From: Thermomicrobiales bacterium | GTDB taxonomy: Bacteria > Chloroflexota > Chloroflexia > Thermomicrobiales > UBA6265 | NCBI GenBank assembly: GCA_020432165.1 | Contig: JAGQGU010000014.1 | Coordinates: 1,174 to 47,140 of the forward strand | Direction: 5' to 3' | Length of the DNA stretch: 45,967 bases | Shown: in pieces, positions 1-45,967 of the stretch | Position numbering within the stretch: the stretch's first letter is position 1 | Layout of the letters: the number at the start of each line of letters is the position of its first letter | Position numbers and translations under genes: made by a program | The notes under the pieces: model-generated | Database searches by the model: none | Told to the model about the DNA's origin: nothing | What the model saw: the letters and a program-made list of their open reading frames with translations, nothing else

Positions 1-7
1 GGGATAA

Positions 8-47
8 ACCCTGGGGCTACGTTCTCCGGCACCCTGGGGCTACGTTC
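8..47. repeat. Tandem copies of the CGTAGCCCC-type repeat at the window edge
   Basis: The 17-mer accctggggctacgttc occurs at 8-24 and again at 31-47. Read on the minus strand, both contain GTAGCCCCAGGGT, which belongs to the same family as the GTAGCCCC palindromes seen near 2880, 31373, 39732, 39783 and 43482. The rest of 48-172 holds no gene that I can support. Confidence 0.6.
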
Positions 48-172
48 GGGAGAATCGGGGACTCCGAGGGCATACGCTGCAGGGTGCGTACGTTCGATAC
101 TTGTGGACGTTCACCAGAAGATATGGCAAATTGCGCCTAGATAGTGCGTAATTTGCCGTCCTGGATAGAGCA

Positions 173-1087
173 ATGGCCATCAGCATCGGAGCAACATCCG
201 AACACCTCCTGAAAGGCTTCGATCATGTGATCGCGTCGGTGGTGGACATGCTGCCGCGAGGAAAGTCGCAGCCAATTCCGCGCGCCTGGCAGGCAGAACG
301 AGGCACCCTGATCTCCTTCGCCAAGGTGCGGGTGACGGGTGGATTCCCCGGAAGCACACGCACGCGACACGCGCTTCCCAAAACAACCCTGCATCTGACT
401 GATCGCTGGCTCATCCTCGGCGAAGGGACTGCGAATGGGTTCGCGTTGCCGTTGGCGCGTCTGGATGGTTGCGCGGTCCGATACTCCGGTGGATTGCAGC
501 CACCTCACCTGGTTATCTGGTATCGCGATGGTGCCGGTTCAGGCTCGTTCGGCGTTACATTCGCGGGCACGGCTCGCAGCCGCACCGGTGCGTATCGCGC
601 GGAATTGTGGCGAGAGCAACTTGAGGCTGCAGGCGTCCCAGCAATCGAATCGAGCCAAGCTGAATTCTGCCCGCAACTTCATACCGATTGGGCAGCGATT
701 AAGTCGTTCGACTGCGAAGAGGTGCTTTTCGCCGGTTTGGCCAACGCCAGCGCGGGCGGAAACTTCGGCGAGCAAATCGATAGCGCCGAGGTCTGGATCA
801 CCGATCGCTGGCTGCTTTGGTGCCCGCAACATGGCACCGGCTTAAATGCACTGGCCCTGGATCGCATCGTCGATTGCCGTAGTGGTTTTGGCGATCGCAT
901 GACTATTGGAATCATGGACAATTGCGACGGTCGCTTCGATATCTACTTCGATTTCGGCGCAGAGGGTGATCGCACAAGTGCACGTGTGCAGGAGACCCTG
1001 GCTGCACTCGGTGTGCCAGTGGGTGACGCCACTACCCCAATCGCCCCCTGGCGCAAGGGCGGCACACTACCTCCCAGCGAGTTTTAG
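173..1087 (+). CDS. Hypothetical protein with internal two-domain duplication
   Basis: I do not recognise a named family for this 304-residue protein. It is built of two similar halves. Each half has a strand ending in TDRWL (residues about 76-80 and 210-214), then an ALPLARLDGC / ALALDRIVDC segment, then a Phe-rich strand, and ends in LEAAGVPA or LAALGVPV. This strand-rich, repeated pattern with a terminal helix recalls PH- or GRAM-like folds, but that is only an inference from spacing. There is no signal peptide, membrane segment or catalytic motif. The start at 173 is the first ATG of the frame; a weak GGATAG lies upstream. The gene stands alone, convergent with the serine hydrolase that follows. 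Confidence 0.7.
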   Translation: MAISIGATSEHLLKGFDHVIASVVDMLPRGKSQPIPRAWQAERGTLISFAKVRVTGGFPGSTRTRHALPKTTLHLTDRWLILGEGTANGFALPLARLDGCAVRYSGGLQPPHLVIWYRDGAGSGSFGVTFAGTARSRTGAYRAELWREQLEAAGVPAIESSQAEFCPQLHTDWAAIKSFDCEEVLFAGLANASAGGNFGEQIDSAEVWITDRWLLWCPQHGTGLNALALDRIVDCRSGFGDRMTIGIMDNCDGRFDIYFDFGAEGDRTSARVQETLAALGVPVGDATTPIAPWRKGGTLPPSEF

Positions 1088-1140
1088 TAGGTACTACCGC
1101 CGCTCCGTCGATCTGGTTGAGATTCGACCAGGCCAAAACC

Positions 1141-1938
1141 CTACAACAACTGCTCTCCGATAGCGGTACCAATGCGACCCGTGAAACGCTCGGCATCGTA
1201 TGGATTCGCAAATCCCTGCGTCAATACAGCAATAGCGATGTTCCCCCGTGGACCGGAGAGCACGCCGCAATCGTGGACGATGCCCTCGATACTACCGGTC
1301 TTGCCGGCGTACTCGATACCCTCGGGGAGATGCCGCGGCAGACGATCGCGGTGCTGCTGATCAGCGAGGCACTGTCGCATCCAGGCACAGAGTTCGGGTG
1401 TGGCAATCGCATCGTGATAGATCGCATCAAGGATATTGACCAGACCGATGGCGGTCGCGCGATTCTTCGATGGACCGGGCGGAATGTTGCGATCCATAAA
1501 GTTTCGCCCCATCACTGTTTTACCGACGTTCAGCTGCTGTCCCATCGCATTGATCTCGGGGATGCCGACCGCATTCATGAGGACATTACTGGTGGAGTTA
1601 TCGCTTATGGCGGTCATCAGCCAGGCGTGATCGCGCAGTGTAAGCTCGAGAGCGGGATCGAGCCAGTTGAGCACACCGCTGCCAGAAAGGCGAATCTCTG
1701 CCGCTGCCGGCAGCTTGTCATCAAGCGAGAGTCGACCATCGGCCACCGCCTGGGCCAACCCGGCCAGGATGAGGATTTTGATGGTACTGGCGCTGGGGAA
1801 ATCGTGATCACCGTTGATATCGAACCCCTCGCCCGTATCAAGATCGCGCACAGCGATGCCAACATCGGTGCCATCCGGTCGCGTATCAACGAGTTCGCGG
1901 ACAATTTGTTCCCACTCCAGGCTCATCGTCATCCCCAT
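1141..1938 (-). CDS. Class A beta-lactamase-related serine hydrolase
   Basis: This 265-residue protein carries the three active-site motifs of the penicillin-binding/class A beta-lactamase fold. SASTIK holds the S-x-x-K nucleophile (about residue 48), SDNSTSN gives the SDN motif (about residue 112), and KTGSIEG gives KTG (about residue 215). The omega loop, around RNFMDRNIPPGPSKNR, lacks the ExxLN catalytic glutamate of true class A beta-lactamases, so a related hydrolase or transpeptidase-like activity is as likely as drug hydrolysis. I see no signal peptide; the N-terminus begins MGMTMSLEWEQ, so the enzyme may be cytoplasmic or the start may be mis-set (an ATG at 1926 is an alternative). 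It is divergent from the SRPBCC gene. Confidence 0.8.
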   Translation of the reverse strand: MGMTMSLEWEQIVRELVDTRPDGTDVGIAVRDLDTGEGFDINGDHDFPSASTIKILILAGLAQAVADGRLSLDDKLPAAAEIRLSGSGVLNWLDPALELTLRDHAWLMTAISDNSTSNVLMNAVGIPEINAMGQQLNVGKTVMGRNFMDRNIPPGPSKNRATAIGLVNILDAIYHDAIATPELCAWMRQCLADQQHRDRLPRHLPEGIEYAGKTGSIEGIVHDCGVLSGPRGNIAIAVLTQGFANPYDAERFTGRIGTAIGEQLL

Positions 1939-2011
1939 TCAGGCATCAATCGTGCAACTATTGCTGTAGCACATGTACGGTAGCATGAAAGACCGAGAGG
2001 ACAAAACAGAG

Positions 2012-2461
2012 ATGATCGAGAGCATTCCCGCAGGCGAACAGCAGATAAGTCGTCGCGCTATCGTCAACGCACCGGTGGCGGAGATCTTCGCGCTGGTCGC
2101 GAGTCCACATCGACACCACGAACTGGACGGCAGCGGCACAGTAGGAGCGAACATCTCGGGACCCGAACGCGTGCAGCTGGGCGACACCTTCTCCACCCAT
2201 ATGAAGATGTTCGGTATCCCCTATAAAACGACCTCAAAAATCACACAGTTTGCAGAGAACCAGATCATCGAATGGCAAGTCGGTAACGTGGCGAAATGGC
2301 GCTGGGAGTTTCGCGAGATCGACTCTTCCACCACCGAGGTGACCGAGACCTGGGATATCCGCGCGGCCGCGGGTGCGAAGGTCATCGAGAAGATGATGGG
2401 CAAGCGCAATGCCAACGGAATTGAGGAGACACTGCGCAGGCTTCAGGAGAGGTATGCCTGA
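2012..2461 (+). CDS. SRPBCC (START/polyketide cyclase-like) family protein
   Basis: The sequence has the typical SRPBCC layout: an N-terminal strand (ISRRAIVNAPVAEIFALVASP), a central ligand-pocket region (GDTFSTHMKMFGIPYKTTSKI, then IIEWQVGNVAKWRWEF) and a long C-terminal helix (IEETLRRLQERYA). Such proteins bind small hydrophobic ligands; the substrate cannot be read from the sequence. The ATG at 2012 is preferred because GAGAGGA lies just upstream; in-frame ATGs at 1973 and 1985 have no ribosome site. The stop overlaps the ATG of the next gene (TGATG at 2459-2463), so the two are probably translated from one message. Confidence 0.8.
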   Translation: MIESIPAGEQQISRRAIVNAPVAEIFALVASPHRHHELDGSGTVGANISGPERVQLGDTFSTHMKMFGIPYKTTSKITQFAENQIIEWQVGNVAKWRWEFREIDSSTTEVTETWDIRAAAGAKVIEKMMGKRNANGIEETLRRLQERYA

Positions 2462-2766
2462 TGACAGACTACAAACTGCGGAAGGGCAAACGTGTGATCA
2501 TGCCCGATGCCGATACACTCGCGGCGGCGATTACGGCCCTGCCAGCTGGCATTCACACCGATCTGGCGAAGGTCCGAAGCGAGATCGCTCAGCAGCATGA
2601 CGCCGATCAATGTTGCCCGGTAACGGTGCAACGATTGCTGGTGACGTTCAGTGAGACGGGCGAAGTTCCCTATTGGCGAGTGGTGGATCCGGAGCGCCCC
2701 TTTGCCAGAAGATTGGTCGGTGGTGGCGAACGTGTGCGGGAGATGCTGGCGCGCGAACGAGCCTAG
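2461..2766 (+). CDS. MGMT-family DNA-binding-domain-like protein
   Basis: This 101-residue protein resembles a small group of proteins related to the DNA-binding domain of O6-methylguanine methyltransferases. The pattern is VIMPDADTLAAAI, PAGIHTDLAKVRSEIA, CCPVTVQRLL, then PYWRVVDPERPFARRLVGG, which matches their 'CP-T', 'PYWRVV' and terminal 'GG' landmarks. The canonical PCHR active-site cysteine is absent, so repair by methyl transfer is unlikely; a DNA-binding role is inferred. Translation is probably coupled to the SRPBCC gene upstream by the TGATG overlap. Confidence 0.65.
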   Translation: MTDYKLRKGKRVIMPDADTLAAAITALPAGIHTDLAKVRSEIAQQHDADQCCPVTVQRLLVTFSETGEVPYWRVVDPERPFARRLVGGGERVREMLARERA

Positions 2767-2790
2767 CGCCCAGCAACTCCCAGGCTACCG

Positions 2791-2998
2791 ATTGTTCGGC
2801 TGATTCCTCCCCTTCGCGTTGCTCAGGGTTCGGAATGACGTTGCAATCATCGAATCTCGCCGACCAGTACTCTCCAGTCGTAGCTCCGCGGTTGACCCGC
2901 GGGGGTGGAGGTGGGAGCATGCGTATCTGGCCTCTGGCAATGCCACCAATCGTTCGGTTGATTCCTCCCCTTCGCGTTGCTCAGGGTTCAGAATGACG
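2791..2998. repeat. Pair of 48-bp direct repeats around a GC-rich palindrome
   Basis: Two near-identical segments containing cctccccttcgcgttgctca and then gggttcRgaatgacg lie at about 2791-2839 and 2951-2998. Between them is cgtagctccgcggttgacccgcgggg (2879-2904), a member of the GTAGC palindrome family seen elsewhere in the window. The gap 2767-3010 between convergent genes has no believable ORF and is filled by these repeats. Confidence 0.75.
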
Positions 2999-3010
2999 AG
3001 GGTATCCAGG

Positions 3011-3676
3011 CTACCGCGCGAAGTGGTGCCAGGATCCTTCGGAAATAACCTCGTAGTCATCACCAACGACCTTGATCGCGCTGGCATCATCGATCGCGAA
3101 AGCAGGGCCAGTTATTTTCGCAGCCCAGCGCTCGGCGGCGGAGGAGGTGTTGCCGCTCCATCCCGGATAGTCCAGATGCGGGAAAATGGCGAAATCAACA
3201 AAACCGAGGGTCTCATCGCTCCCGCTTGGTGATTCCCATTGCACAAATTCTTCGCCGATGCGTGGCGTCATCACCATGCTACCTGCGCTAACCCCGACCC
3301 ACACCACATCCAGCGAGGGCAAAAGTTCCGCCAGTCCTGATTCCCGCATCCAATGCGCCAGGTAGAGCGCATCGCCGCCATCAACCAGCAGCACATCGGC
3401 TTGCTGCACCCATGGCAACCACATCTCCTCGCCAATACTGGGAAGAGTCGTCAATTCCAGAACACCAACCGACTTCCAGCCCAGCGACACCATCGAAGGT
3501 TCCGGTGAACTGCTAAGGAAGCGGTAGACCGCCTTCGGACCCGCCATGGGGTGGGCATAAGTCGCCGTAGGGATTGCAAGCGCGTTGCACTCTTCGATCG
3601 GCTTACCCAGGAGGTCAAGCAGGGCATTATGAATACTGGTGTTTGTGATCCCGCCGGAGGTGAGCAAAAGTTTCAT
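3011..3676 (-). CDS. Peptidase E-like protein (peptidase family S51)
   Basis: This 221-residue protein matches the S51 (dipeptidase E/cyanophycinase-like) layout. It begins MKLLLTSGGITN, has a Rossmann-like strand ADVLLVDGGDALYLAHWM, then the nucleophile elbow VGVSAGSMVM (about residues 127-136, Ser in G-x-S-A-G-S), and a C-terminal PHLDYPGW segment with the expected histidine. The family cleaves Asp-X dipeptides or similar small substrates in the cytoplasm. AGAGAGG upstream of the ATG supports the start at 3676. It lies 15 bp after the end of the RibD-type reductase gene, in the same direction, so the two may be co-transcribed. Confidence 0.85.
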   Translation of the reverse strand: MKLLLTSGGITNTSIHNALLDLLGKPIEECNALAIPTATYAHPMAGPKAVYRFLSSSPEPSMVSLGWKSVGVLELTTLPSIGEEMWLPWVQQADVLLVDGGDALYLAHWMRESGLAELLPSLDVVWVGVSAGSMVMTPRIGEEFVQWESPSGSDETLGFVDFAIFPHLDYPGWSGNTSSAAERWAAKITGPAFAIDDASAIKVVGDDYEVISEGSWHHFAR

Positions 3677-3691
3677 TGATGACCTCTCTTA

Positions 3692-4270
3692 TCACTCAAA
3701 TCTGGCCGAGCCAGGCGTAGGTCGGTATCGCATTGCCACCGCTCCCGACCGAAATTCCTGGCGATGCACAAGCTCAAGCTGAATCTGCTCACGTAGTCCT
3801 GCGAGCAAGGTCGGCCCATGTCCAGCAAGGACGGGCTGCACAACGAACTCGTACTCATCGATCAATCCCAGATTCGCCAGCGCAAGCGGCAGTGTTACAC
3901 CACCGACATACAATCCCTCGCCTGGTTCCTCTTTGAGCTGTTGTACTGTCTGCCTCAGGTCACCAGACAACAGCTCGGCATTCCAATCGACCTTGCCCAG
4001 GGTGCTGGAAACGACGTACTTCTTCGCCCGATCGATCGTCTCAGCGAACGGGATATCCCACTCACTCATCCAATCTGGCCATGTATCCGTGACAGGTCGC
4101 CGCCAGGCTGACTCCATCATTTCGTAGGTCACCCGGCCAAATAGCAGGGCATCGGCTCGTCCTATTGCATCGGTCCAATAGTTCATCGATTCCTCGTCTG
4201 GAGGAATTCCAGCCTCGTGATGACAGCAACCATCCAGCGTGACATTGATCGAATATCGAAGTGGTCTCAT
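3692..4270 (-). CDS. Dihydrofolate reductase family protein (RibD C-terminal domain)
   Basis: The protein shows the RibD_C/dihydrofolate reductase-like pattern: MRPLRYSINVTLDG at the N-terminus, ADALLFGRVTYEMM at about residue 40, VVSSTLGKVDWN in the middle, GLYVGGVTLPLALANLGLIDEY for nucleotide binding, and VQPVLAGHGPTLL near the end. Members are NAD(P)H-dependent reductases of unknown substrate, common in Actinobacteria and Chloroflexota. The start at 4270 is chosen because GGAGGACAACGAA precedes it directly; a longer frame up to 4327 lacks such a site. It is about 190 residues long, normal for the single-domain family. Confidence 0.85.
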   Translation of the reverse strand: MRPLRYSINVTLDGCCHHEAGIPPDEESMNYWTDAIGRADALLFGRVTYEMMESAWRRPVTDTWPDWMSEWDIPFAETIDRAKKYVVSSTLGKVDWNAELLSGDLRQTVQQLKEEPGEGLYVGGVTLPLALANLGLIDEYEFVVQPVLAGHGPTLLAGLREQIQLELVHRQEFRSGAVAMRYRPTPGSARFE

Positions 4271-4307
4271 TTCGTTGTCCTCCAGCGACCCAACATGCGT
4301 GGCGATT

Positions 4308-5057
4308 TCATGGCACATAGTCTCCAATCTCTCTCAATGGACTTCGCAACATCGCAGCCAATGCAGAGTCGAATTCTCCAACCTCCTGCATGAGCAGATG
4401 CACATGGTCGCGCAGCGAGCGCCGAAGTTCGTTGGCCTCCAATGATGTAGCACGGGCAGATACAAAACTCGCCAGAACTTGGGACGGAAGCGCATCCACA
4501 CCACGCAGTTGGTGATGGTTCAGGCCATGGCGCATGCACGCGAGCGCCAGTATGTAATCGCGCATATCGTCCAGTAATGTCAGCCCGTGCCACGGCTGGT
4601 TACGCGCGATGGATGATCGCACATGGAGTGCGTAGAGCCAGGCATAACCAGTCAGTCGTTCCGGCGATGGTGGTGGTGAAGCAACGGATTCACGGGGTGA
4701 GCCGAAGAGCAGGCGAAATCTGTCACTGGTGGCGGCAAAGGCATCGTTGGGCCAAAACGAGATATCGATCTGAAGCGATTCCGGCAAGAGAAAAACCCGG
4801 TATCGTGTGCTGCCGGCAAAGACATCGAGATGATGCGCCAACCCGTAGATATCGGCGATGTGCCTCGTCCAGCGATCGACGACGACAGCCTCATCGGTAT
4901 CGACAGCCAGCTGCAACGCGATATCGATATCGGAGAGATCATCCTGCAGACTGGTTGCTGACGATCCGACCAGCGCCGCACCCACGATATTTTCATCTGC
5001 CTGCGCAAGGGCAATCAATTCATCGCGAATGGCATTCCGCTGCTCGATGGTGAACAT
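4308..5057 (-). CDS. Nucleotidyltransferase-domain protein (aminoglycoside adenylyltransferase-like fold)
   Basis: An N-terminal polymerase-beta-type nucleotidyltransferase domain is visible: VGSSATSLQDDLSDIDIAL (about residues 30-48) holds the G-S and D-x-D motifs, and LQIDISFW carries the third acidic residue. A helical C-terminal half follows (LYALHVRSSIARNQ, DDMRDYILALACMRHG), as in streptomycin/spectinomycin adenylyltransferase-like proteins and many uncharacterised relatives. Substrate cannot be told. The ATG at 5057 almost abuts the stop of the YdeI-like gene (GTG at 5060 is an alternative), so the two are likely co-translated. Confidence 0.78.
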   Translation of the reverse strand: MFTIEQRNAIRDELIALAQADENIVGAALVGSSATSLQDDLSDIDIALQLAVDTDEAVVVDRWTRHIADIYGLAHHLDVFAGSTRYRVFLLPESLQIDISFWPNDAFAATSDRFRLLFGSPRESVASPPPSPERLTGYAWLYALHVRSSIARNQPWHGLTLLDDMRDYILALACMRHGLNHHQLRGVDALPSQVLASFVSARATSLEANELRRSLRDHVHLLMQEVGEFDSALAAMLRSPLREIGDYVP

Positions 5058-5059
5058 CA

Positions 5060-5500
5060 CTAATTGCCCGCAAGCTGCGCGATGATCTTTTCGATGTTCC
5101 TCGCTCTGGTTTCAGGTTTCTTCGCATTCAGCGCCGGGGTAACAAGGCGAAGCTGATTGGAATAGCTCATTGCATCCCAGGCGGCCTTCACTGCGGGGTG
5201 TTCGGCGAAATGGGCAGCGAGTTCCTCCGGTATCTCTACCTCTCGTGGAGCCGTATCGAGCGCGATCTCGATCTCGTAGGGAACATCGACCTCAAGCTTG
5301 CCTTCAGTACGACGCGCTTTGCTGCATGGGATGAGATACTGCCCGCCCATACTCGCAATCGAAGAGCGATAGGTGAAGCCGTTCAGAGTCACGCTCACTT
5401 TGGGATGCTTGCCACCATTGAGAGAATCGACAACCTCCGCAGGCACAACGATGCCCGCGTTATCGGCTTCCACCACAGTGAGTTGGGATACGAATTTCAT
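5060..5500 (-). CDS. DUF1905/YdeI-like protein
   Basis: The N-terminal part is a DUF1905-type beta-barrel (VVPAEVVDSLNGGKHPKVSVTLNG, then YRSSIASMGGQYLIPCSKA). The C-terminal helical part (PEELAAHFAEHPAVKAAWDA, then MSYSNQLRLV and ARNIEKIIAQL) is the YdeI/OmpD-associated domain, including its usual R-x-x-x-I-E-K end. Biochemical function is unknown for the family; relatives have been linked to peptide or bacteriocin resistance. The start at 5500 is set by CAGGAG six bases upstream; an in-frame ATG at 5506 is less well placed. It heads the short minus-strand run that continues with the nucleotidyltransferase. Confidence 0.85.
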   Translation of the reverse strand: MKFVSQLTVVEADNAGIVVPAEVVDSLNGGKHPKVSVTLNGFTYRSSIASMGGQYLIPCSKARRTEGKLEVDVPYEIEIALDTAPREVEIPEELAAHFAEHPAVKAAWDAMSYSNQLRLVTPALNAKKPETRARNIEKIIAQLAGN

Positions 5501-5578
5501 AGTCATCTCCTGATGCAGGTGTCCTATCAGTAGATTGCCACACCAGGTTCAGGTAGATTACTCAAATCTTGCAGTTAT

Positions 5579-6196
5579 CTATTTGCGGGTGGCGATCACC
5601 AAAGCGGCACCACCCAGAGTGGTAGCACCGATGCGATTGGTGATACGCATGGCGCGCGGTGTCTGCAAGAACTTGCGAGCGTAGTTCGCCGCGAAGACCC
5701 AACTGCAATCGGTAAACATCATCACCAACAGACAGGTCGCCGCGAGCGGCAGCCATGTCCCAACGGTGAAGGGCTGGGTGCCGATCAACGATGGCAGCAA
5801 CGCCAGGTAGAAGACCATAATCTTGGGATTACCGAGCGTCAGCGCCATACCGGCGGCGAACATCGACCACGGGTTCTGCCGTTTGGGTAACGAACCTTCT
5901 TCGGCGGCATGGGCAGGTTCACGCCACATCTTGATCGCCAGATAGATGAGGTAGGCGATACCGGCCCATTTGAGTACCTGAAAACCGGTATAGAACCTCT
6001 CCGCCAATGCAGACATACCCGCCAGTGAGACGGTCAGCCACATGACCTCGCCGATCCACATCGCCGCGAGAAAGGGCATGATATCGCGCCAACCATTCGT
6101 GATCACGCGCGAGACCAGTGCCGCGACGGATGGCCCTGGTGTACCGGCATTGATGAGCAGTGCCCCGGCAAACGTGGCGAGGGTGATGAGTTCCAA
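5579..6196 (-). CDS. LysE/RhtB family amino-acid exporter
   Basis: This 205-residue integral membrane protein has the six hydrophobic segments of the LysE/RhtB superfamily. The family signature NAGTPGPSVAALVSR sits in the first helix (about residues 16-30), and ALTLGNPKIMVFYLALLP marks the mid-protein conserved segment. Such proteins export amino acids or related small molecules by proton exchange. The substrate cannot be predicted. It is divergent from the alpha/beta hydrolase gene with an 83-bp gap that must hold both promoters. Confidence 0.88.
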   Translation of the reverse strand: MELITLATFAGALLINAGTPGPSVAALVSRVITNGWRDIMPFLAAMWIGEVMWLTVSLAGMSALAERFYTGFQVLKWAGIAYLIYLAIKMWREPAHAAEEGSLPKRQNPWSMFAAGMALTLGNPKIMVFYLALLPSLIGTQPFTVGTWLPLAATCLLVMMFTDCSWVFAANYARKFLQTPRAMRITNRIGATTLGGAALVIATRK

Positions 6197-6279
6197 AGAT
6201 CGTATCCTTCCCCAATTTTGAAGGCGACGGATGAGCGCGCCAGAATGCTATTGTCATCGAAGAAGAGGAGGTGTCACCA

Positions 6280-6942
6280 GTGACAAACACACCCCAATCC
6301 AGGCTTGTTACCAAAAGCTTTGCCTACGATGGCGGCAGGAACGTAACGGTTTCCATACCATCATCACCGCCGGAAGCGATTGTCTATGCCGGCGACGGCC
6401 AGCTCATTGCCTCATGGGGAGATCGTCTGCAGACGGACACTATCCCGCCAACCATGATCGTTGGTGTTCATCGCACATCCGCCCAAGACGAGATGGTACG
6501 CATCACAGAGTATTCTCCGAGTTTCGATGCAGAGATCTTTGCCGCCCACGAGCGTTTCTTCACGGAGGATGTTCGTCATTGGGTGGAGGATGAGTTTGGG
6601 GTCCATCTCCCACCTGAGCGGACGGCTGTGTGCGGAGTGTCAGCCAGTGGTGAGCTTTCACTCGCTCTGGGACTGCGGCATCCCGACCTGTATGGCTGCG
6701 TTTTCTCGATGTCGCCCGGTGGCGGTTATCAACCACCCGCATCGATACCCACCCCCTTACCGCGCGTCTATCTCACGGCAGGCACATTGGAACCGTTCTT
6801 TCTCGAGAACGCAACTCGCTGGGCAAATGCGCTACGAAACGCCGGAGTCGACGTGATCATGACCGAGCGACATGGTGACCACGGCGATCCTTTCTGGGCA
6901 GAAGAGTTCCCGCAGATGGTGTCCTGGGCATTTGGGCGGTGA
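6280..6942 (+). CDS. Esterase-D-like alpha/beta hydrolase
   Basis: The translated protein has an alpha/beta hydrolase layout of the putative esterase (esterase D/Fes-like) family. It contains a strand with MIVGVHR, the nucleophile elbow CGVSASGELSLALG (Ser in G-x-S-A-S), a following AGTLEPFF strand that would carry the acid, and a C-terminal GDHGDPFW with the catalytic His. No signal peptide is present, so it is cytoplasmic. The GTG at 6280 is preferred because AGGAGG lies at 6265-6270, nine bases upstream; the GTG at 6271 abuts that site and is too close. Confidence 0.8.
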   Translation: MTNTPQSRLVTKSFAYDGGRNVTVSIPSSPPEAIVYAGDGQLIASWGDRLQTDTIPPTMIVGVHRTSAQDEMVRITEYSPSFDAEIFAAHERFFTEDVRHWVEDEFGVHLPPERTAVCGVSASGELSLALGLRHPDLYGCVFSMSPGGGYQPPASIPTPLPRVYLTAGTLEPFFLENATRWANALRNAGVDVIMTERHGDHGDPFWAEEFPQMVSWAFGR

Positions 6943-7022
6943 ACACGTAGGGGCGGATCTTGAGCGAATGCGAAAGTATCCGCCCATCTCGGTCTCCGGC
7001 AAGGAAACACGAACCACCGAGG

Positions 7023-7382
7023 TCAGTCTGTCAGCAATTCCCGTATCATCTCGCGCACGGTGGCGAGTGTTTGTGGTCGCACCTCACTGCGGTATTTCTT
7101 CAGACGTGAGAAATCCAGAGTTCGAACCTGCTCGGGCAACGCCGTGGAGTCCTTGCTCAGTCCACCTTCCCCAGCTGGGATCTCAACCTGGTACTCCACT
7201 CTTCGCTCAGTACTGGTCACCGGTACAGCGATGACCAGTGAGCCGTTGTAAGTATTAAATCGGGTGCTGGAAACGATAAGCACCGGTCGTCGACCGGCCT
7301 GCTCCCTGCCCTGGGTAGGGTCAAGCACTGCATCCCAGATCTCGCCAGCTTTTGGAGCGAAATCGCGCAGTCGTTGGCTCAT
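7023..7382 (-). CDS. mazF: MazF/PemK-type mRNA interferase toxin
   Basis: This 119-residue protein is a MazF/PemK toxin: GEIWDAVLDPTQGREQAGRRPVLIVS at residues 13-38 carries the conserved G-E-I-W and the R-P-V-L core, followed by VIAVPVTST and the EQVRTLDFSRLKK segment typical of MazF C-termini. Family members cut single-stranded mRNA in the cytoplasm. It overlaps the antitoxin gene by 4 bp (antitoxin first), the usual order and coupling. It is 119 residues long, normal for the family, and no key residue is obviously lost. Confidence 0.9.
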   Translation of the reverse strand: MSQRLRDFAPKAGEIWDAVLDPTQGREQAGRRPVLIVSSTRFNTYNGSLVIAVPVTSTERRVEYQVEIPAGEGGLSKDSTALPEQVRTLDFSRLKKYRSEVRPQTLATVREMIRELLTD

Positions 7383-7660
7383 ATCTCTTCCCCATCAGTG
7401 AAGTAGGGTGGCTCGTTCGCCAATGACTCGGTCGTGAATGCATCCCACTCATGGAACTCATCCATATACTGCTGGTATGCCGCCTTATCTGCCTTGAATC
7501 GCTCCAAATCCTCAGCGACCTTTTGCCAAAATCGCTCCCGGTCGTATTTCTTTACCAGCTGGGCTACGATCTCGCCCATGGTTTGGTCATCCTCGCTGGC
7601 AATCTCCAGTAAACGAGCGTGGGTTTCGGTCGGCACCTTGATTGTGGTTGTACGTGGCAT
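7379..7660 (-). CDS. Ribbon-helix-helix antitoxin of the MazF module
   Basis: A 93-residue protein with a short ribbon-helix-helix DNA-binding start (TTTIKVPTETHARLLEIASE) and a long acidic, helical C-terminus (YQQYMDEFHEWDAF) suited to wrapping the toxin. It precedes mazF with a 4-bp overlap. The ATG at 7660 is chosen because GAGG sits nine bases upstream; in-frame starts at 7669 and 7675 are possible. On the minus strand a TATACT (7693-7688) lies 28 bp upstream and could be its -10 element. Confidence 0.85.
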   Translation of the reverse strand: MPRTTTIKVPTETHARLLEIASEDDQTMGEIVAQLVKKYDRERFWQKVAEDLERFKADKAAYQQYMDEFHEWDAFTTESLANEPPYFTDGEEI

Positions 7661-7788
7661 ATCAGTCATCCTCACAGTGTCATCATCAGTATACCAATCA
7701 CGACACTCAATGGATTACTACCGATGTGCCAATATCAAACAGATGCATGTCCGGCCACACGTTACAGCACAATCTCGTACAATAGAGG

Positions 7789-7815
7789 TTGTGGCGTGTT
7801 ATGGGTGCGTATAGT
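7789..7815 (+). promoter_or_regulatory. Candidate mreB promoter with TGCGTATAGT core
   Basis: TTGTGG at 7789-7794 and TATAGT at 7810-7815 are separated by 15 bp. The TGCGTATAG string at 7806-7814 is also the heart of the 18-bp element heading the three phage blocks, where it lies on the minus strand. The core is 50 bp upstream of the chosen mreB start. This is a prediction from similarity only. Confidence 0.4.
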
Positions 7816-7863
7816 ACCGGCGCGCCCTGCCACCAGTGCCAAACTGTGCGGAGGTGCACGTCA

Positions 7864-8919
7864 TTGTTTCGCCCCCTTTCTGCTCTTTTCGGATTCTTCA
7901 GCCGCGATCTCGGTATTGATCTCGGTACCGCCAATACCCTTGTCTATGTGCGTGGCAAGGGCATCGTCATTTCCGAGCCTTCCGTTGTCGCTATCGATAA
8001 ATACACCAAGCGCGCACTCTGGGTCGGCATGGAAGCAAAAGCCATGGTCGGCAAGACACCGGAGAGCATTATCGCTGTGCGTCCACTCGAAGATGGCGTG
8101 ATCGCCGACTTCGACACGGTCGAAATGATGCTGCATCACTTCATTCGCAAGGTGCACATGCAGCGGCTGATGGCGCCGCATCCGCGGGTGGTTATCGGTA
8201 TCCCGTCCGGCGTTACCGAAGTGGAGAAGCGAGCCGCCAAGGACGCCGCTCTCAGCGCCGGTGCCCGTGAGGCCTACACCATTGAGGAGCCGATGGCGGC
8301 TGCGATCGGTGCCGGTCTTCCTATTAACGAACCGGTCGGCAGCATGATTGTAGATATCGGTGGCGGTACTACCGAAATCGCGGTGATTTCGCTCGGCGGT
8401 ATCGTGGTCAACCACAGCTTGCGTGTGGCCGGTGATGAAATCGATGATGCCATCATTCACTACGCCCGCCGTGATCACAATCTGGTCATCGGCGAGCGGA
8501 CTGCAGAGAATGCCAAAATCGCAGCTGGTTCCGCTTATCCATTGGAAGAAGAAGTCCGCGTGATGTTGCGCGGTCGCGATCTGCTCACCGGTCTGCCGAA
8601 GTCGGTCGAGGTGAGTTCGGTCGAGATCCGCGATGCGATCAGCCAGCCGTTGAATACGATCATTGAGCTGGTAAAAACGAGTATTGAGGAAACTCCGCCG
8701 GAGCTAGTCTCCGACATCATGGAGAATGGCATTACCCTCGCTGGTGGTGGCGCGCTCCTGATGGGTCTGGATCGCCGCTTGCAGAGCGAGCTCCGGATGC
8801 CAGTGCATCGGGCAGATGATCCGCTCACCTGTGTCGCACGCGGCACAGGCAAGGTGGCGGAAGCACTGCACCTCTATCAACGCGCCCTCGCGAGTGGTCA
8901 GGAACTGCGTCGCGGGTAA
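7864..8919 (+). CDS. mreB: Rod shape-determining protein MreB
   Basis: A bacterial actin. Phosphate-1 motif DLGIDLGTANTLVYVRGKG near the N-terminus, IPSGVTEVEKRA, the connect/adenosine region IVDIGGGTTEIAVISLGG and ITLAGGGALLMGLD near the end are all intact. MreB filaments lie under the membrane and guide side-wall peptidoglycan synthesis. I set the start at the TTG at 7864 because GGAGGTG lies at 7850-7856 and the product then begins LFRPLSALFGFFSRDLGIDLG, the usual MreB N-terminus. The frame is open back to 7789 but those extra residues do not look like MreB. The gene leads an mreB-mreC-murT-gatD run, linking elongation machinery with peptidoglycan amidation. Confidence 0.96.
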   Translation: MFRPLSALFGFFSRDLGIDLGTANTLVYVRGKGIVISEPSVVAIDKYTKRALWVGMEAKAMVGKTPESIIAVRPLEDGVIADFDTVEMMLHHFIRKVHMQRLMAPHPRVVIGIPSGVTEVEKRAAKDAALSAGAREAYTIEEPMAAAIGAGLPINEPVGSMIVDIGGGTTEIAVISLGGIVVNHSLRVAGDEIDDAIIHYARRDHNLVIGERTAENAKIAAGSAYPLEEEVRVMLRGRDLLTGLPKSVEVSSVEIRDAISQPLNTIIELVKTSIEETPPELVSDIMENGITLAGGGALLMGLDRRLQSELRMPVHRADDPLTCVARGTGKVAEALHLYQRALASGQELRRG

Positions 8920-8942
8920 GGTGAATACAGCCGGTTTTTCTG

Positions 8943-9848
8943 GTGGCCACCAGTGTCGCCACTACCGAGAATCCCGCCAACTTTCGGGATAACGAGCCTA
9001 TGAGACAACTCCCTTTCAAACGCCTCGCTATTACCATTGGCTTCTTCGCCATTTTCTGCCTGGGTATCCTGCTGATGGATGCCCGGAATCTGCTTGATCC
9101 ACTCCGGAGTGGTCTCGGTACGGTGCTGAATCCGGTCGTCCAGGAGCTACAAAGCATCGGTCGCCCCGGGGAGCCGACGGCACCTCTCGAGGTTCAACTC
9201 GCTACCGTTCAGGCCGAAAACAATGCCTTGCGTGAAGAGAATATGCGGATGCAAGGTCAACTGGACGAGCAGGCGGTGCTGCTACAGACCATGCAAATCC
9301 AGAGCGAATACACCGATCGACAAACGCTACCGGCGCGTGTTTTGGGAACCGATCCTGACGGATTGCAGCAGAAGATCATCATCAATCGCGGTTCCAACGA
9401 TGGCGTGAAGGTGGGTATGGCGGTAACCGTCGCCAACAAGGATGACGACGGTGATGGCCAAGCCACGGGTATTGTCTTCATCGGGCAGGTGATCGAGGTG
9501 GAGGAGAATCGCTCCACCGTTCTCCTGATTACTGACTCCACCGCCAGCGTGGGCGCGCGCATGCTCAATTCCAAGGCCGATGGCATCCTTTACGGCAATG
9601 GCCGCAGTTCCAGCACGCTCACCTTGAAACGCGTGAACAAGAGCGTGAGTCCGGTCGAGAATGAATGGATCATGACCAGCGATCTCTTTGAGAGCGAAAC
9701 CGCACAGGTACCGGGCAATATCCCCATCGGCTGGATCGTGGGCGATCCGATCGAAAATGCACAGACAGGTGAGCTGGAGTTCACGGTGCAGCCCGCTGCT
9801 GACTTTAGTGACCTCGATACGGTCTGGATAGTTGTCCCCAATGAATAA
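8943..9848 (+). CDS. mreC: Rod shape-determining protein MreC
   Basis: MreC is a bitopic membrane protein that couples MreB to the wall-synthesis enzymes. The sequence shows a cytoplasmic tail, one transmembrane helix (LAITIGFFAIFCLGILLMD, about residues 28-46), a coiled coil (VQLATVQAENNALREENMR and following), and the two beta-barrel halves (ARVLGTDPDGLQQKIIINRG; GQVIEVEENRSTVLLITD). An ATG at 9000 giving MRQLPFKRLAI is a credible alternative start. The last codons overlap the ATG of murT (ATGAATAA). No mreD follows, which is unusual for an mreBC operon. Confidence 0.93.
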   Translation: MATSVATTENPANFRDNEPMRQLPFKRLAITIGFFAIFCLGILLMDARNLLDPLRSGLGTVLNPVVQELQSIGRPGEPTAPLEVQLATVQAENNALREENMRMQGQLDEQAVLLQTMQIQSEYTDRQTLPARVLGTDPDGLQQKIIINRGSNDGVKVGMAVTVANKDDDGDGQATGIVFIGQVIEVEENRSTVLLITDSTASVGARMLNSKADGILYGNGRSSSTLTLKRVNKSVSPVENEWIMTSDLFESETAQVPGNIPIGWIVGDPIENAQTGELEFTVQPAADFSDLDTVWIVVPNE

Positions 9849-11253
9849 GTCTTCATTCGATCCCCGCCTGGCTATCAGCGTCATGAGCGCCAGATTCACT
9901 GGCACCGCCATCCGACTCGTGGGCAAGGGCGGCGGCACCGCGGCACCTGGTCTGGTAGCGGAGCGACTCGATCCAGGATTGCTCACCAAGCTCGGTACCC
10001 AGCTTGAGCACGGGGCGCTGGTGGTAGCAGGCACGAATGGCAAAACAACGACCTCTCGCATGATCGCCGATATCCTGCAGGCCAATAGCTGGAAGGTGGT
10101 CCACAACCGCAGCGGCTCCAATCTGGTCCGTGGTGTGGTGGCCGCCTTTGTCGATCAAACCAGCAATGGTGGGCATATTCGCGGCGATGTCGGTGTGGTT
10201 GAAGCTGATGAAGCCGCCCTGCCTGAGCTGATCAAACGCATCCAGCCCCGAGTGATTCTGCTCAACAATCTCTTCCGCGATCAGCTGGATCGCTATGGCG
10301 AGCTCGATACCATCGCCAAGAGTTGGGCAAAGGTATTGCAGACATTACCCGCCGAGACGACGGTTATCGTTAATGCAGATGATCAGACATTGGTGGCGTT
10401 GAGCGATGATATCCGCGCCAGACGCATCTGTATCGGACTGAACTCCGCCGAGCATCAACTTGAATCGCTCCCCCATGCGGCCGATGCCGCTGTTTGCCGT
10501 GTCTGTGGTGCCGATCTTGGGTATCGGGCGCTTTATCTCTCCCATCTGGGTGAGTGGTATTGCACTGGTTGCGGGCGTGAGCGTCCACCGCTCGATTTTG
10601 CCGCCAGCGATATTCACCTGCATGGTGATCAGCACACCGATATGACGATCACGGACACCACTGGTTCACATCAGGTGCAGGTGGGAGTCCCAGGGTTGTA
10701 CAACGCCTATAACGCGTTGGCGGCGGCGGCGGTCGCCAGTGTGATGGGTGTAGCCTGGGATGTGATTTCGCCAACGCTCGCCGCATTCCAGAGTGCCTTT
10801 GGGCGCATCGAGCGGATTGCTTATCAGGACAAGCAAATCACCATGGCCCTGGTGAAAAATCCGACCGGTTTCAATGAAGTACTGCGCATGCTCACGGCGG
10901 AAACCGGGGCATTGGCGCACCCCACGATGATTTGCATCAACGATCTCGACGCGGACGGCCGCGATGTCAGTTGGCTGTGGGATGTCGATTTCGAGCTTCT
11001 GGCCCAGGGCGATGGACATCTCTATACCACCGGTATCCGCGGTGCGGATATGGCGAATCGCCTGAAATACGCCGGTGTGCCGGTGGAGCGGATTCATCCG
11101 CTAACATCTGAATTGGCCGATGCATTCGATGCCTTTATCGCCGATGTACCCGCTGGAGCGTCCGCCTATATTCTGCCGAGCTACACCGCCATGCTGAAGC
11201 TGCGCAAGTCGCTGGCCGATCGGGGTGTGGTGCAGGAATTCTGGGAGCAGTAA
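9841..11253 (+). CDS. murT: Lipid II isoglutaminyl synthase, MurT subunit
   Basis: MurT is a Mur-ligase-like enzyme that, with GatD, amidates the D-glutamate of lipid II. The ATP-binding loop VVAGTNGKTTTSRMIADIL (about residues 60-78), the DEAALPEL and NNLFRDQLDRYGE segments and the MurT-specific four-cysteine zinc ribbon (CRVCGADL at about 220 and CTGCGRE about 23 residues later) are all visible. The C-terminal DUF1727-like domain includes KNPTGFNEVLRML and ICINDLDADGRDVSWLWDVD. About 470 residues is normal. It overlaps mreC and is followed after 2 bp by gatD. Confidence 0.95.
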   Translation: MNKSSFDPRLAISVMSARFTGTAIRLVGKGGGTAAPGLVAERLDPGLLTKLGTQLEHGALVVAGTNGKTTTSRMIADILQANSWKVVHNRSGSNLVRGVVAAFVDQTSNGGHIRGDVGVVEADEAALPELIKRIQPRVILLNNLFRDQLDRYGELDTIAKSWAKVLQTLPAETTVIVNADDQTLVALSDDIRARRICIGLNSAEHQLESLPHAADAAVCRVCGADLGYRALYLSHLGEWYCTGCGRERPPLDFAASDIHLHGDQHTDMTITDTTGSHQVQVGVPGLYNAYNALAAAAVASVMGVAWDVISPTLAAFQSAFGRIERIAYQDKQITMALVKNPTGFNEVLRMLTAETGALAHPTMICINDLDADGRDVSWLWDVDFELLAQGDGHLYTTGIRGADMANRLKYAGVPVERIHPLTSELADAFDAFIADVPAGASAYILPSYTAMLKLRKSLADRGVVQEFWEQ

Positions 11254-11255
11254 AC

Positions 11256-11981
11256 ATGACCGATCTGCGGCTGGTTATCGGCTGGCTTTATGGCAGCAAG
11301 ATGAATATCTACGGCGATCGTGGCAATGTGGTAGCGCTGCAGCAACGGGCCCGTTGGCGTGGAATCGATGCCGAGGTGCGTGAGATCGGTATGGGTGAAG
11401 CCATTCCGGATGATATCGATATCTTCTTCTGGGGCGGCGGTCAGGATCAGGAGCAGGTGGCTGTGGCGAAGGATATCGCCGGCGCTAAAGGCGACGCGAT
11501 CAAGGCAGCCGTGGAGAACGGCGCGGCCCTCCTCAGTATCTGTGGTGGATATCAACTCCTCGGGCATGGCTATCAACCGCACGATGGCGAGATGCTTCCG
11601 GGTATCGGTGTCTTCGATGCGATGAGTGTCGCTGGCCCTACCCGCTTTATCGGCAATGTAAGTATCGAAAGCCCAACCTTCGGATCACTGGTAGGATTCG
11701 AAAATCACAGCGGTCTTACCACCCTCCAGGGTGAGACTACACCGCTCGGCAAAGTCCTCCATGGCCATGGCAACAATGGCACCGATGGTACCGAGGGGGC
11801 AATCTACATGAATGCTATCGGGTGCTATCTGCATGGTGCCCTGCTGCCGAAAAATCCTCACTTGACAGACTGGCTCCTGGCAGCCGGACTTCATCATCGA
11901 TATGGTCAAGAGATTAATCTCGAAGGTCTGGATGATACGTTGGAATATCAGGCTCACGAGAACGCGCTGACCCGTACCTGA
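11256..11981 (+). CDS. gatD: Lipid II isoglutaminyl synthase, glutamine amidotransferase subunit GatD
   Basis: GatD supplies ammonia from glutamine to MurT. The protein is a CobB/CobQ-type class I amidotransferase: DIFFWGGGQDQEQVAVAKDI, the nucleophile loop ALLSICGGYQLLGHGY (Cys at about residue 94), VGFENHSGLT and the catalytic His in GCYLHGALLPKNPHLTDWLL. Length (241 residues) and order directly after murT are as in other MurT-GatD pairs. The amidated wall this implies is typical of Gram-positive and several Chloroflexota lineages. Confidence 0.95.
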   Translation: MTDLRLVIGWLYGSKMNIYGDRGNVVALQQRARWRGIDAEVREIGMGEAIPDDIDIFFWGGGQDQEQVAVAKDIAGAKGDAIKAAVENGAALLSICGGYQLLGHGYQPHDGEMLPGIGVFDAMSVAGPTRFIGNVSIESPTFGSLVGFENHSGLTTLQGETTPLGKVLHGHGNNGTDGTEGAIYMNAIGCYLHGALLPKNPHLTDWLLAAGLHHRYGQEINLEGLDDTLEYQAHENALTRT

Positions 11982-12155
11982 TTAATTGCTTAAGGTTGTC
12001 ACAATTTTCACAATCTGGTGGTATGATTCAGCCAGAACGCAAAAGCACGCAAGCTCGGCATGTGGGTGTTCGGGCCGTGCATTGCGGAACGATAACTCCG
12101 ATCTTATGGCTGAGGATTAGGCGTTATCGATTCCAGGTTCCACAGAGTATCTCAT

Positions 12156-12177
12156 CTGTATAGGAACGGCTATACAG
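12156..12177. promoter_or_regulatory. Inverted repeat upstream of the Lrp/AsnC gene
   Basis: CTGTATAG-gaacgg-CTATACAG is a perfect 8-bp inverted repeat whose end lies 27 bp before the ATG of the Lrp/AsnC-family gene. Lrp-type regulators often bind such sites and control their own genes, so this may be an autoregulatory operator. The leader 11982-12155 also holds CGCAA/TTGCG pairing segments but no riboswitch that I recognise. Confidence 0.5.
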
Positions 12178-12204
12178 GATCGTTATAGCAAAGGATTACA
12201 AACC

Positions 12205-12738
12205 ATGTTCAATTTGGACAATGTTGATCTGCAAGTGCTACGGGAGCTGCAGGAGAACGGTCGCGTGACCATGAAGGCACTCGCCGAGCAGGTTGGACTC
12301 TCCTCCCCCGCCATGATCGAGCGTGTACGCCGGCTGGAAGAGCGCCACATGTTGGTTGGCTACCGCGCCCTGGTCGATCCCAAGGCGGTTGGCCGCAGCC
12401 TGACTGCGCTGATCAATGTCTCCCTGGATCGCACCGATTACGATGCCTTCCTGGAGCGTCTTGCACAGCAGAGCGCGGTGGAAGAATGCCATCGTGTTAC
12501 AGGTGATCAGGCATTCGTGGTGAAGGCGCACGTTGCCAGCACCGAGGATCTGGAAAACCTGATCGATCACCTGCAGGAAGTCGGCGCCAAGTGCAGCACC
12601 AATATCGTGCTGAGCACACCGATCGCGCACGCACCAATCATGCCGCCGGATGGCTCCGTGACAGAGAAGAGCCGCGCGACCCGTCGCCGACGTCGCACCC
12701 GCCAGCAGCGTCTGGCCGATGCCGCCAAGGGCGAATAG
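12205..12738 (+). CDS. Lrp/AsnC family transcriptional regulator
   Basis: The N-terminal helix-turn-helix is clear (NVDLQVLRELQENGRVTMKA, then LAEQVGLSSPAMIERVRRLEE, residues 4-50), with the usual G-Y-R-A-L-V-D linker. The C-terminal RAM domain follows (ALINVSLDRTDYDAFLERL, VTGDQAFVVKAHVASTEDLE). A basic C-terminal tail (ATRRRRRTRQQRLADAAKGE) extends beyond the family core of about 150 residues and may add DNA or RNA contacts. The regulated genes are unknown; autoregulation is possible through the inverted repeat upstream. A terminator follows 22 bp after the stop. Confidence 0.92.
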   Translation: MFNLDNVDLQVLRELQENGRVTMKALAEQVGLSSPAMIERVRRLEERHMLVGYRALVDPKAVGRSLTALINVSLDRTDYDAFLERLAQQSAVEECHRVTGDQAFVVKAHVASTEDLENLIDHLQEVGAKCSTNIVLSTPIAHAPIMPPDGSVTEKSRATRRRRRTRQQRLADAAKGE

Positions 12739-12760
12739 GTCTCACGAGTAGTTGTGATTG

Positions 12761-12797
12761 GCCCCCGGAAGCGATTCACATCGCACCGGGGGCTTTT
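12761..12797 (+). terminator. Intrinsic terminator after the Lrp/AsnC gene
   Basis: GCCCCCGG (12761-12768) pairs with CCGGGGGC (12786-12793), followed by TTTT. It is oriented for the plus strand and separates the regulator from the convergent phage block A. Confidence 0.8.
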
Positions 12798-12813
12798 GCG
12801 TGTGGAGTCTCAG

Positions 12814-13077
12814 TCATCCCGACTTCGTCTGCGAGTAGAGTCCCGCCGCCGCGAGGCCGTAGACCAGGCCGGCCAAACACCAGCTCGCCAGCGTTGGTAA
12901 CGAGAGGCTCTCGTCGCGAGCGATGCCACCGAGAAGCATCAACACAATCGCACAAACAATTGCGGCCAGTCCGGCGAAGCGTACCGGTAATCCCAACTGC
13001 TTGGCGATCTCCACCAGAGCCGGCGTCACAATGGTGATGGAGACACCCGTAACGAGTTCCACAGTATCCATAGTCAT
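12814..13077 (-). CDS. Putative phage holin (three membrane segments)
   Basis: An 87-residue hydrophobic protein with predicted membrane segments at about 8-24, 31-52 and 62-80 and a polar C-terminus (YSQTKSG). It directly follows the amidase gene with an ATGA overlap and has GGAGG seven bases upstream of the ATG at 13077. Size, topology and position match a holin that lets the neighbouring endolysin reach the wall. Holins share little sequence, so the call rests on context. Confidence 0.68.
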   Translation of the reverse strand: MTMDTVELVTGVSITIVTPALVEIAKQLGLPVRFAGLAAIVCAIVLMLLGGIARDESLSLPTLASWCLAGLVYGLAAAGLYSQTKSG

Positions 13078-14066
13078 CACGCTGCCTCCTTTCTGGACAT
13101 CGCGAGGATGTCATCGACACCAAAATCGGTGCCACCACTCCAGACACGCCAGAGCAGATCCGTCGGCAAGCCCCTGCCCATCACCCACCAGAGTGGATTC
13201 CCCTCCACGGTTTCGCCCACAATCCAGCCGCGTGCATAGAAGCTGTTGCCTGCATTCAACATGCGCATGATCGGTTGATTGGTCTCGGCCCATTTACGCG
13301 CATTCAGTTCGTCAACCGTCACCGTCACCAGGAGTGGCTGCCGAAGCTGCATCATCGTCCCGAAGGCGGGTATTCCCACCGGTTTGGCGGAAGAGATGGA
13401 AACCACATTCGATTCCACCAGCACTCTCTGAACGCCATGAACCACTCCCTGCGCTGCTCTCTCGAAGAAGCCGGGACTCTTGATGATGTCTGCATCGCCG
13501 GTGATATTGCCGAGCTCCAACACCAGTCGCACCAGCCGATCTCGCGCAACCGCGGTGTAGCCGAACATGGCCAGGCGGTAGCCCTTGCTCCCGACACCTG
13601 TCTGGCGCTCACTCATGACGCCAGGTAGCTTTACTCCGGACTTACGAAGACTGGGGCCGGTGGCCGCACTCACCTCTCGCGTGATTGCGAGCGCATAGCT
13701 CTGATCGAGCGTATTGGTTCTCCAGGCATCGGAGCCGAGATACGGGGAGACCGTGCGTAAGCCATCGCCATCGGGCACGATCGCGAAGACTCCACGGGTA
13801 TTGTTGGCATCGCCTTCGAAATGCACATCCAGTAGCAGATCGTAGGGGGCGAGGTTGTGCCTGCGCACAACCTCCCGGCCAACGGCATCGAGAGAACCCT
13901 CGAACCAATCGTTATCGTTCTGCACCATATCGGCGATATGACCGGCGGCCCGCAGGGCTTTCTGGATGGCGCGGGCGGCGATCGGTGTGATCGCGATCTC
14001 GGCGGGATTTCCACCGGTGGTATTGCGATGTCCCTGCGCGATAAGGACACGAAGTTGCTTTGTCAT
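13077..14066 (-). CDS. N-acetylmuramoyl-L-alanine amidase (phage endolysin-like)
   Basis: The N-terminal domain is an amidase_3-type zinc hydrolase: VLIAQGHRNTTGG gives the first His, DLLLDVHFEGDANN gives the second His, and VRLVLELGNITGDADI gives the catalytic Glu (about residues 179-194). These enzymes split the bond between muramic acid and L-alanine in peptidoglycan. The C-terminal region from about residue 215 (VTVTVDELNARKWAETNQP, then FYARGWIVGETVEGNPLWWV) looks like an SH3-type wall-binding domain. There is no signal peptide, as expected for a holin-dependent endolysin. Upstream is the virion protein gene (3-bp gap), downstream the holin gene. Confidence 0.85.
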   Translation of the reverse strand: MTKQLRVLIAQGHRNTTGGNPAEIAITPIAARAIQKALRAAGHIADMVQNDNDWFEGSLDAVGREVVRRHNLAPYDLLLDVHFEGDANNTRGVFAIVPDGDGLRTVSPYLGSDAWRTNTLDQSYALAITREVSAATGPSLRKSGVKLPGVMSERQTGVGSKGYRLAMFGYTAVARDRLVRLVLELGNITGDADIIKSPGFFERAAQGVVHGVQRVLVESNVVSISSAKPVGIPAFGTMMQLRQPLLVTVTVDELNARKWAETNQPIMRMLNAGNSFYARGWIVGETVEGNPLWWVMGRGLPTDLLWRVWSGGTDFGVDDILAMSRKEAA

Positions 14067-14069
14067 GAT

Positions 14070-15998
14070 TTAGACCTCCACGAGATTAAGGGTGATGGTG
14101 CTTTGGCCCCAACGATTGCTATCAGCGGGTTGGTTGACGGCCTCGGAGATGCCGACGATACGGACCGTGCGGGTAACGGGATCGGTGTCGTAATCGATAT
14201 CCCGGAAGGTCATGGGGGTATCGGACTCCCAGGCCTGCCACAAATCTTCTGTCAGCTGACGACCGGTTTTCGCCAGGCGTGCGCCATCCCGATCGACTTC
14301 CTGATCACGGGCGAGCAGGCGCAGATTCCACTTCCTGCGCCGGGCCGGATTATCCAGAACCTCGTACTCCACCCACATCGAGGAGAGAATCGGAGCCCAA
14401 TCCACCACGCTACTCCAGCGGATGCGGAGCATGATGAAGCGACTGGTGATGCCGGAAAGCGTTGATTCCATAACGAAATTCATGTTCGGCAGGGTGTTCC
14501 CGACCTTGCTGGTGGACTGTACGGATATCCAACTAGCTCCAGCATCGATGGAGTAGTCGAGTGCGACATCAACACTATCGGTGCTGGTGGTGTTACCGAC
14601 GCGCACCGGTGAGGCGAAGACGCACCCAAGCTTGCGCCAGGCCTTGGTTTTATCCCGCTCCCCAGCATCGAGCATGGAGGTGATGGCCTGACCGCTGGTG
14701 GGGTAGCTGGTGAGATAGGTGCCATCCGAATGCCACTGATCCGCCAGCCGGTACGTGCGATAGTCGTTGGTGCCATCGACCATCACCATGACGTTGTTAT
14801 AGGCACCCACACTGTTGCTGCTAAACCCGCTGCCGAGTGGGAGCGGGTTACACCAGGTGCCGGTAGCACCAGGTGCGGGCATGGCCTGACGATCGATACA
14901 CCACCAGCCTGTGCCGTCGTAGGCCCAGAGCTCGTTATCGCCATCCTCCGACTCGATGCTGACGACCAGGTAGCCAGCGGCCACGGTGCCACCGAAGCAG
15001 CGACGACCGTTCAGGCCAGTGCTCTTCCAACCAGCGCGATCGCCGGCGGGGTTGTACTCCTGCACACCACCAGCAAGCCAGCTGAAGATACGACCACCGA
15101 AGCCAGCGAAGATGCGGTAATCGTCCCGCTCGGAGTAGACACCCTGCTGGTAGAAGGGCTCGTACTCGCCCGACCACTCCATGCCCGGGATCTGTGCCGG
15201 CTGCGAACCACCGACCGTGTAGGCCGGATTGTTGATCATGATTTCCCGCACGCGACCTGCGTAGCGATAGATGGCCTGCCTGGTGATGATGTAGGCGTAG
15301 GCATCGGCCACGGTGAGGGCGATGGGATCGTGATCGATACGGCGGATATCGATACCGCCACCGTGCACCTGGCGCAGCACCGTGGGGCGCGAGGCCGTGC
15401 GGGCGTCGTCCCAGATGGCATAGCCAGCGTAGGCGGTGAGGTGGAATGCACGCTCGCCTGCGGACAATACGGTTTCGGTGCCAGCCGAGAGATTGCGCCA
15501 GATGATGTCCGCAGCGGAACCGAAGCCGATGAGCACACCGACGGACCCGTAGATGCAGAGATCGGTGATCACATCGGGGTAGGTCTTCACCAGGGACGTA
15601 CTGGTGACGGCACCGACACCGTCCGTGGAGACACCAGCGTAGAGCGATTTGCCGACCGCGAAGTAGAGGCGGTTGCGGACAATGGCAAAGGGGATGGCGG
15701 TATCGCGATTCGGTTTGTCCAGCGCGGCCATGGCGGAGATCGATGTGCTGCGCTGATAGGGCCAGGGGGTGACGCCCTGGCTGCCCAGGGCGGGACCGAT
15801 GGCGAGGGAGTCGCCGAGCTTGTCTTTCTCAAGCTGGAGGTGACGATGTTGGCCGCCGATGAAGTCGGTGATGGTGGTGCGATCGGTGCGGCCTTCGGGG
15901 AATCCTTCCTGGAGGCGTTTGTAGCCTGGGGAGGATGGCGAGCCGGGATCGATCATGTAGCCGTAGTTGTTGAGAATGATGTCAGTGGTTTGAGGCAT
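14070..15998 (-). CDS. Large phage virion protein (tail or nozzle-like, probable beta-propeller)
   Basis: A 642-residue protein I cannot assign to one family. The first part has repeated strand patterns with aromatic-rich turns (RNRLYFAVGKSLYAG, ADAYAYIITRQAIYRYAGRV, RIFAGFGGRIFSWLAGG, ELWAYDGTGWWCID), consistent with a beta-propeller. The last 150 residues form another strand-rich domain (YSIDAGASWISVQSTSK, FIMLRIRWSSVVDWAPI) ending in a phage tail-like segment (DTDPVTRTVRIVGISEAVNQ). Its place between the capsid-connector genes and the lysis genes fits a tail, nozzle or receptor-binding protein. Start at 15998: ATG with AAGGA upstream; the frame is open further but crosses the hairpin at 16028-16048. 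Confidence 0.62.
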   Translation of the reverse strand: MPQTTDIILNNYGYMIDPGSPSSPGYKRLQEGFPEGRTDRTTITDFIGGQHRHLQLEKDKLGDSLAIGPALGSQGVTPWPYQRSTSISAMAALDKPNRDTAIPFAIVRNRLYFAVGKSLYAGVSTDGVGAVTSTSLVKTYPDVITDLCIYGSVGVLIGFGSAADIIWRNLSAGTETVLSAGERAFHLTAYAGYAIWDDARTASRPTVLRQVHGGGIDIRRIDHDPIALTVADAYAYIITRQAIYRYAGRVREIMINNPAYTVGGSQPAQIPGMEWSGEYEPFYQQGVYSERDDYRIFAGFGGRIFSWLAGGVQEYNPAGDRAGWKSTGLNGRRCFGGTVAAGYLVVSIESEDGDNELWAYDGTGWWCIDRQAMPAPGATGTWCNPLPLGSGFSSNSVGAYNNVMVMVDGTNDYRTYRLADQWHSDGTYLTSYPTSGQAITSMLDAGERDKTKAWRKLGCVFASPVRVGNTTSTDSVDVALDYSIDAGASWISVQSTSKVGNTLPNMNFVMESTLSGITSRFIMLRIRWSSVVDWAPILSSMWVEYEVLDNPARRRKWNLRLLARDQEVDRDGARLAKTGRQLTEDLWQAWESDTPMTFRDIDYDTDPVTRTVRIVGISEAVNQPADSNRWGQSTITLNLVEV

Positions 15999-16018
15999 GG
16001 GTAGTCTTGTCCTTGATG

Positions 16019-16048
16019 AAAAGCAAAATCCGCACAATGTGTGCGGAT
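16019..16048 (-). terminator. Hairpin with T-rich tract before the large virion gene
   Basis: On the minus strand ATCCGCACA pairs with TGTGCGGAT around a 3-nt loop, followed by TTTGCTTTT. The stem ends 29 nt before the ATG of the virion protein. It looks like an intrinsic terminator but sits inside the block, so it may be an attenuator or an mRNA-processing/stability hairpin. Confidence 0.6.
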
Positions 16049-16075
16049 CGGGTTTGTTGGCGTATTTCCGGGATG

Positions 16076-16366
16076 CTATCTCCTCCGAAATTCTGTATGG
16101 CGATAGACCCGCCGACAGCGACAGTGGTCGTGCACGGGCGGTGTGAATCCTTCGCCCTCCGGCCAAATCTCGCCGGAGAGCTGTCCACAAATCGGACAGG
16201 TGCGTTCATCCTCCGCTGTTTGCCACATCTCGTACCGGATGGGAACCAGCGCCTCCAACACCTCTCGCGTTTGCTCGCCTGCTATCTGCCCGAATCGGGA
16301 GATGGCGGAGGCGCGAGCCGGTATAGATTCCCGCACCGCAGCACCCAACATCTGACCGAGATTCAT
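16076..16366 (-). CDS. Short MuF/SPP1 gp7-like minor head protein fragment (zinc motif)
   Basis: This 96-residue protein carries the C-terminal signature of phage Mu F-like (SPP1 gp7-like) minor head proteins: EDERTCPICGQLSGEIWPEG followed by PPVHDHCRCRRVY (about residues 55-88), with the C-x-x-C and H-x-x-C-x-C zinc-type ligands. Full MuF proteins are usually 250 residues or more, so only the terminal part plus one helix (RASAISRFGQIAGEQTREVL) remains. It overlaps the connector gene by 4 bp and is probably co-translated. It could be a shortened working form in a reduced particle or a relic. Confidence 0.72.
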   Translation of the reverse strand: MNLGQMLGAAVRESIPARASAISRFGQIAGEQTREVLEALVPIRYEMWQTAEDERTCPICGQLSGEIWPEGEGFTPPVHDHCRCRRVYRHTEFRRR

Positions 16367-17004
16367 CGTTCCTCTCCTTCGGCAAACGATCCCGCCCGGA
16401 GACGTTGTGTGCGTCGCAAGAACATGTTATCGGCATCGGCCTGGGCCGTTCGGGCGGCCGCGGCCAACGGATGCACACCACTCCGACCCGTGTAGCGCTT
16501 ACCCTCGGCAATTGCTCGCCGATTGAGGGCAGTCGCCAGCGTGAGGGAGACGAGGAGATCCTCATCGTTCGGCTGAATATCAAGTTCCGTCAGATCGTCT
16601 TCCGGTGGCACGCGATGCACCATATGCTCAACTCGCCACACCCCGCTACGGGTGACCACGCGTCCGAGCAACATTGCGCCCGCCCAGGTACGCCAGGTGA
16701 ACCCACTATTGCATCCGGGTGCTGGTGGGGCATCGGTACCACCTTCCCATCGCGGTATGAGCTGGCCGGTATCATCAAAGACCCGCACCACGCGCAGGAC
16801 ATTCACATCATCCGGCATAGGAATCTCCTGATCGCCAGCCAGCACGGCTACAGAGCCCACCGCCTGGCGGGGTAGGTGTGTCCCATAGCGGCGTATACTC
16901 TCGGCGATAGCATCATTCAGAAACTCGTCTGACCAAAGCGGATCGGGTCCGTGATCCTGTAATCGGGCGCGCACCATTTCGCGCAATTCTGGTCGAGTGA
17001 TCAT
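16363..17004 (-). CDS. Putative phage head-tail connector/adaptor protein
   Basis: A 213-residue protein beginning ITRPELREMVRARLQDHGPD, then WSDEFLNDAIAESIRRYG, a pattern seen in phage adaptor proteins that bind below the portal. A strand-rich middle (VLRVVRVFDDTGQLIPRWEG; MLLGRVVTRSGVWRVEHMVH) and helical end (LVSLTLATALNRRAIAEGKR) follow. It is placed between portal and the MuF-like protein, and overlaps both by 4 bp, which supports a head-completion role. I recognise the type by layout and context rather than a strict motif. Confidence 0.65.
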   Translation of the reverse strand: MITRPELREMVRARLQDHGPDPLWSDEFLNDAIAESIRRYGTHLPRQAVGSVAVLAGDQEIPMPDDVNVLRVVRVFDDTGQLIPRWEGGTDAPPAPGCNSGFTWRTWAGAMLLGRVVTRSGVWRVEHMVHRVPPEDDLTELDIQPNDEDLLVSLTLATALNRRAIAEGKRYTGRSGVHPLAAAARTAQADADNMFLRRTQRLRAGSFAEGEER

Positions 17005-18443
17005 ACGGAAGCTCCTTTCACCAATGGTTCAGCGGACATCTGACGAAGTTCGGCATCGGGATCGTGTTCGCCCAGGATGCTCATGGCAGAACGTCGGCTT
17101 AGCAGCCCGTTCTGCACGCGTTGAACAGTTGTGCGCACCGAGGCTTCACCATCGCTCGGCAGAATCGGTGGCCAGATGGAGATCGGTGTCCCGAAACCGG
17201 TGGTGTCCATCTGCAGGTATTGCTCCATGAAGCGAATCATCAGTTGCGCGCGTTGGGTAAGGGCAGCATCCCATTGCCGTCGCTTCCGCTGCACCTTCTG
17301 CACCAGCGGTTGAATCTCCACCTCCAGGGCTGCGCCACTGAGATCGCGGCCGCTATCACCAAAGGCGGTTCGCGGTGTTTCGCTGAGATCGTGCAGAACC
17401 CGGAAGAGCAGATCCATATATTGAAGATGCACATCGGCACCGCCGCCCTGAAGCAGATCCAGCAAATAGGCGCGGGCACCCTCGGGTAATTCCCAGCGGG
17501 CGCCGGGGCCAATACGAATACCCTCCGTACCGTCGACTCCTTCCAGCACGGTGATCGGCGCACCGGAGAGATCAAGGATGTGACTAAAGGTCTGCATCCG
17601 CCGATTGATCTCCGTACACACCGGAATAAGATCGACCAGATCGCTCTGACCCCAGAACTGATCGGGCAACGGATCGTTCGCGATGATCACATACGGAATC
17701 AATCTATAGGGGTTGGGCATATCCACCACTTTCTGGCCGTCGACAAACAGGCGCAGTGAGGTGGTGCTCCACTCCTCCATCGTTGGCAGCGGCTTGTCGG
17801 CATCAAGCGCGAGATCCACCTTGATACCGAATTGCTCCCGGAGTTGACGTGGCGTGGCCTGGTAGAGATGCCGTACCACCTGCACCGCCCGTGGATTATC
17901 CGGCGCGGTCTCCACCGTGAGACTGGCGGGATTCACGGCCACAACTGCTGGCTGCTGCAGAGCATGGTTCCAGGTAATTTTCATGGCGGCATCACCCTGA
18001 ATCAGGGCATCAGTTGCCAGTGCAATATCGAAATGGGTGAGACCAAGGGCATCGCGCCAGGCATTCAGTTGCTGTTCGGCGCGGTTGGCGTTGGTATTAG
18101 CATCGGCGGCAATGGCGATGCCAACAGATCCGCTGAAGATATAGCTCACCGTCTTGCGGAGCAGCGTGCGCGCGTAGTTTAGCGTGAAGGCATGATATTT
18201 CTGGTCGCCCTGCTGCCAGCCCTCGGCATAGGCAGAGTATTCCAGATAACGTTGCAGCCGGGCATCGTCTGCGGGTGTGCGTGTGCCCGGTGGCCAACTG
18301 CGACCGATAGCGGAGTGGCCAATAGCGGTGATATTCACTGGTGTGAACCATCCTTTCCTGACGGCGGTAGCCGTAAATGAACAGGCGAAAGAGAATGGAT
18401 CAGCTGCTGCAGACGAGGTCGTGAACCCGTGTTGCCGCGCCAC
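17001..18443 (-). CDS. Phage portal protein (SPP1 gp6-like)
   Basis: The portal forms the twelve-fold ring through which DNA enters the capsid. Recognisable stretches are NYARTLLRKTVSYIFSGSVG, the long segment PYVIIANDPLPDQFWGQSDL and LIPVCTEINRRMQTFSHILD (about 250-300), and the helical GRDLSGAALEVEIQPLVQKV typical of SPP1 gp6-like portals. Length of up to 480 residues is normal. The start is uncertain: the frame opens with GTG at 18443 without a good ribosome site, and a GTG further in (giving VNITAIGHSAIGRSW) follows AGGAAAGG. It is the first gene of block A, behind a LexA-like box and the 18-bp element. Confidence 0.85.
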   Translation of the reverse strand: MARQHGFTTSSAAADPFSFACSFTATAVRKGWFTPVNITAIGHSAIGRSWPPGTRTPADDARLQRYLEYSAYAEGWQQGDQKYHAFTLNYARTLLRKTVSYIFSGSVGIAIAADANTNANRAEQQLNAWRDALGLTHFDIALATDALIQGDAAMKITWNHALQQPAVVAVNPASLTVETAPDNPRAVQVVRHLYQATPRQLREQFGIKVDLALDADKPLPTMEEWSTTSLRLFVDGQKVVDMPNPYRLIPYVIIANDPLPDQFWGQSDLVDLIPVCTEINRRMQTFSHILDLSGAPITVLEGVDGTEGIRIGPGARWELPEGARAYLLDLLQGGGADVHLQYMDLLFRVLHDLSETPRTAFGDSGRDLSGAALEVEIQPLVQKVQRKRRQWDAALTQRAQLMIRFMEQYLQMDTTGFGTPISIWPPILPSDGEASVRTTVQRVQNGLLSRRSAMSILGEHDPDAELRQMSAEPLVKGASV

Positions 18444-18481
18444 ACTGCATCCGAGGTACGTCCTGGTGCATGTGCTGATTA

Positions 18482-18493
18482 GAACATATGTTC
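18482..18493. promoter_or_regulatory. LexA-like box (GAACATATGTTC) at the head of phage block A
   Basis: GAACATATGTTC is a perfect GAAC-N4-GTTC palindrome, extended to AGAACATATGTTCT. This matches the consensus of Gram-positive-type LexA (SOS) boxes. It lies between the 18-bp promoter-like element (18507-18524) and the first possible portal start (18443). Repression by LexA is inferred; no lexA gene is in the window. Confidence 0.65.
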
Positions 18494-18506
18494 TTATCTC
18501 TTGCCA

Positions 18507-18524
18507 CTATCTATACGCATTTGC
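18507..18524 (-). promoter_or_regulatory. Shared 18-bp phage-block element, copy 1
   Basis: The + strand reads ctatctatacgcatttgc; on the minus strand this gives GCAAATGCGTATAGATAG with a TATAGAT -10-like core. It differs by one base from each of the copies at 28374-28391 and 36895-36912, which head the other two phage blocks in the same orientation. It probably drives the portal-to-holin operon. Confidence 0.7.
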
Positions 18525-18572
18525 TCATACACGAGGTGAAAATCCGCATGGCTTCGTTATATCGTCCGGTAC

Positions 18573-18601
18573 TTGACAACATTGAGCCCCGCCTCTATGC
18601 T
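18573..18601 (+). promoter_or_regulatory. Sigma-70-type promoter for the GNAT gene
   Basis: TTGACA (18573-18578), a 17-bp spacer and TATGCT (18596-18601) form a near-consensus promoter about 100 bp before the GNAT start. It is divergent from the phage block A head. Confidence 0.75.
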
Positions 18602-18702
18602 TTGTCCAGTGGCAGATGGTCAGGTGCTTGACGGTATCCAGTGCACAAGAGGAAAACTGATATGCATAGCCTGATTTGCTTGAATCAAAGGGAATATGGA
18701 CC

Positions 18703-19212
18703 ATGACCGCCATCCGCCAGGCAACCTTGGCCGATGCCCATGCCATCGCGACGATTCACGTCCAGAGTTGGCAGCATGCCTATGCGGACATCCTGCCAGC
18801 GGAGGCGTTGGCTGCGCTGTCCGTTCCCGAACGGGAAGCGATGCATCAGCGCAATCTCGCACGATCGGATGCACACTACCTTGTGGCTGAGCGGAATGGT
18901 GATATCATCGGCTTCGCGACCTGGGGCATTACAGACATGGAGGGAGCCATGCTCTATTCGCTCTATATGGCACCGACAGCAATGGGCGAGGGAGTTGGCG
19001 GGAGGCTCCTGGCAACGGCCGAAGACGAGATGTCGCACGCCGGAGCAACAGCGGCCATCCTGCATGTACTGATATCGAATCTTCCTACCCGTCGGTTTTA
19101 CGAGCGTCATGGCTGGCAGCTCGTCCCGCAATCCGACCAAAAGGAAGAGTTCTTTGGAATCTCGGTCAACACGGTCACCTATCACAAGATGCTGACCACT
19201 CCTGCCAGCTAA
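18703..19212 (+). CDS. GNAT family N-acetyltransferase
   Basis: The GNAT fold is clear: IRQATLADAHAIATIHVQSW at the N-terminus, IIGFATWG for strand 4, LYSLYMAPTAMGEGVGGRLL holding the acetyl-CoA pyrophosphate loop (Q/R-x-x-G-x-G/A variant), and RRFYERHGWQLV for the C-terminal Tyr region. Such enzymes transfer an acetyl group from acetyl-CoA to small molecules or proteins; the substrate is unknown. The ATG at 18703 has AAAGGGA upstream; the open frame starts earlier at 18676. It stands between phage block A and the first ABC exporter pair. Confidence 0.88.
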   Translation: MTAIRQATLADAHAIATIHVQSWQHAYADILPAEALAALSVPEREAMHQRNLARSDAHYLVAERNGDIIGFATWGITDMEGAMLYSLYMAPTAMGEGVGGRLLATAEDEMSHAGATAAILHVLISNLPTRRFYERHGWQLVPQSDQKEEFFGISVNTVTYHKMLTTPAS

Positions 19213-19261
19213 ACCATGTCAATAGCATCTCACCAGAGCGACCCACAGGAGGATACTCCGC

Positions 19262-20995
19262 TTGCACGAAACACGTAAACTCACACGCTTTCTCGCCAAA
19301 TACAGGCTTTTCGTTATCCTCGCACCCCTGATGATGATCGGTGAAGTCGCGATGGATCTCATGCAGCCGCGCCTTACCCAAACCATCATTGATGATGGTG
19401 TCGCTGCTGGCGATCTCTCCAAAGTGCTGCAAACCGGCGCGATCATGATTGGTCTCGCCGTTATCGGCTGTATCTTTGGTGTGCTCTGCGGCGTCTTCGC
19501 GGTTCGGGCCGGACTCGGCTTTGCCGCCGATCTCCGTAGTGCCCTCTTCTCCAAAATCCAGAAGCTTTCTTTCGCCAATCTGGACAAACTGGAGACTGGT
19601 AGCCTTATCACCCGCCTCACCAACGATGTCACCCAACTCAGCGATGCAGTGCAGAGTCTGCTCCGGATCATGGTGCGAGCTCCATTTATGTTGGTGGGTG
19701 CCATTTTCATGGCGACGCTGACTGCGCCCAGGCTCAGCCTTCTCTTTATTGTGTTGATTCCCTTCCTGATTCTGGTAGTGGCAATGACGATGGTGCGCGC
19801 CTTCCCCCGCTTCATGAAGGTCCAGGCGAAGCTGGATCATCTGAACAATGTCATGCAGGAGAACCTGCAGGGTGTACGGGTGGTGAAAGCGTTCGCCCGG
19901 CATCAGTACGAGGTTGATCGCTTCGGCAAGGGTAACGACGATCTGCGCGACACCACGCTTTCGGCCGTCTATGTGATCGTGATGGTTGCGCCTTTGATGA
20001 TGCTCACCGTGAATCTGGGTCTGGTAGCCACACTCTGGTTCGGCGGTCACCAGGTGAACGATGGCGATATCGAAGTCGGAGCGCTTGTCGCCTTCATCAA
20101 TTACCTCATGCAGGCGCTCTTTGGTCTCCTCATGTTCAGCATGACACTGATGCGCTTTACTCGCGCCGAAGCCAGCGCGGAGCGCGTGAACGAAGTGCTA
20201 GCCTCCGAGCCGGCCGTGGTGCAAAGTCCAGCTGCGAGCGTCCCCGCGACGATGCCTGGCAAGGTGGAATTCCAGGCCGTCTCCTTCACCTATGGTGATG
20301 GCGAGCCGGTGCTACAGGATGTGAGTTTTACGGTGGAACCGGGAACATCGCTGGCGATTCTGGGGCCAACTGGTTCCGGCAAATCGAGCATCGTCAGCCT
20401 CATTCCCCGTTTCTACGATGTCACCAGTGGACGGGTGCTGGTGGACGATATGGATGTACGTGAGTGGGATGAGCATCGCTTGCGCGACCACATCAGTATC
20501 GCCTTGCAGGAGAGCGTGCTCTTCAGCGGCACCGTGCGCGAGAATATTCGCTTTGGTAAACCGGATGCTACCGATGCCGAGGTGGAACGGGCCGCGCAGA
20601 TGGCCCAGGCCGAGGAGTTCATCAATCATCTCGATGATGGCTACGATAGCGTCATTGGTCAACGCGGCGTGAACTTGAGCGGCGGTCAGCGACAACGCCT
20701 CGCCATCGCTCGTGCCATCGTGCGTGGGGCCCCGATTCTGATTCTGGACGATTCCACCAGTGCCGTGGATGTCGCTACTGAGCGCCGGATTCAGGAGGCG
20801 TTGGCATCGCTGCATATGACGGTGATTCTGGTGGCCCAACGCATCAGTGCGGTGGTGAATGCCACCAATATCATCGTGCTGGAGAATGGACGGATTGTGG
20901 CCCAGGGAAATCATGAGGAACTGATCGCCACCAGCGATGTCTATCAAGAGATTTACCGCAGTCAGGTAGAAAGCGGGGTGGCGAATGGCCAGTAG
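19262..20995 (+). CDS. Heterodimeric ABC exporter subunit with degenerate ATPase site
   Basis: A 577-residue half-transporter: six membrane helices (about 1-310) then an ATPase domain. Walker A GPTGSGKSS, signature LSGGQRQRLAIARA and Walker B ILILDDSTSAVD are visible. The catalytic Glu after Walker B is replaced by Asp (DD instead of DE), as in the non-catalytic partner of TM287/288- or BmrCD-type heterodimers. The partner gene overlaps its end. Start is a TTG at 19262 with GGAGG nine bases upstream. The transported compound, probably a drug, lipid or peptide, cannot be inferred. Confidence 0.92.
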   Translation: MHETRKLTRFLAKYRLFVILAPLMMIGEVAMDLMQPRLTQTIIDDGVAAGDLSKVLQTGAIMIGLAVIGCIFGVLCGVFAVRAGLGFAADLRSALFSKIQKLSFANLDKLETGSLITRLTNDVTQLSDAVQSLLRIMVRAPFMLVGAIFMATLTAPRLSLLFIVLIPFLILVVAMTMVRAFPRFMKVQAKLDHLNNVMQENLQGVRVVKAFARHQYEVDRFGKGNDDLRDTTLSAVYVIVMVAPLMMLTVNLGLVATLWFGGHQVNDGDIEVGALVAFINYLMQALFGLLMFSMTLMRFTRAEASAERVNEVLASEPAVVQSPAASVPATMPGKVEFQAVSFTYGDGEPVLQDVSFTVEPGTSLAILGPTGSGKSSIVSLIPRFYDVTSGRVLVDDMDVREWDEHRLRDHISIALQESVLFSGTVRENIRFGKPDATDAEVERAAQMAQAEEFINHLDDGYDSVIGQRGVNLSGGQRQRLAIARAIVRGAPILILDDSTSAVDVATERRIQEALASLHMTVILVAQRISAVVNATNIIVLENGRIVAQGNHEELIATSDVYQEIYRSQVESGVANGQ

Positions 20996-22886
20996 AGGAC
21001 CGATGGGACCGGGAGGCCCTCCCGGCGATCGCTTCAAGGAAGCCGCCCAGGTTAAGGATCGCAAGGGCACCATCGCCCGGCTGTGGCACTATCTGCGGCA
21101 CGAACGCGCCCGCCTGACCATTGCCCTTCTCCTGATTGCAGGCACCAGTGGACTGGGATTGCTCGGTCCGTTGCTGATGGGTCGCGCGATCGATAACTAC
21201 ATCTCCACCGGCGATATGGCTGGGCTTGGTCGGCTGATGCTACTGATGCTGGCAGTCTATATCGGTGTCAGCATTCTCACCTGGTTGCAGGCACGAGTGA
21301 TGAGCCAGGTAGCGCTGCGCACGGTGCATCTGTTGCGCAAAGATATCTTCGCCAAGCTCCAGCGCCTGCCCTTGAAGTTCTTCGATACTCGTCCGCATGG
21401 CGATACGATGAGCCGCATCACCAACGATGTGGAGACGATCAACCAAATCCTCACGGAGGGTGCGGCCCAGATCGTGAGCAGCGTGCTCACCGGTATCGGT
21501 GTGATTGTGCTCATGCTGTGGCTGCAGCCGGTGCTGGCGGTAGTGAGTATCGTCAGCCTGGTTTCGTGGAGTCTTGTTGTCAATCGGATCATCGGGCCAC
21601 GCACGCGTGTTGGTTTCCGGGCACAGCAACGCCAGCTGGGTGTGCTCAATGGACTCATCGAGGAGACGATCTCTGGCGAACGCACGGTGATGGCATATAA
21701 CCAGGAACAGGTACGCATTGGTGAGTTTGAGGCGGCCAACGAGGAACTACGTGTCCACTCCGTGAAGGCGCAGACCTTTGCCGGTGTCGTTGGACCGGTG
21801 ATGAACTTCGTCAACAACTTCAGCATTGCGCTGGTTGCTGCCGCTGGTGGTTGGTTGGCGGTCGATGGTCGCACCACGGTCGGCGTCGTTGCCAGCTTCC
21901 TGAGCTATACCCGCCAGCTAAGCCAGCCAATCAATCAGATCTCGCAGATGTACAACCAGCTGCAGAGCGCATTGGCCGGTGCTGAACGTATCTTCGAGAT
22001 TCTGGACGAACCCGATGAGATCAATGCTGCCAGCACCAGAAATGTGATTACCCGAGGCGAAGTGCAGTTCCGCGATGTCAGCTTCAGCTACGATGGCGTT
22101 GCCCCGATTCTGAAGCATGTCTATCTCGATGCCAAACCCGGTAGTGTTACCGCGCTGGTCGGCCCGACCGGTGCTGGCAAAACTACGATCATCAATCTGC
22201 TCACCCGCTTCTATGAGATTGATAGCGGTGAGATTCTGATTGATGGCGTCAATTTACGGGATATCAATAAGGAAGAGTTGCGCCGGCAACTCGGCATCGT
22301 GCTTCAGGATGGATTCCTTTTCGCAGGGACCGTAATGGAGAACATCCGCTACGGGCGGCTGGATGCCACCGATGAGGAAGTGATGGCTGCCGCTGCCACC
22401 GCGCAGGCGGACGAGTTCATCCGCCACTTGCCCGAGGGATACTTCACCGAACTCACCGAGCGTGGCGGCAATGTCAGCCAGGGTCAGCGACAACTCATCA
22501 CCATCGCGCGTGCACTCCTGGCGAATCCGCGGATTCTGATTCTGGATGAGGCGACCAGCAACGTGGATACACGCACCGAGCGCTATATTCAGGAAGGGAT
22601 GACGCGGCTCATGGAAGGGCGCACCAGCTTCGTGATCGCGCACCGACTCAGCACGATTCGGGGTGCGGATCAGATTCTGGTGATCAATCAGGGTGAGATC
22701 ATTGAGCGTGGTACGCACGCCGAGCTCCTGGATCAGGGCGGATTCTACGCGCGGCTCAGCGGCAGCCAGGCGGGTGGCGATGCCGAACTCCTCGCCGCCG
22801 AGGAGGCGGAGGAACTCCGCGCCATGGCTCGCGCCCAGGCGCAACAGGTCCACGCTGGTCCGCCCGCCGGCTTCGGCCCCCGGTAG
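20985..22886 (+). CDS. Heterodimeric ABC exporter subunit with canonical Walker B
   Basis: A 633-residue half-transporter that pairs with the preceding gene. An unusual Gly/Pro-rich N-terminus (RGPMGPGGPPGDRFKEA) precedes six membrane helices and an ATPase domain with Walker A GPTGAGKTT, Walker B ILILDEATSNVD with the catalytic Glu, and H-loop IAHRLS. Its signature is VSQGQ rather than LSGGQ. Together with the partner's LSGGQ and DD, this gives exactly one full and one degenerate ATP site. The ATG overlaps the upstream stop by 11 bp, so translation is coupled. The C-terminus ends in an Ala/Glu-rich tail. Confidence 0.92.
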   Translation: MASRGPMGPGGPPGDRFKEAAQVKDRKGTIARLWHYLRHERARLTIALLLIAGTSGLGLLGPLLMGRAIDNYISTGDMAGLGRLMLLMLAVYIGVSILTWLQARVMSQVALRTVHLLRKDIFAKLQRLPLKFFDTRPHGDTMSRITNDVETINQILTEGAAQIVSSVLTGIGVIVLMLWLQPVLAVVSIVSLVSWSLVVNRIIGPRTRVGFRAQQRQLGVLNGLIEETISGERTVMAYNQEQVRIGEFEAANEELRVHSVKAQTFAGVVGPVMNFVNNFSIALVAAAGGWLAVDGRTTVGVVASFLSYTRQLSQPINQISQMYNQLQSALAGAERIFEILDEPDEINAASTRNVITRGEVQFRDVSFSYDGVAPILKHVYLDAKPGSVTALVGPTGAGKTTIINLLTRFYEIDSGEILIDGVNLRDINKEELRRQLGIVLQDGFLFAGTVMENIRYGRLDATDEEVMAAAATAQADEFIRHLPEGYFTELTERGGNVSQGQRQLITIARALLANPRILILDEATSNVDTRTERYIQEGMTRLMEGRTSFVIAHRLSTIRGADQILVINQGEIIERGTHAELLDQGGFYARLSGSQAGGDAELLAAEEAEELRAMARAQAQQVHAGPPAGFGPR

Positions 22887-22905
22887 GGTTTTCACGACAT
22901 CTCTC

Positions 22906-22939
22906 GATTGAACCCAGGGTTGATCCCCTGGGTTCAATC
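22906..22939. repeat. Perfect 14-bp-stem hairpin between convergent genes
   Basis: GATTGAACCCAGGG pairs with CCCTGGGTTCAATC around a 6-nt loop (ttgatc). There is no T-run on either side, but the position between the convergent exporter and thiY-like genes suggests a two-way transcription barrier. The loop-side sequence GGGTTGATCCC resembles the GTAGCCCC palindrome family. Confidence 0.6.
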
Positions 22940-22954
22940 GTCCAACTCCGCCAC

Positions 22955-23932
22955 TCAGAACTTATCCACCCACGCGTCCGCCGCGACCACGCTCTCGTCG
23001 AGCAGATCATTCTCCTGGGCCCAGGCGGTGAATGCATCCCAGCGCTCGGCCGTCTGCGTGCCCCATGCCACCGTGCCATCGCTGGTCCAGACTGGCTTGA
23101 GGAGATCCAACCCCTGACGCTCGACGTCCACTTCCAGATCCGGGCTGGCGGCAATCAATTGCTCCAGGGCAGCAGCGGGATCGGCAGCGGCATCGGTGTA
23201 GCCCTGGCGGAGTCCGCCGAGGAAAGCGCTCACCATTTCTGGCTGCTCGGTGATCGTCTTCTCTCCCGCCACAATCACGAGCTCGTAGTAATCCGGCACC
23301 CCAAAATCCTCAATGCGGAAGTAGCGCACCGGGTAGCCCTCCTGCTCCGCCAAAATGGTCTCGTGGGACCAGTAGACACCAATCAGGGCATCGGCATTGC
23401 CGCTGAAGAGGGCGGGAAGCAGATCGTAGCCGACATTGATCGTCTCCACATCATCCATGGTCAGATCAACACTTTTCAGGATCGTGCTCAGGTAGGCCTC
23501 ATCGGTGGGAACACCCACCATCGCCACGGTCTTACCCTTGAGATCGGCGGGGCTCTGAATATCGCTGCTTTCCAGCACCATCAGCGAGTTGAGCGGATGT
23601 TGGGTGATAGCGGCAATACTCTGGATCGGAACACCATTCTCCCGCGCAACCAGCACATCGTTCTGATAGCTGATCCCGAAGGTATCGCGGCCAGCGCCAA
23701 CGGTTTGGAGCACGGTGGTGGCATCGGCCGGCACGAAGACATCCGGGGTGATACCGGCCGCCTCGAAGTACCCGTTCGCCAATGCCATATAGATACCAGC
23801 GTGATTCGCGTTCGGATACCAGTCCAGCGCGAGACTAACCTTGGTCCCCTCCGCGGCCGCGAAGTGCGGCACGATGGCGGCCAGTCCGGCGGCCTGCAGC
23901 AGACGGCGACGATTTAGGTGAAGGTGTTGCAT
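22955..23932 (-). CDS. ThiY/NMT1-like ABC transporter substrate-binding protein
   Basis: A periplasmic-binding-type protein of the NMT1/THI5-like family that carries thiamine precursors (hydroxymethylpyrimidine or a derivative). It starts with a Tat-like signal (NRRRLLQAAGLAAIVPHFAAAE), then the family hallmarks SLALDWYPNANHAGIYMALA and GYFEAAGI, SYQNDVLVARENGVPIQSIA and DLKGKTVAMVG. Length (325 residues) is normal. A TPP riboswitch precedes it. The permease and ATPase that usually accompany it are absent here, so it must work with components coded elsewhere. Confidence 0.9.
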   Translation of the reverse strand: MQHLHLNRRRLLQAAGLAAIVPHFAAAEGTKVSLALDWYPNANHAGIYMALANGYFEAAGITPDVFVPADATTVLQTVGAGRDTFGISYQNDVLVARENGVPIQSIAAITQHPLNSLMVLESSDIQSPADLKGKTVAMVGVPTDEAYLSTILKSVDLTMDDVETINVGYDLLPALFSGNADALIGVYWSHETILAEQEGYPVRYFRIEDFGVPDYYELVIVAGEKTITEQPEMVSAFLGGLRQGYTDAAADPAAALEQLIAASPDLEVDVERQGLDLLKPVWTSDGTVAWGTQTAERWDAFTAWAQENDLLDESVVAADAWVDKF

Positions 23933-23942
23933 GAGAAATATC

Positions 23943-24040
23943 CTCCGATTCCTGCGCGGGCATTATCCCGATCAGGTCCTACGGTCGGCGATGGTATGAT
24001 CGCCCTCTCAGCCCGGTCCATCCGAGCTCCCGTCCGGCTA
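23943..24040 (-). promoter_or_regulatory. TPP riboswitch upstream of the thiY-like gene
   Basis: On the minus strand the THI-box core is intact: GGGAGC, then GGGCTGAGAG, a hairpin insert, then GACCTGATC, GGGATAATGCC and GCGCAGGAA. These are the pyrimidine- and pyrophosphate-sensing segments of TPP aptamers. The Shine-Dalgarno GGAGGA (23941-23946) abuts its 3' end, ten bases before the ATG, so translational control by thiamine pyrophosphate is the likely mode. Confidence 0.93.
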
Positions 24041-24081
24041 TGCGGTTGGTCTCTATAGGGTACCAGAGGATGAAGCGATGG

Positions 24082-24579
24082 TTACACCAGGGCAGCGGCA
24101 ATGGTTTTCATGGGGAGGTAGAGTGTGCGTGCACCCTCTGGATATTCCACAAACCCGAAACGAGCGTAATAGTCACGCAGATCGTCGGTAAGTGCGTGGA
24201 CCACCAATGCCGCAGCACCGATTTCCCGGGATGCATTGAGCGCTCGTAGCATCGCATCCTTCAATAATGCTGAACCCAGGCCGCTACCTTGATAACGGAG
24301 ATCCACCGCCAGTCTGCCGAGCACAATCACGGGAATCGGATCGGGCATATTGCGGCGGAGATTTCCTGGTGCAGACTCTCGCATCACAGCTCCCGCCGAG
24401 AGTGCGTAGTAACCAATTACCTCTCTATCATCATTTGTGGAAACGAACGTGCGCGCGGCGCCTCGTGACTGCCCTTCCCGGGCGCGCTGCTGCAACCAGT
24501 GGTCCAGCGAATCCTCGCCGGAGTGGAATGAGGTGCAGTCATGATCTTCACGTAAGGGAACGGGAGCCGCTATTCCCAC
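24082..24579 (-). CDS. GNAT toxin of a TacAT-type toxin-antitoxin system
   Basis: A 165-residue acetyltransferase of the TacT/AtaT group. It has CTSFHSGEDSLDHWLQQRA at the start, the strand VIGYYALSAGAV, acetyl-CoA loop RLAVDLRYQGSGLGSALLKD and the catalytic Tyr region DYYARFGFVEYP. Family members acetylate the amino group of charged tRNAs and stop translation. It overlaps the 3' end of the DUF1778 antitoxin gene by 10 bp, in the usual antitoxin-first order. No key residue looks lost. Confidence 0.9.
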   Translation of the reverse strand: MGIAAPVPLREDHDCTSFHSGEDSLDHWLQQRAREGQSRGAARTFVSTNDDREVIGYYALSAGAVMRESAPGNLRRNMPDPIPVIVLGRLAVDLRYQGSGLGSALLKDAMLRALNASREIGAAALVVHALTDDLRDYYARFGFVEYPEGARTLYLPMKTIAAALV

Positions 24580-24836
24580 GGGGATTTTTCGGCAAGCAGA
24601 TCACGCAATGCCTGTGTGGGTATCGCAGGGGCATCAAGCATGACCTGGAAACGATCGTAACTCTCTTCGTCCATCATGAAGACGGATTGATCGAGGAGCA
24701 CAGCCGTGGCTTCCCGACGGGTCGCATCCAGAATGAATTCTGTACGGCTCTTGCCGACGCTTTGCGCTGCCCGATCGATAAGGTCCTGCTGCTGGGCATC
24801 AATGCGGAGATTGATTTGGTTGCGTGTTGTGGCCAT
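24570..24836 (-). CDS. DUF1778 (TacA-like) antitoxin
   Basis: An 88-residue ribbon-helix-helix protein: NQINLRIDAQQQDLIDRAAQ at the start, VGKSRTEFILDATRREA for the second helix, and a C-terminal arm (MMDEESYDRFQVMLDAPAIP) that binds the toxin. TacA proteins neutralise the acetyltransferase and repress their own operon by binding a palindrome. A perfect palindrome lies 37 bp upstream. AGGAG precedes the ATG at 24836 (reading actcaggagtattatcATG). Confidence 0.92.
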   Translation of the reverse strand: MATTRNQINLRIDAQQQDLIDRAAQSVGKSRTEFILDATRREATAVLLDQSVFMMDEESYDRFQVMLDAPAIPTQALRDLLAEKSPWE

Positions 24837-24872
24837 GATAATACTCCTGAGTGGTCATCATGGTAGCATGCT

Positions 24873-24893
24873 TGTATAGACAATGTCTATACA
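24873..24893. promoter_or_regulatory. Perfect palindrome, likely operator of the TacAT-type operon
   Basis: TGTATAGACA-a-TGTCTATACA is a perfect 21-bp palindrome. It overlaps plausible minus-strand promoter hexamers (TAGACA, then TACCAT after 18 bp) of the antitoxin-toxin operon. This is the expected place for ribbon-helix-helix autorepression. Confidence 0.7.
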
Positions 24894-24896
24894 GTT

Positions 24897-25838
24897 CTAT
24901 TCCACGGATGTTGGAGTAGAGTCGTCGTTGTTATCAAATGGTGTGTAAGGGCCTTCTGGCACGCCAGATTGTGATGTTGACACGAATACCCATTGCGTTC
25001 CATCCCATTCGATGAGTACTACTGTGGGCCACTGGTCCCAGCCACCCTCGCTATCCTGAGGAAATATCCAGACATTTCCGCCGCTGAACTTCATACCATT
25101 GCTGTCTTTAACGATCCGGTATGTACCTTCTGGATAAATAGCGAGATTCGTACCATCTTCGGTAACGATCGGCTTTATGCCTGTGTGAAAACTCCGTACT
25201 TCTGCGGCGATCTCAGCATCAGTCAAACTCTTCGTCCCCTCCGGAAACAATGACTGGCCAATGAACCAAATGAAGTATTCACTCTCATAGGCTGTGGCTC
25301 GATCATATTGCTTCGCCTGCAGGCATGAGTTCCAGTCGCGCGTGAGCTGGAGGGCTTCCGTCTCGACGGCGGCTTCTATCCCGTTCGATTGGAACGGAGT
25401 CACCTGCTCTTCTGATTTACGAACAATTGCGGCGATCTCGGCATCCGTTCTGGCTGCCCGAGAGCAGACCCCCGGCCCAATATCAACACCTATATATGCC
25501 GTTGGCTGACTACCGTACTGACCGCCATCGTGATCCTGCAGGAACTGCAGGCCCAACCAGGACATACCCGCCAGAATCCCTACCACCGCAACTGCGGCAG
25601 CGATATTGCTGATCAGTCGCCAGTCGCGCCAGCGCGGCGAGGTGTGCACGGACTCTATGCCTGGATCGGTGCCGATCCAGCCGGCATCGTTGGCGAGACG
25701 CACCATCTGGACCGCGACATTCTGCAGATCCGGCTCGATTTCGTCGATACCGGCGGGATTACCATCCAGCAGGCGGCTGAGACCACGATCGAATCGGTCG
25801 TCCCGGGCAGTATCGTTGAGGGGTGTGGGGACGTTCAT
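24897..25838 (-). CDS. Putative membrane-bound anti-sigma factor
   Basis: A 313-residue protein whose gene overlaps the ECF sigma gene by 4 bp. The N-terminal cytoplasmic part (DDRFDRGLSRLLDGNPAGID, then LQNVAVQMVRLANDAG) has the layout of Thermomicrobia-type anti-sigma proteins, though without a zinc H-x3-C-x2-C motif. One transmembrane helix (ISNIAAAVAVVGILAGMSWL, about 76-95) follows. The outer domain of about 200 residues (YIGVDIGPGVCSRAARTDAE; VWIFPQDSEGGWDQWPTVVL) is not a family I know. It may sense an outside signal and hold the sigma factor at the membrane. Confidence 0.72.
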   Translation of the reverse strand: MNVPTPLNDTARDDRFDRGLSRLLDGNPAGIDEIEPDLQNVAVQMVRLANDAGWIGTDPGIESVHTSPRWRDWRLISNIAAAVAVVGILAGMSWLGLQFLQDHDGGQYGSQPTAYIGVDIGPGVCSRAARTDAEIAAIVRKSEEQVTPFQSNGIEAAVETEALQLTRDWNSCLQAKQYDRATAYESEYFIWFIGQSLFPEGTKSLTDAEIAAEVRSFHTGIKPIVTEDGTNLAIYPEGTYRIVKDSNGMKFSGGNVWIFPQDSEGGWDQWPTVVLIEWDGTQWVFVSTSQSGVPEGPYTPFDNNDDSTPTSVE

Positions 25839-26410
25839 GGCATAACTCCGGGTACTGATTTCAACGCGATAAATGCGCGGCGTTGCGCACTTTTCACGGC
25901 GTTTTCACTCATGTTCAAGCGTTCAGCTATTTCCTTCACACCCAGTCCGTGCAGTCGTAGCCGTACGATCTCGCGTTGGGTTGGCTTCAAATGATCGAGT
26001 GCCGCATGCAAGCGTGCGGCGGCATCGTTCGTGATCGCCACGTCTTCGGGCGACGAAGCGGGATCGGGAATCGGGAGATCATCGATGACCAGATTCGGTT
26101 TGGTGCGGCGATATTCATCGATGATCGTGTTCCGTGTGATCTGATAGAGCCAGGCTCGAAACGATCCTTCCGTAAAGCGTGGTATTGCCAACATCACCTT
26201 GGTGAAGACCTTGCTGGTGATATCCTCCGCCAGTGCCGCATCGGTAACGCGACTGCGTACGAAACGCTCGATCTCACCGACGTAGCGGCGATATAGCTCG
26301 CCAAACTGCTCCGGATCGGTTTGCGCCAGACGTACCAACTCATCGTCCGTCAACTGTGACGGATCCGGAGGTCGTTGTCGGCCGAATTGTCTCCAGCTCG
26401 GTTTCTGCAT
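25835..26410 (-). CDS. ECF-type RNA polymerase sigma factor
   Basis: Sigma region 2 (FGELYRRYVGEIERFVRSRV, then LAEDITSKVFTKVM and FRAWLYQITRNTIIDEYRR) and region 4 (LKPTQREIVRLRLHGLGVKE, then IAERLNMSENAVKSAQRRAF) are both intact; 191 residues is normal. It is followed by its likely membrane anti-sigma partner. The gene lies 72 bp downstream of the phage large terminase in the same direction with no terminator seen between, so read-through from block B is possible. Its target promoters are unknown. Confidence 0.92.
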   Translation of the reverse strand: MQKPSWRQFGRQRPPDPSQLTDDELVRLAQTDPEQFGELYRRYVGEIERFVRSRVTDAALAEDITSKVFTKVMLAIPRFTEGSFRAWLYQITRNTIIDEYRRTKPNLVIDDLPIPDPASSPEDVAITNDAAARLHAALDHLKPTQREIVRLRLHGLGVKEIAERLNMSENAVKSAQRRAFIALKSVPGVMP

Positions 26411-26482
26411 CGGATGGCCAGTTCATGCGATGGTGCGAGACCCGTGTCTCTCAATGGTAAACGCGGCCGCACGCAGCAAGTG

Positions 26483-27919
26483 TCAACCGTCGGTGCCGGT
26501 GGCAATGCGCGGACGGAGATCGACCTCGTCCAGCGCGGCACAAAGTGCGGCGCTCAGCACCAGATCATCGTGACCAACGGCAGCCGGTACACCCCACTGC
26601 ATGCTATTACCCGGGCCACCACGCACGCTGTATTCGGTGGCGGCCAGCTGGGCGTAGTACTCGGCGGTAATGTCCTCGTTATCGTCTGCGTACTCGGTAA
26701 AGCGACCGGTTTCGATCAGACTGACGAAGTCCCACCCAAGTGCACTTTTGCTGGCGGCGGTGAATGTGAAGGGAATCACGCGCACACCGCTGCGGCGCAG
26801 ACTCGTCTCCAGAAAGCTGGTAATGCCCGCACCGATACCGGTGGCATCGATCACGATCCAGCTCGCCTTCCATATAGATGTCGCCAGATGCACGATATGC
26901 GCGTGTAGATCCGTGTGGCGGATACCGGTCCAGGCGCGCCGATCCACCACGCGATAACGTGGTCGGCCATCGCTGCGTTGCTCGATCTCAACTACCGTCA
27001 ATGCCGTGCTATCCCGACGGCTGGTGCTGAAACTGGAGAGATCGCCACCCTGCTCCTCCTCGCCAGCGATATCCAGAAGCAATGCATATTTCTTGCCGGG
27101 CGTGGCGCTGTATTGACGCGGATGGTTTCCGCGCATGAGCGCGATCCGTTGCGGCGGGAAGAGACTCTGCTGTCCATCCAGTTCCTCAAGAAAGTACTCG
27201 GTGCGCACAAAGGGATGCTGCTCACCAAGCTGGGCGATACGACTCTGCACGCGTGTGCCATAGGCGGGGACATCCCGCGCGACCCGCTGCCATGGCACGA
27301 GAAAGAGGCGCTTGTGGCCATCCTCATGCTCGCGTTGGTGGAGATAGGCCATTTGCCGTGCCAACAGCGTATGTTTGGTCCAGACCGTGCCCATGAAGAT
27401 GGTGGTGGCATTGGTGGAGGCTGCCATCGGATCGAAGACAGCATCCCACGTGGCCGGGCGGATATCTTGCGCCTCGTTCGCGATCAGACCGAGATCGGCG
27501 GTGAGTCCGCGGGCATTGGCCGTGCGGGCGGCGCTGACGAAGATTGCCTGGGCATTCCCAACCGTAATCGCGCGATCCCGCACGGTCGTGAAGGGTGCGG
27601 TGAGCTCGTTCGCCAGCAAGCGATCGCGCAGGCGATCCCGGCTGATCATCGCTTGTGGACGCAGCGTTGGTGCGGCAATGACGAGGTTCCCACCCCGCTC
27701 CATATTGCGTAACAGCACCCACGCCAAGACCTGTGCGAGGACTTCATCCTTGCCCGATTGTCGACTGAAAACCATCGCCAATTGCTCGCCACTGCGCGTA
27801 TGCAGGTGATGCGCCAGCGTGCGTGCCGCCTCGATTTGGTAGGGACGCAGCGATTTGCCAGGCATGGTCAGCGCGCTGAAACGCTCGATATCGCGCAGGG
27901 CATCGCGAAGCGCGCTCAC
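26483..27919 (-). CDS. Phage terminase large subunit
   Basis: TerL packages DNA into the capsid. The ATPase half shows RPYQIEAARTLAHHL, Walker A MVFSRQSGKDEVLAQ, and a Walker B-like LGLIANEAQDI followed by the coupling motif TTIFMGTVW. The nuclease half shows the RNase H-like acidic motifs: YALLLDIAGEE, WIVIDATGIGAGITSFLE and GHDDLVLSAAL. Length (478 residues) is normal and the frame is intact. The usual Walker B Asp is Asn here (A-N-E). It overlaps the small XhlA-like gene upstream by 4 bp. Confidence 0.9.
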   Translation of the reverse strand: MSALRDALRDIERFSALTMPGKSLRPYQIEAARTLAHHLHTRSGEQLAMVFSRQSGKDEVLAQVLAWVLLRNMERGGNLVIAAPTLRPQAMISRDRLRDRLLANELTAPFTTVRDRAITVGNAQAIFVSAARTANARGLTADLGLIANEAQDIRPATWDAVFDPMAASTNATTIFMGTVWTKHTLLARQMAYLHQREHEDGHKRLFLVPWQRVARDVPAYGTRVQSRIAQLGEQHPFVRTEYFLEELDGQQSLFPPQRIALMRGNHPRQYSATPGKKYALLLDIAGEEEQGGDLSSFSTSRRDSTALTVVEIEQRSDGRPRYRVVDRRAWTGIRHTDLHAHIVHLATSIWKASWIVIDATGIGAGITSFLETSLRRSGVRVIPFTFTAASKSALGWDFVSLIETGRFTEYADDNEDITAEYYAQLAATEYSVRGGPGNSMQWGVPAAVGHDDLVLSAALCAALDEVDLRPRIATGTDG

Positions 27920-28107
27920 AGCACGATCCTCAGGAGAACATCGGTAATGATGCTGCCGATGACGAGATAGAAGAGATTATCGATACGATTGCGGATATCC
28001 GCGAGATCGGCTGCCATATGCTCCACACGTTCACGCGTGACGACCTCGTAGGTGCTGCGCGGTGCGAGCTCAATTGGCTGATCGGTGGTGGTGATCTGCG
28101 CTACCAT
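27916..28107 (-). CDS. Small XhlA-like phage membrane protein
   Basis: A 63-residue protein with an amphipathic helix (VTRERVEHMAADLADIRNRI) and a C-terminal membrane helix (LFYLVIGSIITDVLLRIVL). This is the layout of XhlA/hemolysin-like phage accessory proteins that act with holins. The sequence match is by pattern only. It sits between the small helical protein and TerL, overlapping both, so it belongs to the same transcript. Confidence 0.55.
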   Translation of the reverse strand: MVAQITTTDQPIELAPRSTYEVVTRERVEHMAADLADIRNRIDNLFYLVIGSIITDVLLRIVL

Positions 28108-28340
28108 GTGGACTCTCCTTCCTCGGCGGAGACTTCCGCCAGAAGCTTGCGAATGGTGCTTTGGGATTCCGGTTCAGCATCGGCGCTGAGCGCGGCCTGC
28201 ACGCGGGCGGTGGTGACGGCTGTTGCGACGACGCGAGGAACGTGCTTGCAGAGCGTCTCGAGATCCGATATCTCCGCCATCAGGCGGGAGAGGATTTCGC
28301 TCAGCGCCGCGCGCTCCGCCGCGAGAGGTTGTGTGGGCAT
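28101..28340 (-). CDS. Small helical protein at the head of phage block B (possible small terminase)
   Basis: A 79-residue, mostly helical protein (PLAAERAALSEILSRLMAEI, then LLAEVSAEEGESTW) that I cannot assign to a family. It is the first gene behind the 18-bp element and two genes before TerL, the place where a small terminase subunit would normally be. No clear helix-turn-helix is visible, so this is only a positional guess; a chaperone or accessory role is equally possible. AGGAG lies six bases before the ATG. Confidence 0.5.
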   Translation of the reverse strand: MPTQPLAAERAALSEILSRLMAEISDLETLCKHVPRVVATAVTTARVQAALSADAEPESQSTIRKLLAEVSAEEGESTW

Positions 28341-28373
28341 AGGTGACTCCTTTGCGTGTTGGTGACTGGTTCA

Positions 28374-28391
28374 CCATCTATACGCATTTGC
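28374..28391 (-). promoter_or_regulatory. Shared 18-bp phage-block element, copy 2
   Basis: ccatctatacgcatttgc on the + strand, one mismatch from copy 1. On the minus strand the TATAGAT core ends 36 nt before the ATG at 28340, a normal distance for a -10 element with a short leader. Confidence 0.7.
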
Positions 28392-28519
28392 CCAACAACC
28401 CCGTGGATATCGGCGTCATTCCGGGAATCTCCATACGCCATCCATACACCCCGAAATCCATACTGCAATCAACAACTGCAGAGGGGTTCGCCGGATTTCA
28501 CATCCAGAACATTCATTCC

Positions 28520-28531
28520 GAACGAATGTTC
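28520..28531. promoter_or_regulatory. LexA-like box (GAACGAATGTTC) between block B and the small membrane gene
   Basis: A GAAC-N4-GTTC palindrome. It also forms part of a larger inverted repeat, GAACATTC (28507-28514) and GAATGTTC (28524-28531). It lies about 130 bp behind the 18-bp element and 20 bp before the TTGACA of the divergent small membrane gene. Confidence 0.55.
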
Positions 28532-28551
28532 AAGAAAATGTCCGTTCACCC

Positions 28552-28586
28552 TTGACATGTGGTCACAAGTATGAGAACATGTGTTC
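28552..28586 (+). promoter_or_regulatory. Promoter with overlapping LexA-like box for the small membrane gene
   Basis: TTGACA at 28552-28557 is followed after 17 bp by GAACAT at the -10 place. That hexamer is part of the box GAACATGTGTTC (28575-28586). A repressor bound here would block RNA polymerase directly, as in classical SOS genes. The start codon lies about 90 bp downstream. Confidence 0.6.
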
Positions 28587-28671
28587 GTACACCCCGATAG
28601 GTGATCCGGAACACGCGGGGCGCAAACCTGACTGATTGAACGAGCCGGCGAACCGGCAGAAGGAACTGACC

Positions 28672-28896
28672 ATGACAGATCTGCTGCTGAACAGCTTCCT
28701 GGTGCTGTTGACTATCCTCTTCGGCGCCATGGCCTACTATCCGCTCTTCCTGAAAGGGAACGACACCCAGACCGAGACGATCGGCGAGGACCGTGTGATC
28801 AGCGTGATGCCGAAGGGTATGGAGCCCCAGGCTCCCACCCGCATCGGCAGCATCCGCCCGGCGGACGAGCATCCGGGTCACATCCCGGCGGCGTAG
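28672..28896 (+). CDS. Small single-pass membrane protein, putatively SOS-controlled
   Basis: A protein of about 74 residues with one N-terminal membrane helix (LLLNSFLVLLTILFGAMAYY) and a hydrophilic tail rich in Pro and acidic residues. I know no family for it. The ATG at 28672 is preferred over 28636 because AGAAGGAA lies upstream. Two LexA-like boxes precede it, one over its promoter. It is divergent from phage block B. It could be a damage-induced division inhibitor (as small SOS membrane proteins such as YneA are) or a lysis-control protein for the phage genes; both are guesses. Confidence 0.6.
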   Translation: MTDLLLNSFLVLLTILFGAMAYYPLFLKGNDTQTETIGEDRVISVMPKGMEPQAPTRIGSIRPADEHPGHIPAA

Positions 28897-29001
28897 CCTC
28901 GTCATGCTGAGGCAACGCCGAAGCATCTCGACGATAGCGGATACTATGAATCCGCCGCGCTGAATGTGATGCGCGGCGGATTAGCGGTTAAGGAGTCCAT
29001 C

Positions 29002-29361
29002 ATGGAACCACACTGGATCGATGAACGCATTGCCTCGCTCCCCGGGACATCCACCGAGCACAAGCCCGCCTGGGGATCCATGCTCTACCGTGTCGGCGAC
29101 AAGATGATTGGTATGCGCGGCACCTATAAGGATGGTCGCCCGATTCTCACCATCAAGCTCCCACCCGCCCAGGGTGAACTACTGCGAGAGACCTACGACG
29201 CCATCATTCCCGGCTACTACAGCAACAAGGTCCACTACAACTCGGTTTTCCTGGACGCTGGTTTCGATGATGCATTCATTGGGGAACTGATTGAGGATGC
29301 CTACGACTGCGTCTTCGCCACCCTGACCGGGAAAGCGCAGAAGGCGATCACGGACGTGTAG
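29002..29361 (+). CDS. MmcQ/YjbR-like protein
   Basis: The 119-residue protein has the MmcQ/YjbR pattern: EHKPAWGSMLYRVGDKMIGM, RPILTIKLPPAQGELLRETY, IIPGYYSNKVHYNSVFLDAG and a C-terminal helix IGELIEDAYDCVFATL. The family has a CyaY-like fold and is thought to bind DNA, but no function is proven. AAGGAG stands six bases before the ATG at 29002. It may follow the small membrane gene in one transcript; a short CTCGTCATGCTGAGG repeat-like sequence (28898-28912) lies between them. Confidence 0.82.
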   Translation: MEPHWIDERIASLPGTSTEHKPAWGSMLYRVGDKMIGMRGTYKDGRPILTIKLPPAQGELLRETYDAIIPGYYSNKVHYNSVFLDAGFDDAFIGELIEDAYDCVFATLTGKAQKAITDV

Positions 29362-29381
29362 CACCTTCCTCCGCCGAACCG

Positions 29382-30632
29382 TCAGGATGTGACGCCAGTC
29401 AGGTATGACATCAGTCCTTCTATCGGTATCAGGACCTCTTCATCTGTGCGAGGTTTGACCTCAATCTTGCCTTCTCCGAGTGTTCGCGCAGAAACAACCA
29501 CCCGGTATGGCAAACCAATGAGATCGGCATCTTTGAGCTTCACGCCGGCGGAGGTCTCCCGTTCGTCCCAGAGTACGGTGACTCCCTGTTGTCGCAGGCT
29601 TCTGTATATGGATTCGGCCTGTTCCCGGATGTCGTCGCTATTACCGAGGTTGATCAAGTGCACCTTCGCCGGAGCAATAACCTCCGGCCAGATAATTCCC
29701 CGATCGTCATGGAATTTCTCTACGACAACACCCATCAATCTGGATATTCCCAGACCGTAACATCCCATGATCGGGAACTGCTTGCCACCAGATCGATCGG
29801 TGAAACCCATGCCAAAATCACGGCCGTATTTCTGCCCAAGGTCAAATACGTTCCCTACCTCGGATGCACGAGCCTGAGCCAGCGTGCCCTGACCGCATTT
29901 CGGACAGACAGTTCCCGGCTGAAGCTGAGAAATCTCGACATTGACACAGTACTCACACTGGTCGCAGTAGAGAATATCGTCCTCACCGGCATCGGTAAGC
30001 ACCATGAATTCATAGGAAATCTTTTCGGTAAATGCCCCGCCGGAGGCCTCCGTTACCTTGGCGACGAGTCCCAGCCGATCGTAGATACGAAGATAGGCAT
30101 CCTTGGTGATGGCATAGAAACGATCAAAGTCAGCCTGGTCTTCATGAAAGCTGTACATGTCTTTCATAAGGAATTCACGTCCGCGCATGAGACCTGATTT
30201 TGATCTCAGCTCATCGCGAAATTTCCAGCCAATCTGGTAAACCTGAAGAGGAAGATCCCGGTATGTCTGCACGCGGCTCATTACCAGGGGCGTAACAATC
30301 TCCTCTTCGGATTGTCCTAATGCATATTCCCGACCAGTACGGCTCTCGAGTTTGAAGAGGACATCAACATTCTCCCAGGCCCCCGTCTGAACCCAGTTGC
30401 CCTTCGGATGCAGCATCGGCATGAGTAGCTCGTTACCGCCGATCGCGTCCATTTCCTCTCTGACGATGTCGCTGATATTGTTGAGTACCTTCAGCCCCAG
30501 CGGCAGATAGGTGTAGACACCCGCCATGAGCTTTTCAACGAAGCCAGCGCGCGTTAGCAGGTCCGCATTGGCGGTGACTTCGTCCTTTGGACCATTCCGG
30601 GTGGTCTTCCCAAACATTTCGGAGTACTTCAT
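29382..30632 (-). CDS. proS: Prolyl-tRNA synthetase (short form without editing insert)
   Basis: A class II synthetase charging tRNA-Pro. Motif 1 region LMAGVYTYLPLGLKVLNNIS, motif 2 region YQIGWKFRDELRSKSGLMRG, motif 3 region GLGISRLMGVV and the C-terminal anticodon-binding domain (VHLINLGNSDDIREQAESIY) are all present. At 416 residues it lacks the roughly 180-residue INS editing domain of standard bacterial ProRS. A segment with C-x-x-C pairs (YCDQCEYCVN; CPKCGQG) lies where the insert would be and looks like a small zinc knuckle. It is convergent with the MmcQ-like gene. Confidence 0.94.
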   Translation of the reverse strand: MKYSEMFGKTTRNGPKDEVTANADLLTRAGFVEKLMAGVYTYLPLGLKVLNNISDIVREEMDAIGGNELLMPMLHPKGNWVQTGAWENVDVLFKLESRTGREYALGQSEEEIVTPLVMSRVQTYRDLPLQVYQIGWKFRDELRSKSGLMRGREFLMKDMYSFHEDQADFDRFYAITKDAYLRIYDRLGLVAKVTEASGGAFTEKISYEFMVLTDAGEDDILYCDQCEYCVNVEISQLQPGTVCPKCGQGTLAQARASEVGNVFDLGQKYGRDFGMGFTDRSGGKQFPIMGCYGLGISRLMGVVVEKFHDDRGIIWPEVIAPAKVHLINLGNSDDIREQAESIYRSLRQQGVTVLWDERETSAGVKLKDADLIGLPYRVVVSARTLGEGKIEVKPRTDEEVLIPIEGLMSYLTGVTS

Positions 30633-30944
30633 AGGGTTTACGCTCTCCCGGAACTCATCGTGCGACGTACCTGGTGGTCAGCAACCACAACCTGCCGTAT
30701 GGATGCTATCGAGACTGGCTCTCCAGCCATCGAGCCAGATCCGGATTCCTCGGTCGATACACCTGGTCTGTGCGGATGCTCGATACGCTGAGCAGAATCA
30801 CGAGTACTACTGGCAGCATGGTACTTTCGAAGCGCGGCGTGGCGCAACGCTGCTCGTGGATTTTGCGGATGTCTGTGCTGCCAGCGCCAGCGCACCTGAT
30901 ACAAAGCCACCGCGGTACAATCTCCCGCAAGAGGAGAGACATAT
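30633..30944. other. Intergenic region between proS and the MmeI-type gene
   Basis: About 310 bp divergent spacer. Near its right end TACAAT (30916-30921) and GAGGAG (30930-30935) form a likely -10 element and ribosome site for the plus-strand gene. I see no T-box, tRNA or credible small ORF in the remainder. Confidence 0.4.
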
Positions 30945-33746
30945 ATGGCAGCAAACCGCCCGCAACCCCGCCTGGATTTCGGCAGTGCGCGTAACTGGAA
31001 TACCATCGAAGCCAACGCCCGCAAGTTCGTAAGCGAGTGGAAAGATGCGGAAGGATACGAGCGTGGCGAGAGCCAAAGCTTCTGGAGCGATTTCCTTACC
31101 GTCTTCGGAATCGACCGCAAGCGTGCCGGTGCCTTCTTCGAATATCGCACCCGTAAGCTCTCCGGTGCGCCCGGTTTTGTCGATCTCTTCTGGCCCGGAC
31201 GCCTCGTGGCCGAGCAAAAGTCCGCCGGACGCGACCTGAACAAGGCGATCGAGCAGGCGCTTGATTATCTTCCTGCCATGCCCGACCACGAACTTCCCCG
31301 TGCTATCGTCGCCAGCGATTTTCGTACCTTCGATCTCGTGCGACTCGATCGCGTCGGCTCGGGACTGCAGAACGTAGCCTCGGGGTTGATCCCCGGGGAT
31401 GGAAGAGTCACCTTCACGCTGGAGCAACTCCCTGATCGCGTGAAGCTTTTCGACTTCCTCTTCGATCTCGATGAATCGCTACTGAGCGAGCAGAATCCGG
31501 TCAATGTCAAAGCTGCGCAGGATATCGCCAAAATCCATGAGCATCTGGAGAAACGCGGCTACACAGGTAAAGATCTGGAGATATTCCTCACCCGTATTGT
31601 TTTCTGCCTTTTCGCCGAGGACACCGGTATCTTTGCGCCAATGCAGTTTTATCGCTATGTACGCGACGAATCTAACGCCGATGGGCGCAATCTGGGCGGC
31701 GCGCTGCGTGATCTCTTTGAAGTGCTGAATACTTCGCCCGACCAGCGCATGCAAAGCGATCTCAACGAGTTTCCATATGTGAACGGCGGACTCTTCGCTG
31801 ATCCTATCCGCACACCGCAACTCGATGCCGATGTGCGCCACGCGATTCTCACCGCCAGCACCGGCAATGACTGGAAGGATGTGAATCCGAGTATCTTCGG
31901 CTCCATGTTCCAGGGAGTGATGAATGAAACCGAGCGTCGTAACCTCGGTGCCCATTACACCAGCGAGAAGAACATCCTTCGGCTGATTCAGCCATTGTTC
32001 CTGGACGATCTCTATGCCGAGTTCGATATCGCGAAGAACAGCCGCAATCGGCTCGAACGCTTCCACGACAAGATCGCGAACCTCAAGTTCCTTGATCCTG
32101 CCTGCGGGAGTGGCAACTTCCTCGTGATCACCTATCGCGAACTCCGTCGCCTGGAACACAAGGTCCTGAAAGAGTTGCTCGGCGACCAGACATTCGGACT
32201 CGATATGGCTCATCTGATTCGGGTGACGCCAGACCAGATGGCAGGTATCGAACTTGAGGAGTTCCCCGCCAAGGTGGCGCAACTGGCGCTGTGGCTAACC
32301 GACCATCAGATGAATATCGAGGCTGCCAAGACCTTCGGTGGCTCCGTCGATCTCTATATGCGTATTCCTATCAAGAGTCACCCTCGCATCGTCCACGCCA
32401 ACGCCCTCACGACCGATTGGGGAGACGTCGTGGAACTCAGCGATCTGGACTATATCATCGGCAATCCACCGTTTGTCGGAAAACACTATCGTACTCGCGA
32501 AATGTCCGACGAGTTGGCATCACTTTTCAATGGCATCAAAGGAGCGGGAAACCTCGATTACGTGGTGGGATGGTATATCAAAGCCGCCAGATGTATGGAG
32601 CAGAACTCAGCGATTCGTGCGGCATTTGTGTCCACCAACTCCATTTCCCAGGGGGAACAGGTAGCCGCCTTGTGGTCAGCTCTTAGGTCCTATGGGATTC
32701 AGATTTCGTTTGCACACCAGACATTCCAATGGCGGAACGAGGCGCCTGGTGTTGCAGCAGTACATTGTGTAATCATCGGCTTTCAGATTGGCAAACCCAC
32801 AAAACGACGATTGTTTACTTACGATTCCATCAAGAGTGAACCTACTGAACAACTTGTGGCGAACGTAAGCCCATACCTCGTCGAAGCGCCAAGTGTTGTT
32901 GTCGAAAAATCAACCAGACCTCTTTCGCCGGGGGTTCCTCTATTAGGTAATGGAGGTAAACCTGTTGAAGGTGGACATCTGCTCCTGACAACTGCGGAAA
33001 GAGATGCACTATTGGGACAGGAACCCATGGCCGGTGAGTATGTCCGCCCATTCACAATGGGAGATGAGTTCATCAATGGGCAGGAGCGATGGTGTTTGTG
33101 GCTCGAGAATGCAGACCCTGGGAAAATTCGTCAAATGCCAGAGGTCTTGAAACGTGTTGATCTTGTGCGCGAATACCGGCTGAAAAGTACAAAAGCTGCA
33201 ACGCGGGACCTTGCGAAATACCCAATGAGATTTGCCGAGATTAGGACGTCGTCGCTGCCCTACCTGGCCATTCCCAAGGTTTCATCGGAGCGACGTGAGT
33301 ATATCCCAATGGGCTACCTACATCCGCAGGTTGTCCCGGGGGATAAGGTGTTCTTCTTACCGGAAAGCTCCCTTTACGCGTTCGGCATCCTTACTTCGAA
33401 TATGCACATGGCCTGGATGCGAACGGTCGCGGGACGGCTCAAGAGCGACTACAGCTATTCGATTCAGATCGTCTACAACAACTTTCCCTGGCCGGAGGAT
33501 GTGACCGACGCGCAGCACCAGAAAATTGAGCAGTTGGCCCAGGCCGTGCTAGATGCACGCGCCAACCACCCCGGCAGCACCCTCGCCGATCTCTACGATC
33601 CACTCGCCATGCCAGCCGACCTCCGCAAAGCCCACACCGAGCTAGATCGTGCCGTGGACAAGCTCTACCGCTCGAAGAAGTTTGAGAGTGATGATGAACG
33701 CGTCGCGATGTTGCTGGCTCGGTATCAGAAGTTGGTGGGTGAATAG
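30945..33746 (+). CDS. MmeI-type (type IIL) restriction-modification enzyme
   Basis: A 933-residue single-chain restriction and methylation enzyme. The N-terminal nuclease has D-x9-E-x-K in VDLFWPGRLVAEQKSAGRD (about residues 78-96), the MmeI spacing. A helical linker leads to the N6-adenine methyltransferase with motif I LDPACGSGNFLVI (about 383-395) and motif IV DYIIGNPPFVGKHY (about 502-515). The C-terminal part holds the target-recognition domain and a conserved SDYSYSIQIVYNNFPWPE segment. Base composition drops to AT-richer sequence at about 32.55-33.4 kb, over the recognition domain, which hints at exchange of that part. A GC-rich palindromic repeat lies in frame at 31373-31398. Confidence 0.9.
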   Translation: MAANRPQPRLDFGSARNWNTIEANARKFVSEWKDAEGYERGESQSFWSDFLTVFGIDRKRAGAFFEYRTRKLSGAPGFVDLFWPGRLVAEQKSAGRDLNKAIEQALDYLPAMPDHELPRAIVASDFRTFDLVRLDRVGSGLQNVASGLIPGDGRVTFTLEQLPDRVKLFDFLFDLDESLLSEQNPVNVKAAQDIAKIHEHLEKRGYTGKDLEIFLTRIVFCLFAEDTGIFAPMQFYRYVRDESNADGRNLGGALRDLFEVLNTSPDQRMQSDLNEFPYVNGGLFADPIRTPQLDADVRHAILTASTGNDWKDVNPSIFGSMFQGVMNETERRNLGAHYTSEKNILRLIQPLFLDDLYAEFDIAKNSRNRLERFHDKIANLKFLDPACGSGNFLVITYRELRRLEHKVLKELLGDQTFGLDMAHLIRVTPDQMAGIELEEFPAKVAQLALWLTDHQMNIEAAKTFGGSVDLYMRIPIKSHPRIVHANALTTDWGDVVELSDLDYIIGNPPFVGKHYRTREMSDELASLFNGIKGAGNLDYVVGWYIKAARCMEQNSAIRAAFVSTNSISQGEQVAALWSALRSYGIQISFAHQTFQWRNEAPGVAAVHCVIIGFQIGKPTKRRLFTYDSIKSEPTEQLVANVSPYLVEAPSVVVEKSTRPLSPGVPLLGNGGKPVEGGHLLLTTAERDALLGQEPMAGEYVRPFTMGDEFINGQERWCLWLENADPGKIRQMPEVLKRVDLVREYRLKSTKAATRDLAKYPMRFAEIRTSSLPYLAIPKVSSERREYIPMGYLHPQVVPGDKVFFLPESSLYAFGILTSNMHMAWMRTVAGRLKSDYSYSIQIVYNNFPWPEDVTDAQHQKIEQLAQAVLDARANHPGSTLADLYDPLAMPADLRKAHTELDRAVDKLYRSKKFESDDERVAMLLARYQKLVGE
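31373..31398. repeat. GTAGC-type palindrome embedded in the MmeI-type gene
   Basis: cgtagcctcggggttgatccccgggg is the same element type as the intergenic copies at 39732, 39783 and 43482. It is read in frame as the peptide NVASGLIPGDG at about residues 143-153, between the nuclease and the linker region. Confidence 0.7.
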
Positions 33747-33765
33747 GATTGAATGGAAGAGTGCC

Positions 33766-34458
33766 ATGACAGGAAATACGCTTCTAGACTGGATTTTGGC
33801 GTTGGGGTTCCCTTCGCTCGTGGGCGTTGTCGTGACGAGCATTTTCGATCTCAAGCGTGATGTGAGGCGGCTGAAGAAGGAGCTTGAGGTTGAGGAAAAG
33901 CGAGAGCAGTTTGAAGAGCGACAGTTGGCGCAGACGCAGAAGCACACAATGGCGGCAATGCGTCTTCAGGAGCGAGTAACTCATGAGTCCAATATAGTGC
34001 GCGCCGAACTCCAGAGAGAACAGCAATGGATTGATCTGTATCATTCGAGTCTGCAACTAACTATTCAGAAACTGAGACAGCTTTCAGACATATCTCGTGG
34101 CCTAATAAGACAACGTTCTGTGCTTGCGGCTCAAGACTGGACAACGGTGGAGGACGAAAAGCTTGCACGAGATCTGCATGAAGAAGCGCTGGCTGTGGCA
34201 CGTGAGATTGAATTTGCCATCATTATCTTAGGGAAAGGTGCCATTGCGAAGGTTGCCAAGGACGCTGTTGACAAAGGGAGAATATTTGTCGAGAAGGCGG
34301 ACCGCAATGAGCCAACACAAGAAGCTCTGGATGATTTCGATGTAGCTTTGAGTAGTTTCTACGGTCAAGCAGCGGAATCGGTACAGAATCTTAGAGTCGA
34401 CATGTCCGTCGGTAGGTATCGTTTGGAGCAGGAATTCTGGGAGGATGCGGCAACCTAA
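33766..34458 (+). CDS. Membrane-anchored coiled-coil protein of unknown function
   Basis: A 230-residue protein with one N-terminal membrane helix (TLLDWILALGFPSLVGVVVT), a charged coiled coil (LKRDVRRLKKELEVEEKREQ and following, to about residue 90) and a helical C-terminal half. I do not recognise the family. It starts 19 bp after the restriction-modification gene in the same direction, and its composition is AT-richer than that of most of the window, suggesting that it moved with a defence cassette. No catalytic motif is visible. Confidence 0.65.
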   Translation: MTGNTLLDWILALGFPSLVGVVVTSIFDLKRDVRRLKKELEVEEKREQFEERQLAQTQKHTMAAMRLQERVTHESNIVRAELQREQQWIDLYHSSLQLTIQKLRQLSDISRGLIRQRSVLAAQDWTTVEDEKLARDLHEEALAVAREIEFAIIILGKGAIAKVAKDAVDKGRIFVEKADRNEPTQEALDDFDVALSSFYGQAAESVQNLRVDMSVGRYRLEQEFWEDAAT

Positions 34459-34540
34459 TGCAAATTTCATTGTCGGCTAGACGCATCGTCGATGACCAGT
34501 TCACATAGGCTAACGGTGATCGCTGGTCGTAGTCATCACC

Positions 34541-35230
34541 CTATTTTAGATTGGATTTTCTATCACGATCCTTAATCGCGAATAGGGCCCCTTCTGGAAG
34601 CTCATCATAAAGTGCTTCAATTTCTCGGGGTTTTGCAATCGCCTCATCTACAATAAGGTTCAGAAGGCCGAAGATCTTGTGCACCGTGATCGGATCTTCT
34701 TCCATATTAAGTTGACCTGGATGTACTGCACGGTTTCCTGTAATTCTTAGGATGTCCATTGCTTTGATTACTCGATCCGGTACACCAGCTGTTTGCAAAG
34801 TGCCAATCATCTGATTAATCGATCCTTTTGTTCCGGTTAACTCTTCGCAAAGCATCTGTAAAGCCAACCTAATCAAAGCACCAGCAGCTCTAGGAGAAAC
34901 TCCAGCAACACTCCGAGCTTCTAGATATTGGTTCTGGATATCTGGGGACATATCTTTATGAGGTAATGGAATGTTTGCATCTGTGGGAGGAAATAGGAGT
35001 CGATCGCCACTGTCAAAGAAACACAATCCTCCACATACACAGCATTCTCGGATCGTCATGTTTCTGATCCTCGTCATTGGTGCCCCGCTGTATATGGTTG
35101 GTGCCTGAGTAACGGTACTTGCATTAACATTGACAACCAATTGCTGGGCGAATGCCCCACAATACGGACAGTCGAATGCTCCTACTGATGAGTCAGAAGT
35201 GGGTTTCACAAAACTAAGCATGCCAGACAT
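34541..35230 (-). CDS. DUF4145-like protein with zinc-ribbon start
   Basis: A 229-residue protein that opens with a zinc-ribbon pair (FDCPYCGAF at about 19 and ECCVCGGLCF at about 62). It continues with a helical DUF4145-like domain: NQYLEARSVAGVSPRAAGAL, IRLALQMLCEELTG and the ITGNRAVHPGQL segment. Such domains are often found in defence-associated and restriction proteins. It is AT-rich compared with the host genes and convergent with the coiled-coil gene, which points to acquired DNA. Start ATG at 35230 has no strong ribosome site. Confidence 0.72.
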   Translation of the reverse strand: MSGMLSFVKPTSDSSVGAFDCPYCGAFAQQLVVNVNASTVTQAPTIYSGAPMTRIRNMTIRECCVCGGLCFFDSGDRLLFPPTDANIPLPHKDMSPDIQNQYLEARSVAGVSPRAAGALIRLALQMLCEELTGTKGSINQMIGTLQTAGVPDRVIKAMDILRITGNRAVHPGQLNMEEDPITVHKIFGLLNLIVDEAIAKPREIEALYDELPEGALFAIKDRDRKSNLK

Positions 35231-35452
35231 TTTTTGCCACCTGTTCAGCCGAAATCCTTGGATAGCATATTCTACTTTCCTTATTCTAGGTTGTTGACTG
35301 GAGAGTCAGTTGTAGGCTGGATGACTCAACTAAAGACTGAACATTATTCCATTTGTAGATGGAGGTTGTGGAAACCAGATAGGATAGTTCATCATCAACT
35401 CACCGCGCCTATGAGCTATAGATTGCATCCGCCTAGTTTTAGGATCATCTGA

Positions 35453-35566
35453 AAAACTCGAAGACACCCCAAGCCGATTTCTCGGCCTGGGGTTCCCCGA
35501 TCCCCGGGCATAAAGCCCGAGGCTACATTTGCATTGGTCACCGCATATCAAATGCGGGGCTACGGG
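35453..35566. repeat. Cluster of hairpins behind the capsid gene
   Basis: CCCCAAGCCGA/TCGGCCTGGGG (35467-35491) forms a long stem. On the minus strand it is followed by tgtcttcgagttttt, so it may end transcription of block C. GGGC-ataaa-GCCC and CCGCAT-atcaa-ATGCGG (35541-35557) follow, joined to GAGGCTAC and GGGGCTAC strings of the palindrome family. The remainder of 35231-35452 shows no gene. Confidence 0.55.
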
Positions 35567-35568
35567 CG

Positions 35569-36456
35569 TTACGCTGTAATCCCTTCCAACTTGGCAGCCC
35601 CCAATGTATTGAATAGCGCCAGGCCGCAGTACCACTTCAGCCGGGTTCGGGTGGCATCCTTGGTCTCCAGTTCGCCGACGCGTTCGACGGTGATGCCGTT
35701 GTGTTCCAGACCCATCACGCCGCTGCCTTGACCGAACTTGACGGCGTAGATGGTGCTCAACCCGCTTCCGCTGCCAAGCGTGCGGGCATCCGAGATGAAA
35801 TCGTCGATCACAATCGGGATGCCATCATAGAACTCCACCTGCTGACCGAACTGGTTAATCCCGCTTTCCAGCACGGTGCCGGAGCTCCGACGCAGATCCT
35901 TCAACTTGCGTCGGGTGCGCTTGCTCATGAAGAGCGCCTCCGGCTTGCCCGGCTTCACCTTGTCGATTAGCTCGTCCATCATCGCCAGCGTCAATGCCGC
36001 CCCGTTGGCGCCAGCCAGCAGCGTCTGCCCTACCGGCACGAGCTTGTGCAGACCATCGAAGCTCTTGGCATTCACACCGATATCGCCATTGAAGAAGGAA
36101 TCACTGAATCCGTGCGCGATCGATTTCGCCCGGTTGCCAATGACCTCCGCCTCGATATCGTTGGCGTCGGCATAGGTCGCCTGGAGGAAGTTATCGACAT
36201 CGGCATCGCCACCCAGAATCGTGAGTTGCGTGGTGGCCTGGGTAAAGGTGGGTGTGCCCTCTGTCCAGGTATCGCCGGGGATATAGAAGTTTGCCGCAGC
36301 CATGGTGGCCTCGCGGTTATAGGTGACGCTGGTACCGGTCACCTGCAGGAAGGGGAGGTAGTTCAGCACTGCGCTCTCCTTAACAACGGTTTCGATGACT
36401 CCGCGCTGGAGCATATCGTTGCTCAGCTTGGCGGCTTCGGATTTGGTAATAGCCAT
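35569..36456 (-). CDS. Phage major capsid protein (HK97-like)
   Basis: A 295-residue capsid protein. It begins AITKSEAAKLSNDMLQRGVI, has the N-arm/E-loop part with LPFLQVTGTSVTYNRE and EGTPTFTQATTQLTILGGDA, and the P- and A-domain pattern LMMDELIDKVKPGKPEALFM, SKRTRRKLKDLRRSSG and FYDGIPIVIDDFI. This is the layout of HK97-fold major capsid proteins. The start at 36456 follows GAAGGAG; the frame is open to 36528 but crosses a hairpin. Nearby is a scaffold-like gene and no protease, so maturation may rely on a separate scaffold. Confidence 0.85.
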   Translation of the reverse strand: MAITKSEAAKLSNDMLQRGVIETVVKESAVLNYLPFLQVTGTSVTYNREATMAAANFYIPGDTWTEGTPTFTQATTQLTILGGDADVDNFLQATYADANDIEAEVIGNRAKSIAHGFSDSFFNGDIGVNAKSFDGLHKLVPVGQTLLAGANGAALTLAMMDELIDKVKPGKPEALFMSKRTRRKLKDLRRSSGTVLESGINQFGQQVEFYDGIPIVIDDFISDARTLGSGSGLSTIYAVKFGQGSGVMGLEHNGITVERVGELETKDATRTRLKWYCGLALFNTLGAAKLEGITA

Positions 36457-36475
36457 GAGATGTTTCTCCTTCTGT

Positions 36476-36505
36476 AAAAAAACAGCATCGCCCACGTGGG
36501 CGATG
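36476..36505 (-). terminator. Hairpin with seven-T tract before the capsid gene
   Basis: On the minus strand CATCGCCCAC pairs with GTGGGCGATG, then gctgttttttt. The stem ends about 30 nt before the capsid ATG, inside block C. A second hairpin (GGCGCAC/GTGCGCC, 36552-36570) lies just upstream. The gap matches the one before the large virion gene at 16019-16048. Either attenuation or an RNA-stabilising role is possible. Confidence 0.65.
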
Positions 36506-36580
36506 TGATGATGTGGTTCACCGGGCACGAGACCCAGATGTCACTGAATAGAGGCGCACCGCGTGTGCGCCCCGATGCTC

Positions 36581-36853
36581 CTACGTTCCCGATGGCCGCA
36601 GGGGCGGCAGTGCTGCCAGACCGCGCCGAATCTTCTCGGATGTCGGCAGGTCATCGATATTGAAGACCATCGCGGTATTCCCACCGGCGGGAACGTGGAG
36701 CGGGGTGATGCTGGCGAGAAGTTCCTTCTTCGCCTCGGCAATCACCTCCTGCACCATTGCTTGCAGTTCCTCCAGCCCGGGAAGGGTGGGTTGCTGCGGT
36801 GTGGACGGATCATCGCTCGCGAGCGTGATCGGATCGAGAGGGGTACTGTGCAT
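36581..36853 (-). CDS. Small scaffold-like protein of phage block C
   Basis: A 90-residue protein with an acidic, Pro-rich start, a helix (GLEELQAMVQEVIAEAKKEL) and a short tail containing FNIDDLPTSEKIRRGLAALP. It has no recognised family. It lies directly upstream of the major capsid gene, where scaffolding or capsid-assembly proteins are usually found, and it is the first gene behind copy 3 of the 18-bp element. AAGGAGG lies just before the ATG. Confidence 0.55.
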   Translation of the reverse strand: MHSTPLDPITLASDDPSTPQQPTLPGLEELQAMVQEVIAEAKKELLASITPLHVPAGGNTAMVFNIDDLPTSEKIRRGLAALPPLRPSGT

Positions 36854-36894
36854 GGAAACCTCCTTGCATTAATCGGTGGCTAGTGCCTCCGCTG

Positions 36895-36912
36895 CTATCT
36901 ATACGCATTGGC
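36895..36912 (-). promoter_or_regulatory. Shared 18-bp phage-block element, copy 3
   Basis: ctatctatacgcattggc on the + strand, one mismatch from copy 1. On the minus strand the TATAGAT core ends 44 nt before the ATG at 36853. No LexA-like box was found in the surrounding 150 bp. Confidence 0.7.
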
Positions 36913-37067
36913 GAGAAAAGTGCCGGAAATGCCCGCCACCATCAGCCCCACCGGCGAGGCAGCGCATACCCGGGAGCATGGTTCCCGGAAGGAAACAGGG
37001 CTCGACCGCACCGGCGGGCTGGGGTATGATGCCCCGAGTGCCTTTCGCTTCCCTATCGTGAGCCGCC

Positions 37068-38312
37068 ATGTCTACCGAACCCATTGAGACGCACCTGGAG
37101 AAACCCGGCGCCTTTGAGGCGCTGAAAAACGCATTCTTCGCCCGGTATGTCGGCTCCGTTTCCTTCAGCCTTATCGGGATGTGGATTCGCATCACCGCCA
37201 TGGGCTATCTCGTGTACGATCTCACCGAGGATCCGTTCAAACTCGGTCTCATCGGTGTCGTTCAGGGTGCGCCACAGCTGGTCTTTGGGCCGCTCGCCGG
37301 TGCCTACCTGGATCGGCTGGATCGGCGCAAGGTGCTGATGGGCGTGCAATTCACCCTCATGGCCTGCATGCTCTTCCTCAGTTGGCTGGTCTGGACAGAA
37401 ACGGTCACCTTCGGCTGGTTGGTCGCGATCTCGGTGATCGTCGGTGCCTCGGCATCGTTCGATTGGCCGGCACGGCTCAGCATTCTGCCGCTGTTGGTGA
37501 GCCGACGCGAACTCCCGAGCGCGGTCGCGATTCACGCCGCCGCCTTCAACGGCGCCCGCGTGATTGGACCGGCCCTGGCTGGCTGGATGATCGCGCTCAT
37601 CGGTATGGCGGGCAGTTTCCTTGTTTCCGGATTACTGAATACGCCCTATCTCATCATGCTCTTTGGCATGGCCGCGCTTATTCCCACCGCGCCAGCAGTC
37701 GGCGAGGTCGTCGAAAAGCCGTTCCATTCGTTGATGGAGGGCTATCGCTACATCTGGCGGACGGTGGAGATTCGCACGCTTATCGGCAACGATCTCTTCC
37801 CGATCATCATCGGTATGAGCTATCAAACCATGACACCCGCCATCGCCAGGGATGTCTTCAATCTCGGTGCTGGTGGCCTGGGTGTGCTCATGACCGCGAC
37901 CGGTATCGGCTCGCTCGCCGGTACGCTGTTGGTGACCCGACTCAACGGCAGGCGTAATCGTGGACGCATCGTGCTGATGGGCCTCTCCTCGTTCGCGGTG
38001 CTGATCGTGATCTACGGTCTAAGCTCGACGCTCTGGCTGAGCATCCTCGCCATCAGTATGGTCGGCTTTGGCTACGCTGTCGCCAGCACCATGAACGATA
38101 CGCTGATTCAGTTGAAGGTGGATGATCGTTATCGCGGGCGCGTGATGGCGGCCTACTCCACCATCTGGGGGTTCTCGCCGGCCGGTGGATTGCTGGCAGG
38201 ACTCATGGCGAACTATGTCGGTTTGCAATGGGCCGTAGCGCTGAATGGCTTCATTGTGCTGGCGTATGTGGTCTTCCTTTGGTTCTGCACACCGATGCAG
38301 CGGATCGATTAG
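37068..38312 (+). CDS. MFS exporter (MFS_3/EntS-like)
   Basis: A 414-residue integral membrane protein with about twelve hydrophobic segments. The family landmarks are FFARYVGSVSFSLIGMWIRI, the loop 2-3 motif GPLAGAYLDRLDRRKVLMGV (G-x-x-x-D-R-x-D-R-R), and in the second half RYRGRVMAAYSTIWGFSPAGG. This group includes siderophore and drug exporters such as EntS-like proteins. Substrate is unknown. It is divergent from phage block C. Confidence 0.9.
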   Translation: MSTEPIETHLEKPGAFEALKNAFFARYVGSVSFSLIGMWIRITAMGYLVYDLTEDPFKLGLIGVVQGAPQLVFGPLAGAYLDRLDRRKVLMGVQFTLMACMLFLSWLVWTETVTFGWLVAISVIVGASASFDWPARLSILPLLVSRRELPSAVAIHAAAFNGARVIGPALAGWMIALIGMAGSFLVSGLLNTPYLIMLFGMAALIPTAPAVGEVVEKPFHSLMEGYRYIWRTVEIRTLIGNDLFPIIIGMSYQTMTPAIARDVFNLGAGGLGVLMTATGIGSLAGTLLVTRLNGRRNRGRIVLMGLSSFAVLIVIYGLSSTLWLSILAISMVGFGYAVASTMNDTLIQLKVDDRYRGRVMAAYSTIWGFSPAGGLLAGLMANYVGLQWAVALNGFIVLAYVVFLWFCTPMQRID

Positions 38313-38356
38313 GCGCGTACCGTTCCATCGATGAGTATCATTACAGGCAGCTAATC

Positions 38357-39151
38357 ATGGTCGCATTGATCGACCGCGCTCGTCATTGGATCGTTATGAC
38401 AACTCCATCCCGCCGCCAGCCAAATATCGCCGAAGCCCAGCCCGCCAATGCCTCGGCTCTGGATGTGATGAACACCCTGCCCGATCCCGATTGGTATGAG
38501 CAGGTGAATGGTGTGGAGGGGCCAACCGTCTATACCGATCCCGAGAATGCACCGGTGCGGATACTCGGGATCGGTGGCACGACCAGCGAGAAGAGCTGGA
38601 GCCTTGTCCCGCTGGATATCGCGCTGGATCGTGCCGCAGCTGCCGGTGCCGATGTCGTTCGCGCAACCGTCTACGAGCTTGATCTGCCGATGTTCCGTAC
38701 CGATTGGAAGCTGGAACAGTATCCACCCACGCTGCCATGGTTGCTGGATCAGATTCGCCAGGCCGATGGCATCATCATTTGCTCGCCCACCTATCACGGC
38801 ACCATGAGCGGTGCCATCAAGAACCTGCTCGATATGCTGATCTTCCTCGGATGGGATAAACCCGCCTACCTCGGTGGCAAACCTGTGGCGTTGATGGCCT
38901 ACGGTGGCATGACCAGCATGGGTGTGCTCAGCGGGCTGACCCAGGTGGTGCGTGGTTTGAAAGGCATCACCGTGCCAACGCATATCGCCGTGCCAGAGCG
39001 CGCGGTTGATCGAGAGCGCATCGAGATTACGGACGAGCGCGTGCTCGATCGTATCGATGAGATGGTCACGGAGCTCATGCGCTTTGCCCGCCAGTTGCGC
39101 CAACCGCATCAGGCACCGAATATCCCACCACGCCGCGGTGGCGTACGATGA
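38357..39151 (+). CDS. NADPH-dependent FMN reductase family protein
   Basis: A flavodoxin-fold reductase: RILGIGGTTSEKSWSLVPLD binds the FMN phosphate, ADGIIICSPTYHGTMSGAIK and NLLDMLIFLGW are the central family signature, and GGKPVALMAYGG follows. An N-terminal extension of about 60 residues precedes the domain. The start at 38357 is the first ATG after the MFS stop; 38396 is also possible. The stop overlaps the ATG of a second, related reductase by 4 bp, so they are expressed together and may form a heterodimer. Confidence 0.85.
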   Translation: MVALIDRARHWIVMTTPSRRQPNIAEAQPANASALDVMNTLPDPDWYEQVNGVEGPTVYTDPENAPVRILGIGGTTSEKSWSLVPLDIALDRAAAAGADVVRATVYELDLPMFRTDWKLEQYPPTLPWLLDQIRQADGIIICSPTYHGTMSGAIKNLLDMLIFLGWDKPAYLGGKPVALMAYGGMTSMGVLSGLTQVVRGLKGITVPTHIAVPERAVDRERIEITDERVLDRIDEMVTELMRFARQLRQPHQAPNIPPRRGGVR

Positions 39152-39720
39152 GTGGTCCGCTTCGCATTTTGGGTTTGGGTGGTTCTGTTCGTGCGGAATC
39201 ACTGAATCGGCAAATGCTGGAGATGATGCTGGGCTTTGCCCAGGAGTATGGTGCCGAAATCGACCTGGCTGATGTGCACACGATGAATCTGCCGATCCAC
39301 AATCCCGAGTTGCCCCGAGATGAACAGCCCGCACAATTGCTGCACTTGATTGAGCGGATGAAGTGGGCGGATGGATTCATTATCGCCAGCCCCACCTATC
39401 TCGGCAGCCTCAGTGGTGCGGTGAAGAACACGCTGGACTCCTTGCATGTGGCGCACGGTGAGCCGCGCGTCTACTTCGATGGACGCCCGGTTGCGCTGGC
39501 CAGCCTGGGGTTTCATGGACAGGTGAATGTGATCAACTCGCTGGCCTTTGTCACGCGGGTCATGGGTGCCACGGTGATACCGGAATCGGTCACCATCAGC
39601 ATTGATGAAGAACACTACAATCCTGACATCATTCACGAAGCTGCCGCTCAACAACAGATGCGACACACCGTGGCCCAGCTCCTCGCCTGGACCGGCGATC
39701 TCCGCGAACCCCGGGTTTAG
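39148..39720 (+). CDS. NADPH-dependent FMN reductase
   Basis: A 190-residue flavodoxin-fold protein with LRILGLGGSVRAESLNRQML at the start, DGFIIASPTYLGSLSGAVKN and TLDSLHVAHGEPRVYFDGRP in the middle. It is a shorter paralogue of the preceding gene (ATGA overlap). Such enzymes reduce flavin with NAD(P)H, or quinones and nitro compounds. Confidence 0.88.
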   Translation: MSGPLRILGLGGSVRAESLNRQMLEMMLGFAQEYGAEIDLADVHTMNLPIHNPELPRDEQPAQLLHLIERMKWADGFIIASPTYLGSLSGAVKNTLDSLHVAHGEPRVYFDGRPVALASLGFHGQVNVINSLAFVTRVMGATVIPESVTISIDEEHYNPDIIHEAAAQQQMRHTVAQLLAWTGDLREPRV

Positions 39721-39731
39721 ACCATGCTGGT

Positions 39732-39809
39732 CGTAGCCCCGGAGTTCACCTCCGGGGTTTGTAGCGTCATTCCGAAGCCAACCGTAGCCCCGGAGTTTAC
39801 CTCCGGGGT
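39732..39809. repeat. Two copies of the CGTAGCCCCGGAGTT palindrome
   Basis: cgtagccccggag and then ttcacctccggggt lies at 39732-39758; a copy with a single base change lies at 39783-39809. Each can fold as CCCCGGAG/CTCCGGGG-type hairpin. They fill the gap between the reductase pair and the ABC exporter. Confidence 0.8.
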
Positions 39810-39934
39810 CGCGACACGACTCCGATCCGCGATTGCCTGGAATCAACCCAAACATTAACCCTTGCCAACTTCAGGACCTGCGGTACACTCAAATGCCGGG
39901 CCAACACTGGTCGCACACCCTCCCGGAGCCGCGC

Positions 39935-41695
39935 GTGAAAATCCTTATCCGCATACTTGCCTATCTCAAGCCCTACAAGTGGCAATTGATTGGCGTATAC
40001 GCGGCGCTTTTCATTGGCATGGGCCTCCAACTGCTCATCCCGCAACTGCTCGCCCGGGCGATCGACCATGGCGTGCTGGATCGCGATCTCCACTACCTCA
40101 CCCGCATGGTGCTTTATATCATCGGGGCGGCGGCGCTGCAGGGCATATTTACCTATATACGTAGTTACGGAACCAATGCCCTCGCCGAACGCGTCGGCAA
40201 TGACATCCGCGATGAACTCTACGATGTCTTCCAGGCGCAACCTTTCGCCTTTTACGACAAGGCCCAAAGCGGCCAGCTGATGAGCCGCGCCACCGAGGAT
40301 ATCAATAACATCCGCGGCATGCTCATGTTCGCGCTGCGAGCGATTGTGCAAACCATCGGGCTCGTTGTCGTGATCGCCGTGATCTTGCTGCGTTCGGATT
40401 GGCTGCTCGGGCTCGTTGCCCTCAGCACCGTGCCGATCATGCTGCTCTGGACGGTACGCTTCTCGATCACCATCCGCCCACTCTTCTTGCAGGTACAGCA
40501 GCAATTCGGTGTCATGACCAGCGCCCTGCAGGAGAATGTGGCCGGAGGCCGCGTGGTCCGCGCCTTTGCCCAGGAACAGGCCGAGAGTGACCGGTTCGAG
40601 CAGGATCTGGACGAACTCTTCGAGCGCAATATGCGCGCCGCCAAACGCTTCAGCTTCAGCTTCCCGATGCAGATGGGTGTCAATGGCCTCTCGGTGGCCG
40701 GTGTGATCTGGCTGGGGGCGTGGATGGTGCTGAACGGCCGCATCACACTGGGCACGTTGGTCGCCTTCGAGCGCTACACCTCCATGCTGCAGGATCCGGT
40801 GCGCATGCTCGGCTTCGCGGTCAATCGTGTCGCCCGCGCTATCGCCAGTGGTGAGCGAATCTTCGAGATTCTCGATACCAAACCCGGTATCCAGAACGCG
40901 CCCGATGCCACACCGATCGCGATGCAGGGCAATGTGGAATTCCGCGATGTCAGCTTCCGCTATCGCAAGCGCGGCGCCGAGGCACTCAGCCACGTCAGCT
41001 TTGCCGCCCATCCGGATCAGATCACGGCGCTGGTCGGACCAACCGGGTCTGGCAAGAGCAGTGTGATTTCGTTGATCCCACGCTTCTATGATGTCCAGTC
41101 CGGCGCGATCACCATTGATGACCGCGATGTGCGCGAGATCGAGCTCGATTCCCTGCGCCATCAGATCGGTATCGTTATGCAGGACAGCTTCCTCTTTAGC
41201 ATGACGATTCGCGAGAATATCGCCTACGGTAATCCGGAGGCCTCGCTTGAGCAGGTGGTGGCTGCGGCCAAGGCCGCGCAGGCGCACGACTTTATCCTCC
41301 AGCAGGAGGCTGGCTACGATACGGTTATCGGCGAGCGCGGTGTCACCCTCAGTGGTGGTCAGAAGCAGCGACTCTCCATCGCCCGCGCTTTGCTGATCGA
41401 TCCGCGCATTCTCATCATGGATGACGCCACCGCCAGTGTTGATAGCGAAACCGAGCACGAGATTCAGGTGGCGATGCGCGCGCTCATGCAGGGCCGAACC
41501 AGTATCGTGATTGCCCAACGGCTCTCGACTGTGCGCGATGCCGATCAAATCCTCGTCTTCCAGCATGGTGAGATTACCCAACGGGGCACGCACGAAACAT
41601 TGTTGCGCGAGCACGATGGTTTCTACGCCGAGCTCTGGGCATTGCAGCAGCAGGATGCCGCCGATCTGGTGGTCGATATTGAGGAGGTGCGCTAA
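39935..41695 (+). CDS. Heterodimeric ABC exporter subunit with degenerate ATPase site (second pair)
   Basis: A 586-residue half-transporter with six membrane helices and an ATPase domain (Walker A GPTGSGKSS, signature LSGGQKQRLSIARA, Walker B ILIMDDATASVD, switch IAQRLS). As in the first pair, Asp replaces the catalytic Glu and the switch region has Gln in place of His (A-Q-R), so this is the degenerate partner. The GTG at 39935 follows CGGAG and gives a normal length; the open frame begins at 39833 without a better site. It overlaps the next gene by one base (TAATG). Confidence 0.92.
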   Translation: MKILIRILAYLKPYKWQLIGVYAALFIGMGLQLLIPQLLARAIDHGVLDRDLHYLTRMVLYIIGAAALQGIFTYIRSYGTNALAERVGNDIRDELYDVFQAQPFAFYDKAQSGQLMSRATEDINNIRGMLMFALRAIVQTIGLVVVIAVILLRSDWLLGLVALSTVPIMLLWTVRFSITIRPLFLQVQQQFGVMTSALQENVAGGRVVRAFAQEQAESDRFEQDLDELFERNMRAAKRFSFSFPMQMGVNGLSVAGVIWLGAWMVLNGRITLGTLVAFERYTSMLQDPVRMLGFAVNRVARAIASGERIFEILDTKPGIQNAPDATPIAMQGNVEFRDVSFRYRKRGAEALSHVSFAAHPDQITALVGPTGSGKSSVISLIPRFYDVQSGAITIDDRDVREIELDSLRHQIGIVMQDSFLFSMTIRENIAYGNPEASLEQVVAAAKAAQAHDFILQQEAGYDTVIGERGVTLSGGQKQRLSIARALLIDPRILIMDDATASVDSETEHEIQVAMRALMQGRTSIVIAQRLSTVRDADQILVFQHGEITQRGTHETLLREHDGFYAELWALQQQDAADLVVDIEEVR

Positions 41696-43479
41696 TGGGC
41701 CAGATTCGTGTCCAGCAAGACGACGACCTCCTCGGGAAGGCGTATGACAGCCGTATCGCCGGTCGCCTGATCGGCTTCCTCGCGCCCTACCGGCAAAAGT
41801 TGGTGTACACGATGATCCTGGTGATCATCGGTACCGGTGCCGATCTGCTGCTGCCGTGGCTCTTCAGTCGCGCTATCGATGCCCTGGAGGGTGGCGATGG
41901 TATGCGCATCATCAATATCATCGGCGCTACCTATGTCATCGCGGTGATTGTGCGATTCCTCAGCAACTGGGGGCAGTTCTATACCACCCAGTGGCTTGGT
42001 AATCGCGTGGTTTTCGATATCCGCAACCAGATGTTCCGCCACCTGCAGAACCTGAGCATCAGCTATATCGACAAGCGCGGTGTGGGTGCGGTGATGACCC
42101 GTATCCAGAACGATGTCGCCGTGATTCAGGAACTCTTCGGCGATACCGTGATCGGTATCATCAGCAATGCGCTCGTGCTGGTCGGCATCATCGTGATCAT
42201 GCTGCTCTCCAATTGGAAGATGGCACTGCTCAGCTTTGTGGTGCTGCCGATCATGATTGTGGTCATGCGCGTCTGGCAGGGATACGCCAAGGAAGCGTAT
42301 CGCAAGACCCGCCGCACGATCGGCATCGTCAATGCCAATCTCGCCGAGAGCATCGCCGGCATGCGCGTGGTGCAGAGCTTTGTGCGCGAGAGCGAGAATC
42401 GACGCTACTTCCGCATTCTCAATGGCGATAATCTCGATGCCTCGCTGGAGGCAGCCGTCTACAGCAGCGTGCTCTTCCCAACTGTGACCTTCCTCAGCGC
42501 CGCCAGCACCGCCATGGTGACCTATGTCGGTGGCCGCCTCATCTTCAACGAGGTGCTCAGCGTTGGTCAGCTCGTGCTCTTCATCGCCATGATCGATCGC
42601 TTCTTCCAGCCGATTCGCGATCTCAGTCAGCAGTACAACACGCTGCAGAGCGCGATGGCCGCGGGCGAACGTATCTTCGAGGTGCTAGATGTTCAGCCCG
42701 AGGTGAAGGATGCGCCGGACGCGATACCGCTGCCGCCGATTACGGGCAAGGTCGACTACAACGCTGTCCAGTTCGGCTACGGCACCAAGCAGATTCTCTT
42801 CGATGTCGATCTGCATGTGCAGCCTGGCGAAACGGTCGCTTTCGTCGGCGAGACCGGTGCCGGCAAGAGCAGCATGGTGAACCTGCTCATGCGCTTCGCC
42901 GATGTCTGGGACGGCAGTATCACTATTGATGGCTACGATGTTCGCGAGGTGACGCAGCAGAGCCTGCGCAGTCAGTTAGGGATTGTGCTGCAGGATACCT
43001 TCCTCTTTGGCAGCACGATTCGGCAGAATATCGCGTATGCCCGTCCGGATGCGACGCTGAAGCAGATTCAGCAGGCCGCAATGGATGTGGGTGCGCATGA
43101 GTTCATCATGGCCACGCCGGATGGCTACGATACCGAGGTGCACGAGCGTGGTGTCAGCCTGAGTGTGGGTCAGCGGCAGCTGATCAGCTTTGCGAGGGCA
43201 CTGCTGGCCGATCCGCGTATCCTGATTCTGGACGAGGCCACCAGCTCCATCGATACCCAGACCGAGAAACTGATTCAGGACGCCCTGCGTCGATTGCTGG
43301 ATGGTCGCACCAGCTTCGTCATCGCGCACCGCCTGAGCACCATCCGCGAAGCCGACAAGGTGGTGGTGATGGACCACGGCCGCATCATCGAAATGGGCAC
43401 CCACGACGAACTCATGGCGTTACATGGTGCCTACTATGATCTCACTACCATGCAAAGCACCGGGAGTTTGGACTCCTAA
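41695..43479 (+). CDS. Heterodimeric ABC exporter subunit with canonical Walker B (second pair)
   Basis: A 594-residue half-transporter: six membrane helices, Walker A GETGAGKSS, Walker B ILILDEATSSID with the catalytic Glu, and H-loop IAHRLS. The signature is LSVGQ rather than LSGGQ, matching the partner's intact LSGGQ. The result is one working and one degenerate ATP site in the dimer. Start ATG at 41695 follows GAGGAGG and overlaps the previous stop. The substrate is unknown. Confidence 0.93.
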   Translation: MGQIRVQQDDDLLGKAYDSRIAGRLIGFLAPYRQKLVYTMILVIIGTGADLLLPWLFSRAIDALEGGDGMRIINIIGATYVIAVIVRFLSNWGQFYTTQWLGNRVVFDIRNQMFRHLQNLSISYIDKRGVGAVMTRIQNDVAVIQELFGDTVIGIISNALVLVGIIVIMLLSNWKMALLSFVVLPIMIVVMRVWQGYAKEAYRKTRRTIGIVNANLAESIAGMRVVQSFVRESENRRYFRILNGDNLDASLEAAVYSSVLFPTVTFLSAASTAMVTYVGGRLIFNEVLSVGQLVLFIAMIDRFFQPIRDLSQQYNTLQSAMAAGERIFEVLDVQPEVKDAPDAIPLPPITGKVDYNAVQFGYGTKQILFDVDLHVQPGETVAFVGETGAGKSSMVNLLMRFADVWDGSITIDGYDVREVTQQSLRSQLGIVLQDTFLFGSTIRQNIAYARPDATLKQIQQAAMDVGAHEFIMATPDGYDTEVHERGVSLSVGQRQLISFARALLADPRILILDEATSSIDTQTEKLIQDALRRLLDGRTSFVIAHRLSTIREADKVVVMDHGRIIEMGTHDELMALHGAYYDLTTMQSTGSLDS

Positions 43480-43481
43480 TC

Positions 43482-43567
43482 GTAGCCCCGGGGTTGATTG
43501 ACCAACTCTTCCGCTCGCTATTAAGCCACCATACGGCTAAACGGTAGCGTCGCCCCTTGTGGGCGAC
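43482..43567. repeat. GTAGC palindrome remnants and a GTCGCCC hairpin
   Basis: cgtagccccggggttgattg begins at 43482, and GTCGCCC/GGGCGAC (43549-43567) forms a hairpin following GGTAGC. They occupy the space between the convergent exporter and hsdR genes; no gene is seen. Confidence 0.55.
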
Positions 43568-43577
43568 CACGATGACC

Positions 43578-45967
43578 CTATCTCGCTAACAAGCCACTGA
43601 ATCGTTCGAAGTATGTGGTGAGTCGCTCCACCACCCGACGTTTTGTCTCCTGATGGTTGTTGCCATTGGCACCAAACCGCGAGGTTGGCGGCAGGATTCT
43701 GGTGATAGCCGTACCGGTCGTTTGCACGGCGCCATCCCGGAACGCCATGTTCATGAATGCCCGAGCTTCTTCCTGCTTCAGTTTCTCTTCGGCAATGATC
43801 GTATTGAGCTCGGCCTCGCTACGGCCATTGATATAGCGCTTCCACTCGTCCTGAATCGCGCCATCCAACGAGACCTCATCCACGAATGCCTCGATCAGAT
43901 CCTTCTTGTTGCGTAGTGTCGGCGAAGCGTCGATCGCGCGGGAGATATTCTCGCGCATCTCTCGATCTTCACCATCGCCATGCTTCTTGCGATACTCATC
44001 GACCATCATCAGGATGTAGTCGACATTCACCTCGACCTGTTTCACCAGTTCGATTTCAAAGACGATATCGTCGTTGATCAATTCCTTCTCGGCGTCATTC
44101 TCGCGTCGGAATTCCTGGTAGAGATTGAGGTAGATGCTGGCGTAATCCTGATGCTCACGATCGCTGAGCGGATCATTACCAACGAATTCATCAAATGCAG
44201 TCAGGATGTTGTACAGCTTGAGAATGCTGCCATAGAGCATGATGAACTGCTTCTTGGCGGCCTCGCTCACGATCATTTGACCGATCGGGAAATTCTCGGT
44301 GAGCTGCGCGACCTTGGCCTGGTACTCCACTTCATATTCCGGATAGGGCTTGAGGAGCACAGTGCCTCTCGCATCCTTGTTCCCGAACACGGCGATGGCC
44401 TCATTCGTTTCATCTTCCAGGTTGCGGAAGGTGACGATGTTGCCATAAGTCTTCACCGAGTTGAGGATGCGATTGGTGCGGGAATAGGCCTGAATCAGAC
44501 CGTGCATGCGCAGGTTCTTGTCCACCCAGAGGGTGTTGAGCGTGGTGGCATCGAATCCGGTGAGGAACATATTGACCACTATCACCAGATCGATCTCACG
44601 CCTTCTCAGCCGTTCCGAAAGATCCTTATAGTAGTTCTCGAACCGATCGGCGGAGGTATCGAAGTTCGTGCTAAACATCCGGTTATAGTCTTGAATCGCT
44701 TCTTCCAGGAATGCACGAGCATCGCCGGAGAGGGCATTGGTGTCAAACCCCTCGTCGTCGAACATATCTTCGTCGGTGTCCGGATTGGCGGCATAGGAAT
44801 AGATAATGCCCACCTTGAGCCTTTGTCCGGGTAGACGATCCTGCTGTTGCCGGTTGAACTCGGCATAATAGCGGCGAGCTGCATCGATTGATGCTGTTGC
44901 GAAGAGCGAGTTAAATCCACTCAGCCGTTTGTCGCCAACGGTATAGTGACTGTTGCGTTTCGTCTTCTGGTCGAAATGTTCCAGTGTGTATGCCACCACC
45001 TGGTTGATGCGTTCAGGGGCAAGCAACGCCTTTTCGGTGTCGATCGATGACACCTTTTTGTCCGTGATACCTTCCGGGAGCTTGATGGTGTTGATGTAGT
45101 CGATCCGGAACGGAAGCACATTCTTGTCGGCAATGGCATTCACCACCGTGTAGGTATGGATCTTGTCGCCAAATGCCTGTTCGGTGGTGCTGAGATTGGG
45201 GCGACCGCCCTTGTTGGCGTTCACCGCAAAGATCGGCGTACCCGTGAAGCCAAACAGGTGGTACTTCTTGAAGGCGCGTGTAATAGCCGTATGCATATCA
45301 CCGAACTGCGAGCGGTGGCATTCATCGAAAATGATGACGATATGCCCCTTGAAAACCTCGTGCCCGGCACGAGACCTAATGAATGACGACAGTTTCTGGA
45401 TCGTCGTGATGATGATGCGCGCATATGGATCACCAAGCTGCCTGGCCAAGACGTTAGTAGAGGTGTTGGAGTTGGCGGCACCTTTCTCGAAGCGGTCATA
45501 CTCGCGCATGGTCTGGTAATCCAGATCCTTGCGGTCCACCACAAACAGCACCTTGTCTACACCTTCTATGCGTGAGGCAAGTTGGGCGGTTTTGAAACTG
45601 GTCAGGGTTTTGCCAGAGCCAGTCGTGTGCCAGATATAGCCACCAGCCGCGGTGGTTCCCAGTTGCTTGTGGTTGGTGGAGACTGCGATTCGCTGCAGAA
45701 TCTTCTCCGTCGCCGCGATCTGATATGGACGCATCACCAGTAGCAAACCATCGACCGTGAGGACACAGTATCTGGTGAGGATGTTGAGGAGCGTGTGGCG
45801 GGCGAAGAATGTCTTGGCGAATCTCGGTAGATCGAGAATTTGCTGATTGCTCTCGTCCGCCCACCAGGATGTGAACTCGTAGGAGTTCGAAGTTTTGTTG
45901 CCCCGCTTTTTGCCTGATTGCTCCTCGATATGCTGCTTGCGGGTGGTGTTGGAGTAGTACTTGGTGA
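43578..45967 (-). CDS. hsdR: Type I restriction enzyme HsdR subunit (5' end beyond window)
   Basis: HsdR is the motor and nuclease chain of a type I restriction complex. The frame is open to the right edge, so the N-terminal PD-(D/E)xK nuclease lies outside. Visible are YEFTSWWADESNQQILDL, RYCVLTVDGLLLVMRPYQI, Walker A WHTTGSGKTLTS, the DECH box IIFDECHRSQFGDMH, motif III FGFTGTPIF and motif VI region VNMFLTGFDATTLNTLWVD. The remaining C-terminal part is helical and intact. A methylase (HsdM) and specificity chain (HsdS) should lie just upstream, past the right end. Confidence 0.94.
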   Translation of the reverse strand, partial: TKYYSNTTRKQHIEEQSGKKRGNKTSNSYEFTSWWADESNQQILDLPRFAKTFFARHTLLNILTRYCVLTVDGLLLVMRPYQIAATEKILQRIAVSTNHKQLGTTAAGGYIWHTTGSGKTLTSFKTAQLASRIEGVDKVLFVVDRKDLDYQTMREYDRFEKGAANSNTSTNVLARQLGDPYARIIITTIQKLSSFIRSRAGHEVFKGHIVIIFDECHRSQFGDMHTAITRAFKKYHLFGFTGTPIFAVNANKGGRPNLSTTEQAFGDKIHTYTVVNAIADKNVLPFRIDYINTIKLPEGITDKKVSSIDTEKALLAPERINQVVAYTLEHFDQKTKRNSHYTVGDKRLSGFNSLFATASIDAARRYYAEFNRQQQDRLPGQRLKVGIIYSYAANPDTDEDMFDDEGFDTNALSGDARAFLEEAIQDYNRMFSTNFDTSADRFENYYKDLSERLRRREIDLVIVVNMFLTGFDATTLNTLWVDKNLRMHGLIQAYSRTNRILNSVKTYGNIVTFRNLEDETNEAIAVFGNKDARGTVLLKPYPEYEVEYQAKVAQLTENFPIGQMIVSEAAKKQFIMLYGSILKLYNILTAFDEFVGNDPLSDREHQDYASIYLNLYQEFRRENDAEKELINDDIVFEIELVKQVEVNVDYILMMVDEYRKKHGDGEDREMRENISRAIDASPTLRNKKDLIEAFVDEVSLDGAIQDEWKRYINGRSEAELNTIIAEEKLKQEEARAFMNMAFRDGAVQTTGTAITRILPPTSRFGANGNNHQETKRRVVERLTTYFERFSGLLAR

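What the first reader, a model, noticed from the sequence alone, without database searches (positions are those of the whole stretch)
28552..28896. Small membrane protein under an overlapping LexA-like box, divergent from block B
The promoter TTGACA-N17-GAACAT has a LexA-like palindrome directly over the -10, and a second box lies between it and block B. The product is an unassigned one-helix membrane protein of about 74 residues. Small SOS-induced membrane proteins can stop division or help lysis, so it may co-ordinate particle release or division arrest with the phage blocks.
Basis: inference. Interest (0 to 1): 0.62.

Follow-up and report, generated by a model that had tools for sequence, protein, structure and literature searches.

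The report
LexA-controlled one-helix membrane protein, host gene
In an uncultured bacterium of the order Thermomicrobiales, a tiny one-helix membrane protein is controlled by the DNA-damage (SOS) switch through a promoter that seven related genomes keep unchanged, so it is probably the cell's brake on division after DNA damage rather than a phage part.

Summary
Window 28672-28896 (+) encodes a 74-residue protein with one N-terminal helix. A perfect LexA box (28575-28586) covers its -10, a second box (28520-28531) lies upstream, and TTGACA lies between them. Both boxes score like those of lexA, recA, uvrC and ruvB in the same genome. Homologues occur in 7 of 61 genomes searched in the order (4 genera). 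All 7 keep TTGACA-N14-TGN-GAACATGYGTTCGTAC exactly. That pattern occurs exactly nowhere else in the 61 genomes, and every copy keeps a second LexA-like site. The protein is under purifying selection and always ends in -AA.

The tie to phage block B does not hold as a linkage: the gene adjoins terminase only in the window genome and one close relative. In two genera it sits directly before SRAP (YedK/HMCES), an SOS repair gene. In two genera it diverges from an ABC-transporter gene. No phage homologue was found. Terminase and portal operons carry their own LexA boxes, so they share the regulon, not the locus.

Most likely it is a host SOS checkpoint protein working like SosA/YneA/SidA: a short-lived membrane inhibitor of septation. 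LexA control and anatomy are supported by sequence; the division target and turnover are inferred. It is a new family in a known functional class.

The parts
28520..28531 (.). second LexA box GAACGAATGTTC, 55 bp upstream of the -10 box; preceded by the degenerate copy GAACATTCATTC at 28507-28518
   Evidence: same two-site cluster in G003 and, with mismatches, in G001 where no terminase was found adjoining
28552..28557 (+). -35 element TTGACA
   Evidence: identical in all 7 genomes
28575..28586 (.). perfect LexA operator GAACATGTGTTC over the -10 (GAACAT, 28575-28580; extended TGN at 28572-28574)
   Evidence: GAACATGYGTTCGTAC in 7 of 7 genomes
28660..28664 (+). ribosome-binding site AAGGA, 7 nt before ATG
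   Evidence: sequence; a purine-rich AGGA or AGGGA stretch stands before the ATG in all seven
28672..28896 (+). 74-aa one-helix membrane protein (helix 2-27; conserved F17-x-A-M-A, P24, D40, P47; C-terminal Ala-Ala)
28949..28982 (+). 12-bp perfect GC-rich hairpin just after the gene, without a T run; G003 has a hairpin with a T run at the same place, so probably a one-gene transcript
   Evidence: z -3.2 and -2.5
26483..28340 (-). context: divergent phage block B (terminase large subunit 26483-27919, two short ORFs 27916-28107 and 28101-28340); not part of the small-gene unit
18482..18493 (.). context: LexA box upstream of the portal operon, same regulon

Best explanation
This is a host SOS-response gene. 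LexA sits on the -10 and on a second operator upstream, so RNA polymerase cannot start. When RecA senses single-stranded DNA and LexA cleaves itself, the gene is made quickly as a short transcript of its own, or with SRAP in some relatives. The protein inserts by its N-terminal helix and holds up septation through a helix-helix contact with the divisome (FtsW-type target), as SosA, YneA/ChiZ and SidA are thought to do. It is then removed by a protease that reads its conserved Ala-Ala end (a CtpA/Prc-type protease if the tail is outside, a ClpXP-type one if inside). Supported here by sequence: LexA boxes, conserved promoter, translated and selected gene, one helix, conserved tail end, link to an SOS gene. 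Inferred: division block, target, topology, proteolysis.
For: Boxes match a matrix from seven SOS genes elsewhere in the genome. The 39-bp promoter pattern occurs exactly 7 times in 61 genomes, always before this gene, with 0 hits for the reversed control. A second LexA-like site is kept in all seven, upstream by 55-56 bp in the genus and G011, downstream by 25-31 bp in G023 and G009. Purifying selection. SRAP is directly downstream in two genera, and SRAP is a known SOS-operon member (PMC3765255). Among the 20 box sites checked in the genome, no other leads to a comparable short one-helix ORF; the one 42-aa hit overlaps a longer ORF. C-terminal AA in 7 of 7 against 8 of 309 ORFs. The genome has three S41/CtpA-type proteases and two FtsW/RodA proteins. 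Precedent: SosA, 77 aa, one helix, conserved membrane-proximal tail, C-terminus needed for CtpA turnover (PMC6851548); YneA/ChiZ/SosA/SidA act on late division, with binding to FtsW TM7 shown for YneA and modelled for the others (PMC13396833).
Against: No match to any family model, known division inhibitors included, and no LysM domain. No expression, filamentation or topology data exist. Flanking charges do not settle topology. Only 7 of 61 genomes in the order have a recognisable copy, so it is not the universal division brake of the order. SRAP linkage is in two genomes only.
Confidence: 0.5

Rival explanations
1. SOS-induced membrane-active peptide of the TisB/DinQ type: the helix depolarises or stresses the membrane, slows metabolism and favours persistence, with no specific divisome target.
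For: Small, one hydrophobic helix, LexA-controlled; DinQ is an SOS-regulated single-transmembrane toxic peptide (PMC3567139, abstract).
Against: At 74-83 aa it is much longer than TisB or DinQ (under 30 aa, recalled), with a conserved polar tail (D40, P47, terminal AA) that a pure depolariser would not need. Leader length varies from 47 to 249 nt, which gives no sign of a conserved leader control.
Confidence: 0.15
2. Another SOS membrane function tied to DNA repair or envelope stress, such as an anchor or adaptor for SRAP or for the neighbouring ABC transporter.
For: Co-directional with SRAP in G002 and G011; divergent from an ABC-transporter gene in G002 and G009.
Against: Both neighbours are elsewhere in G000 and G003 while gene and promoter stay.
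Confidence: 0.22
3. Lysis or release protein (holin or pinholin-like) of the LexA-controlled phage-derived particle.
For: Next to the terminase block in G000 and G003; shared LexA control.
Against: Not linked to phage genes in 5 of 7 genomes; absent from 33 of 39 terminase-positive genomes; no PHROGs, INPHARED or IMG/VR relative; link to SRAP elsewhere.
Confidence: 0.08
4. Chance ORF beside regulatory DNA of the terminase block.
For: Short, no family hit.
Against: Conserved protein in 4 genera with dN/dS about 0.3 within the genus and a fixed promoter and RBS.
Confidence: 0.02

Closest known systems
SosA of Staphylococcus (PMC6851548)
   Same: 77 against 74-83 aa, one N-terminal helix, LexA-controlled, conserved membrane-proximal tail segment and some conservation at the extreme C-terminus
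   Different: No detectable family relation; sosA has a fixed chromosomal place in staphylococci, this gene does not; function and topology here untested
YneA (Bacillus) and ChiZ (Mycobacterium)
   Same: SOS-induced one-helix division inhibitors; YneA is short-lived
   Different: They carry a LysM domain; this protein has none
SidA (Caulobacter)
   Same: SOS-induced one-helix membrane inhibitor that targets late division proteins
   Different: SidA is much shorter and lacks the long tail (recalled); no family-library relation found
SRAP (YedK/HMCES, PF02586) SOS operons (PMC3765255)
   Same: SRAP follows this gene in two genera, downstream of the same LexA-type promoter
   Different: The SRAP neighbourhoods shown from that paper name polymerases, LexA, Ku, ligase and helicase; the word 'membrane' does not occur in its main text

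Membership tests
LexA regulon of this genome | operator matching those of lexA and recA, placed on the promoter | tested here: met
   scores 22.0 and 18.4 against training 18.8-25.0; random mean maximum 12.8; promoter fixed in 7 genomes
LexA regulon of this genome | LexA binding and damage induction | not testable with these tools
   needs EMSA and RT-qPCR
SOS one-helix division inhibitors (SosA/YneA/ChiZ/SidA class) | single N-terminal transmembrane helix, short protein | tested here: met
   helix 2-27, pLDDT about 87 over residues 1-20, tail disordered; hydropathy 2.1-2.7 in all members
SOS one-helix division inhibitors (SosA/YneA/ChiZ/SidA class) | sequence homology to a known member | tested here: not met
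   no Pfam, NCBIfam or PHROGs match; no direct pairwise comparison was made
SOS one-helix division inhibitors (SosA/YneA/ChiZ/SidA class) | LysM domain (YneA and ChiZ only) | tested here: not met
SOS one-helix division inhibitors (SosA/YneA/ChiZ/SidA class) | extracellular C-terminus | tested here: inconclusive
   flanking charges weak and inconsistent between members
SOS one-helix division inhibitors (SosA/YneA/ChiZ/SidA class) | proteolytic turnover through the C-terminus | tested here: inconclusive
   terminal AA in 7 of 7, S41 proteases present in the genome, no biochemical test
SOS one-helix division inhibitors (SosA/YneA/ChiZ/SidA class) | inhibits septation when expressed | not testable with these tools
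   needs expression and microscopy
Phage holin or lysis protein | relatives in phages or stable linkage to phage genes | tested here: not met
   no relative in PHROGs, INPHARED or IMG/VR; linked in 2 of 7 genomes only
SOS type I toxin (TisB/DinQ) | regulatory antisense RNA | not tested
   only variable leader length was noted

The most novel reading that the evidence does not exclude
A family of Thermomicrobiales runs one SOS programme that both builds phage-derived (gene-transfer-agent-like) particles from LexA-controlled terminase and portal operons and arrests division through this new small membrane protein, so that damaged cells stop dividing while they make particles.
Probability: 0.2. 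Interest if true: 0.72.

Novelty: new member of a known kind. Interest (0 to 1): 0.45.

Why it matters
SOS division brakes are known from only a few phyla and are not homologous to each other. A promoter-defined family in Thermomicrobiales would be a candidate for a lineage where, as far as the papers searched show, none has been described. It also separates a host checkpoint gene from neighbouring phage genes, and indicates that both answer to LexA.

Tried and rejected
Counting one-mismatch LexA boxes in the window: not above chance, so matrix and conservation tests were used instead. Sigma-70 and terminator scans found nothing because the -10 is weak and the hairpin lacks a T run. Looser promoter matches in G010 and G005 lead to unrelated genes, not to diverged copies. 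SRAP genes of the other genomes were searched for a small ORF upstream: only G002 and G011 have it; a 48-aa hydrophobic ORF before SRAP in G007 lacks a good box and was not pursued. Viral collections gave no relative. Family libraries gave only chance hits. Fold search was not run, because the model is one helix plus disorder.

Full report
Observation. The described promoter and ORF are in the sequence at the stated coordinates. TTGACA lies at 28552-28557, then 17 nt, then GAACAT at 28575-28580, inside the perfect palindrome GAACATGTGTTC (28575-28586). A second perfect box, GAACGAATGTTC, lies at 28520-28531, with a degenerate copy 13 bp before it. The -35 therefore sits between two operators. 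The ORF 28672-28896 encodes 74 residues and is preceded by AAGGA.

Are the boxes LexA boxes? The genome has one good LexA. GAACRNNYGTTC occurs at 29 places in 3.2 Mb against 15 for the backward control. The sites include those just upstream of lexA, recA, uvrC, ruvB, an ImuB-like gene, a helicase and a dnaN-like gene (several of these gene names are read from the protein starts, not from a family search; recA is confirmed and LexA). A matrix trained on those seven, none in the window, puts 18482, 28575 and 28520 first among all positions of the window, at scores typical of the training genes. Thirty Markov-random sequences of the same length gave a mean best score of 12.8, one reaching 22.6. 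So each box alone is good evidence, and the pair over one promoter is strong.

Conservation. Protein and profile searches over the 61 genomes searched in the order found seven copies: four species of the genus and one each in three other genera of the family. All seven keep the promoter TTGACA-N14-TGN-GAACATGYGTTCGTAC without a mismatch. Searching that pattern in all 61 genomes gave exactly these seven exact matches, two 3-mismatch matches before unrelated genes, and none for the reversed pattern. A second LexA-like site is always present but moves: 55-56 bp upstream in the genus and in G011, 25-31 bp downstream in G023 and G009; in G001 and G011 the second site has a mismatch. Among G000, G001 and G003 dN/dS is 0.25-0.35. 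The protein keeps F-x-A-M-A-x-x-P in the helix, D40, P47 and a terminal Ala-Ala, while the rest of the tail drifts. Terminal AA was seen in 8 of 309 ORFs of 200 aa or more in the DNA fetched (mechanical ORFs, a rough baseline). AlphaFold shows a helix at residues 2-27 and disorder after it. Three of the relatives are named records: Chloroflexi bacterium UBA6265, Thermomicrobiales bacterium ACE_NR_CHLO14 and Chloroflexia bacterium MGR_bin284.

Host or phage gene? Terminase and portal relatives occur in 39 and 36 of the 61 genomes, mostly one per genome, so the phage-derived module is old and order-wide. The small gene adjoins terminase only in G000 and G003. In G001, G009, G011 and G023 terminase is on another contig; in G002 no terminase was found, but that genome is 72% complete. 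In G002 and G011, two genera, the next gene on the same strand is SRAP, a known member of SOS operons (PMC3765255). In G002 and G009, two genera, the divergent neighbour is an ABC-transporter gene whose homologue lies at 39833 in the window, about 11 kb away. The simplest history is an ancestral ABC | LexA promoter | small gene | SRAP locus, with terminase brought next to it later in part of the genus (inference). No relative was found in PHROGs, INPHARED or IMG/VR. The gene is therefore most likely a host SOS gene, and its place beside block B is incidental to its function.

What remains of the link to the phage blocks. LexA boxes with matrix scores of 18 or more lie upstream of the portal in G000, G003, G001, G023 and G009 and upstream of the terminase operon in G000, G003, G010, G011, G018 and G023, and none reached 9 within 1.2 kb upstream in the other families sampled. 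Particle genes and the small gene thus appear to share a regulator in this family.

Mechanism. The best reading is a SosA/YneA/SidA-like checkpoint protein (see best explanation). The class is defined by how it works, and its known members do not share clear sequence relation, so failing homology tests lowers any claim of family membership but not the analogy. SosA is the nearest in anatomy: 77 aa, one helix, conserved membrane-proximal tail, and a C-terminus needed for turnover by CtpA (PMC6851548). YneA is cleared by CtpA and a second protease (PMC6051672) and binds FtsW by its helix (PMC13396833). The genome here has candidate partners: three S41 proteases and two FtsW/RodA proteins. That these act on this protein is inference. 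Whether the tail is inside or outside is not settled by charge.

Limits. All genomes are drafts, many incomplete; seven homologues from four genera is a small sample; gene absence can be assembly loss. No expression data exist. Gene names for some SOS genes rest on reading protein starts.

Noticed in passing
window 13077-18443, 26483-28340, 34541-36528; L013 8682-15222: Phage head and packaging genes (portal, SU10-like adaptor, terminase, HK97-type capsid) lie in separate blocks among host genes; terminase and portal occur in most genomes of the order, mostly one per genome, which looks like a vertically inherited, gene-transfer-agent-like module.
   Followed up: partly
window 18482-18493; L094, L096, L097, L065, L068, L085, L090: LexA boxes at the heads of portal and terminase operons in several genera of this family, but not in the other families sampled.
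   Followed up: partly
L065 3322-3765, L085 711-1160, L090 1429-1932: In other genera the terminase operon starts with a 147-167 aa ORF with a zinc-finger-like start (GCGRFV..G..FC..H), absent in this form from the window.
   Followed up: no
G000:C87:17360-18010 (L047): A second SRAP copy in the window's genome has its own LexA box (GAACATATGTTC at 18059-18070).
   Followed up: partly
L022 1804-2022; L053 3269-3871: Unassigned ORFs directly after strong LexA boxes in the same genome; candidates for further SOS genes.
   Followed up: no
window 29002-29361: A YjbR-family protein gene lies directly downstream, past a strong 12-bp hairpin.
   Followed up: no

What the first reader, a model, noticed from the sequence alone, without database searches (positions are those of the whole stretch)
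31373..31398. Palindromic repeat inserted in frame in a restriction-modification gene
cgtagcctcggggttgatccccgggg, otherwise an intergenic element in this window, is translated as NVASGLIPGDG inside the MmeI-type enzyme. Mobile palindromes that settle inside coding genes are known from Rickettsia but are rarely noted elsewhere. It shows that the element moves and tolerates translation.
Basis: partly seen in the sequence, partly recalled or inferred. Interest (0 to 1): 0.5.

Follow-up and report, generated by a model that had tools for sequence, protein, structure and literature searches.

The report
REP palindrome inside restriction enzyme gene
A short mobile hairpin repeat, normally found between genes in this bacterium, has landed in frame inside a restriction enzyme gene and four other genes, two tRNA synthetases among them, where it should be read as extra loop residues; this is a clean new case of something already described in other bacteria.

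Summary
The 26 bases at 31373-31398 are one of 98 copies (up to 3 mismatches; reversed control 0) in the 3.2-Mb own genome: an 8-bp hairpin with a GTAG foot and strong stem covariation, i.e. a GTAG-type REP element. It is read in frame as residues 143-152 of an intact 933-aa MmeI-type enzyme. All 25 homologues aligned lack the residues; 16 are exactly 15 residues shorter there. A structure model puts them in a low-confidence turn.

It is not alone: 11 of 98 copies, in five genes (MmeI, IleRS, TyrRS, NFACT, DUF2298), are in frame, all sense. Sister species G156 has copies at the IleRS and both NFACT sites, but not the TyrRS insert or the five-copy DUF2298 array. A RAYT-like transposase gene 0.4 kb before the window start has copies on both sides.

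So the element has moved and appears to tolerate translation (no peptide data). Intragenic GTAG REPs, tRNA synthetases included, were described in 2013, so 'rarely noted outside Rickettsia' is too strong. New member of a known kind. The sense-strand bias is the most interesting residue.

The parts
31373..31398 (+). REP element copy (foot CGTAG, 8-bp stem with one T.G pair, 5-nt loop) read in frame as residues 143-152 of the MmeI-type enzyme
   Evidence: 43.8 bits; -15.3 kcal/mol, stem as drawn
31353..31397 (+). 45 bp (15 aa, VGSGLQNVASGLIPG) absent from homologues; placement within a few codons is ambiguous; about 19 bp at its 5' side are not part of the repeat consensus
   Evidence: coordinates worked out by hand from the codons
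30945..33746 (+). MmeI-type restriction-modification enzyme gene, open throughout; D80, E90, K92 nearly invariant and NPPF (507-510) invariant in the 20-protein alignment
2879..2904 (+). intergenic copy of the same REP family
35502..35527 (-). intergenic copy
35539..35564 (-). weaker intergenic copy (27 bits)
39732..39757 (+). intergenic copy, 14 bp after the called upstream gene
39783..39808 (+). intergenic copy, tandem with the preceding one
1..21 (-). part of a copy cut by the window edge (C67:1166-1194), outermost of the copies around the RAYT-like gene that lies just outside the window on the same contig (Pfam match C67:461-706 in a frame ending at 736; window starts at C67:1174)

Best explanation
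The 26 bp is a GTAG-type REP element (a small non-autonomous hairpin repeat) that inserted into the MmeI-type gene in frame, into a turn between two strands of the N-terminal domain, where it is carried as extra loop residues without breaking the enzyme's domains. Shown by sequence: the repeat family, its hairpin, the in-frame position, the absence from homologues, and other in-frame insertions present or absent between sister species. Inferred: that a RAYT tyrosine transposase, such as the one 0.4 kb before the window whose gene is flanked by the same repeats, moved it as single-stranded DNA; that the residues are translated; and that selection removed frame-shifting and stop-creating insertions (TAG in the foot closes one of the three sense frames), leaving tolerated loop insertions.
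For: 98 copies against 0 control. Stem: of 784 pair cells in 98 copies, 753 Watson-Crick, 15 G.T, 16 mismatched, with compensatory types at 7 of 8 pairs (43 of 64 distinct copies). All 25 homologues aligned are shorter at the site, 16 by exactly 15 residues; solved MmeI too. Other in-frame hosts: IleRS, TyrRS, NFACT (3 copies), DUF2298 (5 copies). IleRS insert in own and G156 but in none of 21 other relatives aligned, same-genus G155 and G157 included. DUF2298 array absent in G156, 81% identical upstream. Pattern copies in 3 of 32 family genomes, all of one genus. RAYT-like gene with copies on both sides. Model: block pLDDT 69 and 53 for residues 131-150, between strands 128-133 and 154-158, with a short helix 141-145 drawn in between.
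Against: No intact MmeI gene closer than 54% identity was found, so the empty site is inferred from distant homologues; G156 keeps only a C-terminal remnant. 19 bp of the excess are unexplained. The RAYT-like protein scores 66.4 bits against the curated cut-off of 80 for REP-associated transposases. G156 has many copies but no close orthologue of that gene (best 36-37% identity). No transposition, transcript or peptide data.
Confidence: 0.85

Rival explanations
1. Chance: a GC-rich coding stretch that happens to resemble the intergenic repeat, with the loop length being ordinary variation.
For: The loop does vary among homologues (55-65 residues in the aligned block), and about 19 bp of the excess do not match the repeat.
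Against: All 26 bases fit the repeat pattern; 98 hits against 0 in the reversed control; 0.07 expected in the window for the core; the same element sits in frame in four other genes.
Confidence: 0.03
2. The repeat spreads without a transposase, by recombination, gene conversion or replication slippage between copies, and the RAYT-like gene nearby is only another host of REPs.
For: Tandem arrays with regular spacing (five copies at 42 bp in DUF2298) look like local duplication; G156 has at least 76 model matches without a close orthologue of the RAYT-like gene.
Against: Single copies sit in unrelated genes with unrelated flanks, which needs an insertion step; two RAYT-like genes are each flanked by family copies.
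Confidence: 0.15
3. The inserted residues were co-opted and are now kept for a function in the protein.
For: In G156 IleRS four of the eight shared codons differ from ours only synonymously and one by an amino-acid change; G156 has a longer repeat-rich insert there.
Against: Those IleRS changes keep the hairpin perfectly paired through two compensatory pair changes, so they can equally reflect a REP variant, a conversion or selection on the hairpin. NFACT site 1 shows two amino-acid changes and no synonymous one. Five unrelated proteins fit tolerance better.
Confidence: 0.05

Closest known systems
GTAG REP superfamily (Di Nocera et al. 2013, PMC3733652; abstract, sections 5, 15 and part 1 of 17 read, passages)
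   Same: GTAG foot outside a short stem-loop, many copies, clusters, location between unidirectional and convergent genes, flanking RAYT genes, some units inside ORFs including tRNA synthetases; the paper lists Chloroflexi among the phyla and T. roseum GTAG-23
Rickettsia palindromic elements (RPE; passages on them in PMC10969869 and PMC3733652)
   Same: Palindrome inserted in frame in unrelated protein genes
   Different: The first-described RPEs are about 150 bp and encode a longer conserved peptide; the short RPE-4 and RPE-6 are counted by PMC3733652 among R. conorii intragenic repeats, where CGTC repeats are the abundant type; ours is 26 bp, GTAG-footed and linked to RAYT-like genes
RAYT / TnpA-REP transposase (PMC8266576, passages)
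   Same: Y1 protein with an MPDHVH (HUH-type, recalled) motif whose gene has REP hairpins on both sides
   Different: Scores under the curated NCBIfam cut-off; no activity data

Membership tests
GTAG REP elements | Unpaired GTAG-like tetranucleotide at one end | tested here: met
   In the 43 distinct copies of A1 columns G2, T3, G5 are invariant and A4 is at least 90%
GTAG REP elements | Stem of 5-13 bp, loop of 2-20 nt, complementary changes in the stem | tested here: met
   8-bp stem, 5-nt loop; covariation 0.391 against 0.121 shuffled, 0 of 500 (43 of 64 distinct copies); all 98 copies
GTAG REP elements | Dispersed, mostly extragenic, in tens to thousands of copies | tested here: met
   98 by pattern, at least 146 by model; 86 of 98 outside called genes, 6 of these at locus edges
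GTAG REP elements | Copies flank a tyrosine transposase (RAYT) gene | tested here: met
   Y1 match C67:461-706 with copies at 73 and 168 before and 771, 868, 921, 1071, 1166 after; C105 gene with two copies on each side
RAYT (REP-associated tyrosine transposase) | Family profile NF047646 over its cut-off | tested here: inconclusive
   66.4 and 69.6 bits against a cut-off of 80, E 2.4e-18 and 2.6e-19; PF01797 over its cut-off
RAYT (REP-associated tyrosine transposase) | Cuts and moves REP single strands | not testable with these tools
   Needs biochemistry
CGTC REP elements | CGTC foot | tested here: not met
   Foot is CGTAG in the consensus
Rickettsia palindromic elements (the first-described, about 150-bp type) | About 150-bp palindrome with a conserved encoded peptide | tested here: not met
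   The shared unit is 26 bp; resembles RPE in behaviour only; RPE sequences were not compared
MmeI-type restriction-modification enzymes (host gene) | N, helical spacer, methyltransferase, target-recognition and C domains in one chain | tested here: met
   All five Pfam MmeI domains over cut-off; E 3e-263 to 5hr4

The most novel reading that the evidence does not exclude
REP insertion is strand-coupled: copies enter with the GTAG hairpin on the coding strand of a transcribed (or co-directionally replicated) gene, so gene bodies are sampled in a fixed orientation and the element acts as a recurrent generator of Pro-Gly loops in proteins. Sense orientation holds for all five clear host genes of the own genome and for 21 of 25 one-orientation gaps between unidirectional genes, with none in the 18 divergent gaps of the same loci; one ambiguous antisense copy near a methylase start and G156, not significant alone, are the exceptions.
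Probability: 0.2. Interest if true: 0.6.

Novelty: new member of a known kind. Interest (0 to 1): 0.38.

Why it matters
It shows in one genus, with filled and empty sites, that a transposase-linked hairpin can add residues to a restriction enzyme and to proteins usually essential, such as two tRNA synthetases. It gives ready-made filled/empty gene pairs and a predicted tryptic peptide for testing how proteins tolerate, and perhaps adopt, mobile DNA, and how RAYT-linked elements choose strand and target.

Tried and rejected
Other long ORFs over copies (L113, L118, L120, L123, L135 forward frame): no Pfam match; treated as spurious frames; in L123 the called genes lie on the other strand on either side of the copy. 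L135 reverse frame: an antisense copy lies at residues 21-29 of a 409-aa DNA methylase ORF whose Pfam domain begins at 63; an ATG lies inside the copy and the true start is unknown, so it is not counted as in-gene. L270 (G156): codon signal but no Pfam match; dropped. Of the 56 own model matches beyond the 98 pattern copies, 48 were examined and gave no clear in-gene case; of 58 in G156, 49 were examined. Model matches elsewhere in both genomes (list cut) were not fetched, so the in-gene census is complete only for the 98 pattern copies.

Rows dropped before counts: of 34 homologous ORFs, 9 that do not reach the N-terminus were left out of the 25; loci L066-L088 were not aligned. Relatives aligned: TyrRS 20 of 25 loci, IleRS 22 of 29, NFACT 24 of 29, the rest being mostly partial or weak matches. 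Two rows of the 25 come from one strain (L034, L053).

Searches for a closer MmeI relative: class genomes, genome contigs, viral contigs (2 loci, 47 and 44%, neither with the insert), plasmids (465 records, all under 60%; table only). G156 and G137 hold only MmeI fragments that miss the site. No exact match of a narrower form of the repeat pattern in viral contigs.

Against a simple story: the TyrRS loop is variable among relatives (42-57 residues against 51), so only the 7-residue difference to G156 is firm; the codon-based gene caller was trained on 9 window ORFs and is crude; only 3 of the 5 DUF2298 copies pass its two-sided test, while one search puts all five inside the gene; loci in the orientation test were chosen for holding copies; the same test in G156 (7 same, 2 opposite, 7 convergent, 1 divergent; called in-gene 2 sense, 1 antisense) is not significant. 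My first reading that the IleRS hairpin is lost in G156 was wrong; one search shows it intact.

Full report
What is there. The 26 bases at 31373-31398 are exactly as described and lie in a 933-aa ORF with all five MmeI Pfam domains and E 3e-263 to solved MmeI, 5hr4. The ORF is open; D80, E90 and K92 are nearly invariant and N507-P-P-F invariant among 20 aligned proteins; that these are nuclease and methyltransferase residues is recalled. The frame reads NVASGLIPGDG.

More than chance. The pattern with up to 3 mismatches occurs 98 times in the 3.2-Mb own genome and its reversed control 0 times. Over the 98 copies, 753 of 784 stem pairs are Watson-Crick, 15 G.T and 16 mismatched, with compensatory pair types at 7 of 8 positions. 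A 43-sequence subset (of 64 distinct; most of the badly paired ones left out) gives a covariation score of 0.391 against 0.121 shuffled, 0 of 500. A covariance model built from it finds at least 146 matches in the own genome, 76 in G156, 6 in G155 and 0 in G157 at E up to 0.1; only 150 candidates per genome were scored, so these are lower bounds.

Empty in homologues. In the aligned block our protein has 73 residues and 25 homologues have 55-65, 16 of them exactly 58 (9 of 34 homologous ORFs were left out because they do not reach the N-terminus). So 15 residues (45 bp) are extra, about 24-26 bp being the repeat. The 20 bp before it occurs nowhere else in the genome with up to 3 mismatches and is unexplained. 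The predicted structure puts the stretch between strands 128-133 and 154-158, with block pLDDT 69 and 53 and a short helix at 141-145 (mean 84.4). The best full-length relative is only 54% identical, so the empty site is inferred at a distance.

Not alone. Eleven of 98 copies lie in frame in five genes: MmeI (1), IleRS (1), NFACT (3 at two sites), TyrRS (1), DUF2298 (5 in a 42-bp array); 9 of the 11 also pass a two-sided codon test. All are sense. Three sites encode VAPGxxPG-like and three SPGVxPRG-like peptides; the third sense phase, which meets TAG in an intact foot, is not seen. One more antisense copy near the start of a methylase ORF is ambiguous.

Filled and empty sites. The IleRS insert is in own (66 residues in the block) and G156 (76), and in none of 21 other relatives aligned (58 each), including same-genus G155 and G157. 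The G156 copy differs at five of eight codons, four synonymously, yet its hairpin is perfectly paired through two compensatory pair changes, with further partial copies behind it; so it may be a REP variant, a conversion, or hairpin-conserving drift. Both NFACT sites of G156 also hold in-frame copies; at site 1 the G155 gene has none. The second-site copy in G156 folds poorly. The TyrRS insert is absent from G156 at 86% identity. The DUF2298 array is absent from G156, 81% identical upstream. Pattern copies occur in 3 of 32 family genomes, all one genus: 98, 22 and 1.

A candidate mover. Six Y1-transposase matches were found. One at C67:461-706, in a frame ending at 736, 438 bp before the window, has family copies at 73 and 168 before it and 771, 868, 921, 1071 and 1166 after it; another, on C105, has two copies of a variant on each side. 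Both resemble REP-associated tyrosine transposases, below the curated cut-off. Two others have different GTAG hairpins on both sides. Against a neat pairing, G156 has many copies but no close orthologue of the C67 gene.

Placement and strand. Counting each gap once, own copies lie in 21 convergent gaps, 21 unidirectional gaps with the repeat in gene direction, 4 against, 3 mixed, and 0 divergent, although 18 divergent gaps exist in the same loci (two-sided p 0.0009 for 21 against 4; 6 copies at locus edges not placed). G156 gives 7 against 2 and one divergent gap, not significant alone. Published GTAG REPs also prefer unidirectional and convergent gaps (PMC3733652, section 15 read). Whether transcription or replication direction sets the bias was not separated.

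Known or new. Di Nocera et al. 2013 (abstract, sections 5, 15 and part 1 of 17 read) describe GTAG REPs in Chloroflexi among others, RAYT flanking, and REPs inside ORFs of several species, tRNA synthetases included, and discuss loops as tolerant sites. Rickettsia palindromic elements are the better known case (passages). So this is a new member of a known kind. I saw no paper on this family or on MmeI genes carrying REPs in the listings, but none of these searches asked for MmeI by name and the longer lists were cut.

Noticed in passing
L130, ORF residues about 805-845 (G000:C99, DUF2298 gene): A second, longer repeat (about 115 bp, 11 further places in the own genome by protein match) also sits in frame in the same DUF2298 gene and falls in the alignment gap of G156.
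   Followed up: partly
window 2784-2840 and 2942-2998: A 57-bp repeat (91% alike) on both sides of the REP copy at 2879; similar sequence ending in GGAATGACG recurs beside several other REP copies.
   Followed up: no
G000:C31:52607-52876 and C26:37277-37534 (L140, L141): Other Y1 transposase genes have different GTAG-footed hairpins on both sides, suggesting one REP type per transposase.
   Followed up: partly
L258 (G156:C63) about 2095-2417: In the sister genome the MmeI gene is reduced to a C-terminal remnant with two REP copies just upstream of it.
   Followed up: partly
window 22905-22940: A 15-bp perfect hairpin (-27.4 kcal/mol) without the CGTAG foot, core CAGGGTTGATCCCCTGGG, between two convergent ORFs, perhaps a terminator.
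   Followed up: partly
G156 loci L235 and L232; own L100, L109, L129, L131: Some copies overlap gene ends so that the repeat seems to supply the last residues or the stop codon.
   Followed up: no
L259:1578-1646 (G156 IleRS): The IleRS insert of the sister species holds a full hairpin plus further partial repeats, so the site seems to have grown in that lineage.
   Followed up: partly
window 33739-34455: A called gene overlapping the end of the MmeI gene; the longer ORF 33649-34458 has no Pfam match.
   Followed up: no
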